From Mesoaciditoga sp. (GTDB taxonomy: Bacteria; Thermotogota; Thermotogae; Mesoaciditogales; Mesoaciditogaceae), in NCBI GenBank assembly GCA_015489955.1, contig WFYR01000114.1, forward strand, positions 61,558 to 125,557: 64,000 nucleotides of DNA, written 5' to 3'. The notes beneath the pieces are model-generated. The model was given only the letters and a program-made list of their open reading frames with translations. It made no database searches and was not told the DNA's origin. Shown in pieces: positions 1-64,000 of this stretch (positions are counted from its first letter, which is position 1; each line of letters opens with the position of its first letter). The translations under genes and the position numbers were made by a program.

Positions 1-1191
1 CTCTTCGATGAAATTAAAAGAGCTCAAAAGTTTGGAATAAGCGTTGAAAATCCAGGAATAGATATTAAAAAAGTGGTTTCACGCACAAATAGGGTTGTGT
101 TGAGAAACAGAAAGGGAATTGAGTTTCTTCTTAAAAAGAATTCCGTTGATTTCTTCAACGGGCATGCAGAAGTTAAAAGCACAAATAGGGTAAAAATAGG
201 AGATAAAGAGGTAGAATCTAAATATCTGCTCCTTTCTCAAGGCTCACATCCTATAAAATTCCCTCCATTTGATGTTGATGGAGTTCTAACAAGCGATGAA
301 ATTTTTTCGATAAATGAAATCCCTCAAAAGTTGTTAATAGTCGGTGGTGGCGTTATAGGAGTGGAAATGGCAACTTTCTTTTCCTCCTTCGATTGCCAAG
401 TTACCATCGTGGAGATAATGGATCACATTCTTCCGGCAATGGATGAAGATGTGGTGGAAGTTGTTTCCAACTCTTTGAAAAAACGTGGAATACAGCTTCA
501 TGTCAAAACCAAGACTCTCTCCGTGGAGAAAAAGGAAGACAAGTACCTTGTCACCTTTGAAGGAGAAGAAAAGTTTGAAGACGAATTTGACAAAATACTT
601 TTAAGCGTTGGAAGAAAATCAAACGTTTTTGACGATGTGAAATCGCTTGGAATAGAATTGGACAAGAGAGGAAATGTCATAACGGATCTTAGCATGAGAA
701 CAAACATAGAAAATATATATGCCGCAGGAGATATAAATGGAAAATACATGTTGGCACATGTGGCATCACGTGAGGGTATTGTAGCGGTAAGCAATATGAA
801 TGGGAAAAAATCGGAGATAGATTACAGAGCCGTGCCAAGCGTTGTCTTCTCGAAGCCAGAGATTGCAATGGTGGGTAAAGGAGAAGATGAACTGAAAAAG
901 GAGGGAATAGAGTACAAAAAGGGTGTCTTTCCGATGAGTGCTCTTGGAAGGGCTCGAACTTTGGAATCAAATGAAGGATTTGCCAAGATACTTAGCGATA
1001 AAAACGGAGTGATACTTGGTTTAACCGCAGTTGGCCCGATGACAACGGAAATTCTCATGGAAGGTGTTTTAGCAGTCCAAAACGAATTTACACTCGAAAA
1101 GCTTGTTGAACACATTCATCCTCATCCAACGATATCCGAAATAGTGATGCAGAGCGCAGAAGATGCGTTGGGAATGCCAATAGACAAGTGA
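1..1191 (+). CDS. lpdA: Dihydrolipoyl dehydrogenase (partial, 5' end outside window)
   Basis: This is the FAD/NAD(P) flavoprotein that reoxidises dihydrolipoamide (E3) in oxoacid dehydrogenase or glycine cleavage complexes. The frame is open from base 1, so the first GTG/ATG inside the window is not the real start. About 396 residues remain, and roughly the first 60 (FAD dinucleotide fold and redox CxxxxC) are missing. Visible motifs are the second Rossmann glycine loop GGGVIGVEMA (nt 343-372), the FAD-contacting NIYAAGD segment near nt 715-735, and the dimerisation-domain catalytic HPHPTISE near nt 1117-1140. Other flavoprotein disulfide reductases share the fold, but the HPHPTxSE signature favours E3. 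It is followed by a convergent terminator. Confidence 0.9.
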   Translation, partial: LFDEIKRAQKFGISVENPGIDIKKVVSRTNRVVLRNRKGIEFLLKKNSVDFFNGHAEVKSTNRVKIGDKEVESKYLLLSQGSHPIKFPPFDVDGVLTSDEIFSINEIPQKLLIVGGGVIGVEMATFFSSFDCQVTIVEIMDHILPAMDEDVVEVVSNSLKKRGIQLHVKTKTLSVEKKEDKYLVTFEGEEKFEDEFDKILLSVGRKSNVFDDVKSLGIELDKRGNVITDLSMRTNIENIYAAGDINGKYMLAHVASREGIVAVSNMNGKKSEIDYRAVPSVVFSKPEIAMVGKGEDELKKEGIEYKKGVFPMSALGRARTLESNEGFAKILSDKNGVILGLTAVGPMTTEILMEGVLAVQNEFTLEKLVEHIHPHPTISEIVMQSAEDALGMPIDK

Positions 1192-1194
1192 AAC

Positions 1195-1242
1195 GTAGTG
1201 GCACGTGGCTTTTATGCGGAAGCGGAAGCTACGCGCCACTAC
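1195..1242. terminator. Convergent hairpin terminator
   Basis: A long inverted repeat pairs 1195-1211 with 1226-1242. The outer eight base pairs (GTAGTGGC/GCCACTAC) are perfect, and the inner stem has one mismatch and one wobble. A T-rich run follows at 1243-1250. It sits exactly between the convergent lpdA and pelE-like stop codons, so it probably serves lpdA and may work in both directions. Confidence 0.7.
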
Positions 1243-1243
1243 A

Positions 1244-2020
1244 TTATTTTTCAAAAGCCTCTTTTACCGTATCGGGAAATCGAGTGGAAATTGCCCGCGC
1301 GATATCGTATCTCCTGCATTTTATAGCTTCCTTAAACAACATCGATAAAATTTCCAAAGAAGAAGTTTTCTCAAATCCTTTTTCAAGGTAGTCAATATCA
1401 GAGGTGGCTTCGTACATGATTTTGTAATACTCCTCCGGAAAATGATCTTTTACCAACTTGGCTTTTTGAATGAGAATATCCTCGTAGTAATCTTTTAACT
1501 GTCCAACTATTAAGTCCGTTTTGATGACGTTCAAAATGGTTTTGCAAAATTCAATAATGTCTTGGGGACTAGAGGCATGTTCGAGACTGGCTATTCTATC
1601 TATGTAATAGCCTTCTATTTCATTTACGGCTTCAGAAGCGTAAAGAGCAACGTCCTGGTTATCACTTGAAAGAAAATACACGAGAACTTTCATATTTTGT
1701 TTCACTTCAACTCCTTTTTTCACCAACTCCTTCAATTCCAATATGGCTGCTTTCTTTTGAGCGGCGCTTCCAAGCTTTGATATAACCCTCAGCGGCATGC
1801 TTTCCAGATATTTTGAGCTTCTAAACTTTTCATTCCTTTCAATTAACGAGTCTGGTAATTTGGAAAAGGCGTCTTTCTTCACCCAGATAGGTACAAAAAG
1901 TCCAAGGGGATACGTTAAAATGGCTATAACCACAGATGAAATGTCGCGATGAATCGCGTAAAGAAGTAGGACGTTAAGCGCACCTATAACGAGATTCCAC
2001 ACGTTTACGTGTTTGATCAT
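1244..2020 (-). CDS. pelE: PelE-like membrane protein with two TM helices and an alpha-helical repeat domain
   Basis: This protein of about 258 residues has two adjacent hydrophobic helices at roughly residues 9-25 and 28-46. A long soluble helical region follows, with a segment reading DNQDVALYASEAVNEIEG that resembles the helical repeat part of PelE. In Pseudomonas, PelE is the inner-membrane TPR-like component of the Pel synthase and works with PelD, PelF and PelG. Here it is the last gene of the minus-strand Pel run, just after pelD. The start is taken at ATG 2020; a TTG lies one codon upstream, and neither has a clear ribosome site. The assignment rests on topology, position and a short resemblance, so divergence could hide another helical protein. 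Confidence 0.65.
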   Translation of the reverse strand: MIKHVNVWNLVIGALNVLLLYAIHRDISSVVIAILTYPLGLFVPIWVKKDAFSKLPDSLIERNEKFRSSKYLESMPLRVISKLGSAAQKKAAILELKELVKKGVEVKQNMKVLVYFLSSDNQDVALYASEAVNEIEGYYIDRIASLEHASSPQDIIEFCKTILNVIKTDLIVGQLKDYYEDILIQKAKLVKDHFPEEYYKIMYEATSDIDYLEKGFEKTSSLEILSMLFKEAIKCRRYDIARAISTRFPDTVKEAFEK

Positions 2021-2051
2021 CAAGTAAACATTTGCAATGCCAACAATGCCG

Positions 2052-3254
2052 TTAGCAATTGACAGAAATTGATACTTTACCTTCGTACTTATTTTTGAGT
2101 CTATTCGCTATCAACTCCTTATTTTTTTCATCGCAAACGGAAAGCAACACTTTCAGCGTTACCTTTCCATTTTCCTTTCTTAGAACTGTTACAAAATCAT
2201 CTTTTCTGAATTCTCGAATCACACTTTTAAAAACTTCCTTACTCACTTCTAAACACAATATAGAATATGGTATTCCAAATCTCTTTTTCCTTTCGGCGTA
2301 ATCTTTTTTCATCTTATCAAAATAATCTTCATCCCAGGTGCCATCAGTCATTCTATGTTGGGAAACGAATTGAGAATCCATCACTTTGGCATTTTCTATG
2401 TTCGCATGAAACCATTGAGCAAGGGCACGTAAATGTTCGGCGAATTGACGTGAAAGCTTGTCAACATCTTCCACAACTATTACCCCATCATTATTTTTAG
2501 GATCTCCTATTAAAACCGCAACCCATGGTTCGTACTCTTCTATCTCATTGGAGAGAAGAACATCTGAAATAAGGGCTGCTCCGTTTTCAAAGGCATTCTT
2601 TATTACCAAAGAATCTTCAAGTTTCAACGAATTTGGAAGGTATCTCCTTCCTTTGCCGACGAAGAACCTCAAATACCCGTTGTTTTCCCTATAGATAGAT
2701 ATTGATTTAACACCGAAAACTTCGGAAATTATTTCCACAAATCTGGAAAACATTTCCTCTACATCAAAGATTTCCAATTCGCGCAGGCGTTGAAAGACAA
2801 GGGAAAGCCCATTTCCCTCCAAAAACAAGTTTCCTTTAAGGTTTTCAAGCGTTTGTTTCATTTCTCCAATCGTGTTCTTTAAATCCAGAATTTTTTCTTC
2901 TTTTTCTTCTTTCTCACGCTCAAGCTTTAAAATCTTTCTTTTGTGTGATTCCCCCACTATTCCCAACAAAGAACCAAAGATGGCGGCTACAAGGAGTGAA
3001 GAAGAAAAAAGAAATGGGTTCACTGGCATTTTTTGAATGTAAAAGGAAAACATAAGAACGATTATAAATTCAACAGACGTCATCAAAAAAGCATCCAAAC
3101 CCCACCATGCGCTTGCAAGAAAAATCGTTATCCAATAGGGATTAAACGAATATCCCACAAAGCCTTTGTGCTTGCCAAATACATCTATTAAAAAAATTGC
3201 CAAACTTAAAGCGCTCGTTTCCAATAAGAGCTTCACATCTTTATGTTTTTTCAT
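2052..3254 (-). CDS. pelD: PelD: membrane c-di-GMP receptor of the Pel polysaccharide synthase
   Basis: The protein has 400 residues. It opens with about four TM helices (residues 8-100), followed by a charged coiled coil (about 103-142), a GAF-like domain (about 150-290) and a degenerate GGDEF domain (about 310-400). The inhibitory-site motif RxxD is present as RKDD (350-353), exactly five residues before the place where GGDEF should be, which instead reads RKENG (359-363). That is the PelD hallmark: it cannot make c-di-GMP but can bind it, and binding activates Pel synthesis at the inner membrane. The start overlaps the end of pelG by 14 bp. Family knowledge comes from Pseudomonas PelD; binding here is inferred from the motif. 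Confidence 0.88.
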   Translation of the reverse strand: MKKHKDVKLLLETSALSLAIFLIDVFGKHKGFVGYSFNPYWITIFLASAWWGLDAFLMTSVEFIIVLMFSFYIQKMPVNPFLFSSSLLVAAIFGSLLGIVGESHKRKILKLEREKEEKEEKILDLKNTIGEMKQTLENLKGNLFLEGNGLSLVFQRLRELEIFDVEEMFSRFVEIISEVFGVKSISIYRENNGYLRFFVGKGRRYLPNSLKLEDSLVIKNAFENGAALISDVLLSNEIEEYEPWVAVLIGDPKNNDGVIVVEDVDKLSRQFAEHLRALAQWFHANIENAKVMDSQFVSQHRMTDGTWDEDYFDKMKKDYAERKKRFGIPYSILCLEVSKEVFKSVIREFRKDDFVTVLRKENGKVTLKVLLSVCDEKNKELIANRLKNKYEGKVSISVNC

Positions 3255-4623
3255 TCTTCCACACCTTTACCTTCCCACTCTTTAATGTGCTCTTTTGTCT
3301 TGTATATTCCACGTATATGAGCGAATCGTATTTTTTGAAAAAAGTGTACATCAAATACACCGTTCCTATCATGAAAGCAACTGTAAATCCTAAAGCGGGA
3401 TAAGATTTCGTAGTTAAGATGGAAATCACAAAATTCGTTACAAAAGTTAACAAAGTCGCACGGTAGGCTATCTCTCTAAAATCAAAGTAAAAAACTATGA
3501 GCAAAAAGAAAAGAAAAAACGCGTTAAAAGTGGCTCCCAAGATCCCGAGTCGTAGTATTTTCAAAGATTCTATTGGCAAGTTCAAGTAAATTACAAGCGG
3601 AAAACTCATTATCATCCCCACAAAAGAAGAAGCTATTTGAACTGCAAAAACCGTTAAAATAGCGTGATGGAGATACATGTCCATAAGTTTTTTTCTTTTT
3701 TTAATCTCTTCTAAAGTACCGTTACGTTCCAACAAATCGTAAAAAGCTTTGTATTGCTCGTAAAATCCGACTTCTACGTTTATTACAAACAATATCATGG
3801 TAGGTATCACGAAAAGGTATGAAATGAACATGGGTATATCGTAAAGTGGGGCAAGCCTGTATCCGTCGTAAAAATTTCTTCCAATCATGATCCAAGCTAT
3901 GAAATCGTCAATCCAAATAGAAGAGTAGTAAAACACGCCAACTAACATATTTTCCCAGTATTTTCTAACCTGCGAAAAGATCTCAAACGAAATGCCATTG
4001 CTCTTAAGGTTTTTGAAAATTATGAAGTGTAAAGCGTAAACGATAAATCCAATTCCGATATCATACAAGAAATAAGTCCATTCTTCATTCAAATGAAGTA
4101 GTGAAATTGTAACCAATGAAAATGAATTTCCAAGGACAAAAGCCAAAATAAGGTAAGAAAATTTTTCTATCATTGAAGCGTAAATGACCTGTATCCATAA
4201 AACTGAAAGGGTAACGAAAAGGTATGAAGAGAAAAGTATTTGATAGAATCTATAGTCATGATGGAAAAGGTAGAAAATCACAGAAATGCTTAACGATATC
4301 ACAAATACCAAGAAGATATTGGCAGAATACTCTTTGTATACTCTTTTGACATCTTTCATGTAAACTAGATCCGAAATCCTTCTGTTTATAACGAAACTGA
4401 GAAAACCGTCTATGATGGTTGAAAATATGAAAGCATAAGCCAGGGAAATTCTAAAAAAACCTATGTTCAACCCGAACAAAAAATGTTGAATGAAAAAGAC
4501 GTTTAGAGACATGATCAGCCACGGGCCAGCCGAAATCAGGGCGGAGTAAAGTAGCGCAAGCGTCGTGCTTGTAAGGGTATCTTTCACCAACATTTTTTGA
4601 AGTTTAAAGCCTATGCCAGCCAA
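3241..4623 (-). CDS. pelG: PelG: polytopic inner-membrane Pel polysaccharide transporter
   Basis: The protein has 460 residues and about 12 hydrophobic helices. Its N-terminus, MAGIGFKLQKML followed by a helix ending ISAGPWL, is highly characteristic of PelG. PelG belongs to the oligosaccharide flippase-like superfamily and forms the synthase and translocation complex with PelD, PelE and the glycosyltransferase PelF. Translation starts at TTG 4623, with AAAGG nine bases upstream. The gene lies 15 bp after the deacetylase gene and overlaps pelD, so these genes are clearly one transcript. Wzx-like flippases were considered, but the N-terminal signature and the neighbouring pelD make PelG far more likely. 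Confidence 0.9.
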   Translation of the reverse strand: MAGIGFKLQKMLVKDTLTSTTLALLYSALISAGPWLIMSLNVFFIQHFLFGLNIGFFRISLAYAFIFSTIIDGFLSFVINRRISDLVYMKDVKRVYKEYSANIFLVFVISLSISVIFYLFHHDYRFYQILFSSYLFVTLSVLWIQVIYASMIEKFSYLILAFVLGNSFSLVTISLLHLNEEWTYFLYDIGIGFIVYALHFIIFKNLKSNGISFEIFSQVRKYWENMLVGVFYYSSIWIDDFIAWIMIGRNFYDGYRLAPLYDIPMFISYLFVIPTMILFVINVEVGFYEQYKAFYDLLERNGTLEEIKKRKKLMDMYLHHAILTVFAVQIASSFVGMIMSFPLVIYLNLPIESLKILRLGILGATFNAFFLFFLLIVFYFDFREIAYRATLLTFVTNFVISILTTKSYPALGFTVAFMIGTVYLMYTFFKKYDSLIYVEYTRQKSTLKSGKVKVWKNEKT

Positions 4624-4638
4624 AACGATCAGCCTTTC

Positions 4639-6834
4639 TCAAAATACTTTTATCTTCATAATGCGAGAAAACATTTCTATAACGTACAAATTCGAATGGT
4701 GGTACTTGTACAGGATCTTTCCTCCTTCTAAATTCACCTTTTCGCTCGTTCTAAAGAAAAAATAACGCGGAAGATCACAACCATAAGGCAATAAAACGTC
4801 TATCTCATCTTTTTCTCTTTTATAAATTGGAACCTGGGTAAAATAACTTTTAAATATCTCGGCAGCCTCGTAAGCGTAATGATTTTCAAGCCATGGGTAA
4901 TAATTTTTCATCGTGAAAAGGAATTCTTCCATGCTTCTCTTCATCTCTTGCCAACTTTTGTGAAGGGGATTTCTATCTGGGGAAAAGAGATCATCTGGAT
5001 GGAAAAAGTACTGATAGGTTCCAAAGTTCATAACGGCAGAGATGGAATCTTTTAAGAGACGAGATACAGGGTAGTATCCGGCTGTGGTTCTCGGCAATAT
5101 GACCGTACCATCGATTATTCCGTATTCACCAAATGTTCCGGTACTATCGTATGAAGTGCCAACTAATTTCAAAGAGGGAAAAACACTTTTAAGAGCCTTT
5201 AATCCTTCTTCATCTATCATGTTATTTGGAGCTATAAAACTTACCGGCCTGTAATCGTTACCAGACACCACTTTCATGAAAGTGGCCAGAGCTTTATATG
5301 CGTTTTTCAAATTCGAAAAAGTCCAGTTTCTGGAAATCGGAGATTGGTGATTGTAACCATGAAGCCCCAAATTGTATCCATCTTTTTGAACACTTTTCAT
5401 CTCAAGAAGTGGATACGGTGTAAGAAGAAAGGCAGAAAAATCGTAAGGCCATTTCTTTTTTCCATTGTAACTGGTAACAACGGCGGTGGTGTACTTCAAA
5501 TTCATTTCTTTTCCTATCTTTTCTATATCTTTCCACCAGATATTGTAGTAAAAATCCCCATCCGTTACATCTCCAAATTCCTTTGTTATCATCTCTCTCT
5601 TTATTCCATAAGAGGGAAGTGGAAAATCGTCTATGAAAACAGTATAGGAATTTACCACAGACTGAATCGAGTTCCTCACGCTCGCCATGAGAACTTGAAG
5701 AAAAAGTCCCCTTAAAGATTTATCCTTACTCATCTTTACAGGGTAAAAGATGAGTTTTCCTTTTCCAATATTCAAGGACCAAACTAATGGTATTTTCTTC
5801 TCTGAAGACCAAATCAACACTCGGGAGTTCTTATAAGGCTTAACAACGCTTAAGGTTGTCGAAATTGGCATGTGGAAATCTGGTGGCAATGGAAAAACGT
5901 CCTGACTCACATCGGCAGATTTAACATAAATTTCTTCGCTGCCGCTCCCCAAAATCATCACCACTCCACCGGAAGAAATGTAATTCATCAACAACGAGCT
6001 TTTAATCGGTAATTTACCATTCACTTCTACAACCGCCATGTAGCGTTCAACGTAATCAACTGGAACGCTAGAAATATCGTAAGGGAGTAAAGCGTAATCC
6101 AAAGATCTTTCGATATTTTCGTCCTTTCCCATTAGAAGTATTCTATTTTGCATTTTTAAGCTTCCAATTATAAAAGCGGAAATGAGTTTTGAAAAGTCCA
6201 AAACAGCGTTTCCGCTTGAATCGAAGATGAAATTGAAGAGAGCAATGCCACCATTTGTTCCAAGAGTGATAAGAGGGTAAGTTTTTCCATCAACTTGCGC
6301 GCTTTCTATAACATCGACATTCTTTGAAAAAACGGTGTAGAGTTCCAAGCCTCGTTTTCCGTAATCTGGTGTGTGATGAATGTATTCTCGATCAAATTTC
6401 AAGTTCTCAATTTTTGCCTCTTTCCAACCACCCCTGTAAGAAATTCCCAAGAAGTTGTAAACTGCGTTTAATTTTGATAGAGAAACAAGCTTTCCGCTTT
6501 CGTCTTTAGAAGCTCCTATGTTGTTTATAATGAAAAGCTTTCCACCCTTCATCAGGAAAAATGACAATTTTTTAAGGTACTCTTCTGGATTTTTCATTCT
6601 TGAAGAATAGTAACAACTCACAACAAAATTGTATCCTTTCAAAGACAATTTGGTGGCTTCCACATCAACAAGTTTGTAATTTTCGTTATCAGCCTTAAGT
6701 ACTGGCACAATGTAATTTTTCAGAATAGAAAGGCCATAACCATTCTCAGAGCCTTTGTACAACAAAAGTGTGTTAGAAAAAGCGCTGATGAAAAAAGATG
6801 CCAACAGAACAAGAAAAAGAATTTTCGTCTTCAT
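4639..6834 (-). CDS. pelA: PelA deacetylase part: secreted Rossmann-like plus polysaccharide deacetylase protein (DUF2194-like)
   Basis: The protein of about 731 residues has an N-terminal signal peptide, then amidotransferase/Rossmann-like alpha-beta regions up to about residue 390. The deacetylase domain follows: the catalytic Asp pair lies in IDDFP (residues 401-405) and the metal histidines in HGYNH (492-496). This corresponds to the middle and C-terminal parts of Pseudomonas PelA, which removes acetyl groups from the galactosamine-rich Pel polymer. The GH114 part of PelA is encoded by the separate upstream gene, as in Gram-positive pel clusters. I start at ATG 6834 because the GTG at 6846 overlaps the ribosome site; the GGGGAG sits about 11 bases upstream of the ATG. 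Metal-dependent activity is inferred from motifs. Confidence 0.82.
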   Translation of the reverse strand: MKTKILFLVLLASFFISAFSNTLLLYKGSENGYGLSILKNYIVPVLKADNENYKLVDVEATKLSLKGYNFVVSCYYSSRMKNPEEYLKKLSFFLMKGGKLFIINNIGASKDESGKLVSLSKLNAVYNFLGISYRGGWKEAKIENLKFDREYIHHTPDYGKRGLELYTVFSKNVDVIESAQVDGKTYPLITLGTNGGIALFNFIFDSSGNAVLDFSKLISAFIIGSLKMQNRILLMGKDENIERSLDYALLPYDISSVPVDYVERYMAVVEVNGKLPIKSSLLMNYISSGGVVMILGSGSEEIYVKSADVSQDVFPLPPDFHMPISTTLSVVKPYKNSRVLIWSSEKKIPLVWSLNIGKGKLIFYPVKMSKDKSLRGLFLQVLMASVRNSIQSVVNSYTVFIDDFPLPSYGIKREMITKEFGDVTDGDFYYNIWWKDIEKIGKEMNLKYTTAVVTSYNGKKKWPYDFSAFLLTPYPLLEMKSVQKDGYNLGLHGYNHQSPISRNWTFSNLKNAYKALATFMKVVSGNDYRPVSFIAPNNMIDEEGLKALKSVFPSLKLVGTSYDSTGTFGEYGIIDGTVILPRTTAGYYPVSRLLKDSISAVMNFGTYQYFFHPDDLFSPDRNPLHKSWQEMKRSMEEFLFTMKNYYPWLENHYAYEAAEIFKSYFTQVPIYKREKDEIDVLLPYGCDLPRYFFFRTSEKVNLEGGKILYKYHHSNLYVIEMFSRIMKIKVF

Positions 6835-6842
6835 AACATGAT

Positions 6843-7739
6843 TCACTCCCCTTGAATGCCAGGAATGACATTCAAATTGTTCAACTTCATATTGCTCCTG
6901 GCAGCGTAAGGCACAAGACCACTTTTTCTCGCAAGTTCCACGTAATCTTCAATTCTTTCCATATTTTCACCGCTGTAACCGCTTCCATCGTCAACGTAAT
7001 CTACTGAAAGCACCTCTACACCATTTTCAATAAACGGTTTTATCTCATTCAAAATTGAAGAATAATACGATGTTCTTCTTTTACGCGTTTTCAAATAAAA
7101 TAGGCTCTCCACGCTTAGGTAATTCACCAAATTCACGATTGAGTGGTCAAAGTCGTATAGGTCGTAAGCATTTAGTATGGATATCTTTTCCTCACTTCCT
7201 AACCATTTTCTTACATCTTTTAAAAGCGTCACCATTTCACCTGCATGCTTCTTTTCATCTTGAAATGATTTGTAAGCGTCTACACCATCCAGATAAACCC
7301 CATCAAAACCGGCATTTTTTATCTTACTCACGTATTGATGCATCGCATTTTCCCATATCGGGTTGTCAAAATCCAAAATCAGGTGTTCGCCACGCCACCT
7401 TGTGTCATCATTTCCAACAAAAGTGGCATTTTTTATTTTGTTCCAGTAAAACCTCCATTCCTCAGCGTAACCAACGTTCATGTAAGCCAGCACGATCTTT
7501 CCTCCGCTCTTCATCTCTTCAACTTCCGTTGCATTTAAGGCTTTAGAGTCACTTCCATCGTAGGAATAGTCCACCACAACGATGTTGAAATTCGTTTTGG
7601 ATATAGAAGAGGGTGAAAAATTTTGAAATTGGCATAACCACGTTTTCGCATTTTCAGTCTTATTGGCCTTTGCGCATCCACTTAAAATTAAGATCGTAAC
7701 GACAAAAAAGACCGTTAAAATGTATTTGTAATATCTCAT
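6843..7739 (-). CDS. PelA hydrolase part: GH114 endo-alpha-1,4-galactosaminidase-like lipoprotein
   Basis: The protein of about 298 residues begins with a lipoprotein signal whose lipobox is LSGC, so it should be anchored as a lipoprotein outside the cytoplasmic membrane. The rest is a TIM-barrel of the GH114 type. It shows an acidic strand-end VVVDYSYDG, an AYMNVGYAEEWR segment and a second acidic strand-end DGVYLDGVD, which are typical acid positions in this family. GH114 and the related PelA hydrolase domain cut alpha-1,4-linked galactosamine-rich chains such as Pel. It is the first gene of the minus-strand Pel run. An extended -10 box lies seven bases before ATG 7739 and there is no ribosome site, so it may be leaderless. 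ATG 7742 is the alternative start. Confidence 0.85.
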   Translation of the reverse strand: MRYYKYILTVFFVVTILILSGCAKANKTENAKTWLCQFQNFSPSSISKTNFNIVVVDYSYDGSDSKALNATEVEEMKSGGKIVLAYMNVGYAEEWRFYWNKIKNATFVGNDDTRWRGEHLILDFDNPIWENAMHQYVSKIKNAGFDGVYLDGVDAYKSFQDEKKHAGEMVTLLKDVRKWLGSEEKISILNAYDLYDFDHSIVNLVNYLSVESLFYLKTRKRRTSYYSSILNEIKPFIENGVEVLSVDYVDDGSGYSGENMERIEDYVELARKSGLVPYAARSNMKLNNLNVIPGIQGE

Positions 7740-7746
7740 CATTCTT

Positions 7747-7755
7747 ATTTTATCA
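7747..7755 (-). promoter_or_regulatory. Extended -10 promoter of the minus-strand pel run
   Basis: On the minus strand the sequence reads TGATAAAAT, an extended -10 element, ending seven bases before ATG 7739. No good -35 box is seen. Transcription would begin at or next to the start codon. A mirrored GATAAAAT at 7829-7836 on the plus strand could be the -10 region for the divergent pelF transcript, also without a clear -35. Confidence 0.4.
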
Positions 7756-7857
7756 CGTTAACAAGTGCCACCTTTCACTTTTTTATCTCTACACCCTTTA
7801 TCATATACGCACTGAAGTGGCAAAAGATGATAAAATATCAGTTAAGAGGTGAAAAGT

Positions 7858-8235
7858 GTGAGCAAGCGTCAAATTATTCTCTTTGTCGTCTTTTCATCGT
7901 TGGCCATAGTGTTTGTCCTTTTGATCAACGGAAGGAGAAGTATGGAATTGAGGGGTGATAAGCCTATCGATTTCGTTTACGCGATAGAAGATTTAGACGC
8001 TGCAATGAATTTTGGAAATGAAAGCGAATCTTTGAAATATTTCAACGCGCTTCTGAACACACAAAAACTGATAACTCAAAGGGCGGAAGAGCTTTACAAG
8101 CTGGGCATGTGCAACGAAAAAATCGTTGAATATCTCATGGCAAACGATCCAAAATTCATACTTAACAACGCTTCTTTAGAGGAAAAAGCAAAAGCTGAAA
8201 AGATCATAGAATTGGTGTACGGTGGCAAAAAGTGA
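7858..8235 (+). CDS. Small single-TM protein encoded directly upstream of pelF (function unknown)
   Basis: The predicted protein has 125 residues. It has one N-terminal hydrophobic helix (about residues 6-23) followed by a short, mostly helical, charged domain. I do not recognise a family. Start GTG 7858 is chosen because AAGAGGTG lies six bases upstream, while the in-frame GTG at 7849 lies inside that ribosome site. The gene overlaps pelF by four bases, so the two are translationally coupled, which argues for a role in Pel synthesis or export. It does not look like PelC (no lipobox) or PelB (no beta-barrel or TPR array). A membrane tether or accessory factor for the cytosolic glycosyltransferase PelF is a reasonable but untested guess. 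Confidence 0.65.
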   Translation: MSKRQIILFVVFSSLAIVFVLLINGRRSMELRGDKPIDFVYAIEDLDAAMNFGNESESLKYFNALLNTQKLITQRAEELYKLGMCNEKIVEYLMANDPKFILNNASLEEKAKAEKIIELVYGGKK

Positions 8236-9632
8236 AAGTTGGGATTGTGGTCGAAGGGACCTACCCGTATATAACCGGTGGAGTTTCTTCGTGGTTACAA
8301 ACGTTAATAGAAAACCTCCCTGACATCGATTTTAAGATAATCTACCTTGGACCAAAGGAAGAAGAAAGAGCATTTGCCTACGAAATCCCTTCTAACGTCT
8401 CGGAAATATGGTCTCAATCTCTCTTTTCTCAGTTTCAGAACAAAAATAAAAAGTTGAAAAACGCTTCACTTCTTTCGATGAAGATAAAGCGCCTAATAGA
8501 TATAAACTGGTCAAAAAGGATTGAAGAAACGCGAGAAATACTTCATTTAATCCTTGAAAACGATTTTTTAGAATTTCTAAAAAGTAGGGAGTTTTGGGAT
8601 GCAATGGTTGACGTCTATGAGCGCTATTTCTCAGATGAAGGATTCACCAGATATTTCTGGACCGTCAAAGGATTTTTTTTGCCTATAGTGAACTCATTTT
8701 CCATAGCTCCGCCGCCAAAATGTGATATTTACCATGCCATCACGACAGGTTACGCTTCGCTAAAAGCCATCAGGGGAAAGTATGAATACAATTCGAAGAT
8801 GATCGTGACGGAACACGGTATTTACCATCGCGAAAGAGAAAGAGAGATAATAACTTCAAGGCTAATTCCAGAGATTTATAAAACCCCATGGATAGAACTT
8901 TTTAAACTTATAAGTGCTGTTTCCTACGAGGAAACTGATCTGTTGACGACGCTTTTCAAAAAAAATCAGCAATTTCAACTCGAATTAGGGGCCAGTAAAG
9001 AAAAAATGCGAATCATTCCAAATGGCATAAACGTTGAGAAGTTCAACGTGAAAAGGGTTTCTCACTTCACTTTTATAATAGGCTTTGTTGGACGTGTAAC
9101 GGAAATAAAAGATTTGAAAACGGCTTTTAAGGCTGTAAAACTGGTATCAACCGAGGTAAAAGATCTCAAATTTCTTCTAATAGGGCCGACAGACGAAGAA
9201 CCAGAATATTACGAATTTTGTTTGGAATTAGTTGAAAGTTTAAGACTCCAAAATGTGGTTGAATTCGTGGGAAAGGCAAATGTTTTGGATTATTATCCTC
9301 TCATCGACGTTTTAATTTTGAGTAGTATTTCGGAAGGTCAACCCTTGGTGATCCTCGAGGCCATGGCAGCTGGCATCCCAGTTGTCGCCACGGATGTCGG
9401 AGCGTGCAGGGAGCTTCTTGAAGATGAAAATGGTCAAAGCGGATTCGTGGTACCGCCTAAAGATTACACCAACCTCGCCAACGCCATTTTAAAGCTTTAC
9501 AACGATAAAGAACTTTCTCTTGCATTTTCTAAAAATGGCAAAGAAGTGGTAAGGAAGAAATACACTCTGGAGAAGATGATAAATTCGTATAAAAAACTTT
9601 ACGAAGATGCCATAAACAAGCCTTCAAACTAA
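8232..9632 (+). CDS. pelF: PelF: GT4-family glycosyltransferase of Pel polysaccharide synthesis
   Basis: The protein of 466 residues is a GT-B fold glycosyltransferase. The N-terminus VVEGTYPYITGGVSSWL is typical of PelF, and the C-terminal half has IGFVGRVTEIKD and the donor-binding EAMAAGIPVVATDVGACREL region of family GT4. PelF is the cytosolic enzyme thought to polymerise the Pel chain from a UDP-N-acetylhexosamine donor, delivering it to PelD/E/G. Translation starts at GTG 8232, overlapping the small upstream gene by four bases. Unlike the other pel genes it is on the plus strand, so the locus is divergently transcribed. Its stop overlaps the convergent RseB-like gene by four bases, and no terminator is seen between them. 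Confidence 0.92.
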   Translation: MKVGIVVEGTYPYITGGVSSWLQTLIENLPDIDFKIIYLGPKEEERAFAYEIPSNVSEIWSQSLFSQFQNKNKKLKNASLLSMKIKRLIDINWSKRIEETREILHLILENDFLEFLKSREFWDAMVDVYERYFSDEGFTRYFWTVKGFFLPIVNSFSIAPPPKCDIYHAITTGYASLKAIRGKYEYNSKMIVTEHGIYHREREREIITSRLIPEIYKTPWIELFKLISAVSYEETDLLTTLFKKNQQFQLELGASKEKMRIIPNGINVEKFNVKRVSHFTFIIGFVGRVTEIKDLKTAFKAVKLVSTEVKDLKFLLIGPTDEEPEYYEFCLELVESLRLQNVVEFVGKANVLDYYPLIDVLILSSISEGQPLVILEAMAAGIPVVATDVGACRELLEDENGQSGFVVPPKDYTNLANAILKLYNDKELSLAFSKNGKEVVRKKYTLEKMINSYKKLYEDAINKPSN

Positions 9633-10516
9633 AATGATGATCCCTTTAAAACGAATTTCACCCATTTCTTAAGCTTTTGAACATCCTTTATTTTGGAAAC
9701 AAAAACCATGTTTATTCCCTTTTCTTCCGCGCTTAAGGAAGAAAAACCTTTCGATTTAAATTGAGAAACCAAATCGTCCGTTGAAATACTCTTTCCTTCA
9801 AACAAATACACGACAATCTCCCCCACACTTTTTGTCACTCCTTTTACCAATACGATAGAGATATCGTTTACCCTTATTGAAGTGATACTCACGTTGTTAA
9901 GATGGTAAATCATCTTCCATACTTCTATTTCCATCGCACTTGGTGGAGTATTTATAACTTTAAATTTTTCTATAACTTTTTCAAAATAAAAAGCGGGAAC
10001 TTTTTTTATCGAATTGTACGTTATCGTTAATTGACCATTCGCACGTTGAACGTTAAGTTTTACAAGTAAAAAAGATGGCTTCAAAAAAATGCCCACGTAA
10101 GTGGCGCTCTTGTTTTTTACTTCTACTTTGTAAGCTTTATTTCCGTTATAATCGACAACCGCCGTAGACAATTCAGTTGGTGTTGAAGCGAGACATTTCA
10201 TGAATTTTCTTTCCATATCGACTATCATAGCCGGGGATCTTTTCATTTCATTTTCAAAAACCACGTACGTCTTCCCATCCAGATAAGCCCACTCAAAAAA
10301 ATCGGGAGCCACAACTTTCACTATTTCGTTGTATCCTTTTCTTAAAATTTTTTCGTAACGCACCTTCGTACCCTTTTCAGATTGCTCTACAACTATTCTC
10401 TGTCCTTCTACAACCTGCGAGGCGTAAGCCGAAATTATGTTTTCTCTCAAATCTCCAAACACGCTTACGCTTAAAGCAAAAAAGACCACAATTAAAAACC
10501 ACACGTTTTTACTCAA
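9629..10516 (-). CDS. Secreted RseB/LolA-like protein, third gene of an ECF sigma operon
   Basis: The protein of 295 residues has an N-terminal signal peptide (cleavage after about residue 20). The body is rich in beta strands and resembles the LolA/RseB fold, with phrases like VKVVAPDFFEWAYLDGKTYVVF that occur in outer-membrane lipoprotein carrier-like sensors. In RpoE-RseA-RseB systems the secreted third protein protects the anti-sigma factor and senses envelope stress. The start overlaps the anti-sigma stop by four bases, which supports that arrangement. Sequence identity to true RseB looks low; LolA-type lipid carriage or an unrelated sensor remains possible. Confidence 0.6.
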   Translation of the reverse strand: MSKNVWFLIVVFFALSVSVFGDLRENIISAYASQVVEGQRIVVEQSEKGTKVRYEKILRKGYNEIVKVVAPDFFEWAYLDGKTYVVFENEMKRSPAMIVDMERKFMKCLASTPTELSTAVVDYNGNKAYKVEVKNKSATYVGIFLKPSFLLVKLNVQRANGQLTITYNSIKKVPAFYFEKVIEKFKVINTPPSAMEIEVWKMIYHLNNVSITSIRVNDISIVLVKGVTKSVGEIVVYLFEGKSISTDDLVSQFKSKGFSSLSAEEKGINMVFVSKIKDVQKLKKWVKFVLKGSSF

Positions 10517-10959
10517 AATTGATCACTCACATCTTTTATGTGAATCATGTAAGTGAAATCGTTACTTCTATTACTTCTTTCAACGCTCGGAGAGGCTGCT
10601 GAAGTGCTCTTCAACATTTCAATGCCCCTGGAAGCTACACGTTGGTACACTTTCTGATTACTTGTAAAGGGCTTCCAAACGAAAAAAGCACCTATTGCTA
10701 TTACGGCTGCGGTTGAGACGCTTGCCATGTACAATTTTTTAAGACTCTGCCGTTTCTTAACTTTTGAAAGCACCTTTTCTTTTAATTCACTTGAAGGAAC
10801 GTAATCAATCCTCGCTTTCATAAAGCTTTTCACATTTTTGTACCTTTCAACGAAAATACGACATTCATTACAGTGTTTTAAATGCTCTTCAAAGGCTTTT
10901 TTTTCTGCGGGGGTCATTTCACCATGTATGAATTTTTCTCTATACTCATTACAATTCAT
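10513..10959 (-). CDS. Zinc-finger (ZAS-type) membrane anti-sigma factor
   Basis: The protein of 148 residues begins with a cytosolic anti-sigma domain carrying the HxxxCxxC motif of zinc anti-sigma factors (HLKHCNEC, about residues 26-33). A linker and one TM helix (about 75-95) follow, then a short extracytoplasmic tail. Such proteins hold an ECF sigma factor at the membrane until an envelope signal leads to their cleavage or release. The gene overlaps the sigma factor gene upstream and the secreted RseB-like gene downstream by four bases each, so all three should be made together. Confidence 0.85.
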   Translation of the reverse strand: MNCNEYREKFIHGEMTPAEKKAFEEHLKHCNECRIFVERYKNVKSFMKARIDYVPSSELKEKVLSKVKKRQSLKKLYMASVSTAAVIAIGAFFVWKPFTSNQKVYQRVASRGIEMLKSTSAASPSVERSNRSNDFTYMIHIKDVSDQF

Positions 10960-11534
10960 CTCTCACTCTCCCCACTTTCGTTTCTTCTTTCCAATATCGC
11001 TTTTAATTTCTCTCTCGCATAGTGTAATCTGCTTTTCACCGTGCCTACAGGTTTTTCAACCACGGCTGCGATTTCAGCATAACTCATATCTTCTATTTCC
11101 CTTAGCGTTATGAGAAGTCTATCCTCTTGTGATAGAGCCTCAATTGCCTTTCGTATTTCTTCCTCAGAGATTTCCTTCAAAAACTCATCCGACGGTTTGT
11201 TTTCTTCCACCGGTTCCAAAAAGCTTTTTTCGTCATCTTCCTCGAGTCCAAAACTCGTCAAGATCTCCTTTTTTCTATGCTTTTTTGCGCGCATATCTTT
11301 ACACACGTTAACGGTTATACGGTATATCCACGTCGACAAAGAAGAATCTCCTCTGAACTTTTTAATGTTCTTGTAAACCCTTATGAAAACTTCCTGAACG
11401 ACGTCTTCAACGTCATCAACGCCAAGATAAGATTTCGCTATTCTTCCTATCCTGTTCACGTGTTGAGCGTACAGTTTTTCGTAAGCTTCTGCCTTTCCTT
11501 TTTTTAAATCTCTTATAAGTTTTAACTCATCCAA
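10956..11534 (-). CDS. ECF (sigma-E/SigW type) RNA polymerase sigma factor
   Basis: The protein of about 192 residues has region 2 (DVVQEVFIRVYKNIKKFRGDSSLSTW split over residues about 43-70) and region 4 (EIAAVVEKPVGTVKSRLHYAREKL), with the short linker expected of ECF factors. I chose TTG 11534 as start: AGGTGGT lies six bases upstream and the following LDELKLIRDLKKG is a normal ECF N-terminus. An ATG at 11588 gives 18 extra residues but would lie upstream of the apparent promoter. It is followed by its anti-sigma factor with a four-base overlap. The sigma factor likely drives its own operon. Confidence 0.85.
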   Translation of the reverse strand: MDELKLIRDLKKGKAEAYEKLYAQHVNRIGRIAKSYLGVDDVEDVVQEVFIRVYKNIKKFRGDSSLSTWIYRITVNVCKDMRAKKHRKKEILTSFGLEEDDEKSFLEPVEENKPSDEFLKEISEEEIRKAIEALSQEDRLLITLREIEDMSYAEIAAVVEKPVGTVKSRLHYAREKLKAILERRNESGESER

Positions 11535-11558
11535 GTGATTACCACCTATCACCACGTA

Positions 11559-11587
11559 TTGGACTAAAAGCACCTCAAATAAGTTCA
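11559..11587 (-). promoter_or_regulatory. Candidate autoregulated ECF-sigma promoter
   Basis: On the minus strand TGAACTT (11587-11581) and GTCCAA (11564-11559) are separated by 16 bases, which resembles the GAACTT / TCnAA pattern of RpoE-like sigma factors. Transcription would start near 11553, just upstream of the ribosome site for TTG 11534. This is a pattern match to one site only. Confidence 0.4.
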
Positions 11588-11617
11588 AAAAATAAAAATC
11601 CCCGTTACGATTAACGG
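11588..11617 (-). terminator. Rho-independent terminator of rpsT
   Basis: A six base-pair stem (11602-11607 with 11612-11617, CCGTTA/TAACGG) with a four-base loop is followed on the minus strand by a T-rich run (11599-11588). It lies 25 bases after the rpsT stop and abuts the ECF promoter. Confidence 0.75.
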
Positions 11618-11642
11618 AGATCTTTAATCAAAATAAAAATTC

Positions 11643-11912
11643 TCATTTTGCTTGTTGAAGGGATCTTATCTTTTTTATCAATCTCGCTTTTCTCCGTGCC
11701 GCTTGATTTTTATGAATGGCCCCGCTTTTGGCGGCTTTATCTATTTTGGAAAAAGCCTCACTTATCTTGTCTTGAAGATCTTCTTCACCATTTTCAGCAG
11801 CACTCAAGGCCTTTTTCACTGCGGTTTTGAATTTGCTTTTTGCAATTTGATTCATCAGTCTTTTTCTTTCCGAAGCCCTCGCACGTTTCTTGGCGGATCT
11901 CGAATTTGCCAT
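11643..11912 (-). CDS. rpsT: Small ribosomal subunit protein bS20
   Basis: The protein has 89 residues and is very basic. It starts MANSRSAKKRARASERKRL and ends in a second basic helix, which is the normal bS20 layout and length. It binds 16S rRNA in the body of the 30S subunit. Start ATG 11912 is supported by AAGGAGG seven bases upstream; the ATG six codons earlier overlaps that site. It has its own sigma-A promoter and terminator, so it is monocistronic. Confidence 0.96.
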   Translation of the reverse strand: MANSRSAKKRARASERKRLMNQIAKSKFKTAVKKALSAAENGEEDLQDKISEAFSKIDKAAKSGAIHKNQAARRKARLIKKIRSLQQAK

Positions 11913-11942
11913 CTGCCATCCTCCTTTCATTTCACGCGTGAT

Positions 11943-11971
11943 ATTTTACCATATAGCCACTAAAAATTCAA
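11943..11971 (-). promoter_or_regulatory. Sigma-A promoter of rpsT
   Basis: TTGAAT (11971-11966), a 17-base spacer and TAAAAT (11948-11943) on the minus strand form a good housekeeping promoter. The -35 box overlaps the last codons of the upstream metallopeptidase gene. Confidence 0.65.
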
Positions 11972-14602
11972 GCCAATCTTGTACACGAGACCATTTTTTA
12001 AATGATCATAAGCGATCCTTACCTCAAACTTAAATTCGCTGTAAAAAAGGGAATCGAAATTAAAATCGCCCTGAAGTCCAATTTGAAAATCGTGATTTGT
12101 TACGTTGAAATTCGAAAACTGCAGAAGATCTACGCTTTTGAAACCAAGTGTGCCAGTTAAATTGTACCATCCAACTTCCATTCTTGGAAAAGAGATGGCT
12201 TGCAGAAGATCCACACTGGAATTTTTGTTTCTTATTCCAAGGCTTGAAACTATTCCAAATAACGGAAAAGAAGTGCTAACGGACACATCATGAGTTGGCG
12301 TTGACGCTTTTAAAGGTGAAAAATTCATATTCCATACGCAGGAAAAAGAATTTACCCCCATGGAATTATTAGGTACGAAAGATGGATCAAAGACGTATTC
12401 GCCACTGAAGTTAAAGTCATCGGTGATTTTCTTTCCTTCTTTTTTTACGGTGTATTCAATTTCAGGGTAAAGAAGAGCATCTCTTCCCCACATCACAAAA
12501 GATACTGGTATGGATAAAGTCGCGTCTATTCTCTGTTTTTGCAAACTCATTAAACCTTCCAACTCTAAATTGTACTTCCCGTAATTCACCATCCCCACCG
12601 CAAGGCTATCCTCTGTACTATCGGTTGAAAGCAACGCCAGCGCGTAAAAGTTGTTCCATCCCAGCTTATCTCTTAAGATATCAAAACCTACAACGCTGTA
12701 CTTTGCTTTAAGATTTGTGGAAGAAGCGCTCGAAAAAGAAACACCTGGTATCAATCCCTTCGCTACAGTTTCAAAAGGGGAATGATAAGTTTTTGATTTT
12801 TCTTCAACGTTCAGGTATATCTCGGTTAAATTCAAACTATTTTTATACTCTTTTCCACTCCAATCAAAATAGTCTACCTTCTTTAAAGTGGAAGCCCATC
12901 TGTCCAGGACAAAAAGGTTGTATCCATTCTCCGTGTAAGAAGTGTAGAAGAGTTTATTTCCACTCAAAAGCGGCGAAAAAGCTCCAAGCTCGACGTTGGT
13001 AACCTGATAAAATTTCTTTTCAACGGTATCGAAGAAGTAAACGTTAAAAACACCGTTTTTATTGGCGGGAGAAGCTGAAAAGAACACGTATCTCCCATCT
13101 TCACTGACAAACGGATCCATTTTCAAATAAGGACCGCTTATTATCTTTTTTACTTTTCCATCTTGGAAAAGCTCGTATATATCTTCAAAATTTCCATCGT
13201 AAGCCGAGAAGTAAATATCGCTTTCATGAGCTGTCATTGAGGTTATCACCAGTGGCGAAAGGTGCATCAAAGTTTTAAACGTTCCACTTTTTAAGTTATA
13301 CTCTCTTACAGCATAAAGTCCACCATCTTCTTTCGAATAAGCCAACATATCATTCGTTACCCACACAACATCAAGTGGAGATCTCAGTGGAAGTTGAAAA
13401 ATGGAATGTTTCTTCAAATTAAGTACAAAGCACACACTTTGATTGACAAAGCCTTCGTCTTTTGGTACGAATCTAACGAATGCAAGCTTTTGTCCATCTG
13501 GAGATATTGCCATAGATCTTACGTATCCCCCTTCGTATAAAAAACCACCCAGAGAATAAACATTCCGCTCAGTTGAATTTGAAATATCAAATTCTTTTAT
13601 TCTCGGAATATCGCTGGAAGACTCAGAGTAAAAGAAGATGCTTTTACCTGAAAGCGCGCTAACAAATGCGGTCCATCTACCGCTGTGAGTCAATTGAGTT
13701 CCTACTATCTTTTCGCCTACTCTTGAAAGCTGTGAATTCACTTCCTTTTTCACATCGCTTATCCAATTATCAACCAATTTTGCAAAAGGAAGTTTTGTGG
13801 CCTTCGAAAAAGCGTTCGCCACTCCGAGAATATGATGAGATGAAAGAATATTTACCGCTCTTTTTAGAGTTGCGCTTCCAAATGTGGAAGAGATGTACCT
13901 AACAAAACTTCCTCCAATTATGTATGGAGCGCCCATTGGGTACCAGCCATCCGAATTGTAAGTGGCAGCGCCTCCAAAACCGTTAAACCTTTTAGAAAGC
14001 ACTAAACCCTTGAGATACATTTCAAACATCGGATCGTTGAGGCGTCCCTTTTCTTTGTTGAAATGTGTCTCTGAATATTCTGCCAATCCTTCTTGAAGGT
14101 AAGCCGGTATAAATGCCGAATTGTAAACGGTTGAAAGCGGATTTCCATAAACTCTGACTTGAGGAAGGCCTCCCATCTGAGTGAGCAAGATGTGGGTAAG
14201 TTCATGAGTGAAAACAAAATCAACCCAATTTCCAACGCTTTGCGTGAAAAAGGCCCTTTGGGAAGAATTGAGAAATATGTATATAACGTTGTCTACTGGA
14301 TCTGCAGCTGAATTTACCAAACTGGTGTCGTTTTCAAAGACAACGGTTAATTTAGAAAAAGGCTGAACGTTGTAAAAATCGGTGATTTTTTTGTATATGT
14401 CGTCACAATTCTTCAAGAATTGGTAAACGGCCCACTCGCTGGATGGTTCGTACACAACGTTAAGGTATTTCGTTGAAACGACCTTGTATGATACATTTGG
14501 ATTGGAAATTAGAGGAACAAAAGGGTTCATTGCTCCATAAGAAATCACCATGATTCCAATCAAAAATGCCGCCAGCGTTAACGATCGTCTCAACATTTTC
14601 AT
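11960..14602 (-). CDS. Secreted gluzincin-like metallopeptidase with beta-propeller and C-terminal beta-strand region
   Basis: The protein has 880 residues and a signal peptide (about 1-24). An N-terminal peptidase domain carries the zinc motif HELTH (residues 133-137) and the downstream EGLAEYSE (171-178) typical of gluzincins of the peptidase MA type. Residues about 290-590 hold repeated TolB/WD-like strands (for example SPDGQKLAFV and VSEDGRYVFFSA). The last 280 residues are rich in alternating strands and end in an aromatic residue (YKIGLNF), as in outer-membrane beta-barrels. It is probably exported to the periplasm or outer sheath. The substrate is unknown. It lies seven bases after the GH57 gene, so the two may be co-transcribed. 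Confidence 0.7.
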   Translation of the reverse strand: MKMLRRSLTLAAFLIGIMVISYGAMNPFVPLISNPNVSYKVVSTKYLNVVYEPSSEWAVYQFLKNCDDIYKKITDFYNVQPFSKLTVVFENDTSLVNSAADPVDNVIYIFLNSSQRAFFTQSVGNWVDFVFTHELTHILLTQMGGLPQVRVYGNPLSTVYNSAFIPAYLQEGLAEYSETHFNKEKGRLNDPMFEMYLKGLVLSKRFNGFGGAATYNSDGWYPMGAPYIIGGSFVRYISSTFGSATLKRAVNILSSHHILGVANAFSKATKLPFAKLVDNWISDVKKEVNSQLSRVGEKIVGTQLTHSGRWTAFVSALSGKSIFFYSESSSDIPRIKEFDISNSTERNVYSLGGFLYEGGYVRSMAISPDGQKLAFVRFVPKDEGFVNQSVCFVLNLKKHSIFQLPLRSPLDVVWVTNDMLAYSKEDGGLYAVREYNLKSGTFKTLMHLSPLVITSMTAHESDIYFSAYDGNFEDIYELFQDGKVKKIISGPYLKMDPFVSEDGRYVFFSASPANKNGVFNVYFFDTVEKKFYQVTNVELGAFSPLLSGNKLFYTSYTENGYNLFVLDRWASTLKKVDYFDWSGKEYKNSLNLTEIYLNVEEKSKTYHSPFETVAKGLIPGVSFSSASSTNLKAKYSVVGFDILRDKLGWNNFYALALLSTDSTEDSLAVGMVNYGKYNLELEGLMSLQKQRIDATLSIPVSFVMWGRDALLYPEIEYTVKKEGKKITDDFNFSGEYVFDPSFVPNNSMGVNSFSCVWNMNFSPLKASTPTHDVSVSTSFPLFGIVSSLGIRNKNSSVDLLQAISFPRMEVGWYNLTGTLGFKSVDLLQFSNFNVTNHDFQIGLQGDFNFDSLFYSEFKFEVRIAYDHLKNGLVYKIGLNF

Positions 14603-14608
14603 TCTTCT

Positions 14609-16693
14609 TCACTTCCTCACTTCTAGAGAAATTTTGAAGGTCTTACTTTGATGAGGACCAACGTTGAATTTCCAAGCAGGTGTTAACGATGTTCCCTGAT
14701 AGACCTTTTCAAATCCTCCTTCTGAATACGAAATGGTGTACACTGGATAAACGAAAAATTCGGCTTTTTCACTTACCTCCAAATTAACGTGAACGCCTTC
14801 ATACTCTGCATTAATTTGAACTTCATTTGCACTAAACGTGCCTTTGTAAGAAGCGTGGTGTTTTTCTCCATTCCATTCTAAATACCTATCATCCGCAGAT
14901 GGTGCCATCAAATTGCACATCATTTCGCTTCCAAAATGAAGTTCCACAGTGTTTGAAGAGTCATTCGTTATCTCGTAAGAAACTTCAAGAGAGTTCCCTT
15001 TTAATTCAAATTCCTTTTTCACGCTTATTGGTACCCAATCTGCTCCTATCCAAACGTGTCCGTGCCTTAAAAAGACGTTATTTTTTACCAATTCGTATGG
15101 CTGATTGACGAAATCGCCCTGTTCAGGATATCTCGAATTCGAATAACCATCTAGGGTGAAGTTCTTCCCGAAAAAATGGTCAATATAGGAGAACCTCTCG
15201 TACCAATCCGTGCTCAAAAACTCTTCCAAACCTTTTTCCTTTGTTAGAATCACATCGTGAATCGTCTTAGATTTTCCCTCTTTTTCCATTTCTTCATGCG
15301 TTATCGCTTTGGAAATCCATTCGTGGTAAACTTCGTATCTTCTGGTCAATGAGTTTATCAAATTAAACTCAGCCTTTCTGAGATCCAATTCCAAAACCCG
15401 TGCACCATAATCTACATCCACCACCACGCTTATATCTTCATTTTTAAGTAAAACTTCATCAAATCCATCTTTGTCATAATCAAGCATCTCTATTCTCTCG
15501 CCACTTTCATTGCTTGATTTTTCCAATTCTTTCTCAGCTTTTATGAGATGTTTATAAACGGCAGCTCTAAGATGGGGGAGATAAAGACCTCCAAAGACAC
15601 CGTGCCAATAAACGTCATTGCATTGTCCTTTCCAGTACTCGTCCAACACTTCGGGAGGCACACTTTGAACTTTTTTTATTTTTTCATGAATGTGAAGAAA
15701 CTTCTTGTGCATTAAATTAGATTCAGTGTACTTTGCCAAAAACGTTCTCCACATTCCTCCCTTTAAAAACATTTCCATGTTTTCGTACTTATTTTCTTTC
15801 TTGAGTGAAGAAACAAGCGATTCAAACTCAGCTTTTGCCCTGGTGGGAAGAGCCCATTCCATCATTTCACTGTAAGAAGAAATTGGAAGGTAAACCCGTC
15901 CTTTAGAAGGAAATCTATCAACGTATTCAGAAAACGTAATTGTTTTAAGCCATTCTTCATTTTCTTCCAGGGCTGAAAAGAATTCATCTAACCAACCCTC
16001 ATTGTAAACTCGTTCATAAGTCCCGGGCCAAACACCAAATTTTTCTCCGTCATCAAACATGACGATAGCATTGCTTCCATCTTCTGTTGAAGAGTTTTTA
16101 AGCAGTTGCAAACTATCTTGTATTTCCTCAAACGGAATCAAATAACGCATTTTTTTGGAAATTGGAAAGACCTTCAAAGTGTACCCTTCTTCCTCAGTTA
16201 CAAAATAACCCGTAAGCTCGTCTTCATAGTAGCCGGCATTTTTGAAATGATTGTCATCCACCACGATGTATTCCACGCCAGCTAATGCCAAAGATTTTGC
16301 GATTTGCGGTTCCCAAACACGCTCTGCTAGCCACATGCCGCGTGGTCTTTTACCGAAAAGTCCTTCAACGTAATCGGAGAGTTTGTTTATCTGTCCTATT
16401 CTGTCTTCTTCCGGAATGACCGGTACTATTGGTTCGTAGAACCCTCCGGTAAACACTTCAATTTGACCTTTTTGAACAAGATCGCGTATCTTGTAAATGT
16501 AATCAGAGTGACTTTGAACTATTCTTTCAAGTAACCATCCCGTGAAATGTACCGCCATTTTCACTTTAGGATGTTTTTCAAGCACATCTATAAAAGGTTT
16601 GTAAGATTTTTCAAAGGCATCTTCAACCACAAAATCAAAGTTTCCAACTGGCTGATGGTTGTGAATTCCAAAAAGAAAATTTATTTTTTCCAT
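14609..16693 (-). CDS. GH57 4-alpha-glucanotransferase / alpha-amylase
   Basis: The protein of about 694 residues starts MEKINFLFGIHNHQPVGNFD, closely matching the archaeal and Thermotogales GH57 4-alpha-glucanotransferases. It shows GGFYEP, the nucleophile region ERVWEP (Glu about 124) and the acid/base region FDDGEKFG (Asp 214/215). The C-terminal half is the beta-sandwich domain of this family (DUF1925/DUF1926 type). It should rearrange or hydrolyse alpha-1,4-glucans in the cytosol; no signal peptide is present. Start ATG 16693 has GGAGG five bases upstream, and the longer reading from 16711 is unlikely. Whether transferase or hydrolase activity dominates cannot be told from sequence alone. 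Confidence 0.9.
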   Translation of the reverse strand: MEKINFLFGIHNHQPVGNFDFVVEDAFEKSYKPFIDVLEKHPKVKMAVHFTGWLLERIVQSHSDYIYKIRDLVQKGQIEVFTGGFYEPIVPVIPEEDRIGQINKLSDYVEGLFGKRPRGMWLAERVWEPQIAKSLALAGVEYIVVDDNHFKNAGYYEDELTGYFVTEEEGYTLKVFPISKKMRYLIPFEEIQDSLQLLKNSSTEDGSNAIVMFDDGEKFGVWPGTYERVYNEGWLDEFFSALEENEEWLKTITFSEYVDRFPSKGRVYLPISSYSEMMEWALPTRAKAEFESLVSSLKKENKYENMEMFLKGGMWRTFLAKYTESNLMHKKFLHIHEKIKKVQSVPPEVLDEYWKGQCNDVYWHGVFGGLYLPHLRAAVYKHLIKAEKELEKSSNESGERIEMLDYDKDGFDEVLLKNEDISVVVDVDYGARVLELDLRKAEFNLINSLTRRYEVYHEWISKAITHEEMEKEGKSKTIHDVILTKEKGLEEFLSTDWYERFSYIDHFFGKNFTLDGYSNSRYPEQGDFVNQPYELVKNNVFLRHGHVWIGADWVPISVKKEFELKGNSLEVSYEITNDSSNTVELHFGSEMMCNLMAPSADDRYLEWNGEKHHASYKGTFSANEVQINAEYEGVHVNLEVSEKAEFFVYPVYTISYSEGGFEKVYQGTSLTPAWKFNVGPHQSKTFKISLEVRK

Positions 16694-16712
16694 ACTCGCC
16701 TCCAACAACACC

Positions 16713-18206
16713 CTATTTTTTCGTTCTCTTGTTCCTATTTTTTTTCTTTACATGTTTGTAAGTGATCGTATACGTAAAAGGAACGGGATTATCGTATGAA
16801 ATGTTTACGCTTATCTTTAAATTTTTGGAGAGCTCTTGCATTCTTTTATCATCTATGAACGCTTTCAACGCTTCGTGTGCACTGATATCAACGGCATTTA
16901 TGGAGTTTTCTTTTTCCAATTCTTCTAATTCATGGATCAAATTTCTAGCCTGATGTAAGGGAGAAAGCACGCTTCCCAAGCCATTACATGAAGGACATTT
17001 CATCTCGTAAAATTCTCTCAACGGCGGAGAAGTCCTTTTTCTCGTCATCTCAAGAAGACCCAATTTTGAAAATTCAACTATTGACGTTTTAACTTTGTCT
17101 TTTTTCAATTCTTCTTCCAGAACATGCATAACCAATTGCCTTTCCGATTCTTGAGCCATATCGATAAAATCAACTATTATAATTCCACTTTCATTTCTAA
17201 GTCTTAACTGCCTCGGAATTTCCCTGGCACTTTCTATGTTCGTTTTCAGTATCAAATCTTCAGAATCCGCTCCGGAAATGTTGGAACCGCTGTTAACATC
17301 TATAACCAACAACGCTTCTGTTGCATCAAAATAAAGCACTCCTCCACTTGGAAGTCTTACAACTCTTGAAAGAGCGCTCATTATTTGCTTTTCGACACCC
17401 ATCTTTCTAAATGCGTCTCCAGCTATGAGACGAATTATAGGTTTGTGAGTCGGCTTGTAAGATTCTACAACTTTTTTTACCATCTCATACGTTCTTTCGT
17501 CATCCGTTATTATCTCATCAACGGTATCGTCAAGCCGTTCCCTTAATATGTACTCTATCATCCCAGGGTCTTCATACAAAACCTGTGGCTTTCTTGCATA
17601 CTTAAAGCGTTTTTGAATATGTTCCCACTTTTTTCTTAAATTTTCTATCTCTTCTTCCAATTTCTCTTTTTCAACACCTTCAGCCACAGTTCTAACGATA
17701 ACACCCTGTCCTTTTGAAATTTCTCTGGCTATGTTGTGAAGTCTCTTCCTTTCATTCACATCTTCTATCTTCTTCGAAACTCCTATGTTGGATATTTGAG
17801 GCATCAAAACCACATATCTTCCGGCTAGACTTATATAAGAAGTAACTTGAGGCCCTTTTAAACCCATGGCATCCTTTTTAACTTGAACCATTATCTTTTG
17901 CTTTGGTTTCAACATTTCAACTTTTAAAAAACCACCATTTCTTGGTTTAGATGCATAGAGATCTTTTTCCCTCAAAAAAGCATTTCTTCCTTCTCCAATA
18001 TTAACAAAAGCCGCCTGGAGGTTAGGTACAACGTTTTCAACCCTTCCAAGATAAATGCTCCCAGTTAAAGATTCTTCATCGGCCTCTTCAAGATAAACTT
18101 CAAATAATTGATCATCTTCCAGCATTGCAAGTCTCAAGCCTTCGAACTCTGAATTGCTTACAACTATTCTTTTCAAAGATGTTCTACTCGTTACGATGGT
18201 TACCAC
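16713..18206 (-). CDS. rng: Ribonuclease G / RNase E family endoribonuclease
   Basis: The protein of about 497 residues has an N-terminal S1 domain (GSIYLGRVENVVPNLQAAFV) and the catalytic DNase I-like domain, with acidic residues in LVIDVNSGSN and IIIVDFIDM. The zinc-link motif is CPSCNGLG. RNase G cuts single-stranded AU-rich RNA and matures rRNA; the length fits RNase G rather than RNase E. The start is uncertain: GTG 18206 overlaps the best ribosome-site sequence, and family members usually begin close to KRIVVSNSEFEG. It appears to have its own extended -10 promoter inside the end of fliP. Confidence 0.9.
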   Translation of the reverse strand: MVTIVTSRTSLKRIVVSNSEFEGLRLAMLEDDQLFEVYLEEADEESLTGSIYLGRVENVVPNLQAAFVNIGEGRNAFLREKDLYASKPRNGGFLKVEMLKPKQKIMVQVKKDAMGLKGPQVTSYISLAGRYVVLMPQISNIGVSKKIEDVNERKRLHNIAREISKGQGVIVRTVAEGVEKEKLEEEIENLRKKWEHIQKRFKYARKPQVLYEDPGMIEYILRERLDDTVDEIITDDERTYEMVKKVVESYKPTHKPIIRLIAGDAFRKMGVEKQIMSALSRVVRLPSGGVLYFDATEALLVIDVNSGSNISGADSEDLILKTNIESAREIPRQLRLRNESGIIIVDFIDMAQESERQLVMHVLEEELKKDKVKTSIVEFSKLGLLEMTRKRTSPPLREFYEMKCPSCNGLGSVLSPLHQARNLIHELEELEKENSINAVDISAHEALKAFIDDKRMQELSKNLKISVNISYDNPVPFTYTITYKHVKKKNRNKRTKK

Positions 18207-18259
18207 CTCTTGTTCATATACTTGGAGTTCATTTACTTCATCACATCGCCATACACAGA

Positions 18260-18268
18260 ATTATAACA
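18260..18268 (-). promoter_or_regulatory. Extended -10 promoter upstream of rng
   Basis: The minus strand reads TGTTATAAT, a TGn extended -10 element, about 54 bases upstream of the rng start. No -35 hexamer is evident. It overlaps the end of the fliP operon, where no terminator is seen, so rng may also receive read-through. Confidence 0.45.
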
Positions 18269-19030
18269 TTAAAAACTGTTTAAAAGGCCCGAAATTACAA
18301 GATCCCATCCATTTACCAAAACAAATAAAAGCAACTTAAAAGGAAGAGATACCATTACAGGGGGTATCATTATCATCCCCATAGCAAGCAAGATGGATGC
18401 CGTAACCATATCAATCAATATAAATGGAATGTAAAGCAACACGCCAATTTTGAATGCAATCTTCAACTCGCTTATCACAAAAGCGGGAATTAAAATAGAA
18501 GTCGGTATGTCCGAGAGTTTCTTGGGATACTTCATCTTTCGGTACCGAGTGAATATCATTATGGCATCACCATTTTTGTGTCTCACTATTTCCTTGTACA
18601 TGAACTCCCTAAAGGGTTGTATGCCATCTTTTATCGCCTGTTGATAGCTTATTCTTCCATTCATGTACGGTTTAACAGCGTTATTGTAAGCGGCCGTAAA
18701 AGTGGGCTGCATTATAAAAAAAGTCATAAACAGCGCTAGCCCTATAAGAATTTGATTTGGCGGAGATTGTTGAGTGCCCATTGCGTTTCTCAGCAAAGCA
18801 AAGACAACGACTATTCTCGTAAAAGAAGTCATTAGCACCAAAATTGCCGGTGCTAACGATAATACCGCTATTACAAACAGAATGGTAAGCGTGGTTGTAA
18901 GCTGACCGTTTGTCGGCGTTCCACCGACGGTAATGTTCAAGCTTGGAAGGGGAGAGGTTCCAGCCGCATTGCCCAAAGTGGCCAGCGTTCCCACAATAAG
19001 AAGGGATAAAATAGCCTTTTTCCCTTTCAC
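18269..19030 (-). CDS. fliP: FliP, flagellar type III export gate subunit
   Basis: The protein of 253 residues has a signal peptide and about four TM helices. It carries FliP phrases such as LVLMTSFTRIVVVFALLRNA and IGLALFMTFFIMQPTF, and a C-terminal GWDLVISGLL. FliP forms the core export gate with FliQ and FliR in the flagellar basal body. It overlaps fliO by four bases at the end of the cheA-cheW-cheY-fliO operon, an order also found in Thermotoga. fliQ and fliR are not in this window. Confidence 0.95.
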   Translation of the reverse strand: MKGKKAILSLLIVGTLATLGNAAGTSPLPSLNITVGGTPTNGQLTTTLTILFVIAVLSLAPAILVLMTSFTRIVVVFALLRNAMGTQQSPPNQILIGLALFMTFFIMQPTFTAAYNNAVKPYMNGRISYQQAIKDGIQPFREFMYKEIVRHKNGDAIMIFTRYRKMKYPKKLSDIPTSILIPAFVISELKIAFKIGVLLYIPFILIDMVTASILLAMGMIMIPPVMVSLPFKLLLFVLVNGWDLVISGLLNSF

Positions 19031-19425
19031 TTCAATTCATCTATCCTATCTATTTGATCTTTCAAGAATCTCTTTCCTAGCTTTGAAAAAAGAATCTTCG
19101 AAAATCCTTCTTCATTTTCTCCGATCTCAATGTCTTTTATATCATCTTCATTCTTTAATTCCATCAACACTTGCGTGTTTGATGGAGTGCATGCCATAAA
19201 AAAATATCTGTTTTTCAATTTAACCAGATATATAACGGTGCCCTTTCCTACAGGCAACACATCAAGTATCTTCATGTACTTGGACTTTACATGCTTTACG
19301 CCAATTCTTTTAACAAAGTAAAGAACAAACAGCAAAGCCGCTATTATTATTACAGTTGAAAAAAAGAAGATCAAACTTGGACCTACCAGGGTGGAGGTTG
19401 GCGTGGCAGAAGCCACATCTAACAC
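19027..19425 (-). CDS. fliO: FliO-like flagellar assembly membrane protein
   Basis: The protein of 132 residues has one TM helix (about residues 17-40) followed by a cytosolic domain with VLPVGKGTVIYLVKLKNRYFF, the typical FliO pattern. FliO stabilises assembly of the FliP/FliR gate. It sits directly between cheY and fliP, overlapping fliP by four bases. Sequence conservation is low in this family, so the call leans partly on position. Confidence 0.85.
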   Translation of the reverse strand: MLDVASATPTSTLVGPSLIFFFSTVIIIAALLFVLYFVKRIGVKHVKSKYMKILDVLPVGKGTVIYLVKLKNRYFFMACTPSNTQVLMELKNEDDIKDIEIGENEEGFSKILFSKLGKRFLKDQIDRIDELK

Positions 19426-19426
19426 C

Positions 19427-19789
19427 TCACTTACTTATCTTAGAGAGCGCTTCTACCACTCTTCCTTGTTGGAAGGGCTTTACTATAAAATCTTTTGCCC
19501 CTGCTTGAATTGCTTCAACAACCATCATCTGTTGTCCCATAGCGCTGCACATTATGACGTTGGCATTTGGATCTATCTTCATAATCTCTTTGGTAGCCTC
19601 TATTCCATTCATTTCTGGCATCGTTATGTCCATCGTAACTATATCAGGCTTTAACTCCTTGTATTTTTCAACGGCTTCTGCCCCATTTGACGCTTCTCCA
19701 ACCACTTCATATCCCGCTTTTGTTACGATATCTTTAAGTAACATTCTCATGAATGCCGCGTCATCCACTATAAGTACTTTCTTAGCCAT
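19427..19789 (-). CDS. cheY: CheY chemotaxis response regulator
   Basis: This is a single receiver domain of 120 residues. The acidic pocket is VDDAAFMR, the phosphorylated Asp lies in IVTMDITMPEMNG (about residue 54), the switch Thr/Ser region is MCSAMGQQ and the conserved Lys is in IVKPF. Phospho-CheY binds the flagellar switch and changes rotation. Start ATG 19789 has AAGGAGG seven bases upstream, whereas the ATG two codons earlier is too close to that site. It lies between cheW and fliO in the chemotaxis operon. Confidence 0.96.
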   Translation of the reverse strand: MAKKVLIVDDAAFMRMLLKDIVTKAGYEVVGEASNGAEAVEKYKELKPDIVTMDITMPEMNGIEATKEIMKIDPNANVIMCSAMGQQMMVVEAIQAGAKDFIVKPFQQGRVVEALSKISK

Positions 19790-19801
19790 TTCCATTCCTC
19801 C

Positions 19802-20254
19802 TTAAATTTCGTTTACTTCATCGTTTATGAACGCAGAGACGTCTATAAGAATAAGAAGCCTTTCTCCCTTTTTTACAACACCCTTGAAGTACTTGGATTC
19901 CTCAACTTTTATTCCGGAATCAATTTCATTTGGATTGACCCACATAACCTCGGTAACCCCATCAACCAGAAAACCTATCTCGGTTCCATCTATTTTGGTA
20001 ACGATAACGTTCGCGTCTTTTTTGTCTTCGTAATACTCTAAATTTAAAATGTTTCTAAGATCCACGACTGGCACTATTCTACCACGTAAATTCATCACAC
20101 CTTTTATGAAGGATTTAGAATTTGGTACGGGTGTAATCTGATTCTCTTCAACTATCATTTCCACAATGCTTATTTCTATCGCGTATTCATGTTCACCAAA
20201 CTTGAAACCCAAAATTTCAAATGGAGCCGTCATGTCTTTTACATTCACCTTCAT
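19802..20254 (-). CDS. cheW: CheW chemotaxis coupling protein
   Basis: The protein of about 150 residues is a single CheW domain, with FEILGFKFGEHEYAI near the start and GVMNLRGRIVPVVDLR in the middle. It links chemoreceptors to the CheA kinase. ATG 20254 overlaps the cheA stop as TGATG and is taken as the start. GTG 20248, six bases after GAGGTG, is an alternative. It is part of the cheA-cheW-cheY-fliO-fliP operon. Confidence 0.95.
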   Translation of the reverse strand: MKVNVKDMTAPFEILGFKFGEHEYAIEISIVEMIVEENQITPVPNSKSFIKGVMNLRGRIVPVVDLRNILNLEYYEDKKDANVIVTKIDGTEIGFLVDGVTEVMWVNPNEIDSGIKVEESKYFKGVVKKGERLLILIDVSAFINDEVNEI

Positions 20255-22368
20255 CACCTCGAAAGTGCTTTCTGGATTAAAGAAGGAACGTCAATAATGA
20301 GTGCTATAGACCCATTACCTAGTATTGCCCCCCCACTGAATTCTTTGACATCTTTGAACAGTTTTCCAAGTGCTTTTATGACTATATCCTGTTGTCCAAG
20401 CAATCGATCCACGATAAAACCGTATTTCTTCTCTTTGTATTTGGTAACGACCAGATCGGCTTTTTCGTTCTTAACTTCCGAATTGAATATTTCTCTCAGG
20501 TCAATAACCGGTACTATTTCACCTCGGATGAGGACAGTTTTTCTCCCTTCAACGTCTTTTATATCCTTTTGCTCGATGGAAAGTGTGCTATCAATAGCCG
20601 AGATTGGAATGGCATAAACGTTTTTTTCAACTTCAATGAGGAGCGCTTGAATTATCGAAAGCGTCAACGGTAATTTTATAATGACCTTTGTTCCTTTCCC
20701 TTCCACACTTTCAAGGTAAACATTTCCGTTCAACGATTCTATAGTCTTTTTAACAACGTCCATTCCCACTCCTCTACCGGAAACTTCCGTGGGATTATCG
20801 TTCGTTGAAAAGCCCGGTTCAAATGTCAAATTGAAGATCTCTTCCGGAGTTAAACTTGCAACCTCATACTCTTGAATTATTCCCTTTTCTAACGCTTTTT
20901 TTATTATTTTTTCCTTGTTAAAGCCTCTTCCATCGTCATCGACCTCTATTATAACGCTATCGCCTTCTTGCCTGGCAGAGAGGGTAACCGTTCCTGTCGG
21001 TGGCTTGCCAGCTCCTATTCTTTCCTTTTCAGACTCAATACCGTGATCTATGGCGTTTCTTATCATGTGAACAAGCGGTTCACCTATCTCATCAGCGACA
21101 GTTCTATCGAGTTCTGTGTCTTCACCTCGAATCACAAAATTTATTTTCTTATTCAATTTCTTTGAGAGATCTCTAACCATTCTCGGAAATCTATCAAACA
21201 CAAAAGAAACAGGTATCATTCTTATCTTCATCACGATGCTTTGAAGGTCAAGCGTAATTCTTCCAAGTTGTGAAAGACTTTCATCTATTTCTTTGATCTT
21301 GTACTTCTTAAGAGTTTCTTCTATTCTGCTTCTGCTTATGACCAACTCGGCCATCAAGTTCATGAGTGTGTCCAATTTTTCAACGTCAACTCTTACACTT
21401 TGAGTGAGTTTAGCCCTTCTTTTAGCGCTGTCCGTAACTTTTGAAGCCGCCTTAGATTTAACTTGAGATGGATTCTTTTTTTCTTCAGCTTTCTTCGTTT
21501 TATCCTCTTCGGAAATGCCATTGTTTTCCTTTAAATCGAAGGGCTTGATAATGACTTTTTCCACCTCCGAAACGTTAGAAATAAGATTTTGAAATTCTTC
21601 TATTTTCATGGAGGTTATAACCACAAGCTCCACAGTCGTGTCAAAATTCTCTTTTTCTATCTCTTCAGTTGGAGGAACGGAATGTATTATCTGACCACCA
21701 CTTTCTTCTATTCTATGAAAGATTATATACATCCTTGCCGATTTCATAACGGAATCTTTTACCAGATGAATGACCACCTTGTAAACGTTCAAATTTTCAT
21801 TCAATGCCTTTTGTGCGACGTCACGCACGGCTTCCAATTCGTCGTTAGTGAACTCCATTTCTTCACTCTCAGTTTTTTCAACTTCCTCTGAATTCTTTTC
21901 ATTTTTTTCCGCGGAGTTTTTGGTACTTTCACCTTGTGGCTCTTCTTTAGCCTCTTCGGTTTTTTCGGGCTCAGACGAAGTGGACGCCGCTTTGCTGTTT
22001 TTGGAAATTTCTTCCATTATCTCATCAACGTCCAATTCAGAATCGTCTCCGCCATTTTCTATGTTTTCCACCGTGTCGTTCAGCATATCGATTCCAGAAA
22101 AGAGCAAATCTATCAAATCTTCAGTCACCTTTTGTTTGCCACTTCGCACCTTATCTAAGAGATTTTCCAAAGCATGGCACACCTTCGACATCTTCGAAAA
22201 TCCCATCGTTGCCGAAGAACCCTTCAAAGTATGCATCAAACGAAATATCTCGTTTATAGCGTCTTGTGAAGATGGATCTGATTCAAGTTTTAAAATTGCG
22301 TCATTTAGCCCCTGGAGATTTTCCTTAGCTTCATCCACGAAAACACTTAAGTACTGACTCATATCCAT
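20254..22368 (-). CDS. cheA: CheA chemotaxis histidine kinase
   Basis: The protein of about 704 residues has the CheA order of domains. The Hpt domain contains the phosphorylated His in [15 protein letters not shown] (near residue 50). An acidic linker rich in Glu and Ser follows, then a P2-like CheY-binding domain, the dimerisation helices, the HATPase with N box NAIDHGIE and G1 box DDDGRGF, and a C-terminal CheW-like domain. It autophosphorylates under receptor control and passes phosphate to CheY. The best start is uncertain between ATG 22368 and ATG 22362; GTG 22380 is too near GGGAGGA. A sigma-28 type -10 box lies upstream. Confidence 0.95.
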
Positions 22369-22418
22369 GGAGAATCGCACTCCTCCCTATTTACTTTTTT
22401 AAAATACCTTCGTTGTAA

Positions 22419-22445
22419 TTATCGGCACACGAGTCCTTGTAAAAT
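22419..22445 (-). promoter_or_regulatory. Sigma-28 (FliA) type promoter of the cheA operon
   Basis: The minus strand has a perfect sigma-28 -10 box GCCGATAA (22426-22419), about 50 bases upstream of cheA. Eleven bases further up the -35 position reads ATTTTACA, which is a poor match to TAAAGTTT. The strong -10 and the gene content support the call. Confidence 0.5.
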
Positions 22446-22500
22446 AACTTTTAAATTTGTTTTATTATATCATTTTGACTTTTTTCGCAAAAACCAAATT

Positions 22501-23268
22501 TTAGAATTCTTCACGATCTTCCATCAAAACAGCATTTGAAATATGAATGAAGTCTTCTAAATTTAACTCTTGAGCCCTTGATCTTGGTGAAATTCCAAGA
22601 TCCGTTAAGAACGTTTCATCTATCCCAAGAGAAGAAAGATTGTTTTTCAACATTTTGCGTTTATGAGAAAAGGCCATTTTGACTATCTCTTCGAATTTTT
22701 TTGAATCCTTTATCATTGAAACCCATTTATTCGTTCTCTTTAATTTTATCACCGTTGAATCAACTGAAGGTGAAGGAAAAAATGAACCCTTTTCAACGTC
22801 AAAAAGCTTCGTCACTTTATATCTTACTTTCACAAAAACAGTTAAAGAACCGTAATCTTTCGTTCGCGGAAGGGCTAAAATTCTATTGGCATACTCTTTT
22901 TGAACCATTAAAGTGATATCGTTAGTTTTCCATGAAAACAATTTTTTTATTATTGGAGTTGTTATGTTATATGGAATATTCGAAACACATCTATCAAAAG
23001 AGAGGCATTCATCGTACTTCAAAAAATCTTGAAAGATGAATCTCACTTCTTTGCCTGAAAACTCCCTTCTTAACCCTTCAAAAAGATCCCTGTCAATTTC
23101 AAAGGCGATCACGTTAGCACCAGCGTTTAAGAGTTCGCGTGTTAGAATTCCTTTGCCGGCACCTATCTCTAAAATCGTTTCTCCTTTTTTAACACCAGCT
23201 TTTTCTACAATTTTTTTTGCTATTGAAGGATCGGTTAAAAAATTCTGTGAAAATCTCTTCTTTGGCAT
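22501..23268 (-). CDS. rsmA: 16S rRNA dimethyladenosine transferase (RsmA/KsgA)
   Basis: The protein of 255 residues begins PKKRFSQNFLTDPSIAKKI, the KsgA signature. It has the SAM-binding loop EIGAGKGILT, the acidic LVIEID-equivalent AFEIDRDL, and the catalytic motif SNIPYNIT. It dimethylates the two adjacent adenines near the 3' end of 16S rRNA during 30S assembly. Start ATG 23268 has CGGAGGA upstream. It lies just downstream of a tRNA-Ser gene on the same strand, separated by a terminator. Confidence 0.96.
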   Translation of the reverse strand: MPKKRFSQNFLTDPSIAKKIVEKAGVKKGETILEIGAGKGILTRELLNAGANVIAFEIDRDLFEGLRREFSGKEVRFIFQDFLKYDECLSFDRCVSNIPYNITTPIIKKLFSWKTNDITLMVQKEYANRILALPRTKDYGSLTVFVKVRYKVTKLFDVEKGSFFPSPSVDSTVIKLKRTNKWVSMIKDSKKFEEIVKMAFSHKRKMLKNNLSSLGIDETFLTDLGISPRSRAQELNLEDFIHISNAVLMEDREEF

Positions 23269-23282
23269 TTATTTCCTCCGTC

Positions 23283-23312
23283 TAAACAAAAGATGAGGGC
23301 CTTCAGCCCTCA
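23283..23312 (-). terminator. Terminator of tRNA-Ser
   Basis: A seven base-pair stem (TGAGGGC 23294-23300 with GCCCTCA 23306-23312) is followed on the minus strand by a short T-rich run. It lies directly after the tRNA 3' end and before the rsmA ribosome site. Confidence 0.7.
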
Positions 23313-23315
23313 CTC

Positions 23316-23405
23316 TGGCGGAGAGAGTGGGATTTGAACCCACGGAGCGGTTTCCCGCTCATACGCTCTCCAGGCGTACGCCTTCGACCCCTCGGCCATC
23401 TCTCC
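23316..23405 (-). tRNA. tRNA-Ser (anticodon GGA), CCA encoded
   Basis: The minus strand folds into a complete class II tRNA. It has the acceptor stem GGAGAGA/TCTCTCC, a D arm with GCC/GGC, the anticodon stem TACGC/GCGTA enclosing loop CTGGAGA (anticodon GGA, reading UCC/UCU), a long variable arm GAGCGG/CCGCTC and the T arm GTGGG-TTCAAAT-CCCAC. The discriminator is G and the terminal CCA is in the DNA (23318-23316). Confidence 0.96.
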
Positions 23406-23660
23406 ATAACTTGCACAAATTTGCGTTGTGATTATACCCGAAAACGCCCTCATGCGTCAAGTCTTTGCATTAAAAATTATCATTCTCTTATGTTGTTCAT
23501 GAACATTACAGAGTTCATATTTTCTGACAAGCACTTCAAGGATGAGATTTAATCTCTTTTCAATCCGTAGCATTGATACATATGTCGAGATATCTACATT
23601 TAAAAGAATATCCTTCGTTTCTATTGTGGTAAAATCTTAACGTATATGGAGGTGTTACGC

Positions 23661-24182
23661 GTGCGAATAGGAGTTATAGGATATTCTGGGAATGTAAACG
23701 AAGAACCCGTGAAATCTCTTAAAAACATCTGTGAAGAAGTTGGAAAGTCAATAGCAAAAAACGGTTATGTGCTTGTAAGTGGTGGAAGAGATGGAATAAT
23801 GGAATTGGTGTCAAAAGCGGCAAAACAAGAAGGAGGACAAGTTATAGGTGTATTGCCAGGATTGGAAAGTGGAAATGATCATCTTACTTTTGCTCTGAAT
23901 ACTGGTATGGATTTTTCAATGCGTTCAATACTCATGATGTACAACGTTGACGTTGTGATAAGCATAGGTGGAAAATCCGGAACCGCCCTTGAACTTTTTG
24001 CGGCGTACAGCCGTTCCATTCCAATATTCTTGTTAAGAGGAAGTGGTGGATGGACTGATAGGATTACAAAAGTTCTATTAGAGGGAAAATATCTGGACGA
24101 AAGAAAAAGCGTTGAATTGAAAAGTGTATGGAGTGTTAAGGAAATAATGGAAGAAATCAGAAAATTGGAGGAGAATTCATGA
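23661..24182 (+). CDS. LOG/TIGR00725-family Rossmann-like nucleotide-binding protein
   Basis: The protein of about 173 residues is a single Rossmann-like domain. It starts MRIGVIGYSG and carries LVSGGRDGIMELVSKAA, VIGVLPG and ISIGGKSGTALELFAA. This places it in the TIGR00725 group of the DprA/LOG superfamily, proteins that bind nucleotides and sometimes cleave the base from nucleoside monophosphates. The exact role here is unknown; the PGGxGTxxE motif of true LOG enzymes appears as GGKSGTALE. Start GTG 23661 has GGAGGTG six bases upstream. The stop overlaps gltX by four bases. Confidence 0.8.
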   Translation: MRIGVIGYSGNVNEEPVKSLKNICEEVGKSIAKNGYVLVSGGRDGIMELVSKAAKQEGGQVIGVLPGLESGNDHLTFALNTGMDFSMRSILMMYNVDVVISIGGKSGTALELFAAYSRSIPIFLLRGSGGWTDRITKVLLEGKYLDERKSVELKSVWSVKEIMEEIRKLEENS

Positions 24183-25576
24183 TCAGAGTTAGATTTGCTC
24201 CAAGTCCAACTGGATATCTTCATGTGGGAGGAGCGAGAACGGCTCTCTTTGATTGGCTATTTGCAAAGAAAAACGGTGGAAAATTCATACTTAGAATAGA
24301 AGACACCGATACTGAACGCTCCACAAAAGAATCCGAACATTCCATTGTAAACGATCTAAAGTGGTGTGGTTTAACCTGGGATGAAGGACCAGATGTCGGA
24401 GGAGAATATGGTCCTTACAGGCAAAGTGAGAGGGTTGAAAAAGGAATCTATCAGCCATACGTGGATAAACTGGTAAGTATACAAAGGGCTTATTACGCCA
24501 TTTACGATAAAGAAGATATGAAAAAGATCGTAAAAAAAACTTTTTCTTCGCAAGAAGCCACTCTTTACAAAGAAAAAGGGCACAGTGTAACCGTTAATTT
24601 CATGGTTGAAGAAGGCAAAACAATTTTTCACGATCTGGCAAAAGGAAAGATGGAATTTGATAATTCTACCTTTGACGATATAGTTATAGTTAAATCCAAT
24701 GGCTATCCAACTTACAACTTCGCTGTGGTAGTTGATGATCATCTTATGAAGATAACACACGTTGTTAGAGGAGAGGATCATCTTACCAACACACCGAAGC
24801 AGATAATGATATACAAAGCGTTAGGCTGGAAATTGCCCGTTTTTATGCATATCCCGTTAATTCTTGGACCAGATAAATCACCTTTAAGCAAAAGGCATGG
24901 CGGCACATCTGTTAGTTATTTTAGAAATTACGGCATAACGAGCAAAGCATTTGTAAATTATCTTGCATTGCTTGGTTGGGGAAGAAAAGAAGAAATCTTC
25001 GATCCTTTTAAAGAGATAAAAGAGTTTGAACTCGAAAAGATTTCCAAAAAGCCATCTATTTTTGATTACTCTAAATTAGAATGGATAAACGGTCAACATT
25101 TAAGAAAAATGCCTCTTGATGAAGTCATGGAAGAGTTTAAAAAATGGGCGTTGATAAACGCAAAAGAAAGTCTCTCTTGGCTTGAAGATGAAGAATACGC
25201 TCAAAAGGTTTTCGAAATATGCAGACAAAAAGTGAACACGTTGAAAGTACTCTACGAATTTTCGTACCCATTTTTCTGTGAAGAACCTCCTTTTGAGGAA
25301 AAAGCAAGAGAAATTCTTAAAAATGAGTGCGCTCCAAAGTGTTTAGGGATCGCAAAAGAAAATTTGAGTAAACTGGATGAATGGAGTATTGAAAATATAG
25401 AAGATAAAATACGAGAAATTGCCTTGAGAGAAGATATCTCAAAAAAGAAATTCTTTCAAGTTTTGAGAGTTGCACTACTTGGAAAAACGGTTACGCCAGG
25501 CCTCTTTGAAAGTATTTACGTCCTTGGAAAAGCTCGAACCATTCAAAGGCTTTCCATTGTCATGAAAAGAATCTAA
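24179..25576 (+). CDS. gltX: Glutamate--tRNA ligase
   Basis: The protein of 465 residues is a class I aminoacyl-tRNA synthetase. Motifs are the HIGH-type FAPSPTGYLHVGGART at the N-terminus, IEDTDTER, and the KMSKS-type SPLSKRHG near residue 240. A helical anticodon-binding domain fills the C-terminus. It charges tRNA-Glu; many Thermotogota have two GltX-like enzymes with different tRNA choice, and this cannot be resolved from one copy. It is translationally coupled to the upstream Rossmann protein and 15 bp from the amidohydrolase gene. Confidence 0.96.
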   Translation: MIRVRFAPSPTGYLHVGGARTALFDWLFAKKNGGKFILRIEDTDTERSTKESEHSIVNDLKWCGLTWDEGPDVGGEYGPYRQSERVEKGIYQPYVDKLVSIQRAYYAIYDKEDMKKIVKKTFSSQEATLYKEKGHSVTVNFMVEEGKTIFHDLAKGKMEFDNSTFDDIVIVKSNGYPTYNFAVVVDDHLMKITHVVRGEDHLTNTPKQIMIYKALGWKLPVFMHIPLILGPDKSPLSKRHGGTSVSYFRNYGITSKAFVNYLALLGWGRKEEIFDPFKEIKEFELEKISKKPSIFDYSKLEWINGQHLRKMPLDEVMEEFKKWALINAKESLSWLEDEEYAQKVFEICRQKVNTLKVLYEFSYPFFCEEPPFEEKAREILKNECAPKCLGIAKENLSKLDEWSIENIEDKIREIALREDISKKKFFQVLRVALLGKTVTPGLFESIYVLGKARTIQRLSIVMKRI

Positions 25577-25591
25577 AAAGGAGATGGTAAG

Positions 25592-26938
25592 ATGAAGTAC
25601 CTTTTCAAAGATATCGCCCATTTAGAAACGTTTGGACCAATGGGAAAACTGGAAAACGCCTATGTAGCAGTCGAAAAAAACGTCATAACTTATGTTGGCA
25701 AAGAAGAACCAAAGGGAGAATTCGACAGAGTTGTAGACTGTTCAAATATGGTTATGCTTCCTGGATTCGTAAACACACATCATCACTTGTACCAATCACT
25801 TACTCGAAACGTGAAAAAAGTTCAAAATTCGAAATTATTCGATTGGCTTGTAAATCTTTATGAGATATGGAAAAATTTAGATGAAGAAGCTTCTTACGTT
25901 AGCGCGGCAGTGGCAGCCGCAGAAATGGCCATCAGTGGCGTAACGACGACAAGTGATATGCTTTATTTGTATCCAAAAGGAAGAAATGAGATCTTCGATG
26001 AAGAGATAAAAGGTGTTTCTCATATCGGTCTAAGATTTCATCCCACACGAGGATCTATGTCTATGTCCAAAAAAGATGGTGGTTTACCACCAGACTCTGT
26101 TGTTCAAAGTGAAGATGAAATTCTTTCCGAGTACGAACGGGTAATTTCGAAATACCATGATCCTTCCAAGTACTCCATGCTCCGTATCGCTTTGGCTCCA
26201 TGTTCGCCATTTTCCGTAACAGAAAAGCTTATGATAGAAACCCTGGAAATGGCGGAGAAAAAAGACGTCCTTCTTCACACTCATCTTTCAGAAACAAAAG
26301 ATGAAGACGAATTTTGCGTTGAAAAATTCGGCCTAAGACCAGTCGACTACATGGAAAAGCTTGGATGGCTAAATCCAAGGGTTTGGTTCGCACATCTTGT
26401 TCAATTAACGGATAAAGACATCGAAAAACTTAAAGCTAATGACGTTGGAGTGGCTCACTGTCCATCATCCAACATGCGTTTAGGTTCTGGAATAGCGCCC
26501 ATTATGAAGATGAAGGGAATGAGAATATCGTTAGGTGTAGACGGAAGCGCTTCAAACGATACGGGAAACATGATATTAGAAGCCAGAAATGCCATGCTTC
26601 TTCAAAGGGTGAAATACGGCGCAGATGCCATAACTCCAAGGGAAGCGTTGGAATTTGCAACTTTAGGAGGAGCAAAAGTGCTTCGAATGGATGATTACAT
26701 TGGAAGTATAGAAGTTGGGAAGGCGGCCGATATAATCGCGTTCAACATGAACAAACTTGAATTTGCCGGTGGTCTCGACGATCCAGTGGGAGCGATTTTA
26801 ATGTGCGACGCAAAGAAAGTGGATTTCAACATGATTAACGGTAACGTGGTGGTGGAAAACGGTGATCTCGTTGTCAACGACATTCAAGATCTTATAAAAC
26901 GCCACAACGAGATTTCTAAAAGATTGTTAGAGGGGTGA
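25592..26938 (+). CDS. 8-oxoguanine deaminase-like amidohydrolase (Atz/Trz family)
   Basis: The protein of 448 residues is a metal-dependent amidohydrolase. The metal ligands are HxH in VNTHHHLYQSL (about residues 66-70), His in HTHLSETKDE, His in WFAHLVQL, and Asp in SLGVDGSASND. The phrase GSMSMSKKDGGLPPDSVV is typical of the subgroup characterised as 8-oxoguanine deaminase, which converts 8-oxoguanine to uric acid. Related cytosine, guanine and S-adenosylhomocysteine deaminases share the fold, so substrate is inferred. Start ATG 25592 has AAAGGAG upstream. It sits between gltX and a carboxypeptidase gene, all closely spaced. Confidence 0.78.
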   Translation: MKYLFKDIAHLETFGPMGKLENAYVAVEKNVITYVGKEEPKGEFDRVVDCSNMVMLPGFVNTHHHLYQSLTRNVKKVQNSKLFDWLVNLYEIWKNLDEEASYVSAAVAAAEMAISGVTTTSDMLYLYPKGRNEIFDEEIKGVSHIGLRFHPTRGSMSMSKKDGGLPPDSVVQSEDEILSEYERVISKYHDPSKYSMLRIALAPCSPFSVTEKLMIETLEMAEKKDVLLHTHLSETKDEDEFCVEKFGLRPVDYMEKLGWLNPRVWFAHLVQLTDKDIEKLKANDVGVAHCPSSNMRLGSGIAPIMKMKGMRISLGVDGSASNDTGNMILEARNAMLLQRVKYGADAITPREALEFATLGGAKVLRMDDYIGSIEVGKAADIIAFNMNKLEFAGGLDDPVGAILMCDAKKVDFNMINGNVVVENGDLVVNDIQDLIKRHNEISKRLLEG

Positions 26939-26942
26939 AAAT

Positions 26943-28436
26943 ATGGAAACGAAAGAAATGTACGATTACATGAAAGAAATCACCAAGCTTCACAACGCCG
27001 TTTCTTTAATTGAATGGGATTTGAGAACGAAAATCCCGCCAAAGGGTGCTGCTGCAAGGGCAGACGTGGTTGGAAAACTTGCAAGAATGATATTTGAAAT
27101 GTCAACCGCGCCAAAGGTCGCCGAATTCGTGGAGTATTTCAATCGCCCAAAGGTATACGACAAGCTTAACGAGTTTGATAGAAGAAACGTAGATCTCATG
27201 ACAAAAGAATATAGACGACAAAAAGCGATTCCCCCCGAAAAATTCGAGAAATTTTCCATAGCGTGTTCAAGAGGTGAAAGTATCTGGCAGGAAGCAAAAG
27301 CAGAAAAGAATTTTTCCAAATTTAAGCCTGTTTTGAAAGAAATAGTGGGTTACCTGAGAGAATTCGCTGAAATGTACGGATATGAAGAAAATCGTTATGA
27401 TGCTTTAATAGAAGGCTTTGAACCCTCCACCACTACAAAAGATCTCAAAAACGTTATAGAAGGCTTGAAAAAAGATCTGGTTCCCTTCATAAGAAAAATT
27501 TCAGAGGCTAAAGCTCCAGATGAATCGATACTTACAGGAGAATTTGACAAGTCCCTCCAGGAAAAATTGTCAATAGAAGCTTTGAATGCCATGGGATACG
27601 ATTTCGAAGGTGGAAGGTTAGATGAAACCGAACATCCTTTCACAATAGGGATAGGATTGGGAGACGTTCGAATCACCACGAAATACGATCAAAAGGATCT
27701 GCGTCCATCTCTCTTTGGTACCATGCATGAAGGTGGTCATGCCCTTTACGAACAAGGCATAAATAAGGAGTACTACGGAACCCTTGTTGGAAACGGCGCA
27801 TCCATGGGTATTCATGAATCACAATCGAGGACATGGGAAAATCTCATAGGAAGATCGAAAGAATTCTGGAAATTCTTCTATCCAAAATTCGTGGAAATAT
27901 TCCCCGGATATTCTTCCATCCCAATGGAAGATTTCTACAAGGCAATAAACGTGGTTAAACCTTCTCTCATAAGAATAGAGGCAGATGAGGTTACATACAA
28001 TTTGCACATAATTTTGAGATTTGAAATAGAAGAAGCGCTCATAAACGAACACATAAAAGTCGATGATTTACCAGATGTATGGAATGAAAAGATGGAAGAG
28101 TATTTTGGAATAAAACCGTCTGACGATGCCGAAGGCGTCCTTCAAGACGTTCACTGGGCAGGGGGACAAATGGGGTACTTCCCGTCTTACATGCTTGGCA
28201 ATATTTACGCTGCCCAATTCTTTGCCACCGCGCAAAAGGAAATACCAGATCTTTCTGAACGTATAGAAAACGGAGATTTAAGAACCTTCAGAGAATGGCA
28301 AAGAGAAAAGATACACAAGTACGGAGCGCTTTACGATCCTAAAGATCTTATCGTTAAAGTTACAGGCGAACCTCTTAATCACAAATATTTCATGGATTAC
28401 GTAACCAAAAAATTCTCCCAGATTTACGAATTTTAA
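26943..28436 (+). CDS. Carboxypeptidase Taq, peptidase family M32
   Basis: The protein of 497 residues is all-helical and has the M32 zinc motif HEGGH (in GTMHEGGHALYEQG) with the later HESQSRTWENLIG ligand region and the IRIEADEVTYNLH motif. These are the standard M32 signatures, and the length is normal. It is a cytosolic metallocarboxypeptidase of broad specificity, likely used in peptide turnover. It starts four bases after the amidohydrolase stop, with a GGGG-type ribosome site, and is followed by a strong terminator. Confidence 0.95.
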   Translation: METKEMYDYMKEITKLHNAVSLIEWDLRTKIPPKGAAARADVVGKLARMIFEMSTAPKVAEFVEYFNRPKVYDKLNEFDRRNVDLMTKEYRRQKAIPPEKFEKFSIACSRGESIWQEAKAEKNFSKFKPVLKEIVGYLREFAEMYGYEENRYDALIEGFEPSTTTKDLKNVIEGLKKDLVPFIRKISEAKAPDESILTGEFDKSLQEKLSIEALNAMGYDFEGGRLDETEHPFTIGIGLGDVRITTKYDQKDLRPSLFGTMHEGGHALYEQGINKEYYGTLVGNGASMGIHESQSRTWENLIGRSKEFWKFFYPKFVEIFPGYSSIPMEDFYKAINVVKPSLIRIEADEVTYNLHIILRFEIEEALINEHIKVDDLPDVWNEKMEEYFGIKPSDDAEGVLQDVHWAGGQMGYFPSYMLGNIYAAQFFATAQKEIPDLSERIENGDLRTFREWQREKIHKYGALYDPKDLIVKVTGEPLNHKYFMDYVTKKFSQIYEF

Positions 28437-28502
28437 TTGAAAGAGCTTAAGTGCGAAAAAAAAGTACGCACCAAAAAAGTACAAATAAAAGCAAAAAGCC
28501 AA

Positions 28503-28535
28503 CCAAGTGCGAACAGATTACTCGCACTTGGTTTT
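28503..28535 (+). terminator. Rho-independent terminator after carboxypeptidase gene
   Basis: A perfect ten base-pair stem (CCAAGTGCGA 28503-28512 with TCGCACTTGG 28522-28531) is followed by TTTT. A weaker hairpin, GTGCG/CGCAC, lies just upstream at 28451-28471. Together they close the gltX-to-carboxypeptidase operon. Confidence 0.85.
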
Positions 28536-28599
28536 GGTATATAAAAAGTATAACGCCGTAAATCCTTATTTCATAGGCATATTCATTTTTCTTAAATTT

Positions 28600-28615
28600 T
28601 GGCACGCTTTTTGCT
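28600..28615 (+). promoter_or_regulatory. Sigma-54 (RpoN) type -24/-12 promoter
   Basis: The sequence TGGCACG, four bases, TTGCT matches the full sigma-54 consensus, with exactly ten bases between the GG (28601-28602) and the GC (28613-28614). Transcription would start near 28626, about 42 bases before the SPW-protein start. No -10/-35 sigma-A pair is obvious here. No rpoN or activator gene is in the window. Confidence 0.6.
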
Positions 28616-28667
28616 TAAACAAGGTGCGAGAAAGTTCTTGAAAATAAAATTTGAGGAGGTGTTTCAA

Positions 28668-28991
28668 ATGTCTTGGAAAGGTTGGGTTGCACTTATTCTG
28701 GGTATCTGGTTTGTAGTTGCGGCTTTCATTCCTGGAATGCTTGGAATTGGAAACCTCGTCAACGATTTGATCGTGGGTATCGTACTTGCAATCGTTGGAT
28801 TCATGATGATACCATCTGGTTCTGCATGGCAAGGCTGGATCATAGGTCTTATCGGTGGTGTGTGGATGATAATCGCGGCATTTATACCGCAGATTACGCA
28901 CAGCTACACCATCAACATGACCAACGATTTAGTCGTAGGCATATTGGTTCTCATAATTGCCCTTTTCGAAAGATCAAAGAAAAAAGCTTAA
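28668..28991 (+). CDS. SPW-repeat small integral membrane protein
   Basis: The protein of 107 residues consists of four hydrophobic helices arranged as two repeats. The repeats share W-x-x-x-(I/L)-x-x-G-x-W-x-(V/I)-(V/I)-A-A-F-I-P (GIWFVVAAFIPG near residues 12-23 and GVWMIIAAFIPQ near 61-72). This is the SPW repeat layout, whose biochemical role is not established. Start ATG 28668 has GAGGAGGTG seven bases upstream, so the longer reading frame from 28599 is rejected. It is monocistronic, between a sigma-54-type promoter and a terminator, which suggests inducible expression, perhaps in membrane stress. Confidence 0.8.
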   Translation: MSWKGWVALILGIWFVVAAFIPGMLGIGNLVNDLIVGIVLAIVGFMMIPSGSAWQGWIIGLIGGVWMIIAAFIPQITHSYTINMTNDLVVGILVLIIALFERSKKKA

Positions 28992-29014
28992 TATCAAAAA
29001 TGCTGATTTTTTGA

Positions 29015-29039
29015 AAGGCTGGTGCATACCAGCCTTTTT
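29015..29039 (+). terminator. Terminator of the SPW-repeat gene
   Basis: A perfect nine base-pair stem (AAGGCTGGT 29015-29023 with ACCAGCCTT 29028-29036), a GCAT loop and a run of five T close the SPW transcript. Confidence 0.85.
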
Positions 29040-29344
29040 GTTTGATGTTTTTATGAAAACGTTTCCATAACCCACTCTAAGGATCATTTTTTTGAATTTC
29101 AAAATTAACTTTACCATCACTTCTAAGAAGCTCATTTAAATGATGAAATCAATAGATATAATACGAAAAACGAAGATATTTTAAAAAAATATAAGATATT
29201 TACGTTTAATTATGAAAAACTATGAATAAATAAGAAAAATCATATTTTTTATTTAAAAATAAGGCTTGGAACTTTTTAAATTTTGTGTCAAAATGTAATG
29301 TAAATGTTTTCATTAAATATCTTATTAAAAAATGGAAGTGAAAA
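29040..29344. other. Gene-free, strongly AT-rich regulatory region upstream of the LacI gene
   Basis: This stretch of about 300 bases has no credible ORF. It holds a palindromic operator near its left end, then about 200 bases of A/T tracts, with AAGATATTT repeated near 29174 and 29192 and TTATTTAAAAATAA near 29252. AATGTTTTCATT near 29303-29314 is a second small inverted repeat close to the gene. The LacI promoter must lie here, but no hexamer pair stands out (TTGGAA-N17-CAAAAT is the best candidate, weak). Confidence 0.6.
29052..29069. promoter_or_regulatory. LacI-family / cre-like palindromic operator
   Basis: TATGAAAACGTTTCCATA is an almost perfect palindrome centred on CG and fits the TGnAAnCGnTnnCA pattern bound by LacI/CcpA-type regulators. 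It lies about 275 bases upstream of the LacI-family gene at 29345. The neighbour is the likely binder, but this is inferred from operator style only. Confidence 0.55.
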
Positions 29345-30319
29345 ATGGCAAGTATAAAAGATGTTGCCAAAGAGGCGAGAGTTTCAATTGCAACAGTTTC
29401 TCGAGTTTACAACAATCCAGAAATTGTAAGCAAAAAGACAAAAGAAAAAGTTTATTCCGTCGCTAAAAGATTGGGTTACACACCGAATTTTTTGGCGCAA
29501 AACTTGAAAAAGAGCGTGGTGGGCACTATTATCGCCGCGATTCCTGATATGTCTAACACTTTTTTCATAGACATAGTGCTTGGCATTCAAGATTACGCTG
29601 AATCAAGAGGATACAACGTTTTAATGGGAAGGTTCGACCCGGAAAAATTTAACATAAGTAAGTACGTTAAGATCGTTAAATCTAAAGCTGCAGATGGCAT
29701 CGTTTTAGCTACTGGTCACAACAGATATTACGAGACTGTTGCCGAAGCGGAAGATGTTCCCATAGTTACAATAGAAGAAGAATTCATGTCTAAACCACAC
29801 ATATATGTGGACAATTTTGAGGCGGTAAGAAAGGTAATAGATTATCTTCTCTCAAAAGGGAGAAAGAGGATGGCCTTTCTTGGCTACAAAACGGAAATTG
29901 AACGCGCCAAAGCCTTCGAATTGGTTATGAAAGAGTATGGTTTAGAATACGACAAAAAAATAACGTGGAAGTGTGATGAGAGAGAAGAAGAAATCCCGGC
30001 TCAAACAAAAGAGTACGTTGATCTTTTGATGAAAAAAGAACTCCCGGAGGCAATTGTGTGCGCTTCTGATTTGTTGGCAGCCGGTACGATAAAATGGTTG
30101 GCAAAAAAAGGAGTTAGAATCCCCGAGGATGTTGCGGTTACAGGCTTTGACAACGTAGAAATAGCCGCCATATTCAACCCTGGAATAACAACCGTTGAAC
30201 AACCAAGAAAAAGCATGGGACAAGAGGCCGCTCGTATGCTTATAAACATGATCGAAGGTCATGAAATAGCCAAGAAGATCACCTTTCAAACGAAAATTGT
30301 GATAAGAGAGTCAGCGTAA
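29345..30319 (+). CDS. LacI-family transcriptional regulator of the adjacent sugar transporter
   Basis: The protein of 324 residues has a LacI helix-turn-helix at the N-terminus (IKDVAKEARVSIATVSRVYN) with hinge region up to about residue 58. A periplasmic-binding-protein-like effector domain follows, with DNFEAVRKVIDYLLSKG and VTGFDNVEIAAIFNPG. It should bind a sugar and control the ABC transporter genes directly downstream. Start ATG 29345 has a GGAAG site. A short hairpin separates it from the solute-binding protein gene. The ligand cannot be predicted. Confidence 0.92.
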   Translation: MASIKDVAKEARVSIATVSRVYNNPEIVSKKTKEKVYSVAKRLGYTPNFLAQNLKKSVVGTIIAAIPDMSNTFFIDIVLGIQDYAESRGYNVLMGRFDPEKFNISKYVKIVKSKAADGIVLATGHNRYYETVAEAEDVPIVTIEEEFMSKPHIYVDNFEAVRKVIDYLLSKGRKRMAFLGYKTEIERAKAFELVMKEYGLEYDKKITWKCDEREEEIPAQTKEYVDLLMKKELPEAIVCASDLLAAGTIKWLAKKGVRIPEDVAVTGFDNVEIAAIFNPGITTVEQPRKSMGQEAARMLINMIEGHEIAKKITFQTKIVIRESA

Positions 30320-30326
30320 CGATATC

Positions 30327-30346
30327 AAAGGCCCAGTGGGCTTTTT
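30327..30346 (+). terminator. Short terminator after the LacI gene
   Basis: An interrupted hairpin (AAAG-GCCC with GGGC-TTT, one bulged base) followed by a T run lies just after the LacI stop. It is short and probably leaky, allowing some read-through into the transporter genes. Confidence 0.5.
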
Positions 30347-30369
30347 AAAAATCAAAGGGAGGGATCAAC

Positions 30370-31611
30370 GTGAAGAAAAGTGTTCTTTTGGTACTTGCAA
30401 TGATAGCGGTGTTAGTATTCGCTTCTTTTGCAACTACCATCGTAATGACGGCGGGTGCTGTTGGACGAGAGTACCAAGTCCTTCAACAGCAGATAAAGGT
30501 TTTTGAAAAAGAGAATCCCGGCATAAAAGTTGTTTTAATGCCCATGCCAAATTCTTCAACCGATCGTTACAATTTGTACGTAACTTACCTGAGTGCGGGA
30601 ATGCCACAACCAGATGTTTTGATGTTAGACGTTATTTGGCCTCCGGCGTTTGCGAACTTCCTCGTGAATTTGAATCCATACTTCAGTAAAGACGAATTAA
30701 AGGATTTCTTTCCGGGTGCCATAAGGGCAGATACCTACAACGGAAAATTGGTAGCTGCACCGTGGTTTATAGATGCAGGACTTCTCTACTACCGAAAAGA
30801 TCTTCTCAAAAAATACGGCTTTGAGCCACCAAAAACGTGGGATGAACTTATACACGAAGCACAGGTTATATCTCAAAAAGAGGGAATAAAAGGCTTTGTA
30901 TGGCAAGGCGCTGCCTATGAAGGTTTAACGTGCGATTTCATGGAATACGTCCATTCTTACGGAGGAGCCATTTTAAACGATAAAGGACAGGTCGTTTCTG
31001 ATTCTCCAATGGTCAAAAAAGCCCTTCAAACGATGGTAGATATGATATACAAATACAAAATTAGCCCCGTTGGTGTTACAACGTACATGGAAGAAGAAAC
31101 AAGGCATATATTCCAAAATGGTGATGCGGTATTCATGAGAAATTGGCCTTATTGTTGGCCACTGCTTAACGGAAAAGATTCAAAAGTTGCCGGAAAAGTT
31201 GGAGTCGAACCTCTTCCAGAAGGAACTGGCTTCGCAGGTGTTCACCATTCCGCAACCCTTGGTGGTTGGCAGCTTGGAATAAATAAAAATAGCGAACATA
31301 TAGCGGCGGCCGTGAAGCTTATTAAATTCTTGACTTCACCACAGCAAGAAGCTTACAAGGCTATCAATGCGGGGCAGAATCCATCAAGATTATCCGTTTA
31401 CAACAACCCAGCCATCATCAAAGCAAATCCATTCTACAAATCCCTCTGGCCGGTTTTCAAAAATGCAGAACCAAGGCCAAAATCTCCCATATACGCCCAA
31501 ATTTCCGAAATACTTTATACCAACGTCAACGCAGCGCTTACAAAACAGTTAACCGTCGATCAAGCCGTTGCTAAAATCACAAAACAACTTAAAGATCTAC
31601 TTGGACAATAA
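30370..31611 (+). CDS. ABC transporter extracellular sugar-binding protein
   Basis: The protein of 413 residues has a signal peptide (about 1-22) and the fold of family 1 solute-binding proteins. Visible patterns are TIVMTAGAVGREYQVLQQQI, the cluster PQPDVLMLDVIWPPAF, and AAVKLIKFLTSPQQEAY near the C-terminus. It resembles trehalose/maltose-type binding proteins and should deliver a sugar or oligosaccharide to the two permeases downstream. Start GTG 30370 has GGGAGG upstream. There is no lipobox, so it is probably periplasmic. A terminator after the gene suggests it is made in excess over the permeases. Confidence 0.92.
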   Translation: MKKSVLLVLAMIAVLVFASFATTIVMTAGAVGREYQVLQQQIKVFEKENPGIKVVLMPMPNSSTDRYNLYVTYLSAGMPQPDVLMLDVIWPPAFANFLVNLNPYFSKDELKDFFPGAIRADTYNGKLVAAPWFIDAGLLYYRKDLLKKYGFEPPKTWDELIHEAQVISQKEGIKGFVWQGAAYEGLTCDFMEYVHSYGGAILNDKGQVVSDSPMVKKALQTMVDMIYKYKISPVGVTTYMEEETRHIFQNGDAVFMRNWPYCWPLLNGKDSKVAGKVGVEPLPEGTGFAGVHHSATLGGWQLGINKNSEHIAAAVKLIKFLTSPQQEAYKAINAGQNPSRLSVYNNPAIIKANPFYKSLWPVFKNAEPRPKSPIYAQISEILYTNVNAALTKQLTVDQAVAKITKQLKDLLGQ

Positions 31612-31616
31612 CGATG

Positions 31617-31646
31617 AAGAAGCGGGTTCTACCCGCTTCTTTGTTT
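31617..31646 (+). terminator. Intra-operon terminator between binding protein and permease genes
   Basis: A perfect nine base-pair stem (GAAGCGGGT 31619-31627 with ACCCGCTTC 31631-31639) is followed by TTTGTTT. It lies within a transporter operon, as often seen where binding protein must exceed permease. Confidence 0.75.
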
Positions 31647-31671
31647 ATTAAATTTGCGAAGGGAGGACGAA

Positions 31672-32574
31672 ATGTTTTCCAGAAAAGACCCCTTGCATCG
31701 CAGTGATCCAATTTACGCAGCTGCTTTTATAATTCCAACTCTTGCAGTTATAGCTTTTATAGCTTTTTGGCCTTTAGGACAAACTCTCTACAACAGCTTT
31801 TTTAGGTTTGCCTTGATGTATCCACAAAGCAAAGTTTTTGTTGGTGTATCCAATTACGGAAAACTATTTCACGATCCACGTTTTTTAAACGATCTGTGGA
31901 ACACGATTCGTTTCACAATTTGGTCCGTTGGTATAGAAACGATCTTAGGTATACTCATTGCTTTGATGTTGAACAAAGAATTCAAATTGAGGGGCTTTGT
32001 TAGGGCGGCGGTACTTATTCCCTGGGCAATTCCAACCGTGGTTTCTTCACAGATGTGGAGATGGATGTACAACGACAACTATGGAATAGTAAACACCCTA
32101 CTTATGGAATTTCACATCGTGAAAAATCCAATAGTGTGGTTAGGTTTTCCATCTACCTCCATGCCGGCAATAATAAGCGTTGACGTGTGGAAAACAACTC
32201 CTTTTATGATCCTTCTGATATTGGCAGGTCTTCAAATGATTCCAAAAGAGCTCTATGAAGCTGCTAGAATAGACGGTGCCAACGCGTGGCAAAGATTCTG
32301 GTCAGTAACGTTTCCAATAATACGTCCCACGCTGGGAATCGCTCTTATATTCAGAACTTTGGATGCCATGAGGGTTTTTGACATAGTTTATGTTATGACA
32401 AAAGGAGCTGCCAATACCGAAACTATTTCCGTTTACAATCAATGGGTACTCTTCACAAAAGGATTCATAGCTCCATATTTTGGCTATGGAAGCGCTATAT
32501 CGGTAACCATTTTTCTAATCATAAGCGCTTTCGCGTTTTTGTACGTCAAAATGATGAAGATCAAACTTGACTGA
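31672..32574 (+). CDS. Sugar ABC transporter permease (MalF type)
   Basis: The protein of 300 residues has six predicted TM helices and the EAA loop typical of the ATPase contact (KELYEAARIDGANAWQRFW). It belongs to the MalF/UgpA family of inner-membrane permeases. Start ATG 31672 has GGGAGG six bases upstream; the TTG at 31654 overlaps that site. It pairs with the next gene. Confidence 0.93.
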   Translation: MFSRKDPLHRSDPIYAAAFIIPTLAVIAFIAFWPLGQTLYNSFFRFALMYPQSKVFVGVSNYGKLFHDPRFLNDLWNTIRFTIWSVGIETILGILIALMLNKEFKLRGFVRAAVLIPWAIPTVVSSQMWRWMYNDNYGIVNTLLMEFHIVKNPIVWLGFPSTSMPAIISVDVWKTTPFMILLILAGLQMIPKELYEAARIDGANAWQRFWSVTFPIIRPTLGIALIFRTLDAMRVFDIVYVMTKGAANTETISVYNQWVLFTKGFIAPYFGYGSAISVTIFLIISAFAFLYVKMMKIKLD

Positions 32575-32587
32575 GGTGTTTGAATTT

Positions 32588-33418
32588 ATGAAAAGAAAAA
32601 AAATAAGGAAAATATTTTTCTACATTGGAGTTATCGTTGTTTTGGTTTACTTTCTCTTTCCATTTTACTGGGCGGTTGTCTCTTCTTTGAGGATACCCTC
32701 AGAATTATTTTCATCGCACCAAAGTCTATTTCCCCTTAAAATACAATTTAAAAGCTACGTTCAAGTTTTCACGGAGCGTCCTTTTGCTCGTAATATTCTA
32801 AACAGTACCATAGTTGCAGGCGCGGCCACTTTGCTTTGTCTGGCAATAGGATCTTTAACTGGTTACGCGATAGCTCGTTTGAAATTCGCAGGAAAAGTTG
32901 TGGTTATGCTGTTCATACTATCTGTAAGCATGTTTCCACAAGTATCAATTCTCGGAGCGCTCTTTCAAATTCTCAGATCGGCAAAGCTTATAAATACTTA
33001 TCCCGGTCTCATAATACCGTACATAGCGCTTACAATTCCTTTAACTGTTTGGACACTCCAGAATTTTTTCAGAGAGATGCCAAAAGAATTGGAAGAAGCG
33101 GCCTACATAGACGGAAGCGGAAAATTTTCTACGTTTTGGAGAATAGTGCTTCCACTTTCGGCACCCGGATTAGTGGCAACGGGACTTTTAACGTTTATAT
33201 TCTCCTGGAACGAATTTCTGTTCGCCTTAACGTTTGAACAACTCCCGCAGATGTACACTGTTCCGGTGGCAATTGCGATGTTTACCGGATATTACATTGT
33301 GCCTTGGGGACAGATAATGGCAGCTTCTGTTATAGTAACGGTGCCTCTCGTCGTGTTAGTGCTTGTCTTTCAAAATAAAATCATATCTGGTATGACGGCC
33401 GGTTCTGTGAAAGGCTAA
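32588..33418 (+). CDS. Sugar ABC transporter permease (MalG type)
   Basis: The protein of 276 residues has about six TM helices and the EAA loop (KELEEAAYIDGSGKFSTFW), placing it in the MalG/UgpE permease family. It forms the membrane channel with the MalF-type partner. Start ATG 32588 is chosen because GAGGTG lies nine bases upstream; the TTG at 32567 lies before that site. No ATPase gene follows; the next gene is convergent. The transporter probably borrows a shared MsmX/MalK-type ATPase encoded elsewhere. Confidence 0.93.
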   Translation: MKRKKIRKIFFYIGVIVVLVYFLFPFYWAVVSSLRIPSELFSSHQSLFPLKIQFKSYVQVFTERPFARNILNSTIVAGAATLLCLAIGSLTGYAIARLKFAGKVVVMLFILSVSMFPQVSILGALFQILRSAKLINTYPGLIIPYIALTIPLTVWTLQNFFREMPKELEEAAYIDGSGKFSTFWRIVLPLSAPGLVATGLLTFIFSWNEFLFALTFEQLPQMYTVPVAIAMFTGYYIVPWGQIMAASVIVTVPLVVLVLVFQNKIISGMTAGSVKG

Positions 33419-33433
33419 ATATCATTTTACTTT

Positions 33434-34357
33434 TCAGTTCAGGAATTCACGTATGGATTTGGTGTAGACGCCATGAGCTTTTTCCTCAAGAGGTTGGTAC
33501 CAACCGTTAAGACCATATTCATCGATAATTGAAAGGGCGTACTCGTATTCTTCCCTTGTTATCTTGCGATCCAATTCCGGTATTTTTTTAGCTTTGTAAA
33601 CCGGAAAGTATTGGGACATAAGCGAAATAGGTACAGATGTCGAAAGCTCTTCCGCAACGAACCTCATCGCTTCTTTGGTTCCAGAAACTCTATTTGGAAG
33701 AATTAAATGTCGAACTATAAGCCCTTTCATTCTTTCTTCGTTAAAGGCGCCAACTTGCCTGTACATCTCTCGCAAAGCTTTTTTTGTTACCTTCCAATAA
33801 TCTGGCACCATTGAGTACTTCAAGGAAAGTTCATCGTTTGTATACCTAATATCAGCAAGGTAGATGTCTATTATTCCCTCCAATTCTCTCAGAGTTTCCG
33901 TATTCACATAACTGGAAGTGTTGAAGACAACGGGAAGATCAAATCCCTTCTTCAAAGCTTTTATCAAAGCGGAAAGTATGGAACGAAGATGAGATTCAGG
34001 GGTAACAAGATCCAGCGTCTTCGCTCCCGTCTTTTGAAAGGCAATGAATATTTCAGCCAATTCTTGATCGCTTACTTCTCTGCCGTTGTTCAAATGACTG
34101 AAAGCAAAATTTTGGCAGTACACGCATCTCATTCCACATCCACTGAAAAAAACTGCGCCAGCACCCTTTTCGCCAACAAGCGGAGGTTCTTCACCAAAGT
34201 GGAGAAGTGCTCCGCTGATCTTTGCATTTGTTTTCTGGCCGCAAAATCCCACTTGAAAGAGCCTATTTACGTGGCAATTTCTCGCGCACATGGTGCAATC
34301 TTTTATATTTTCTTCAAAATAACTCAAAGCATCTTCTAAACGCATCTTATCAAGCAC
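33434..34357 (-). CDS. Radical SAM protein of the pyruvate formate-lyase activase-like family (COG1313 type)
   Basis: The protein of about 307 residues has the radical SAM cluster motif CGMRCVYC (Cys 74, 78, 81) and an extra N-terminal set of cysteines (about residues 21, 24, 28, 39) typical of the uncharacterised COG1313 activase-like group. The substrate is unknown. GTG 34357 has AGAAGG eight bases upstream; ATG 34345 is an alternative. The longest reading from 34429 would run through a terminator hairpin and is rejected. It is convergent with the sugar permease gene and downstream of the alcohol dehydrogenase. Confidence 0.8.
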   Translation of the reverse strand: MLDKMRLEDALSYFEENIKDCTMCARNCHVNRLFQVGFCGQKTNAKISGALLHFGEEPPLVGEKGAGAVFFSGCGMRCVYCQNFAFSHLNNGREVSDQELAEIFIAFQKTGAKTLDLVTPESHLRSILSALIKALKKGFDLPVVFNTSSYVNTETLRELEGIIDIYLADIRYTNDELSLKYSMVPDYWKVTKKALREMYRQVGAFNEERMKGLIVRHLILPNRVSGTKEAMRFVAEELSTSVPISLMSQYFPVYKAKKIPELDRKITREEYEYALSIIDEYGLNGWYQPLEEKAHGVYTKSIREFLN

Positions 34358-34398
34358 GTAGGAAACCTTCTCCTTTTTAATTATAGATACATCTATAA

Positions 34399-34428
34399 GA
34401 AAAATGTGCCCTCTGCGATAAGAGGGCA
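34399..34428 (-). terminator. Terminator of the iron alcohol dehydrogenase gene
   Basis: A perfect eight base-pair stem (TGCCCTCT 34407-34414 with AGAGGGCA 34421-34428) is followed on the minus strand by a T-rich run. It lies 20 bases after the dehydrogenase stop. A further palindrome, TATAGAT/ATCTATA at 34382-34397, sits just downstream. Confidence 0.8.
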
Positions 34429-34448
34429 AAAGAGTCCATTTGCTTATT

Positions 34449-35609
34449 TTACATACAAAGCTTCAGAATTTCTCTAACGTCATCTGGATACAATCTTTTT
34501 AATTTTCCAAAAGGCGTTCTCATCGAAGCGTTTTCAACGACTTTTTCTATCTCATCTTCAGGTATCTTCGCTTCTTTCAAAGTTACAGGAAGCCCTATAG
34601 TTCTGAACCATTCTTTAAGTTCTTCTATTCCTTTCACAGCCGCTTCTTCGTCATTTTCTGCTGAAACGTTGAAAACTTTCCTGGCCAATCTGGCAAACTT
34701 TGCTACATCTTCTTTGTAAACGTACTTCATCCACGCAGGAAAGACAACGGCCAGACCAGAGCCATGCGCTATATCGTAAAGGGCACTTAAAGAATGCTCT
34801 ATGGCATGGCTCGACCAATCCCCACCATTTCTTCCCGTTCCATTTATACCATTCAACGCAAGCGTGGCGCTCCAGACCAAATTTGCCCTTGCATCGTAGT
34901 CATGGGGAGATTTTATTAAAGTTTCCGTAGAAGAGATTATGGTTCTAATTATTCCCTCTGAAAGTTCATCGAGTATCAGTGTATTGGGAGTGCCGTCAAA
35001 ATACAATTCCAAAACGTGAGCAATGGCGTCAGCTGCGCCATTAAGCGTTTGGATTGGTGGTAAGCTGAACTGAACACTCGGATCCAATATTGACACTTTT
35101 GGGTAACTGGCATTTGTCCAAAAAGAGAACTTCTGCTTCGTTTCTTCGTTCGTGATAACAGCCCCCCCATTCATTTCTGAACCGGTGGCTGAAATGGTGA
35201 GAACAACGAAAATTGGAAGTGATCTTTCCACTTTGTACTTTCCTACAAATGCATCCCATATATCTCCATCGTAATAAAAACCTGCCGCTATAGTTTTACA
35301 CGTGTCAATAACGCTTCCACCTCCAACGGCAACAATTGCCCCAACATTTTCTTTTCGGGCAATTTTTATTCCCTCTTTTACTTTGCTCAAAACAGGATTT
35401 GGTTTAACTCCAGACAATTCCACAAAGGTAACACCATTTTCTTTCAGCGACTTGGTCACTTCGTCGTAGACACCATTTCTCTTTACACTTCCTCGCCCGT
35501 AAACTAAAAGCACTTTGGAGGCATACGGTTTAACTTCTTCACCCAATTTTGAAATTTTTCCTTTTCCAAAAATTATCTTTGTGGGATTTTGAAACACGAA
35601 ACCTTTCAT
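34449..35609 (-). CDS. Iron-containing alcohol dehydrogenase (butanol dehydrogenase type)
   Basis: The protein of 386 residues belongs to family III alcohol dehydrogenases. It has FGKGKISKLGEE at the start, the nucleotide loop AVGGGSVIDTCK (near residue 95), TISATGSEMNGGAVI, and metal ligands in ADAIAHVLE, SHAIEHSLSALYDIAHG. It likely reduces aldehydes with NAD(P)H during fermentation. Start ATG 35609 has GGAGGTG upstream. It follows the amidase gene by one base and ends at a terminator. Confidence 0.93.
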   Translation of the reverse strand: MKGFVFQNPTKIIFGKGKISKLGEEVKPYASKVLLVYGRGSVKRNGVYDEVTKSLKENGVTFVELSGVKPNPVLSKVKEGIKIARKENVGAIVAVGGGSVIDTCKTIAAGFYYDGDIWDAFVGKYKVERSLPIFVVLTISATGSEMNGGAVITNEETKQKFSFWTNASYPKVSILDPSVQFSLPPIQTLNGAADAIAHVLELYFDGTPNTLILDELSEGIIRTIISSTETLIKSPHDYDARANLVWSATLALNGINGTGRNGGDWSSHAIEHSLSALYDIAHGSGLAVVFPAWMKYVYKEDVAKFARLARKVFNVSAENDEEAAVKGIEELKEWFRTIGLPVTLKEAKIPEDEIEKVVENASMRTPFGKLKRLYPDDVREILKLCM

Positions 35610-35610
35610 A

Positions 35611-36234
35611 TTATTTCACCTCCGTCATCTCAAAATATGTAATTATTCCATAATCTATGGCTAACGCCTCTTTCCAAATGTTCAATGGGTTTCTCAACCA
35701 TTTTTCTCTACTAACACACGAGATAAAGCTACTTTCTATTAACACGGCTGGAACTTTTGCAAGCCTTAAAACTTTAAAATCGTTCCTTATAACTTTCCAA
35801 CGTAGGTTTAAAGCTTTTCCAACTGCACTTGCCAATTCCTCCGCGGCCAGTTTGGAAGTATCATTTTTATTCCAATAGTAAGCCTCGGTTTCATCAAAAT
35901 CAGGATATCCCTGCAGCGAATTGTGATGTATGCACACGAAAAGATCGGCGTGTTTCTTATTTGCCAATTCTATCCTATCTTGTAAGTAAACGTATTTATC
36001 ACTCGTTCTTGTCATGTACACGGTCGCTTGCTGCGCTTTCAACAATTTCGCGAGATCCAAAGCCAATTGCAAGTTGATAACTTTTTCTAAAAGCCCACGT
36101 GGTCCCGTCGCTCCATTGTCAACACCACCATGTCCAGGATCAAGAACCACGATTTTTCCATACAAATCACCACCAAAAATGGCGGAATAAACCAAAGAGG
36201 AAAAAAACAACAAGAATACTATTTTTCTTTTCAA
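35611..36234 (-). CDS. N-acetylmuramoyl-L-alanine amidase (Amidase_3)
   Basis: The protein of 207 residues has an N-terminal signal peptide. The amidase_3 zinc ligands are visible: the His in VLDPGHGGVDNGATG, the Glu in GLLEKVINLQLA, and the His in FVCIHHNSLQG, with the catalytic Glu in VLIESSFIS. It cleaves the MurNAc-L-Ala bond of peptidoglycan in the periplasm. Translation starts at TTG 36234 and overlaps the protease stop by four bases. It lies in a protease-amidase-dehydrogenase run. Confidence 0.92.
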   Translation of the reverse strand: MKRKIVFLLFFSSLVYSAIFGGDLYGKIVVLDPGHGGVDNGATGPRGLLEKVINLQLALDLAKLLKAQQATVYMTRTSDKYVYLQDRIELANKKHADLFVCIHHNSLQGYPDFDETEAYYWNKNDTSKLAAEELASAVGKALNLRWKVIRNDFKVLRLAKVPAVLIESSFISCVSREKWLRNPLNIWKEALAIDYGIITYFEMTEVK

Positions 36235-37493
36235 TGTTTCAGATCCTCTGGAAAGAAAGTGTGCGATTTTATTTCAGGAATTATCACTTCTAAAGCTTTT
36301 CGCAACTGCGCATCTTTTTGGGGATTAACCTTCGCCGTACTTTGAGTCGAACTTACAACACTTTCTATAAGTGCCTTGTAACTCTCACTCTTCGTTGGAG
36401 TAGCGTTTGATTCCTTGACAACGTAGTCCGGCATTATTCCCTTCAAGTTTATGTCCTGACCGTTTGGGGTAAAGTAGTGATTTGTCACCAACAAGAGCAA
36501 ACCACCGTTTGAAAGCCTGAATTCGGTTTGGACTGCGGCTTTTCCGTAAGTTCTTTCTCCCACCAGCACGGCATAACCGTTATCTCTTAGAGCTGCAGAA
36601 ACTATTTCAGAAGAAGACGCAGAACCATGGTTGACAAGTATCACTATAGGAAGCCTCTTAAAAAGGTTTCCATATGACCTGTATGGTCTCTCGACGCCGT
36701 ATCTGTTTCGCATCGTTACGATGAGATCTCCTTTTGGCAAAAAGTCACTCGCCACTTCCAGAGCCTGTGAAAATAAACCACCAGGATCGTCTCTTAAGTC
36801 TATTATCAAACCGTCAATTTTTTCATCGTAAAGCTTGTTCAAAGCCTTTTCAAACTCTGCTCCAGTTGTCTCACTGAAATTCGTTATTCTAACGTAACCA
36901 ATTTTCGTTCCAGAAGCCTGCAAAGTGGTGTACTTTACCGTTTTCAACTTTATAAGAGCGCGTGTTATAACAATGTCCAATGTGGCTTTCTCACTCGGGC
37001 GATAAATTTCAACTTTTACTTTCGAACCCGGTTTACCCCTCAACGCGTTAACTGCCGAAATGTATCCCATCGCTTTAACTGAAGAGCCATCTATTGAAAT
37101 TATGAGATCTCCACTTTTCACTCCCGCCTTTTCCGCCGGAGAACCGTACATTGGGCTTATCACTTCTACCGCGTCTCGTGTTGAATTGTAGGTGACTTCC
37201 GTTCCTATCCCGCCGTATTTAGAGGATGTCTGTATGTCGAATTCTTTTACCTCATCGGGTGAGAAGTAGTATGTAAATCTGCTACCTAAAGCTTTCACAA
37301 TGGCCTTTATGGCGCTATCTTCCAATTTCTGGTAATTCACGGAAGTGGCGTTGTAGTAATAATTTTGAATAAGCTGCATAACCTGAGAAACCGAATTCGT
37401 TCCACCGTTCAGAACTCCTTGAGTGGCCCAAGAAACGGTTACAAGACTTGCAAGAAGTATCACCATCACCAAAGTTTTTTGGTACTTTTTCAT
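36231..37493 (-). CDS. S41-family carboxy-terminal processing protease
   Basis: The protein of 420 residues has a signal peptide (about 1-24), a PDZ domain (about 95-175; GIGTEVTYNS, AEKAGVKSGDLIISIDG) and the tail-specific protease core. The catalytic Ser lies in HGSASSSEIVSAAL and the Lys in GERTYGKAAVQ. It cuts exported proteins near the C-terminus in the periplasm. Start ATG 37493 has GGGAGG upstream. It is co-transcribed with the amidase gene, which suggests joint cell-wall work. Confidence 0.95.
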   Translation of the reverse strand: MKKYQKTLVMVILLASLVTVSWATQGVLNGGTNSVSQVMQLIQNYYYNATSVNYQKLEDSAIKAIVKALGSRFTYYFSPDEVKEFDIQTSSKYGGIGTEVTYNSTRDAVEVISPMYGSPAEKAGVKSGDLIISIDGSSVKAMGYISAVNALRGKPGSKVKVEIYRPSEKATLDIVITRALIKLKTVKYTTLQASGTKIGYVRITNFSETTGAEFEKALNKLYDEKIDGLIIDLRDDPGGLFSQALEVASDFLPKGDLIVTMRNRYGVERPYRSYGNLFKRLPIVILVNHGSASSSEIVSAALRDNGYAVLVGERTYGKAAVQTEFRLSNGGLLLLVTNHYFTPNGQDINLKGIMPDYVVKESNATPTKSESYKALIESVVSSTQSTAKVNPQKDAQLRKALEVIIPEIKSHTFFPEDLKH

Positions 37494-37511
37494 CTTTTAG
37501 CCTCCCATTCT

Positions 37512-37772
37512 TCAGAGGTGCTTGAAAAGCAGCCTCATGAGTTTTTCCATTCTTTCTATGCCTTCATCTGAAGACATCTCTTTAACACAGGAAACTGCGT
37601 AGTCTTTCACGACTATTCGTGCGACTGATTCCAGCGCCGCTCTTGCTGCAACTATCTGAGTTAAAATTTCAGTGCATTCCCTTTCTCCTTCTACCATCGT
37701 TCGAATGCCTTTTACTTGACCTTCTATTTTTTTTAGACGATTTAGAATCTGTTCTCTTTCGTTTTCTTTCAT
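37512..37772 (-). CDS. CsoR/RcnR/CstR-family (DUF156) transcriptional repressor
   Basis: The protein of 86 residues is a single all-helical DUF156 domain beginning NRLKKIEGQVKGIRTMVEG. At the ligand positions it has Cys33 and Cys62 with Tyr58 in place of the copper-binding His of CsoR, so the triad is C-Y-C. Two cysteines 29 apart without the His is the pattern of CstR, the persulfide sensor, but this is inference. Start ATG 37772 has GGAGG seven bases upstream and lies inside the 3' end of rnr, giving a 104-base out-of-frame overlap. No obvious metal exporter or sulfur gene is adjacent. Confidence 0.88.
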   Translation of the reverse strand: MKENEREQILNRLKKIEGQVKGIRTMVEGERECTEILTQIVAARAALESVARIVVKDYAVSCVKEMSSDEGIERMEKLMRLLFKHL

Positions 37773-39879
37773 CTTCTTCCTCCAACACGAAATCGATCTG
37801 CCCCTTTGTCTTGTCAACGGATAAAACTTTCGCTTTTAGCTTGTCTCCCAATTTGAAGACTCTGCCCTTTCTTTCTCCTATTAAAGCCCCCATCTTCTGA
37901 TTGTAAACGTAGTAATCGTCTAAAGAAGAGATGTGAATCAAACCGCTTATCGCTTTGTCGGTTATCTCAACGAAAATGCCGAATTCCGTCACATCCGTTA
38001 TCACAACTTCAAAAACCTCTCCCACATGTTGACTCATGTACTCCACTTTCTTGAGAGATATCAAGTCTCTTTCAGCCTGATCCGCCACGACTTCTCTTTT
38101 TGAACTCTGATGGGCAACTATTGGAAGGATCTCCATGTACTTTTTAATCTGTTTTCTCTTGAATCCCTTGTTGTCTATGTATGTTTTTAACAGCCTGTGC
38201 ACAACCAAATCCGGATACCTTCGAATTGGACTTGTGAAATGCGTGTAATTCAACGAGGCAAGCCCAAAGTGACCAACGTTTGTTTCAGAATAAACGGCCT
38301 TTTTCATGGATCTCACCAACAAACGCTGGATTATAGATTCAAGCGGATGACCTTTAATCTGTTCTAAAATTCTTTGCAACAAAATTGGTTGGATGTCCTC
38401 TGTGAACTTGAACTTAAGGCCTATAGCTTTTAAATATTCAGAAAGTTTTTCTAAAGCTTCAGGATCTGGCCTGCTGTGGACCCTGTAAATAAATGGAAAA
38501 TGTTGAATGTCGAATATTTCGGCCACGGCCTCGTTGGCCAAGATCATAAACTCCTCTATCATAGCCTCTGAAACGCTTTGCCTTCTTAACACTATATCTT
38601 TAACATTTCCATTCTTATCGAGGATGACCTTAACATCGTTGGATTCGAACTCCATGGCACCCCTTCCAAGGCGGCTCGTTTTAAGCGTATGGGCAAGTTC
38701 TGCCATGGTTTTCAATTCTTCCTCCAAAAACCCTATCTCTTCTCTCAATTTGTCATCTGGATCTTCCAGCAGTTTGGCGACTTTTTCATACGTAAGTCTT
38801 TTCACAGATCTGATCACGCTTTTAAAGAAATCTTTTTTAACAACACGACCGTATTCATCTATCTCCATTTCGACCGAAACGGTTAACCTATCTTTTCCTT
38901 CCACCAGACTGCATAGATCATTTGATAACTCAAATGGAAGCATTGGTACAACGGTATTCAAAAGGTAAACACTTGTTCCCCTTTTGAAGGCCTCTTTGTC
39001 TGTAGCGCTCCCTTCTTTTACGTAATGCGAAACGTCAGCGATGTGCACGCCTAACAAATAATTACCATTTGGAAGCATTTCTATGGAAACCGCGTCATCA
39101 AAATCTTTTGAATCTTCACCGTCTATCGTAAAAATGTGCTTTTTCCTTAAATCTCTTCTTTCTCTTAGCTCTTCTTTATCGATTTCCTTTGGAAGTTTTC
39201 TAACTTCTCTCAAAACAGAAGTCGGAAATTCTCCAGGAGCTGGAAGTTGGTATTTTGCGAGAATACTTGGAACATCAACTTCATGGGAATCCGCCTTGCC
39301 AAGTACAGCTGTAATCTTTGCCATTCCTTCAGATTCTTCGCTTGGATATTTCGTTATCTCTCCAACCACTTTATCTTTATCGGTTGCATTCATAGAATCA
39401 TCTTTTGAAACCCTGAATTCGTATATTATCTTTGAATCGTCTGGAGCAATGTAGCCAAAATTAGTTCCCTGAGCCTTGTAAATACCCACTATCATCTTTA
39501 AAGCCCTCTGAAGAATTTTTACAACTTTTCCGTGAGGAATGTCATCATTCTTAACTTCAAAGAGTTTGACAAGCACTTTGTCTCCGTTAAGTGCCCATGC
39601 GGTATCCACCACTTCGACCAACGCTTCTTTTCCAGAAAAGGACGTAACAAAAGCCTTCCGTCCCGACCGTGTAAACTTAATCTCTCCGATCAATTCACCA
39701 TCTGAAACAACGTGCCACTTCCAATTTTTTGAACGATAAATTAAATCTTCTTCTTCTAATAATTTCAAAATCTTGTTTACCTCTTTCGGATCCTTACCAA
39801 TCTTTCTGGCAATCACAGATGTTGTGGATGGAACGTATTGCGGTGACTTTAGATATTCAATTAGTTCTTCTGTCTGCAT
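37669..39879 (-). CDS. rnr: Ribonuclease R, 3'-5' exoribonuclease
   Basis: The protein of 736 residues has an N-terminal winged-helix, cold-shock domains, the RNB catalytic domain (IDGEDSKDFDDAVSIE with the metal Asp cluster, and FTSPIRRYPDLVVHR) and an S1 domain (about 620-700). It ends with a Lys/Arg-rich tail. It degrades structured RNA processively. Its last 104 bases overlap the CsoR-like gene in another frame, so the basic tail is double-coding DNA. ATG 39879 directly follows the stop of the ammonia-lyase gene. Confidence 0.95.
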   Translation of the reverse strand: MQTEELIEYLKSPQYVPSTTSVIARKIGKDPKEVNKILKLLEEEDLIYRSKNWKWHVVSDGELIGEIKFTRSGRKAFVTSFSGKEALVEVVDTAWALNGDKVLVKLFEVKNDDIPHGKVVKILQRALKMIVGIYKAQGTNFGYIAPDDSKIIYEFRVSKDDSMNATDKDKVVGEITKYPSEESEGMAKITAVLGKADSHEVDVPSILAKYQLPAPGEFPTSVLREVRKLPKEIDKEELRERRDLRKKHIFTIDGEDSKDFDDAVSIEMLPNGNYLLGVHIADVSHYVKEGSATDKEAFKRGTSVYLLNTVVPMLPFELSNDLCSLVEGKDRLTVSVEMEIDEYGRVVKKDFFKSVIRSVKRLTYEKVAKLLEDPDDKLREEIGFLEEELKTMAELAHTLKTSRLGRGAMEFESNDVKVILDKNGNVKDIVLRRQSVSEAMIEEFMILANEAVAEIFDIQHFPFIYRVHSRPDPEALEKLSEYLKAIGLKFKFTEDIQPILLQRILEQIKGHPLESIIQRLLVRSMKKAVYSETNVGHFGLASLNYTHFTSPIRRYPDLVVHRLLKTYIDNKGFKRKQIKKYMEILPIVAHQSSKREVVADQAERDLISLKKVEYMSQHVGEVFEVVITDVTEFGIFVEITDKAISGLIHISSLDDYYVYNQKMGALIGERKGRVFKLGDKLKAKVLSVDKTKGQIDFVLEEEDERKRKRTDSKSSKKNRRSSKRHSNDGRRRKGMH

Positions 39880-41361
39880 TCAACCCCCTCTTTTCATTCC
39901 TTCTTTTACAAGGTTAAGAATTCTCTCAAATTCGTCTCCCAAATACGCATCACCTTCTGTTTCCTCTAGACTCAGCTTTTTAACATAATCTTGCAAAAAC
40001 GCACTCGTTTTCAAAGGTTCATGAAATTTTATAGCCCTGGCAGCGAGCATGGCTTCAATTGCGACAACCTTAGCGGTGTTTTCAAATATCATTCTCGCCT
40101 TTCTCGCGGCTATAGTGCCCATTGAAACGTGATCTTCTTGATAGGCGGATGTTGGAATAGAATCCACGCTAGCAGGATGAGCAAGCACCTTATTTTCACT
40201 TACCAACGAAGCCGCTGTGTACTGCCAAATCATCATACCAGAATTAAGACCTGATTTTCCACTTGCCAAAAAGGCTGGCAATTCTGAAACGAGTGGGTTA
40301 ACAAGTCGATCTATCCTTCTTTCGGTTATGTTGGCGAGTTCACTTAAGGCTATTCCCAGAAAATCGCTTGCCAAAGCCACCGGCTCACCATGGAAATTTC
40401 CACCGCTCAAGGCTCCATCGTCAAAGATAAGAGGATTATCGGTAACGGAATTCATCTCCGTTACCACAACACTTTCAACGTAATCAATGGTATCTTTGAC
40501 AGCTCCTAAAACTTGTGGCGCGGCTCTTAAACTGTAAGCATCTTGCACTTTTGAACAATTCAAATGTGAAGCCCTTATTTCACTTCCCCTCAAATATTCA
40601 AGAAGTTTTTTTGCCACGTACGCTTGCCCCTTGTGTGGTCTCAATTCATGAATTCTTGTATCAAATGGAGTTGTCGATCCCTTTAACGCGTCTATGGCAA
40701 TTGCAGCACTTAAAAGTGCGAATTCAAACAAAATTTTTGAATCATGAATTGTTAAAGCCAAGACCGCAGTTATAGCCTGTGCACCATTTGTCAAAGCTAA
40801 TCCTTCTTTTGCTTCATATTTAACTGGTTTTATTCCAGCCGCCATTAATGCTTCTGAGGCTTTCATCTTCTCTCCCTTGTAAAAAGCGTATCCTTCACCC
40901 ATCATACAGAGCGCTATGTGTGCCAGAGGCGCCAGATCCCCACTCGCGCCAACTGAACCTTGAGAGGGAACAAATGGTGTTACCCCTTTATTCAACATGT
41001 TGATCAATCCATTAACGACTTCCACTCTTACTCCAGAGTAACCTTTTGCCAGAGAAAAAGCCCTCAAAAGCATCATAGCTCTAACTTCGTCTTCTCTAAA
41101 AACCGGTCCTACTCCAGCCGAATGGCTTCTTACGAGATTTATTTGAAGCTGATCTATGTCTTCTTTGTCTATCTTGACATTTGCCAGAGCCCCAAATCCC
41201 GTGTTTATTCCGTACATTGGTTTATCAGAATTCAAAAATTTCTCAACTCGTTTTCTGGATTCTTCTATTCTCTTTTTTGCCTCATCGGACAAGCGAACTT
41301 CTTCAAATTCCCTCGCCACTCTCACAAGGTCAGAAATGTTCATTTCATCCCTTATTATCAT
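39880..41361 (-). CDS. hutH: Histidine/aromatic amino acid ammonia-lyase (MIO enzyme)
   Basis: The protein of 493 residues contains the Ala-Ser-Gly triad (residues 139-141, in GSVGASGDLAPL) that forms the MIO cofactor, and the YGINTGFGALAN active-site loop. Overall it is closest to histidine ammonia-lyase, which makes urocanate. However the conserved SANQEDHVSMG of HAL reads SAYQEDHVSMG here, so substrate choice could differ. No other hut gene is nearby. Start ATG 41361 has GGAGGAGG upstream and overlaps the ABC-F stop by four bases. It is adjacent to rnr without a gap. Confidence 0.82.
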   Translation of the reverse strand: MIIRDEMNISDLVRVAREFEEVRLSDEAKKRIEESRKRVEKFLNSDKPMYGINTGFGALANVKIDKEDIDQLQINLVRSHSAGVGPVFREDEVRAMMLLRAFSLAKGYSGVRVEVVNGLINMLNKGVTPFVPSQGSVGASGDLAPLAHIALCMMGEGYAFYKGEKMKASEALMAAGIKPVKYEAKEGLALTNGAQAITAVLALTIHDSKILFEFALLSAAIAIDALKGSTTPFDTRIHELRPHKGQAYVAKKLLEYLRGSEIRASHLNCSKVQDAYSLRAAPQVLGAVKDTIDYVESVVVTEMNSVTDNPLIFDDGALSGGNFHGEPVALASDFLGIALSELANITERRIDRLVNPLVSELPAFLASGKSGLNSGMMIWQYTAASLVSENKVLAHPASVDSIPTSAYQEDHVSMGTIAARKARMIFENTAKVVAIEAMLAARAIKFHEPLKTSAFLQDYVKKLSLEETEGDAYLGDEFERILNLVKEGMKRGG

Positions 41362-43214
41362 GCTTCCTCCTCCAATCTTTTCATTTCTTTTTCTAAATTC
41401 TCTATTTCCCTTAAAAGCTCTTCCATTTTCTTTTCAACTTTTTCTCTTTCAAGATTCAACGCGTTTAATTTAACGTGATCGCTCGCATATCTGCGCATTT
41501 CACTTTCCAATCTTTTCAAATCTTCGTCAAGAGAATCAAAACCTCTTTCACTTTCTTCTATCTTCTTTTCAAGAGACTTTTTCTTGTTTTTCAAAGCTTT
41601 TTTCTTTTCGTAATCGTTTTCCCTTTCAAAATTTCCCACATTCCTTCGAGAAAAAGCTCCTTGCATGAATTCAACCGCTCTTTCATGATCTTGAAAATAA
41701 CTGATCTTTCCACCTGACATCACGAAAAAACGATTTGCCGTGTGTTTTGCGAATTCAATATCGTGGGTGCTGAAAAGCAAAGTACCATCATATCTCTTTA
41801 AAGTGCTTTCCAAAGCTTCTATCATGTAAACGTCAAGATGATTTGTCGGTTCATCCATTATCAAGAAATTTGGTTTCTTCAAGAGAGCCTTTGCTATCTC
41901 AAACCTTACAAACTCTCCGCCACTTAAATCACACACATTTTTGAACACATCTTCTCCTTCGAAACCAAATCTTCCCAAATATCTTCTTACTTCATAGTCA
42001 GGCTTATCTTTCATAAATTCCCATATCACAGACATCAAAGTTCTCTTTTCTCTTTCAGCACCTACTGTATCAACGTAGGCAAGTCTGGTATTGGGTCCAA
42101 ACAGTACATTAGGTGGCTTTTCATTTATTTTCTTCAACAAAGTCGTTTTCCCTACCCCATTTTTTCCAAGTAACGCCACTTTTTCACCATTTTTTATCTG
42201 AAAAGAGAAGGTTCCTATGTATTTATCTCCAGCTGAAACTTCAAGAGAATTAACACTTAACACAACATCTTCCGTTGCTTTCTTTACACTCAAATTCAAC
42301 CTGTTGAACTTTTTACTCGAATTCAAAACGTACCTTTTCTTCTCAATTGAAAGCTTTTTTATAAGCTTTTCCTTTGATTTTGCCTGTTTTATAGCTTTTT
42401 CTCTACCCCATTTTTTGTACTTCTCAACAACTTCATGAAGGTGTTTTATCTCTTTTGAAATGTTCTTTTCCTTTGCTTTTACGCTCTTAACGTAATTCTC
42501 CTTTTGAACCAAGAAGTCATGGTATTTTCCCTTGTAAATTCTCACAGTGCCAAAGTCCATATCCCAAATCTCGTCCGCCACGCTTTCCATGAGGCTTCTA
42601 TCATGAGTTGCCATTAAAACCGTGCTTTTAATTGAAAGAAGGGCATTTTTTAAAAAAATCATGCCGTAAACGTCTAAATAATTTCCAGGTTCGTCTAAAA
42701 CGAGTAAATCGGGTTCGTTTATCAACAACTTTGCCAGTTGAAGGCGTGTTATTTCACCTGCACTTAAAGTGGAAAGCTTTCTATCGAACTCTTTTTCTGT
42801 GAAGCCAACACCCTTGAGCATCATTCTCACTTTCTTTTCAACAGCGTAAACGTCCAGCATTTCCGCTTTTTCAAGATGTTCATCGTATGATTTTAAATTC
42901 AACTCGTTTGCGCTTTTTAAAGCTTCTTCGTAAGCATCCAAGGCCTCTTTGAAAGTGGATAAGCCTTCTTCGTACAAGGTTCTGTCTTTTTCCAAGCGAA
43001 ATTGCCTGATATATCCAATCTTCTTGCCGAAAAAAGATACATCTCCTTCCAATGGTTCTATTTCTCCAGTTACTATTTTCAAAAAAGTTGTCTTTCCACA
43101 TCCATTTGGTCCAAGCAAAATGGCTTTACGACCATTTTCCAAAGACAAATTCACATTTGAAAAAAGCGTTCTCTCACCAAATCTCATACTCAGATTCGAT
43201 ATACTCATTATCAT
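41358..43214 (-). CDS. ABC-F family ATPase
   Basis: The protein of about 618 residues has two ABC domains without TM segments. The first has GPNGCGKTTFLK and LSAGEITRLQLAKLL, the second has GKNGVGKTTLLKK, LSGGEFVRFEIAKALL and MDEPTNHLD. A charged linker and a C-terminal coiled coil follow. ABC-F proteins act on ribosomes (translation factor or antibiotic protection type); which one is not clear. ATG 43214 lies six bases after a TATAAT box with no ribosome site, so the mRNA is probably leaderless. ATG 43208 is an alternative start. Confidence 0.9.
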   Translation of the reverse strand: MIMSISNLSMRFGERTLFSNVNLSLENGRKAILLGPNGCGKTTFLKIVTGEIEPLEGDVSFFGKKIGYIRQFRLEKDRTLYEEGLSTFKEALDAYEEALKSANELNLKSYDEHLEKAEMLDVYAVEKKVRMMLKGVGFTEKEFDRKLSTLSAGEITRLQLAKLLINEPDLLVLDEPGNYLDVYGMIFLKNALLSIKSTVLMATHDRSLMESVADEIWDMDFGTVRIYKGKYHDFLVQKENYVKSVKAKEKNISKEIKHLHEVVEKYKKWGREKAIKQAKSKEKLIKKLSIEKKRYVLNSSKKFNRLNLSVKKATEDVVLSVNSLEVSAGDKYIGTFSFQIKNGEKVALLGKNGVGKTTLLKKINEKPPNVLFGPNTRLAYVDTVGAEREKRTLMSVIWEFMKDKPDYEVRRYLGRFGFEGEDVFKNVCDLSGGEFVRFEIAKALLKKPNFLIMDEPTNHLDVYMIEALESTLKRYDGTLLFSTHDIEFAKHTANRFFVMSGGKISYFQDHERAVEFMQGAFSRRNVGNFERENDYEKKKALKNKKKSLEKKIEESERGFDSLDEDLKRLESEMRRYASDHVKLNALNLEREKVEKKMEELLREIENLEKEMKRLEEEA

Positions 43215-43220
43215 GTTTCA

Positions 43221-43229
43221 ATTATACCA
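43221..43229 (-). promoter_or_regulatory. Extended -10 promoter of the ABC-F operon
   Basis: TGGTATAAT on the minus strand is a perfect extended -10 element. Its last base is seven before the A of ATG 43214, the usual distance to a transcription start. It would drive the ABC-F, hutH, rnr and csoR-like genes. Confidence 0.65.
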
Positions 43230-43421
43230 TCGTACAGAGCGTGCATGCTTGCTTTGAAATGAATTTTCTTTTTTACCCATGTTGTGCGCGAATGTTTTAC
43301 GAAAGATAATTTTTTCGAAGTCCGTCAGAACGGATGCTTGGTAAACAGTTTTGCCCTTTTATTGGGTCCATAAACTTAAAGCATGTTGAGAGTTAAAAAT
43401 TTCGAAAGATTTATGGCAGAT

Positions 43422-44087
43422 TCAGAATTTCTCCTGAAGATCTTTTAAATCCGTGGAAAGAGATATTCCAAACTCAAAGAGTGGGGATTTGAAGATAAAG
43501 GAGTCTGAAAAATAGAAAGTGCCGCTGGTCAACAAGGAAAGTCTAAAACCTTTTTGAAGCAAAAAAGAATACGCCGTTTCCACCATTACAGAGTTAAATT
43601 CTTCGCCATTGGAATTTGGAGGTGAAAGGAAAAAAATACCCTTCGAAAGGTTTTTTGCGATGCTTGAAAAAAACCTTGAGTAAGAAAGAGAAGCTTTTAA
43701 ATTTTCTCCATGGATAGCCATCTCCGCCCAAATATAATTTCTTCCCACTTCACTTATTTTTGATGTAGATAGAGGATACGAAATCTTTCCTATTTTTGTC
43801 TTTGCACCAAGCGACAAAGAAAGAAAAGCATTCTTCCAAATCTTTAAGCCCATGTTCATGTAAAAAACGGGAGTTGATTCTCTAAACATCACCTGAGCGT
43901 AATAGTTTTCGCCAATTCTTAAAGAAGAATAGGGATAACCAACATTTAAAGTGAGAATGGAGGAATTCACATTAACAGAAGTTTCAAAGTTAGAAAGGTA
44001 AAAAGTTATTCCCGCCGCAAATGAACTTGCCACAACAAACAGCAAGAAAAACGATAAAAGAAGTGAAAAACGTGCTTTTACCTTCAT
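43422..44087 (-). CDS. Secreted beta-rich protein of unknown function in the flagellar hook operon
   Basis: The protein of 221 residues has a clear signal peptide (cleavage near residue 25). The mature part is made of alternating polar and hydrophobic strands ending in Phe, suggesting a small outer-membrane barrel or a periplasmic beta protein. No known motif was recognised. Start ATG 44087 has GAGGTAA upstream and lies five bases after the flgL stop, so it is expressed with the hook-associated genes. A role in passage of the flagellum through the outer sheath is possible but unproven. Confidence 0.65.
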   Translation of the reverse strand: MKVKARFSLLLSFFLLFVVASSFAAGITFYLSNFETSVNVNSSILTLNVGYPYSSLRIGENYYAQVMFRESTPVFYMNMGLKIWKNAFLSLSLGAKTKIGKISYPLSTSKISEVGRNYIWAEMAIHGENLKASLSYSRFFSSIAKNLSKGIFFLSPPNSNGEEFNSVMVETAYSFLLQKGFRLSLLTSGTFYFSDSFIFKSPLFEFGISLSTDLKDLQEKF

Positions 44088-44091
44088 AGTA

Positions 44092-45417
44092 TTACCTCAA
44101 AAAATCTGCGAGAGTGGGCAAAAGGGCTTTTGCACTCGATTCTAACGCGGCTTTGTAAACATTCTCTTGCATTGAAAGATCCGAAATTACCTTCACCATA
44201 TCGGCATCCTGCGTTTTGGAAAGCAATTGCGTGATGTACGAGTTGAAATTCGCGTTTTCGTTTATCAATTGAGAAATTATCTGCTCTCTCGAACCTATAT
44301 CCGCCGTCACTTTCTCAAGAGAATTTTCATAGCTTTCCAGATCCTTAAGGTCTTCACCTCGCACTTTGTCAACGTTGTTATCATCCAGATCTTTTATTAT
44401 TTTGTCCAATAATCCTTCTTTTATTCGAGCTATCTTGGTATTTTTAGACAAAGTCGTTACACTGCTTCCAGACGCGTGATTAAGAGTTACATTTGAAGAA
44501 GTGATAACTGCTTCGTTTTCTCCTGATTCTCCTGACAAATCTACACTTCCACCAACGATGGTTAACGATGCCCCAGCGGAAAGCGTTTTAGAACCACTTC
44601 CCGAAGCGATCACCTTACCATTTATAATTACAGAAGTCGCTCCTGAATAGCTTACAGTTGCGCTCGCTCCACTAACATTTTCGACTACCGCATTTATGGT
44701 GCCACCACTTTCTTGAATCTTTCCACCGCTTGATAGATCTATCTTCATGGCGCCATTCAAAGTCATGGCGCTATTTGTAGTCACGTTAAAAGTGCTCAAA
44801 GTGGTCCCACCGGCGGTGGTGTAAGACAACAAACTGTTTGAAACGCTTCCGTTGTAGTGAAAGAGATCTGGCAAAGTCAAATTCGTCTTCACTATAGAAG
44901 TTCCAACTTTTAGATAATTGGCATTTGAAGTTACAGAATTGCTAACGTAATAATAAGTTTCATTTGTTCCGGAACCGGAAGTGACTATGGGAACGCTTGC
45001 CTTTGAACCACTGTAAAGGTACGAATCTCCAACCTTCGTATTTCCAACTTCTACTATGAATTCCCTTATCCTCTTTATTTCATCTGCTATTGCCTTTCTA
45101 TCCGCCGGAGTATTGGTATCGTTAGACGCTTGAACTACCAAAGCATGGACCCTTTGAATAGAAGATGTTAGTTGGCTGAGCATAGAATCGTATCCTTTCA
45201 AATTTCCTTCAACCTGTTCAAGCGAGCTCTTGTAAGCATCTAACTGCCTCAAAGATGAATCGTAAGTTGACGCGAGAAAAGCCCCACTCGGATCTTGCGA
45301 TGGAAATTCAAATTTCTTCCCAGTTGCCGCTTCATGGTGTAAATTTGCCAATCTTTTTAAGATGTTATCAACATCGTTTATAAGCATGTTTTTCATCATG
45401 CTCTGGCTAACTCTCAT
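44092..45417 (-). CDS. flgL: FlgL hook-filament junction protein (HAP3) with long central insertion
   Basis: The protein of 441 residues has flagellin-like helical ends. The N-terminus is MRVSQSMMKNMLINDVDNIL and the C-terminus contains ALESSAKALLPTLADFLR. FlgL connects FlgK to the filament outside the cell. It is longer than the usual roughly 300 residues because of a Ser/Thr/Gly-rich, strand-prone insertion at about residues 190-325, probably a surface-exposed domain. Start ATG 45417 has AGGTGA upstream. It follows flgK by seven bases. Confidence 0.92.
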   Translation of the reverse strand: MRVSQSMMKNMLINDVDNILKRLANLHHEAATGKKFEFPSQDPSGAFLASTYDSSLRQLDAYKSSLEQVEGNLKGYDSMLSQLTSSIQRVHALVVQASNDTNTPADRKAIADEIKRIREFIVEVGNTKVGDSYLYSGSKASVPIVTSGSGTNETYYYVSNSVTSNANYLKVGTSIVKTNLTLPDLFHYNGSVSNSLLSYTTAGGTTLSTFNVTTNSAMTLNGAMKIDLSSGGKIQESGGTINAVVENVSGASATVSYSGATSVIINGKVIASGSGSKTLSAGASLTIVGGSVDLSGESGENEAVITSSNVTLNHASGSSVTTLSKNTKIARIKEGLLDKIIKDLDDNNVDKVRGEDLKDLESYENSLEKVTADIGSREQIISQLINENANFNSYITQLLSKTQDADMVKVISDLSMQENVYKAALESSAKALLPTLADFLR

Positions 45418-45424
45418 CTTCTCA

Positions 45425-47308
45425 TCACCTGACCATATTAACCAACGTTTGAATCATTGAATTCACCGTTGAAATAACCCTTGCGGATGCCGTGTAAGCG
45501 TTCTGATACAAAAGCATTTGAGACATCTCATCGTTTATAGATACGCTTGAAACTTCTTGACGATCGTGTTCTATTTGGTTGACAAGCGAGGAAGTGTTGT
45601 TGTACATTGCCGATGCATTTTGCCCTTCAATACCAATTTTACTCACGAAATTTCCGAAAAAACCGTCCATTGAGGTAACGTTGTCGTAATCGTAAGTTTT
45701 CAAATCCACTATTAGTTGCATACCTCCTGAACCTTGTTCACCTGTCGGGGAAAGCGTTCCCACGGCAGATGAAGGCAAGAACTGTGGAGAAAAATCCGTA
45801 GCCACTCTGCTCGGATCGGAAAGTAAAGAAGAGTTCACACTCATGTGCAAAACGGGGTTGTTAAAAGAAACGCTCAACACTTGAGTTTCATCGGCAACTT
45901 CGGCGTAATGTTTTAAATCTACAGAATAATCACTTTTTAACGTAAATCCAAGAGATTTCAGCAAGGCCTTTGCTCCATCACTTACAGCTTTTATCTCCAC
46001 CGGATTTTCATTTCCATTCGCCTGCCTTAACAGATCGTAGTTGTCATCCTTAGTTGCCCTAACAACCAAATTTCCACGTGGAGCAAGAGAAAATTCCACG
46101 CCAACTTTTGCGGCGTTAACTTTGGATATCAAATCATCCAGTGAATCGTTTGCATTTACCTTTATCAACGCGCCGTTCACATTCAAAGTAACGTCTCCGG
46201 ATATCCCGGCAAAGAGTTCTGAAAGCTTCTTTCTCGGATCGTAAACAATTCCATCTGGAGGATTGGAAGACTCTATTCTGTAAAGCGCGTTGGTTTGTCC
46301 CGGAACGGTTTCAAAGTTAAAAAGAGACTGTCCATGATTTCCGTTCTGATCGTATGATTGGTTTAAAATGGTATTCACCTTGTCGCCCAAATTGAGCATA
46401 AATCCATTCAAAACACTTTCGTAATTAGATACAACTTTATCTCTCAAATGAAATAGCGCACCTATCTTTCCTTCAGTCGGAATGAGTGGAATATTGTTAA
46501 CGGATAAAAAAGATTTGTTGGGCTTTCCATTTATGCGTTGAAACTTAAGCGGCACGTACTTTTGACCTGAAAGCACGTTTATTCCATTTATAGTTATCGC
46601 TATTTCACCGTCTTTGTACGTAACCATCTTAAAATTCGTTTCCTTTGACAGCTTGTCTAAAAGCAAATCTCGTTTGTCAAGCAAATCGTTTGGCTTATTT
46701 CCCAAAACCGATGATTCCCTGATCTTAACGTTCAAATCCGCAATATTTTTGAGAATGGAGTTAACATTTTCCGCCTCAGCTTCAAGTTGATGGGTGTAAT
46801 TGCTTTTCATGGCTTCAAGCGATTTGTAAACGCTTTGAACCTTTTCCAACAAAGCTTTCGCCGATTGAACGAACTCTGCCTTTGCTCCTACACTTGAAGG
46901 AGTGGTGGCAACTTGTTGAGCAGCTTTCCAAAATTCATCGTATTGGCTTCTCAAGCCGGTGCTTCCAAGCATACCAACAAGCTGCTCTATATATTGAAAT
47001 TGTGTGTTAACCTCATCCCAAAAGCCAAGTTTCGAGTTTGCTTGCCTGTATTGCAAATCCAAAAAGGAATCGCGTATCCTCTGAACATCTTTTACCTTTG
47101 AACCAGTTCCAAAGGAAATGGGCATATTAGTTTGAGTTAGTGTTTGCATTGGAAGAGGTGGCATGGTCGTTATTACGGCACGCTGACGCGAAAAACCAGG
47201 CGTGTTGGCATTCGCAATGTTATGCGCAACAACGGACATTGCCATCTGTTGAGTGTACATTCCAAGTACACCCGTGTTTAAACTCATGAACAAACCAGCT
47301 TCCGGCAT
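45425..47308 (-). CDS. flgK: FlgK hook-associated protein 1
   Basis: The protein of 627 residues has the FlgK N-terminus (SLNTGVLGMYTQQMAMSVVAHNIANANTPGFSRQRA split around residue 9-45) and a C-terminus with MSQMLLYQNAYTASARVIS, both typical of the axial proteins. It caps the hook and carries FlgL and the filament. Start ATG 47308 has AGGAGGG upstream. It lies directly after the flgN-like gene. Confidence 0.95.
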   Translation of the reverse strand: MPEAGLFMSLNTGVLGMYTQQMAMSVVAHNIANANTPGFSRQRAVITTMPPLPMQTLTQTNMPISFGTGSKVKDVQRIRDSFLDLQYRQANSKLGFWDEVNTQFQYIEQLVGMLGSTGLRSQYDEFWKAAQQVATTPSSVGAKAEFVQSAKALLEKVQSVYKSLEAMKSNYTHQLEAEAENVNSILKNIADLNVKIRESSVLGNKPNDLLDKRDLLLDKLSKETNFKMVTYKDGEIAITINGINVLSGQKYVPLKFQRINGKPNKSFLSVNNIPLIPTEGKIGALFHLRDKVVSNYESVLNGFMLNLGDKVNTILNQSYDQNGNHGQSLFNFETVPGQTNALYRIESSNPPDGIVYDPRKKLSELFAGISGDVTLNVNGALIKVNANDSLDDLISKVNAAKVGVEFSLAPRGNLVVRATKDDNYDLLRQANGNENPVEIKAVSDGAKALLKSLGFTLKSDYSVDLKHYAEVADETQVLSVSFNNPVLHMSVNSSLLSDPSRVATDFSPQFLPSSAVGTLSPTGEQGSGGMQLIVDLKTYDYDNVTSMDGFFGNFVSKIGIEGQNASAMYNNTSSLVNQIEHDRQEVSSVSINDEMSQMLLYQNAYTASARVISTVNSMIQTLVNMVR

Positions 47309-47773
47309 TTAAGCCCTCCTGTTGAAAACCGTTCCGCTCTTCCCTTTCTCGTATTTGTCGTAAGTTATCCTTTTTCCTCTAATGGCATCCATTAAAACGT
47401 CGAATTCCTCGAGTCTGTAAGCTATCATTTGCTGAATGCCAAGATTCAAAAGGCTCACTTCATTGAGCAATTCGGTCAGCCTCGCTGCCATAAGAGTTAG
47501 ATCGTGACGCAAAGGTTCACCAATGTGCGTCAACAATTCGGATATGGTAGGTTCTACATTGTATCCATTTGCTATTTGTCTGGTAATATCCAATCTTTCA
47601 CTTTCTATTTTGTTTAAATCATCTACCGTCTTCTTTTCTTTTTCCAAAATACTTTTCAACGAGACTGTATCATTTTTTTCAATGGCCTCTCTCTTATCTT
47701 TTAAAACCTCTATCAACTCTGTAACCTTTTCTTTTTCTTCTTCCATCATCTTCATTAATTTTTTTTCCATCAT
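47309..47773 (-). CDS. flgN: FlgN-like export chaperone for FlgK/FlgL
   Basis: The protein of 154 residues is almost entirely helical and coiled-coil, with the FlgN pattern of an N-terminal heptad region and RLTELLNEVSLLNLGIQQMI. FlgN chaperones bind FlgK and FlgL before export. It overlaps flgM by four bases and directly precedes flgK, the normal place for flgN. The low sequence conservation of the family limits certainty. Confidence 0.82.
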   Translation of the reverse strand: MMEKKLMKMMEEEKEKVTELIEVLKDKREAIEKNDTVSLKSILEKEKKTVDDLNKIESERLDITRQIANGYNVEPTISELLTHIGEPLRHDLTLMAARLTELLNEVSLLNLGIQQMIAYRLEEFDVLMDAIRGKRITYDKYEKGKSGTVFNRRA

Positions 47774-48054
47774 AGCTTCCCACCCATCGCGTCGATCATC
47801 CTTCTTGCCAGCTTTTCCGTATCAACGCTGTATTTGCCTGAAAGGACCAACTCTTTGATCTCCATAACGCGCTTTTGCCTTGTTCCTTCACCTTTCATGG
47901 AATACTTCAAAGCCTCCATGAACGATTCGAAATCGACGCCTTTTCCACGTGTGTGTGTGAAAACTTCCCCATTGTATTTTTCTGCTTTGGAAGAGCGTTT
48001 TCCTTTGTTGTTTTCAATAGGTTGTGGAGCGGATGGCACACCATCTATTCGCAT
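47770..48054 (-). CDS. flgM: FlgM anti-sigma-28 factor
   Basis: The protein of 94 residues has a disordered N-terminal half and the C-terminal FlgM helix pattern RVMEIKELVLSGKYSVDTEK followed by LARRMIDAM. FlgM holds FliA inactive until the hook is complete, then is exported. Start ATG 48054 has GGAGGTG eight bases upstream. It is the first gene of the flgM-flgN-flgK-flgL transcript and is itself behind a sigma-28 promoter, giving feedback control. Confidence 0.88.
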   Translation of the reverse strand: MRIDGVPSAPQPIENNKGKRSSKAEKYNGEVFTHTRGKGVDFESFMEALKYSMKGEGTRQKRVMEIKELVLSGKYSVDTEKLARRMIDAMGGKL

Positions 48055-48086
48055 CTCATGTCACCTCCATTTTCCTTCCATAAAGA

Positions 48087-48113
48087 TAATCGGCACAATC
48101 GAGCTTTTCTTTA
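48087..48113 (-). promoter_or_regulatory. Sigma-28 (FliA) promoter of flgM-flgN-flgK-flgL
   Basis: TAAAGAAA (48113-48106), an 11-base spacer and GCCGATTA (48094-48087) on the minus strand match the TAAAGTTT-N11-GCCGATAA consensus well. It lies about 33 bases upstream of flgM. Confidence 0.8.
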
Positions 48114-48128
48114 CCTTTTGTCTTTTGC

Positions 48129-48159
48129 AAAAAATAAAACGGCCTTTAAAAAGCCCGTT
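48129..48159 (-). terminator. Terminator of the ArsB/NhaD-type transporter gene
   Basis: An inverted repeat (48138-48147 with 48150-48159, one mismatch) is followed on the minus strand by a T-rich run. It lies about 40 bases after the transporter stop and separates it from the flagellar promoter. Confidence 0.65.
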
Positions 48160-48196
48160 AGTCTTTTGCAATTCTTTTTAATACCTATGCACAACA

Positions 48197-49498
48197 TCAA
48201 AGCACGTACCTTGCGATCAGGTAAGCACTTGCCGTTACCCCGGATAGCACAACAGCCGGAAGTGCGTATTTGAAGTACGGACTGAATTCCAGTTTCCCCC
48301 TTTCGAGTTTTTGGGTCATTCCGGCAACAACCATATTCGCCGCGGCTCCAACTATCGTTAAGTTTCCTCCAAGGCATTGTCCCATAACCAAAGCCCACCA
48401 CACCAAAGAATTAGAACCAAATATCTTTTCAAAGCCATGAATTATGGGAATCATTATCATAACCGTTGGAACCGCGCTTAAAATCGATGCCATAACCAAA
48501 GCGAGCCAGAAAACGACTATCGTCAAAACGAAGTTGTTTGGTATTAAAATGGATAAAGTGCTGGATATCATATCAGCTATTCCAGTTTGTTCTAAAGCGT
48601 ACACCAATGCAAACATACCAATGAAGAAAAAGATCGTGGGCCAATCTATCCTCGCATAAACTTTTTCCATGGTCTTTGAATTGGCATCTATTAAAAGGAG
48701 AAGCACGGCAGCGGCAACGATGGCAACCGTTGAAGGTGAAATGTTCCAAGATTGTGGAAGAACAAAACCCACTATCGCGCCCAAAAACGTTAAGCTTGAT
48801 TTAATGGCAAGCTTTTTATCGGTAATGGCTGAAAAAGGATTCATATCTTCACGCTTTTCTCTCTTAGGCATTTTAAAGTAATTTTTTTCCTTTCTAAGCC
48901 ACAGGAAAAGCACCACCACCATGGCAAGAACCACACCAGGTGTCGCATTGACGGCGAAGTCAATAAAAGAAAAGTGGTTGGCAAAACCGACGATCATGTT
49001 TGGAGGATCCCCTATTAGGGTCATGCCACCACCAAAGTTCGCAGAAAAAATTATCATCATCAAAAAGGGGAATGGATCCTTATCCAGAGATTCTGTAATG
49101 GCTAAAATAACCGGGACAAAAACCATAACCGTTGAAACGTTGTTTAAAAATGCGGAAGAAAGTGCCACAGTGAAAGCCGTTAAAATGTAAAGCAATTTGA
49201 GGTTTCCTTTACTTATTTTCAGCACCAAAACGGCCAAAAATTGAAAGACTCCTGCGTCACCCATAAATGGAATGATAACCATCAATCCAAGTAAAAGTGC
49301 TATCGTATCAAAATCGACAAACTCTCCGACATGATTTATGGCCAGCTTTGGAACCATGCCAGTAATGGAATTCACTCCTATGATCAAAGCCCCAGCGACA
49401 AAAGAAACACCGGCTTTATCCATTTTTCCAGTTATTATGAAATAATACGCAAACACGAAAAGTGCCACCGTTACAAGTTGCATGGCAAGCATTTTCAT
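48197..49498 (-). CDS. ArsB/NhaD-superfamily ion transporter
   Basis: The protein of 433 residues has about 11-12 TM helices. Conserved ion-transporter superfamily features are the repeated hairpin motifs SAFLNNVSTVMVFVPVI and GGGMTLIGDPPNMIVG in the first half, with LGGNLTIVGAAANMVVAG in the second. This matches the ArsB/NhaD and related SLC13-like group. The substrate could be sodium/proton exchange, arsenite or dicarboxylate; no arsenic genes are nearby, so Na+/H+ exchange is a mild preference. Start ATG 49498 has GGAG five bases upstream. Confidence 0.82.
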   Translation of the reverse strand: MKMLAMQLVTVALFVFAYYFIITGKMDKAGVSFVAGALIIGVNSITGMVPKLAINHVGEFVDFDTIALLLGLMVIIPFMGDAGVFQFLAVLVLKISKGNLKLLYILTAFTVALSSAFLNNVSTVMVFVPVILAITESLDKDPFPFLMMIIFSANFGGGMTLIGDPPNMIVGFANHFSFIDFAVNATPGVVLAMVVVLFLWLRKEKNYFKMPKREKREDMNPFSAITDKKLAIKSSLTFLGAIVGFVLPQSWNISPSTVAIVAAAVLLLLIDANSKTMEKVYARIDWPTIFFFIGMFALVYALEQTGIADMISSTLSILIPNNFVLTIVVFWLALVMASILSAVPTVMIMIPIIHGFEKIFGSNSLVWWALVMGQCLGGNLTIVGAAANMVVAGMTQKLERGKLEFSPYFKYALPAVVLSGVTASAYLIARYVL

Positions 49499-49514
49499 TC
49501 ACACTCCGTCTTTA

Positions 49515-50471
49515 TCAGTTTTTCAAAGCGTTTGCAACGTATTCTATACTCTTTTTCACAGCGGGAGTTTTGAAAACTTTTGCAATATCATCGAGGCGAA
49601 CCAACCAGCCATCTCTTCTGCGTTTCACGGTTATGTAGTACAGTTGTGGAAATTTACCATCAACCCCGATCACTCTCAAGACGTACTCATCTCTTCCCTT
49701 AAAAAAGCCCCTGAATTCGACAAACAATTCGTTCTCACGAAATCTCATGGTAGAGAGTGTTTCAAGTTTCTTACTTACCACTTCTTCAGAAATTTCTTTT
49801 ATGTGGGCGTGAGGCAAATCTTGTCCCTCCAGTATCCTATTTATTTCAAAATTTTTTGGATGAGAAATTATAGACCAGCTTTTTCTGCCTAACCTTTCCC
49901 ATTTTCTTCCGTACTTGGTGGCTTTTATCGGTTTTAATGTATGGGTAACATGATCTATTTCCAGCTCTTTTAAGTTATTAACAGTCCATTCAAAATAAAA
50001 AGCGTCGTCTGTAACCGCTACGAATTTTCCAGAATCCTTTAAAATGGAAGAAACAACCTTCAAAAAATCTTTCTCAAAAAGCCTCTTTCCCTCTTGAGAC
50101 TTCTTTGGCCATGGAATCGGGTAAAAGGCAAGGAACAGATCAACGCTCTTATCGCCAAACAGTTCTCTTGCCAGAAACTTTGCATCTCCCCTTACAAATT
50201 TCACATTTTCAATCTTCATATCGTAAGCCCTTTTTACAGCTTTTTCGCAAGATATTTCGGAATTCTCTATTCCTATGAATAGATCTTTTTTTCTGGCTTT
50301 TGCCATTCTCGTGATCAATTCTCCATTACCGAATCCTACTTCTACCACGATTTTTCCACTTATGGAAAATGAGCTATCGAAGAATGGGGTTTTCAAAATG
50401 TAAGGATCCAAAAGATATTTTTCAAACGCTTTCGATATTCTCAAAGTTTTGGAGACGGTAGAGTTTTGCAT
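49515..50471 (-). CDS. trmB: tRNA (guanine-N7)-methyltransferase with C-terminal extension
   Basis: The protein of 318 residues has a TrmB methyltransferase domain: the SAM loop VEVGFGNGELITRMA, GIENSEISCEKA, and the catalytic AFYPIPWPKKSQEGKR. It makes m7G46 in tRNA. About 110 extra residues at the C-terminus go beyond the usual 200-220 residue bacterial enzyme. Start ATG 50471 has AGGAGGAG upstream and lies 50 bases inside the 3' end of the preceding ABC exporter gene in another frame. Confidence 0.92.
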   Translation of the reverse strand: MQNSTVSKTLRISKAFEKYLLDPYILKTPFFDSSFSISGKIVVEVGFGNGELITRMAKARKKDLFIGIENSEISCEKAVKRAYDMKIENVKFVRGDAKFLARELFGDKSVDLFLAFYPIPWPKKSQEGKRLFEKDFLKVVSSILKDSGKFVAVTDDAFYFEWTVNNLKELEIDHVTHTLKPIKATKYGRKWERLGRKSWSIISHPKNFEINRILEGQDLPHAHIKEISEEVVSKKLETLSTMRFRENELFVEFRGFFKGRDEYVLRVIGVDGKFPQLYYITVKRRRDGWLVRLDDIAKVFKTPAVKKSIEYVANALKN

Positions 50472-52374
50472 AAACTCCTCCTAATTTAAGCAATTCGCTG
50501 TGACTTCCTTCTTCAACTATCCTTCCATCGTGAATAACTATTATTCTACTGACGTCTCTTATTGTGGAAAGGCGATGGGCTATTATCAATGTTGTCCTTG
50601 ACGTGGTAAGCTTTTTTATCGCTCTTTGAATCATTGCTTCCGTTTCAACATCTATATTGGCAGTGGCCTCATCCATTATAACAACTTTAGGATCTCTAAC
50701 AAAGGCCCGAATGATCGAGATCAGTTGGCGTTGCCCTGTGGACAAATTTGTTCCACCTTCTCTAACTTTTGTTTCAATTCCATTGGGAAGAGAATTGATG
50801 AATTTTTCTAATTCTAAATCTCTCACAGCTTTTAACACCTTTTCCCTGCTTATGCTTTTATCCCAGAGTGTTATGTTGTCTTCAACACTCCCTGAAAAAA
50901 GCATCACTTCCTGAAGAACTATGTTTACTTTCTTTCTGAGCTCTTCAAATGGGCACTCTTTTACTTCTACTCCTCCGATTTTAACGCTTCCACGTTTGTA
51001 CTCATACAAACCCGTTAGAATGGATGAAATGGTCGATTTACCGGCTCCCGTATGTCCAACAATAGCCACTTTTTCCCCATCTTTCATTTTGAAAGAAATG
51101 TCTTTCAGGATCCAATCCTCGTCGTTGTAAGAAAACCAAAGATCTTTAACTTCTATATCTCCACTTTTAATAACAAAAGAAGTTCTTGGATTTTGGGGAA
51201 GGGGCCTATTCAACAATCCCTTTATTCTTTCAACAGATGTCATAGACGATTGAAGATTTGAGAAATTTTCCGCCATGTCGTTTATAGGATGAAATAGCAT
51301 TCCAATGTAACTCACAAACGCAAAGAGGGTACCTATTTCCAGGTTTCCGGCAATTATTGATTTAGCTCCAAACCATATTAAAAGCGTTATGGCAAAGTAC
51401 CTCGTAAAGTCTATAGTTGGTCTAAAGATGGCGTAAATAAAAACCATTTTCATCGATGAATGGTAATAATCGTTGTTGATGACGTAGAATTCTCTGGACT
51501 TCTCTTTTTCTTTGTTGAAAAGAAACGTTACTATCATACCGTTTAAATGTTCTGCAAGAAAAGCGTTTAGCGCTGCCAGCTTTGCCCTCATAATTCTGTA
51601 AGCTTTTCTAGAGAAAAATCTGAAAACGTAAATTATAAAAGCCACAAATCCAAAGACTGGCAGCAGTATCAAAAACAATCGTGGATTCATCACGAACATC
51701 ACGTAAAGAATACCAGCTATCAATACCGCATCTTTGAACGTGGAAGCGATTATCTTTGAGAACATATCGTTAAGATTTTGAACGTCGTTGGTAACTCTCG
51801 TAACAAGACGTCCACTTATATTTGAATCAAAGAATTTCATTGGCTGTCTGAGCACGTGAGAAAACAATGTATTTCTTACATCGTTAACGGTTCTTATGGC
51901 AACGAGCTGTGATGTCCACTCCTCAAGATAAGTTATGATAAAGATGAAAAGATATATCAAAAACACTTCAAACGCTATAACGCTCACTTCGTAAATTCTC
52001 ATTCTATCAAAAGAAGAAACGTTGACTTTGTATCTCAGTTTTTTCCCCACGATGTACATTTGGCCCTTCTCTTTTTCGATTTCGTACTGACCATTTTTCT
52101 TTGGCACGAAGTAATTATTCCCACCCTTTACCGCGTAAGGTTTTGGATGTTGAATCATCATGTAGGTTGTAGGATGAAGATAAAAATTTATGGCATTTTT
52201 CATCAAAAAAGGCGGTATTAAAGAAAGAAGACTCACGGAAATCATCAATATTATGGACAGAGTTAACATCTTCCAATACGGTTTTATGTACTTAAAAGCC
52301 CATCGAAAAAGTTCTACATTCTCAAAAAACGAAACATTGTACTCTTCTCTTTCTCTTTGATTTGATGCATTCAT
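50422..52374 (-). CDS. ABC exporter half-transporter, canonical-ATPase partner (TM288-like)
   Basis: The protein of 650 residues has six TM helices followed by an ABC domain. Its Walker B is intact (VVIMDEATA, catalytic Glu 569), but its signature motif is degenerate (LSTGQ, residues 544-548, instead of LSGGQ). A roughly 60-residue insertion (about 75-135) lies between the first two TM helices and should face outside. This matches one half of heterodimeric exporters such as Thermotoga TM287/TM288. Its likely partner is the half-transporter at 53798, separated by dnaA. Start ATG overlaps the dnaA stop by four bases. Confidence 0.88.
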   Translation of the reverse strand: MNASNQREREEYNVSFFENVELFRWAFKYIKPYWKMLTLSIILMISVSLLSLIPPFLMKNAINFYLHPTTYMMIQHPKPYAVKGGNNYFVPKKNGQYEIEKEKGQMYIVGKKLRYKVNVSSFDRMRIYEVSVIAFEVFLIYLFIFIITYLEEWTSQLVAIRTVNDVRNTLFSHVLRQPMKFFDSNISGRLVTRVTNDVQNLNDMFSKIIASTFKDAVLIAGILYVMFVMNPRLFLILLPVFGFVAFIIYVFRFFSRKAYRIMRAKLAALNAFLAEHLNGMIVTFLFNKEKEKSREFYVINNDYYHSSMKMVFIYAIFRPTIDFTRYFAITLLIWFGAKSIIAGNLEIGTLFAFVSYIGMLFHPINDMAENFSNLQSSMTSVERIKGLLNRPLPQNPRTSFVIKSGDIEVKDLWFSYNDEDWILKDISFKMKDGEKVAIVGHTGAGKSTISSILTGLYEYKRGSVKIGGVEVKECPFEELRKKVNIVLQEVMLFSGSVEDNITLWDKSISREKVLKAVRDLELEKFINSLPNGIETKVREGGTNLSTGQRQLISIIRAFVRDPKVVIMDEATANIDVETEAMIQRAIKKLTTSRTTLIIAHRLSTIRDVSRIIVIHDGRIVEEGSHSELLKLGGVYAKLYRLQNFENIESV

Positions 52375-53711
52375 CCTGCCGACTCACCGCTTTGCTTGTG
52401 TAACAATTTTTGAAGGATGAATATTTTTTCTCTGACCTTTGAATTTCCCTTTCTAAGGGATTCTTCAACCTTCTTGCATGAGTAAACGACGGAAGAATGA
52501 TCTCTTCCAAACCATGCGCCTATGTCGGCAAAAGTTTTATGAAGGTATTTCCTCGCGAAATACATACCAACTTGCCTGGCACGTGAAAGATTGGCGGTTC
52601 TTATCTTCGCATCTAATTCAGCCGGCAATACGTCAAAAACGCTGGAAAGCATTTGGAAAAAAGCTTCTTTTTCAGAAACACTTTCCTTCATAGTAGGAAT
52701 ATTTCCAACTATGTCCTTTACCGCTTTCATTACGGTTTTTTCATTTACTCCCTCTTTCATGCTTTTAAAGGCAAGCTTTGTCACTATACCTTTAATCGTT
52801 CTAACGTTGTTAGAAGATAAAGCTATCTCCCTTGCCATTTCGTTACTTAAAAGAATTCCATTTCTCTGTGCAAAAGTTCTCGCTATCTGCATGGATGTTT
52901 CAACGTCCGGATCGTAAACTTTTACCACCAAGCCCATTTGAAATCTTGAAACAAGCCTCGGTTGAAACTCCGAAAGTTGGGTGGGAGTTCTGTCGCTACA
53001 CAACACTATCTGCTTTGAATGGTCCAGAAGGTGGTTTAAGGTGTGAAAAAGTTCAGATTGAATACCATTCTTTCCCATTAAAAATTGTATGTCATCTATC
53101 ATCAAAACGTCTATCTTTTCCCTGAAGTTCTTTCTAAATTCCTGCGTTGAATTGTTTCTTATTGCCATGATAAGATCGTTCATAAATTTTTCAGCTGTTA
53201 CGTACATAACTCTTACATCGGGAGAGTTTTGCAAAAGATAATTACCCATTGCATGCAAAAGATGTGTCTTTCCCAGTCCCACTCCACCGTAAATAAAGAA
53301 AGGATTCATCTTTCCTGGAGTCTTCGTCACTTCTAAAGTACCATCGTAAGCTTCTTCGTTAAAAGGGCCAACAACGAAGTTCTCAAAGGTATACTCCTTG
53401 TTGAATTCACTGTATACAACTGGCCTTTTTCTTATAAGTCTTTCGACTTTTTTTTCTCTTTTTGGCTCTTCGTTTGCCAGTTCGTCTTCTATGACATAAG
53501 GAATATTCCTTCCAAAAACCTCTTTTATCGTTTCTTTGAATTGCTTGTGGTACTTTTGATTCAACCAGTCTTTTATGAATATGTTTCCAACGGAAAAAGT
53601 GATCAGCGTCTCAGAAATCTCTTTCACGCTGAAGGTTCCAAACCACATCTCCCACGACTTTTTTGAAAGTTTTGACTTCAGAATCCTTATTATCTCTTCA
53701 GATTTTTCCAT
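52371..53711 (-). CDS. dnaA: Chromosomal replication initiator DnaA
   Basis: The protein of 446 residues has the N-terminal DnaB-interaction domain, the AAA+ domain (Walker A GGVGLGKTHLLHAMG, Walker B VLMIDDIQFL, sensor region CSDRTPTQL) and the C-terminal DNA-binding domain (GAWFGRDHSSVVYSCKKVEE). It opens the origin in its ATP form. No cluster of DnaA boxes was found on either side, so the origin is elsewhere. It has its own promoter and overlaps the following exporter gene by four bases. Position between two ABC half-transporters is unusual. Confidence 0.97.
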   Translation of the reverse strand: MEKSEEIIRILKSKLSKKSWEMWFGTFSVKEISETLITFSVGNIFIKDWLNQKYHKQFKETIKEVFGRNIPYVIEDELANEEPKREKKVERLIRKRPVVYSEFNKEYTFENFVVGPFNEEAYDGTLEVTKTPGKMNPFFIYGGVGLGKTHLLHAMGNYLLQNSPDVRVMYVTAEKFMNDLIMAIRNNSTQEFRKNFREKIDVLMIDDIQFLMGKNGIQSELFHTLNHLLDHSKQIVLCSDRTPTQLSEFQPRLVSRFQMGLVVKVYDPDVETSMQIARTFAQRNGILLSNEMAREIALSSNNVRTIKGIVTKLAFKSMKEGVNEKTVMKAVKDIVGNIPTMKESVSEKEAFFQMLSSVFDVLPAELDAKIRTANLSRARQVGMYFARKYLHKTFADIGAWFGRDHSSVVYSCKKVEESLRKGNSKVREKIFILQKLLHKQSGESAG

Positions 53712-53749
53712 TTTTATATGTCCTTTTTAAGAAGAGTTGTGAAGCGAAT

Positions 53750-53777
53750 ATTATAATACCAAAAAATTCTTCTTCAA
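53750..53777 (-). promoter_or_regulatory. Sigma-A promoter of dnaA
   Basis: TTGAAG (53777-53772), a 16-base spacer and a perfect TATAAT (53755-53750) lie on the minus strand about 40 bases upstream of the dnaA start. It is right after the stop of the upstream exporter gene. Confidence 0.65.
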
Positions 53778-53797
53778 ATGAAAAAATAAGATGAATT

Positions 53798-55516
53798 TTA
53801 AGCACCAATTTCCCTTTCAAGCTGTTGAATCATGAAAAGCTCGTAGTACAAACCTTTTTTTCGCATGAGTTCTTCATGTTTTCCGCTTTCAACGATATGT
53901 CCTTCATCCATAACGAAAATCAGATCGCTGTTCTTTATAGATGCCAAATTGTGTGTAACTACAACCACCGTGGAATTCTTTAAAGATTTTGACAGATCTG
54001 TCAGTATTCTTGAGGCGGTTTCTGAATCCACGGCGGAAAGAACATCATCCAATACTATCATTTCGGCGCCTTTGAATATTCCTCGTGAAAGAGCCAGGCG
54101 TTGACGTTGCCCACCTGATAACGTGACGCCGCGTTCCCCTACCACTGTTTCGTACGATTTATCGAACTTAACAACTTCTTCATGAAAATGGGCTGTCTTT
54201 GAAGCTTCCTCAACATCATGATAAGAAAATTCTTCAAATCCAAATGCAATGTTCTTTGAAACGGTGCTACTGAAGAGAAAAGAATCTTGAGGAATCAACA
54301 ACACTTTTTCTCTTAAGGATTTTTCATTCAAATCCACAATGTCAACATCGTTGTAAAAAACGTGCCCTCTTTCCACTTTGTACAATTTGAGTAAAACCTT
54401 TACCAACGTGGATTTTCCACATCCCGTTCTCCCAACTATTGCAACTTTTTGTCCTTTTTTTATATTCAAATTGACATCGTCAAGAACTTTTACGCCATTA
54501 CCATATGAAAAAGAAAGCGAATTGACTTTAAGCTCTTCAAACGAATTCGGAAAAACCTTTTCTCCCTCTTCTTTCTCTCTCTCTTTCATCAGATCGTTTA
54601 ACCTTTCAAAAGACGCTCGTCCCCTTTGAAGCACGTTAACGACGTATCCCAAAGCTATAAAGGGCCAAACAAGCATACCAAGATATGCTATAAAAGCAAC
54701 AAAATCCCCCAAACTTACGGTACCTGCTATGACCATCCTCCCACCGTAAAAAAGGGCTATTGCAGAAGTCACAGCAGCCAGAAAATCTATTAGCGGATCG
54801 AAAACGGCGGATATCTTCAACAAAGAAATGTTGTTGCTGACAAAGCCATCGCATTCTTTTGAGAACAATTCTTCAAAATTCTCTTCTACCCCATACGATT
54901 TTATCGTTTTAACATTGGAAAAACTTTCCTGCGCGCGTTCGCTTATGGAGGAAAAATATTTCTGAACTTTCTTAAATCTCGAATGAATTTTTCCACCAAA
55001 AGACCACGAAGCCAATGCCACAAAAGGAAGTGGGATTAAAGAGATCAAAACCAACCTGTAATCAACACTCGTGAGCATCCCTAAAAAAACGAAGATCGTC
55101 ATTGCCACTGAATCAGTAGTCATCACGACACCCTGGCTTAACGAAGCCCTTACAGCCATGATATCGTTGCTGAAGTAGGCCATCAAATCTCCCACCCCCT
55201 TTTTTTCAAAAAAAGAGATGGGAAGTCTTAGAAATTTATCGAAAAGCTCCTGGTGGGCGAATCTCTCAAACTTTCTCGCTCCACCTATTATCAACAATCT
55301 CCAGACCAACCTTCCCCCCATAACGCCACCCGCTATTGCAAGGATGCTCATAGCGTAAATAAAAATCAGATGAACGTTTATGGGGGAAATGGTCAAAAGA
55401 TTAACGGTTTTTCCGATAAACTTCGGCACCAATATTTGGAGGTAATCTATGAAAACCAAGAACGCCATGCCAACGGCGTATCTCAGCCAATTCTTCTTAA
55501 GAAATTTCCATATCAA
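53798..55516 (-). CDS. ABC exporter half-transporter with degenerate catalytic site (TM287-like)
   Basis: The protein of 572 residues has six TM helices and an ABC domain. Its signature LSGGQ is canonical (about residues 466-470), but Walker B reads VLDDVLSAVD with Asp 491 where the catalytic Glu should be. The degenerate site formed by this Walker B together with the partner's LSTGQ signature is the classic layout of heterodimeric exporters. It likely exports lipids, peptides or drugs with the half at 50422. Its start overlaps the phosphodiesterase gene by four bases. Confidence 0.88.
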   Translation of the reverse strand: MIWKFLKKNWLRYAVGMAFLVFIDYLQILVPKFIGKTVNLLTISPINVHLIFIYAMSILAIAGGVMGGRLVWRLLIIGGARKFERFAHQELFDKFLRLPISFFEKKGVGDLMAYFSNDIMAVRASLSQGVVMTTDSVAMTIFVFLGMLTSVDYRLVLISLIPLPFVALASWSFGGKIHSRFKKVQKYFSSISERAQESFSNVKTIKSYGVEENFEELFSKECDGFVSNNISLLKISAVFDPLIDFLAAVTSAIALFYGGRMVIAGTVSLGDFVAFIAYLGMLVWPFIALGYVVNVLQRGRASFERLNDLMKEREKEEGEKVFPNSFEELKVNSLSFSYGNGVKVLDDVNLNIKKGQKVAIVGRTGCGKSTLVKVLLKLYKVERGHVFYNDVDIVDLNEKSLREKVLLIPQDSFLFSSTVSKNIAFGFEEFSYHDVEEASKTAHFHEEVVKFDKSYETVVGERGVTLSGGQRQRLALSRGIFKGAEMIVLDDVLSAVDSETASRILTDLSKSLKNSTVVVVTHNLASIKNSDLIFVMDEGHIVESGKHEELMRKKGLYYELFMIQQLEREIGA

Positions 55517-55989
55517 AGCTCTATCACTTCGTACTTTCCACTTTCAGCATCAAGCAGCACGCATGTTGATTTTCCGCTTAGATATCCACAGAGCTCGCCA
55601 GGGTTGATCACAATAGTTTTTCCAACTTTTTCGATTGATAGCTCATGAGTGTGTCCAAAGAAAACGTAATCGTAGATTTGGGAAGATTTGGCCGCTTCCA
55701 GCGCGAATGGCTGATGCATCATAAAGATCTTCTTACCTTCGAACTCCACTTCGGTGGGGCTTCTTCTTATCTTGTTTGCCGCCTTTTCTTGGAGAAACAA
55801 AAGATCTCCGTCGTTGTTTCCAAAAACGCCAAAGAATTCGTAATTTTCCTTCAATAAATGTGAAAAGACAAAAGGAGAGTTGAAATCCCCCATATGGAAA
55901 ACCGCACTCACGTTGTTCTTTATCGCCACCTCTACGGCTTTGTCTACCTTTTCAAGATTATCATGAGAATCGGATATAAGAAGCCACAT
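55513..55989 (-). CDS. YfcE/MJ0936-type metallophosphoesterase
   Basis: The protein of 158 residues is a small calcineurin-like phosphodiesterase. Metal ligands are in ISDSHDN (residues 6-12), FHMGDF, GNNDGD, MMHQP and FFGHTHE. Family members hydrolyse phosphodiesters in vitro; the natural substrate is unclear. Start ATG 55989 has GAGGG seven bases upstream and avoids overlap with the preceding gene, so the longer reading from 56025 is rejected. It is coupled to the ABC half-transporter downstream. Confidence 0.88.
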   Translation of the reverse strand: MWLLISDSHDNLEKVDKAVEVAIKNNVSAVFHMGDFNSPFVFSHLLKENYEFFGVFGNNDGDLLFLQEKAANKIRRSPTEVEFEGKKIFMMHQPFALEAAKSSQIYDYVFFGHTHELSIEKVGKTIVINPGELCGYLSGKSTCVLLDAESGKYEVIEL

Positions 55990-55999
55990 TTTCAATCCC

Positions 56000-56668
56000 T
56001 CACTTTTTGTATATTCTTTCTCCAAAGATCTTTGTGCCTATTCTTACCACGTTAGCGCCTTCTTCTATCGCAACTTTGTATGAATTGGACATTCCCATCG
56101 ACAAAAATTTCATGCTTACATTTGGTATTTGCGCCTCTTTTATCTCATCAAAAATTTCCTTTGTCAATTTGAAATACGGCCGCGCCTCCTCCGGTTCCCC
56201 TGTTCGTGGTCCCATCGTCATAAGCCCCAAGATTCTAACATTTTTCAAAGTCGAAATGCGAATTACGACCTCTTTTACATCTTCCGGCATGACGCCAGAT
56301 TTTTGTGGCTCTCTTCCACTGTTCACTTCGATAAGAATGGGCATTATCCTACCTATTTTCGCACATCTTTTATCAACCTCTTCAGCCATTTCAAAGGAAT
56401 TTATGGTCTCTATCATGTCAAAAATACGAATTATCTTGTTTATTTTGTTCTTTTGCATGCTTCCTATAAAATGCCATTCCGCTTTTTCTTTGACAAGTGG
56501 GAAAACATTTTGGGCTTCTTGAACGTAATTTTCTCCTATTATCTTCACACCTGCCCTTATAGCTTCTTCTATCTCTTCGGCCGTCCTTGTCTTCGCGGCA
56601 GCCACTAAGTGAACATACTCTGGTATTTCCGATAGAATTTCCTTGACATTATGCGTTATATTAGACAT
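56000..56668 (-). CDS. YggS/PLPBP-family pyridoxal phosphate protein, internal start
   Basis: The YggS domain of 222 residues starts at ATG 56668 with AGAGGTGATAAGA upstream, in frame with the longer ORF. It carries the PLP lysine in LVAAAKTRTAEEI (about residue 26), IGENYVQEA, WHFIGSMQKNK, LIEVNSGREPQKSG, and GLMTMGP, all usual for PLP homeostasis proteins. Length equals the normal family length, which argues that it is at least partly translated on its own. It is coupled to the phosphodiesterase gene downstream. Confidence 0.82.
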   Translation of the reverse strand: MSNITHNVKEILSEIPEYVHLVAAAKTRTAEEIEEAIRAGVKIIGENYVQEAQNVFPLVKEKAEWHFIGSMQKNKINKIIRIFDMIETINSFEMAEEVDKRCAKIGRIMPILIEVNSGREPQKSGVMPEDVKEVVIRISTLKNVRILGLMTMGPRTGEPEEARPYFKLTKEIFDEIKEAQIPNVSMKFLSMGMSNSYKVAIEEGANVVRIGTKIFGERIYKK

Positions 56669-57700
56669 TCTTATCACCTCTCTCACGCTTTCGCTTTTCA
56701 CTTTCATTTTTGAAATCACAAAGTGAAGAAAATCTAAAAACAGGAAAAGTTTTAAGAAATTCTCTTTCGTTCCAAACCTTGATGAAATTCCGTGCTCAAT
56801 GGCATGCCTGTTCAGTTTATGATCCAGATCGTCGTACTCCGCAAACTTAACCCACCTGTAAAAAGGGATTTTGTCTTCTCTGCTGACCATGTTCATGATC
56901 ATCCTCATAACGGCTTCAACCGTGACGAATTTTCTGTTTTGAAACTTTATCATCTCTTCCATCTCGCCTTCCATCGGGTTGGTGTGAGACAAAAAATCCC
57001 ATACAACTCCTTCGGTTTGTGGAAGAAGGGCGTATATTGCGAGTTCCAATTCTTTTCTCTCATAGGCGCTTATTATCGATCTTATTATCTTTTTTCTCCT
57101 GGAAAAATATTTCACATCAAACCACTTTTTGCTCATCTCAACCAGTTTTTCTGGAGAAGAGTACATTTTTCTGATCTTTTCGTAAATGCTCCTGGAACTG
57201 ATATTAGAAGAAGATCTGAAACGCATCTTTGAAATTACATCCGGTGAGAAAAACCATCCTATCTTAGCCGAATTTTGAATTATTTTAATGCGCTTTTCCC
57301 CATCGATCAGATCTTTGTATTCCTTTACAGCCAGCTCCAATTTCTCACTGAAACTTTTCTTCCACTTTTCCACCACATTTTGCCACATTCTCTCGCTTTC
57401 GGCGGCTCTTTTCACCCTCAACGCATTTCGGAAAGAATTGTAAAAAGGCTTTCCCTCTTTTGGTGAATAACTTTCAAAAAAACCGTTGGCTTTTGCCAGA
57501 GAGAAAGATAGCTCCCTCAGGTGTTTCTCTTTCACCTTTTCGAGTTCTTTTTTGGTTAGATCAACAGAAAGAAGTTCTACCAAACGAAAGAAGAATGCCT
57601 TCGACTTTTTCTCTTCGTTGGCTTTGTTGTAAGAAACACTATCTATATTTAGGTCTATCGTAAACTTTCTCAAATTCGTTTTCCATATGCTTAGCAGCAT
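56000..57700 (-). CDS. HEPN-like / YggS fusion ORF
   Basis: A single open frame of 566 residues. Residues 1-344 are an unrecognised charged helical region that ends with LNRHAIEHG (296-304), followed by GTKENFLKLFLFLDFL. This is an RX4H motif (Arg298, His303) of the kind found in HEPN-superfamily proteins, many of which are RNases. Residues 345-566 are a complete YggS-type PLP protein. The start ATG 57700 has GAGGG eight bases upstream. A strong ribosome site before Met345 suggests YggS is also made alone, so this may be two genes whose stop was lost, or a real fusion. A minus-strand TATAAT at 57726-57721 could drive it. Confidence 0.6.
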   Translation of the reverse strand: MLLSIWKTNLRKFTIDLNIDSVSYNKANEEKKSKAFFFRLVELLSVDLTKKELEKVKEKHLRELSFSLAKANGFFESYSPKEGKPFYNSFRNALRVKRAAESERMWQNVVEKWKKSFSEKLELAVKEYKDLIDGEKRIKIIQNSAKIGWFFSPDVISKMRFRSSSNISSRSIYEKIRKMYSSPEKLVEMSKKWFDVKYFSRRKKIIRSIISAYERKELELAIYALLPQTEGVVWDFLSHTNPMEGEMEEMIKFQNRKFVTVEAVMRMIMNMVSREDKIPFYRWVKFAEYDDLDHKLNRHAIEHGISSRFGTKENFLKLFLFLDFLHFVISKMKVKSESVREVIRMSNITHNVKEILSEIPEYVHLVAAAKTRTAEEIEEAIRAGVKIIGENYVQEAQNVFPLVKEKAEWHFIGSMQKNKINKIIRIFDMIETINSFEMAEEVDKRCAKIGRIMPILIEVNSGREPQKSGVMPEDVKEVVIRISTLKNVRILGLMTMGPRTGEPEEARPYFKLTKEIFDEIKEAQIPNVSMKFLSMGMSNSYKVAIEEGANVVRIGTKIFGERIYKK

Positions 57701-57717
57701 TCATTCATCCCTCAATG

Positions 57718-57747
57718 TTGATTATACACCACCGAAAGTGCTAAAAT
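57718..57747 (+). promoter_or_regulatory. Sigma-A promoter of panD
   Basis: TTGATT (57718-57723), an 18-base spacer and TAAAAT (57742-57747) lie about 31 bases upstream of panD. The spacer overlaps a possible divergent TATAAT (57726-57721, minus strand) for the HEPN-YggS ORF. Confidence 0.55.
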
Positions 57748-57777
57748 CGACGTGAAAAGTAAAAAAAGAGGTGAATT

Positions 57778-58128
57778 ATGAAAAGATTTTTTCTCCACGC
57801 GAAAATTCATAGGGCAAGAATAACAAATAAAAGCCTTGAATATGAGGGATCCATAACCATAGACGAAACGCTTATGAAAGCTGTTGGAATAGAAGAAGGT
57901 GAATTGGTTCAAGTTGTCAACATAGAAAATGGCAAAAGATTTGAAACTTACGTTATAAAAGGCCCAGCCGATTCCGGAGCGATCGAATTGAACGGCGCAG
58001 CTGCAAGAATGGGAGAACTTGGAGATAGAGTCATAATAATGGCTTACGGTCTTTTCGATGAGAATGAAGAACACAAGGCTAAAACCGTAGTTGTAGATGC
58101 GAAAAACAGAATCAATCGGATACTTTAA
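57778..58128 (+). CDS. panD: Aspartate 1-decarboxylase
   Basis: The protein of 116 residues has the self-cleavage site in YEGSITID (Gly-Ser, about residues 24-25), which makes the pyruvoyl cofactor, plus the conserved GAAARMGELGDRVIIMAY. It forms beta-alanine for pantothenate and CoA synthesis. Length is normal. No other pan gene is nearby. It starts at ATG 57778 after GAGGTG and ends 17 bases inside the convergent DMT permease gene. Confidence 0.95.
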   Translation: MKRFFLHAKIHRARITNKSLEYEGSITIDETLMKAVGIEEGELVQVVNIENGKRFETYVIKGPADSGAIELNGAAARMGELGDRVIIMAYGLFDENEEHKAKTVVVDAKNRINRIL

Positions 58129-59002
58129 GATCTTCTCTTCTCGCTAATTTTTCTCCACGAACAACTCCAAACATTATAAGTGCCCCTCCTATGTAAACGA
58201 TAAAAGGAGGGGAATTTTTAAGCATCAAAGAATCCGCGGAAACGGAAACAACCGGTATTAAATACAAAAGGTTGTTTGTCGTACGCGAACCTAACGTTTT
58301 TATACCGTGATTCCATGTAACGTACCCCAACCCTGAGCATAAAATTCCCAAAAATAGAATCCATAAAAGAATGTCTGGGCGAAAAACATACGTCAAATGT
58401 GGTTTAACTATCAAGTATTCTATTGTGGAAAACGGAATGAGAAAGATGAATCCCCACTTCGTCATGGCAAGTGTTGAAACGATGTTATCGGCCTTTTCGA
58501 GTTTGTCCACGTAAAGTGTGTACATTCCCCACGAAAAAGCCGCAATGAGTATGAAAACGTCGCCCACCATGCCGTAGCTGAAGGTTAAACCGTGAGAAAA
58601 GACTATGAGTGCGACACCTGCAAGAGAAATGAACGACAAAAGATATAACTTAAGTGAACTCATTCTTTTTCGTTGAATGTCCTGGATTATTATGGTGAAT
58701 ATTGGCACGGAGCTTACGATCAAAGAGGCTTGTGAAGGAGTGGTAAACTTGACTCCTATGTTCTCAAAAATGAAATACATGGTTATTCCCCAAAAACCGG
58801 CAAGAATTGCGTTTTTTCTTTCCTCTTTTGAAAGTTTTGTTTTATTAGATGAAGCTTTGACGACTATTTTCAATACTAACAGGGAAATCAGAAATCTGAA
58901 TGTTGCCAAAGTTATAGGAGGAATCTCCTTCACGACAACTTTCGTTGCCACGAAGGAGATCCCCCAGAAAAATATCGTTATCAACGCCAAAAAAAGCGCC
59001 AA
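58112..59002 (-). CDS. EamA/DMT-family permease
   Basis: The protein of 296 residues has about ten TM helices in two EamA repeats (FFWGISFVATKVVV near the start, and LIAAFSWGMYTLYVDKL in the middle). DMT permeases export or import small metabolites such as amino acids; the substrate is unknown. Translation starts at TTG 59002 right after the korA-like stop, so it belongs to that operon. It occupies the place where beta and gamma oxidoreductase subunits would be expected. Confidence 0.85.
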   Translation of the reverse strand: MALFLALITIFFWGISFVATKVVVKEIPPITLATFRFLISLLVLKIVVKASSNKTKLSKEERKNAILAGFWGITMYFIFENIGVKFTTPSQASLIVSSVPIFTIIIQDIQRKRMSSLKLYLLSFISLAGVALIVFSHGLTFSYGMVGDVFILIAAFSWGMYTLYVDKLEKADNIVSTLAMTKWGFIFLIPFSTIEYLIVKPHLTYVFRPDILLWILFLGILCSGLGYVTWNHGIKTLGSRTTNNLLYLIPVVSVSADSLMLKNSPPFIVYIGGALIMFGVVRGEKLARREDLKVSD

Positions 59003-59003
59003 A

Positions 59004-60167
59004 TCAGTCCTCGCTTTCTCCCAACAAGTTGGTTAAAGCGTTAACTATATCAAATGGAGAGATCAATTGGCCATCTTCTCTTAACACCGTTTGCATCGGT
59101 ACTTGGCGTTTGTTTATTCTACTTACTTCGTGTGAGAATTGTCCCATATTCATCTCTGCAACCACAATACCGGAAACCTTGTTTAATATCTTTTTTAACG
59201 GAACCGAAGGGAATGGCCAGATCGTTATAGGCTTGAATAAGCCCACCTTTATCCCATTTGCCCTGGCAAGTTTCATGGCCCTGTAAGCGCTTCTTGCGGT
59301 TATACCGTAAGCAATTATGACGTACTCAGCATCTTCCATCATGTACGTGTCGTAAATAAGAATATCATCAAGATGGAGTTTTATCTTGTTTATGAAATGT
59401 TTCATGAGCTGAGAAGCAATTTCTGACTCTCCGACGGGAAACCCACTTTCATCGTGGAACAATCCCGAAACGTGAAATCTTGATTTTCCCATGGAAACAA
59501 GTGGCTGAATGTCATCATACAATTCCGAATCTTCCAAGAAAGGCTGATAGACCGTTTCGTTTTTCAGCTCATTCGTTTGAATTCTTTCAACAATATCGAA
59601 TTCCATTGGAGATGGAAGGTAAAAACTTTCTCGCATATGTCCCAACGTTTCATCCATCAAAAATACGACAGGAGTTCTGTAAAGTTCTGCAAAGTTAAAG
59701 GCCGTCACTATGTACCTGTAAACTTCTTCAACACTAGAAGGGTACAAAGCGATAACCGCATGGTCCCCATGTGTTCCCCATCTTGCCTGCATTATGTCAC
59801 CCTGTGCTGGTTTTGTTGGAAGACCAGTGCTTGGACTTCCACGCTGTACGTCAACGAAAACCGTTGGAGTTTCCGTCATAGAAGCATATCCAAAAGCTTC
59901 TTGCATAAGACTGAACCCCGGTCCGCTCGTTGCGGTCATCGATTTGACACCTGCCAACGAAGCACCTATTATGGCTGCAGCGCTTCCAAGCTCATCTTCC
60001 ATTTGAATGAAAGTGCCTCCAACTTTTGGGAGCTCTCTTGACATAACCTCAGCTATGTCCGTTGCGGGAGTTATGGGATATCCCGCAAAAAATCTACATC
60101 CAGCTACTAAAGCTCCCATAGCACACGCTTCATCGCCCTGCATTATCACGAATTTTTTCTCACTCAT
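59004..60167 (-). CDS. 2-oxoacid:ferredoxin oxidoreductase alpha subunit (KorA/VorA type)
   Basis: The protein of about 387 residues has FFAGYPITPATDIAEVMSREL, TSGPGFSLMQEAFGYA and PSSVEEVYRYIVTAFNFAE, typical of the alpha subunit of 2-oxoglutarate or 2-oxoisovalerate:ferredoxin oxidoreductase. The complete enzyme needs a TPP-binding beta subunit and a gamma subunit; neither is next to it. It decarboxylates an oxoacid to the acyl-CoA with reduced ferredoxin. Start ATG 60167 has GGTGG upstream and overlaps the ferredoxin-type gene by four bases. Exact substrate cannot be assigned. Confidence 0.85.
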   Translation of the reverse strand: MSEKKFVIMQGDEACAMGALVAGCRFFAGYPITPATDIAEVMSRELPKVGGTFIQMEDELGSAAAIIGASLAGVKSMTATSGPGFSLMQEAFGYASMTETPTVFVDVQRGSPSTGLPTKPAQGDIMQARWGTHGDHAVIALYPSSVEEVYRYIVTAFNFAELYRTPVVFLMDETLGHMRESFYLPSPMEFDIVERIQTNELKNETVYQPFLEDSELYDDIQPLVSMGKSRFHVSGLFHDESGFPVGESEIASQLMKHFINKIKLHLDDILIYDTYMMEDAEYVIIAYGITARSAYRAMKLARANGIKVGLFKPITIWPFPSVPLKKILNKVSGIVVAEMNMGQFSHEVSRINKRQVPMQTVLREDGQLISPFDIVNALTNLLGESED

Positions 60168-60382
60168 TTCTTTTCCACCACTTTTCTTGGCGTGACTTCT
60201 ATGGCAAAATCCGGACACAAATTAACACATTGCATGCACCCAATGCACTTATCCATATCGGATATCTTTGGAGCCTGCAATTCACCTTCTACTATCGTGT
60301 GTGTTGGACAAACCCAGTAACATATTCCACACGATTTGCATGAATCATAGTCTATATCCACGCTAAAGAGTTTTTTCGCCAT
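60164..60382 (-). CDS. Ferredoxin-type 2x[4Fe-4S] delta subunit (KorD-like)
   Basis: The protein of 72 residues has two CxxCxxCxxxCP cluster motifs (CKSCGICYWVCP and CIGCMQCVNLCP), giving two 4Fe-4S clusters. Position before korA and size fit the delta (electron-transfer) subunit of 2-oxoacid:ferredoxin oxidoreductases. Start ATG 60382 has AGGAGGAGGTG upstream. Confidence 0.9.
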   Translation of the reverse strand: MAKKLFSVDIDYDSCKSCGICYWVCPTHTIVEGELQAPKISDMDKCIGCMQCVNLCPDFAIEVTPRKVVEKK

Positions 60383-60403
60383 AAGCGCACCTCCTCCTCG
60401 TCC

Positions 60404-61558
60404 CTATTTTAACATTGAAAGGAACACTCCTGCAACCAAAGCAGAACCAATGACACCGGCAACGTTTGGTCCCATCGCCTGCATCAAAATGAAATTGTGA
60501 GGGTCTTCCTTCTGAGCCACTTGTTGCGCTACTCTGGCAGCGTCCGGTACTGCCGAAACACCGGCTGCCCCTATAAGAGGATTTATCTTGTTTTTCAAGA
60601 AAAGATTCAAGAATTTTACAAATAAAACTCCGCCAGAAAGCGAAGCCGCGAAGGCTATTATTCCAAGCAATAGTACTTTAAGAGTGCCGGGAGTCAAAAA
60701 AGTTCCAGCCTTCGTTGTGCCACCAACAGAAAGCATCAACAATATTTCAACTATGTCAAGTAAAGCATGGCCGGCGGTATCGGCAAGCCTCTTCGTGAGA
60801 GGAATTTCATTTAAAAGGTTGCCAAGCATCAAAAAACCTATCAGAGGCAACGCTTTCGGAACCAATGTACCCGCGATTATGGTTGTGGCTATTGGAAATA
60901 TGATTCTTTCCTTTTTTGAAACCACTCTCGCCTGTTTCATCCTTATTCGTCTTTCCTTTTTCGTCGTGAAGAGTTTTTGAATAGGCGGCTCTATGAAAGG
61001 AATAAGTGCAATGTAGGTGTACGCCGCAACGGCAACAGTCCCCAGGATATCAGGTGCAAGACGCGATGTTAAAAATATCGAAGTAGGTCCATCTGCCCCG
61101 CCGATAATTCCTATTGAAGCCGCCTGAAATATGTTGAAACCTATCATTTTCGCCACTATAAATGCGGTCATAATGCCTATTTGAGCTGCTCCTCCAATTA
61201 AAAACAATATGGGTCTGGCTAAGACGAAAGAAAAATCGGTTATGGCTCCTATTCCAAGAAATATCAAAGGAGGATAAACACCCGCATACATTCCCTGCTG
61301 AATGTACCACATAACACCCCCAGAGATGTGAACCCCATTTACAACAGTGGGAGGTGCAAAAAGTCCAGATGAAATGGCTGGAATATTAGAAACGATCATT
61401 CCAAAAGCCAGTGGTATAAGCAGTAACGGCTCAGCGTGATATTTGTACGACGCGTATATCATGAAAATGGCTATTCCTATCATAAATAGATTTCCAACCG
61501 TGAAAGTATACAACGCGCTTGTTGAAAAAACCGTTTGAAGCGAGGCCAAAATGTTCAT
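60404..61558 (-). CDS. Sodium-translocating decarboxylase beta subunit (OadB/GcdB/MmdB)
   Basis: The protein of 384 residues has about nine to eleven TM helices. It carries the family motifs IGIIGGADGPTSIFL (the Asp essential for Na+ transport) and LLMLSVGGTTKAGTFL, with PLIGAAGVSAVPDAARVAQ near the C-terminus. The subunit moves Na+ while a carboxybiotin is decarboxylated. The biotin carrier and carboxyltransferase subunits are not nearby, so which acid it uses (oxaloacetate, methylmalonyl-CoA or glutaconyl-CoA) is unknown. It lies between the ppdK terminator and the korD-like gene, with GAGGTG upstream of ATG 61558. Confidence 0.92.
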   Translation of the reverse strand: MNILASLQTVFSTSALYTFTVGNLFMIGIAIFMIYASYKYHAEPLLLIPLAFGMIVSNIPAISSGLFAPPTVVNGVHISGGVMWYIQQGMYAGVYPPLIFLGIGAITDFSFVLARPILFLIGGAAQIGIMTAFIVAKMIGFNIFQAASIGIIGGADGPTSIFLTSRLAPDILGTVAVAAYTYIALIPFIEPPIQKLFTTKKERRIRMKQARVVSKKERIIFPIATTIIAGTLVPKALPLIGFLMLGNLLNEIPLTKRLADTAGHALLDIVEILLMLSVGGTTKAGTFLTPGTLKVLLLGIIAFAASLSGGVLFVKFLNLFLKNKINPLIGAAGVSAVPDAARVAQQVAQKEDPHNFILMQAMGPNVAGVIGSALVAGVFLSMLK

Positions 61559-61611
61559 AAGATCATCATCACCTCTTCAAATTATTTAGAAAAGTAACTT
61601 ATTTTTTCATG

Positions 61612-61647
61612 AAAAATGGCACACGTCAAAGTGTGCGTGTGCCATTT
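61612..61647 (-). terminator. Terminator of ppdK
   Basis: A perfect twelve base-pair stem (AAATGGCACACG 61614-61625 with CGTGTGCCATTT 61636-61647) is followed on the minus strand by TTTTT. It lies 15 bases after the ppdK stop. Confidence 0.85.
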
Positions 61648-61661
61648 CATTTAAAGAGTTA

Positions 61662-64000
61662 TTATCCATTTTTAGATTCGACAACCGCTTGAGCCGCTGC
61701 CAATCTCGCTATAGGAACTCTGTAAGGAGAACAGCTTACGTAATTCAAGCCTATTTCGTTCACTATCTTTATAGAAGCTGGATCTCCACCGTGTTCACCA
61801 CAAATACCCAACTTGAGTTCTGGCTTGACACTTCTTCCTTTTTCTTTGGCCATTCTTACAAGTTCTCCAACACCATCTTTGTCCAACGTTTTAAATGGAT
61901 CCACTTTTAAGATTCCCTTATCGAGATAATCTTTAAGGAATTTCCCGCTGTCATCTCTACTGAATCCAAACGTCATTTGAGTGAGATCGTTAGTTCCAAA
62001 TGAGAAGAAATCAGCTTCAGTCGCAATTTGATCTGCTGTAACAGCCGCGCGAGGAACTTCTATCATCGTTCCAACGAGATATTTGAGTTCCACTCCACTT
62101 TCTTTGATAAGCGCGTCCGCAGTTTCCACTATAACGTTTTTAACGTATTTCAATTCGTTAACGTGTCCAACAAGTGGAACCATTATCTCTGGAATGACCT
62201 CGATATTCTCTTCTTTCTTCAATTCGATGGCTGCCAGGATGATAGCTTTAGTTTGCATGACCGCTATTTCTGGGTAAGTGATCGCCAAGCGGCATCCTCT
62301 GTGCCCCATCATGGGGTTGAATTCTTGAAGAGATTCGACTATTTCTTTAACTCTTTCAAAGCTTATGCCCAAATCTTTGGCAAGTTTTCTCTGCGCTTCT
62401 TCCTCTTTTGGAAGGAACTCGTGGAGAGGCGGATCTATGAGCCTTATGGTAACTGGCAATCCTTTCATTTCCCTAAAGAGACCTTTGAAATCCTCTTTCT
62501 GCATTGGAAGGAGTTTGTCAAGTGCTTTTTCTCTCTGTTCCTTCGTTTCAGAAGCGATCATTTCACGCACAACCGGAATCTTTTCGTTATCGAAGAACAT
62601 GTGTTCCGTTCTGCACAGTCCAATCCCTTCCGCACCAAAAGCCCTTGCCACTTTGGCATCCCTTGGGATATCCGCATTTGTTCTTACACCCAATTTTCTT
62701 ATCTCGTCGGCCCATTCAAGAATGGTGGCAAGATTTCCTTCTAGTCCTTGTGGTTTTATGGCCTTTATATTCCCAAGGAAAACTTCTCCGGTTGAACCGT
62801 CAATGGAGATCCAATCTCCTTCTTTAACGGTTATATCGCCAACATGGAATTCTTTTTTCTCTTCATCAACTTCTATGGCTTCGCATCCAACAACGGCGCA
62901 CTTGCCCATTCCTCTTGCAACAACAGCTGCGTGCGAAGTTCTTCCACCTCTTGCGGTAAGAATTCCCTGAGCGGCAACCATTCCGGCAACGTCTTCAGGA
63001 GAAGTTTCGGGTCTAACCAACACAACGGGTTCCTTCTCGCCGAGTTCCTCAGCCAATTTGGCAGAGAAAACCACCTTTCCAGAAGCCGCGCCTGGAGAAG
63101 CGGGAAGACCCTTGGCTATCAATCTCTTTTCCTCAATCGCTTTTTTCTTTTCATCAGGGACGAACATAGGATGGAGAAGCTGGTCGACATGATCTGGGGT
63201 TACCCTCATAACGGCTTCTTCTTTTGTGATGAGGCCTTCGTTCACCATATCCACGGCTACCCTAACGGCTGCCATTGCCGTTCTCTTGGCGGATCTTGTT
63301 TGGAGCATGTAAAGTTTTCCTCTTTCAACGGTGAACTCAACGTCTTGCATGTCCCTGTAATGTTTTTCAAGGATATCGAATATTCTAAACAATTCGTTGT
63401 ACGCTTCTTCTGAAACTTTCTTCAAACCTTCCAAACTTTCAGGCGTTCTTATACCGGCAACAACATCTTCACCCTGTGCATTCCTCAAAAATTCTCCGTA
63501 TCTTCTCTTTTCGCCGGTAGAAGGATCTCTTGTAAACGCAACACCAGTTCCGCTCGTGTCACCCATGTTACCAAATACCATGGAGACAACACTTACGGCC
63601 GTTCCAAGAAGGGCATCTTCTGGAATGTGGTTAAGCCTTCTGTAGTCAACCGCCCTCTTGTTCATCCATGAGCCAAAAACGGCATCTATGGCTATCCATA
63701 ACTGTTTCATAGGATCTTGTGGGAATTCTTTTCCTTCCCTCTTGTAAAGATCCTTATAACGTTCAACTAACTCTTTTAGATCTTCAACTGTCATCTCGGT
63801 ATCTAACTCTATACCGCGTTTTTCTTTTATCACTTCTATTTCTTGTTCAAATTTTCTATGTTCTATTCCAAGTGCAACATCACCAAACATTTGAATAAAA
63901 CGCCTGTAAGCGTCATAGGCAAATCTTTCATTGTCCGTTAATTTTGCCAACCCCAGCACGCTTTGATCGTTCAAACCGAGATTCAAAATCGTATCCATCA
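61662..64000 (-). CDS. ppdK: Pyruvate, phosphate dikinase (partial, N-terminus outside window)
   Basis: The frame is open to the window edge, so the true start lies beyond 64000. About 779 residues are present, starting inside MDTILNLGLND, which is near residue 90 of the family. The phosphohistidine is in TARGGRTSHAAVVARGMGK, followed by the PEP/pyruvate domain with GLCRTEHMF, LIDPPLHEFLP, MMGHRGCRL and the C-terminal CGEHGGDP. The enzyme interconverts pyruvate, ATP and phosphate with PEP, AMP and PPi, often in glycolysis in anaerobes. It ends in a strong terminator. Confidence 0.95.
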   Translation of the reverse strand, partial: MDTILNLGLNDQSVLGLAKLTDNERFAYDAYRRFIQMFGDVALGIEHRKFEQEIEVIKEKRGIELDTEMTVEDLKELVERYKDLYKREGKEFPQDPMKQLWIAIDAVFGSWMNKRAVDYRRLNHIPEDALLGTAVSVVSMVFGNMGDTSGTGVAFTRDPSTGEKRRYGEFLRNAQGEDVVAGIRTPESLEGLKKVSEEAYNELFRIFDILEKHYRDMQDVEFTVERGKLYMLQTRSAKRTAMAAVRVAVDMVNEGLITKEEAVMRVTPDHVDQLLHPMFVPDEKKKAIEEKRLIAKGLPASPGAASGKVVFSAKLAEELGEKEPVVLVRPETSPEDVAGMVAAQGILTARGGRTSHAAVVARGMGKCAVVGCEAIEVDEEKKEFHVGDITVKEGDWISIDGSTGEVFLGNIKAIKPQGLEGNLATILEWADEIRKLGVRTNADIPRDAKVARAFGAEGIGLCRTEHMFFDNEKIPVVREMIASETKEQREKALDKLLPMQKEDFKGLFREMKGLPVTIRLIDPPLHEFLPKEEEAQRKLAKDLGISFERVKEIVESLQEFNPMMGHRGCRLAITYPEIAVMQTKAIILAAIELKKEENIEVIPEIMVPLVGHVNELKYVKNVIVETADALIKESGVELKYLVGTMIEVPRAAVTADQIATEADFFSFGTNDLTQMTFGFSRDDSGKFLKDYLDKGILKVDPFKTLDKDGVGELVRMAKEKGRSVKPELKLGICGEHGGDPASIKIVNEIGLNYVSCSPYRVPIARLAAAQAVVESKNG

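Follow-up and report, generated by a model that had tools for sequence, protein, structure and literature searches.

A conserved sigma-54 promoter and a predicted two-component control circuit for an SPW-repeat membrane protein gene in the Mesoaciditogales

INTRODUCTION

Members of the SPW repeat family (PF03779) are small membrane proteins built from two helix-pair repeats. The structure of the family has been modeled with no function given (PMC8078820), the phrase "SPW repeat" was absent from the open-access literature that we searched, and nothing on the regulation or function of these proteins was found there. A gene of this family lies in a 64,000-nucleotide stretch of a Mesoaciditoga sp. 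genome (contig WFYR01000114.1, positions 61,558 to 125,557), here called the window, where a sequence-only reading had placed a full-consensus sigma-54 promoter in front of it. This raises the question of whether that promoter is genuine and, if so, which activator would work it and in response to what. We addressed this by comparing genomes across the order Mesoaciditogales, the phylum Thermotogota, and SPW loci of other phyla. The source genome is a 120-contig draft, 88% complete, and most of the genomes compared are metagenome assembled.

RESULTS AND DISCUSSION

The SPW gene and its promoter

The gene (28668 to 28991, forward strand) encodes a 107-aa SPW-repeat protein with four predicted transmembrane helices and the two helix-pair repeats of its family. 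It matches PF03779 with an E value of 9e-12, and its score of 45.7 bits exceeds the gathering cutoff of 31.5. An AlphaFold2 model (mean pLDDT, 85) also has four helices, in agreement with the original description of the protein; a fold search with this model detected nothing significant, either in the PDB or among viral models. The ribosome-binding site AGGAGGTG (28654 to 28661, forward strand) contains a GGAGGTG that the orthologues share, and orthologues are present in all 10 genomes of the order.

The proposed promoter, TGGCACG-CTTT-TTGCT (28600 to 28615, forward strand), can be read directly in the sequence. Its GG (28601 to 28602) and GC (28613 to 28614) are separated by exactly 10 nucleotides within a TGGCAC-N5-TTGCW context, as in a sigma-54 promoter, and its end is 52 nt from the ATG at 28668; the start of transcription is predicted near 28626. 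No other match in the window has fewer than two mismatches to the promoter pattern, and the whole 1.77-Mb source genome holds only four exact matches. With up to two mismatches allowed, the window total of seven matches is at chance level (5.9 expected).

Conservation was more telling. A -24/-12 element precedes the SPW gene in 9 of the 10 genomes, in all four genera of the order, at 38 to 59 nt upstream of the ATG, and another occurs before the SPW orthologues of a second family of the phylum. In an alignment of the order, the two conserved blocks carry on average 1.86 and 1.80 bits per column, compared to 0.76 for the spacer and 0.88 to 0.89 for the flanks. A scan of the 10 genomes for further promoters with TGGCAYR-N4-TTGCW returned 70 matches, against 9 for a reversed control pattern. 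Conservation and this control together rule out a chance motif. One might still suppose that the -24/-12 match is fortuitous and that the gene is read by the main sigma factor, given that the genome has four exact matches and that some matches in the order fall inside coding frames. This is extremely improbable: the promoter keeps its place in nine genomes while flanks and spacer drift, paired dyads lie upstream of it, and rpoN and activators are encoded. At the level of sequence comparison, the predicted promoter is thus confirmed as real.

RpoN and its activators

The sequence-only reading had predicted that the source genome carries rpoN and an enhancer-binding activator, and both were found. 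The encoded RpoN carries each of the three sigma-54 domains and scores 345 bits with TIGR02395 (cutoff, 277), and there are five true or strong sigma-54 activators. The accompanying remark that Thermotoga itself is not known for RpoN holds for T. maritima, whose score for the RpoN DNA-binding domain is below the Pfam cutoff, but does not extend to the phylum, since 65 of 103 Thermotogota genomes are above it. Earlier reports of sigma-54 exist for some Thermotogae, beginning in 2011 (PMC3162934), and for Kosmotoga olearia (PMC5674127). With these reports and the 65 genomes, the presence of rpoN is no surprise.

Other sigma-54 promoters were also observed. The one before fabF, the gene for a beta-ketoacyl synthase, is conserved in 9 of the 10 genomes of the order (C63:9037-9052 in the source genome; loci L165, L174, L177, L180, L188, L194, L200, L205, and L211), and these promoters have a dyad of another kind upstream, related to ATCCAAAATTTGGAT. 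In several genomes, a sigma-54 promoter precedes an apparent isoaspartyl dipeptidase gene beside a class D activator (C96:7226-7241 in the source genome, L168; also L190, L195, L212, and L215). Three genomes have one before an apparent PLP-dependent aminotransferase gene (C94:34297-34312 in the source genome, L167; also L197 and L201).

Paired dyads upstream of the promoter

Upstream of the SPW promoter are two copies of a 21-bp dyad with the consensus TGCGAA-N7-TTCGCA, a distal one (GTGCGAAAAAAAAGTACGCAC, 28451 to 28471) and a proximal one (GTGCGAACAGATTACTCGCAC, 28507 to 28527), which we regard as probable upstream activator sites. The pair, 55 to 57 bp apart, is found in eight of the nine promoter-bearing genomes of the order; the ninth, G004, has one clear dyad instead of two. 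Among 4,500 dinucleotide shuffles, none gave a pair and 2.9% gave a single dyad, and a search for dyads that assumed no motif beforehand recovered the same element. Genome-wide, dyads of the TGCGAA type are near background except at SPW genes and at contig-end sites in G005 (C50) and G004 (C39). The possibility that the dyad is a general sigma-54 upstream site was ruled out by the different dyad of the fabF promoters.

Second dyad sites were noted at the ends of contigs in G005 (C50, L240), G002 (C13, L242), and G004 (C39, L241), with a sigma-54 promoter as well in G005 and G002. These sites look like duplicated SPW genes.

The proximal dyad lies within a hairpin stem (28501 to 28533) that had been taken, together with the hairpin 3' of the SPW gene, as evidence that the gene is bounded by strong terminators. 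The downstream hairpin (29013 to 29038, forward strand) is indeed terminator-like. The upstream one is better read as an activator site, because it contains the proximal member of the conserved pair, although it may also terminate transcription. That the dyads are mere terminators of the upstream gene, and no activator sites at all, is very unlikely. The proximal dyad does form a strong hairpin, in several genomes with T runs after it, but such a role would not account for two copies at near-constant spacing, nor for their presence in G007, which has a divergent upstream gene. Similar dyads, equally placed with respect to the promoter, also stand before SPW genes of other phyla, and in G008 the dyads were lost together with a regulator, as described below.

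The distances between dyad and promoter cluster at 59 to 63, 70 to 76, and 82 to 88 bp. We make no claim of helical phasing from these values, as the best-fitting periods were at least 11.7 and the set of distant loci alone gave a P value of 0.12.

A candidate activator

The likely activator of the SPW promoter, judging from its distribution and gene linkage, is an NtrC-type response regulator of the class C family, a monophyletic group with members in 9 of the order's 10 genomes. The source-genome member (453 aa, C51:21768-23129) has the NtrC-type architecture of a receiver, an AAA+ domain with GAFTGA, and a Fis-type helix-turn-helix (Response_reg, 95 bits; Sigma54_activat, 232 bits; HTH_8, 19.7, just under the cutoff of 22). 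The adjoining gene (C51:19813-21771) encodes a 652-aa histidine kinase with a multi-transmembrane N terminus followed by HisKA and HATPase domains.

In the sister genus, the SPW gene is directly followed by a gene for a multi-transmembrane histidine kinase of ~650 aa and then by that for the class C regulator (G001, G002, and G004); in G003, the three are only near-adjacent, with two genes inserted behind SPW. In the other genera, including that of the source genome, the pair lies directly upstream of dnaK, an arrangement seen in three genera of the order. The sensor region of the kinase occurs in 9 of 103 Thermotogota genomes, and these are exactly the nine of the order that have the promoter and dyads.

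The 10th genome, G008, lacks all of these. Its SPW gene is intact (84% identity) and rpoN is retained, but a search for the class C kinase and regulator found neither as an intact gene. Upstream of dnaK, homology to the sister genomes breaks off within the final codons of the regulator gene, leaving a deletion remnant in mid-contig, and upstream of SPW both dyads and the -24 element have been deleted, along with most of the -12 element. The fabF promoter of this genome is intact, with its own different dyad. The regulator and its presumed sites were thus lost together while other sites were kept, although this co-loss is seen in a single genome. The SPW gene of G008 can thus be viewed as one that survived the loss of its whole control circuit.

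The main contradiction to the proposed circuit comes from family f4, represented by G012 and G013 (71% and 90% complete). Here, the SPW gene is preceded by the promoter and one TGCGAA dyad (L146 and L145), yet a search for a class C kinase or regulator, which included inspection of L263, found none. The presence of promoter and dyad with no detectable regulator lends some weight to an alternative in which the promoter is real but is activated by the class A NtrC-type regulator (C48 in the source genome) and not by the dnaK-linked class C protein, since every one of the 10 genomes of the order has class A, as does f4. We consider this unlikely on several grounds. G008 retains class A although the SPW dyads and promoter are gone. 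The fabF promoters carry the other dyad, and in G012 the genes for a class A kinase and regulator immediately precede fabF. Finally, class A shows neither the linkage to SPW that class C has in the sister genus nor its grouping with SPW-linked regulators from other phyla.

Similar modules in other phyla

SPW relatives accompanied by a kinase and an NtrC-type regulator were found in Calditrichia, Melioribacteraceae, Bacteroidales, KSB1, and deltaproteobacterial genomes by a scan that used two peptide patterns and was not exhaustive. In most of these distant loci, the kinase-regulator pair is directly upstream of SPW. The kinases are ~705 to 715 aa long, with HisKA_7TM in the four examined, and the helix-turn-helix of the regulators carries RR[QL][IL]QN. 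Members of the kinase family and of the regulator family were each seen in 22 of the 39 SPW loci examined, Mesoaciditogaceae included, and a tree places the distant regulators and class C on the same side of a branch (support, 94/93). The four SPW proteins from distant modules that were tested scored 49.6 to 56.1 bits, above the PF03779 cutoff.

The upstream regions of these loci have dyads of the form TGNGAAAT-N3-ATTTCNCA and a -24-like TGGCAC element; the -12 part is often TTGAT or TTGTT, which is off consensus. Dyads were present in 25 of 28 such loci, compared to 0 of 18 other SPW loci, a grouping that is partly post hoc, and in 1.1% of shuffles. With weaker dyads admitted or a longer stretch considered, L293, L295, and L334 have dyad pairs too. 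The SPW genes checked in other Thermotogota families (11 genes), WOR-3, and Aminicenantes were without these elements. A Bacteroidales metagenome-assembled genome (L309, ~5091 to 6312) has three tandem SPW genes behind a kinase-regulator pair, with a -24-like site and no clear dyad before the first.

It is conceivable, though we put this forward tentatively and rate it somewhat below an even chance, that a single ancient membrane-stress switch, made up of kinase, regulator, paired dyads, sigma-54 promoter, and SPW, is shared by Thermotogota, Calditrichota, Bacteroidota, KSB1, and deltaproteobacteria, with SPW as its sole conserved effector and a phage-shock-like role played by other parts.

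Proposed mechanism and relation to known systems

Taken together, the genomic evidence makes it quite probable that a sigma-54-dependent two-component system is dedicated to switching on the SPW gene. In the mechanism we propose, the membrane histidine kinase (652 aa) would phosphorylate its partner NtrC-family response regulator, which would then bind its predicted sites, the dyads at 28451 to 28471 and 28507 to 28527, and activate the RNA polymerase-sigma-54 waiting at 28600 to 28615. SPW would thus be made only when the kinase is active. Since the kinase and regulator genes directly follow SPW in the sister genus, positive feedback is possible there, if they are cotranscribed with it.

Such a circuit would work like known NtrC-type systems. 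NtrBC, AtoSC, and ZraSR also combine a HisKA/HATPase kinase, a regulator with receiver, GAFTGA AAA+ domain, and Fis-type helix-turn-helix, and dyads upstream of a -24/-12 promoter; unlike in these systems, the target here is an SPW membrane protein. The class C regulator stays below the NCBIfam cutoffs for AtoC (432 bits against 714) and NtrC (406 against 559), and among the matches listed, the cutoffs of all named NCBIfam equivalogs are above the scores of the circuit proteins. PrsK/PrsR of the PEP-CTERM/exosortase system also pairs a multi-transmembrane kinase with an NtrC-type regulator and has RpoN-dependent targets (PMC9850573). SPW differs from those targets, and neither the kinase (TIGR02916, 79 bits against 300) nor the regulator (TIGR02915, 409 against 502.6) reaches the respective cutoff.

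The phage-shock (Psp) response involves sigma-54, PspF, and small membrane proteins. By analogy, a sigma-54 activator would here too switch on a small membrane protein, possibly under membrane stress. The class C regulator misses the PspF cutoff (TIGR02974, 258 bits against 443.6) and, unlike PspF, has a receiver domain, and SPW has no significant fold match.

As to the role of the circuit, the neighboring genes make a response to membrane or envelope stress the most likely one. Recurring neighbors of SPW include patatin-like phospholipases (eight loci) and outer-membrane efflux proteins (seven), along with cyclopropane-fatty-acid-synthase-like CMAS proteins, the MlaE permease, DUF308 membrane proteins, and universal stress proteins (three loci each). 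These neighbors, the adjacency of the pair to dnaK, and the sigma-54 target fabF, which also has a connection to membrane lipids, support a stress role and do not establish it.

The tie of one SPW branch, across phyla, to a sensor kinase, a regulator, and DNA sites offers a first handle on when these proteins are made and on what they respond to, and the deep-branching Mesoaciditogales gain a defined sigma-54 circuit. Simple tests are possible in Athalassotoga saccharophila, which is culturable and has the SPW, kinase, and regulator genes adjacent to one another; in strain NAS-01, the regulator gene is at L172:8585-9919.

A few further observations concern the surroundings of SPW genes. Directly 3' of the gene in the window (29345 to 33418) are genes for a LacI-type regulator and then an apparent sugar-binding protein and two ABC permeases, which have no apparent connection to the sigma-54 element. 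SPW paralogues in the sister genus (L052, L053, L054, and L055) lie close behind another gene, with neither promoter nor dyads, and a further SPW copy in G002 (L061 and L063) is interrupted by stops.
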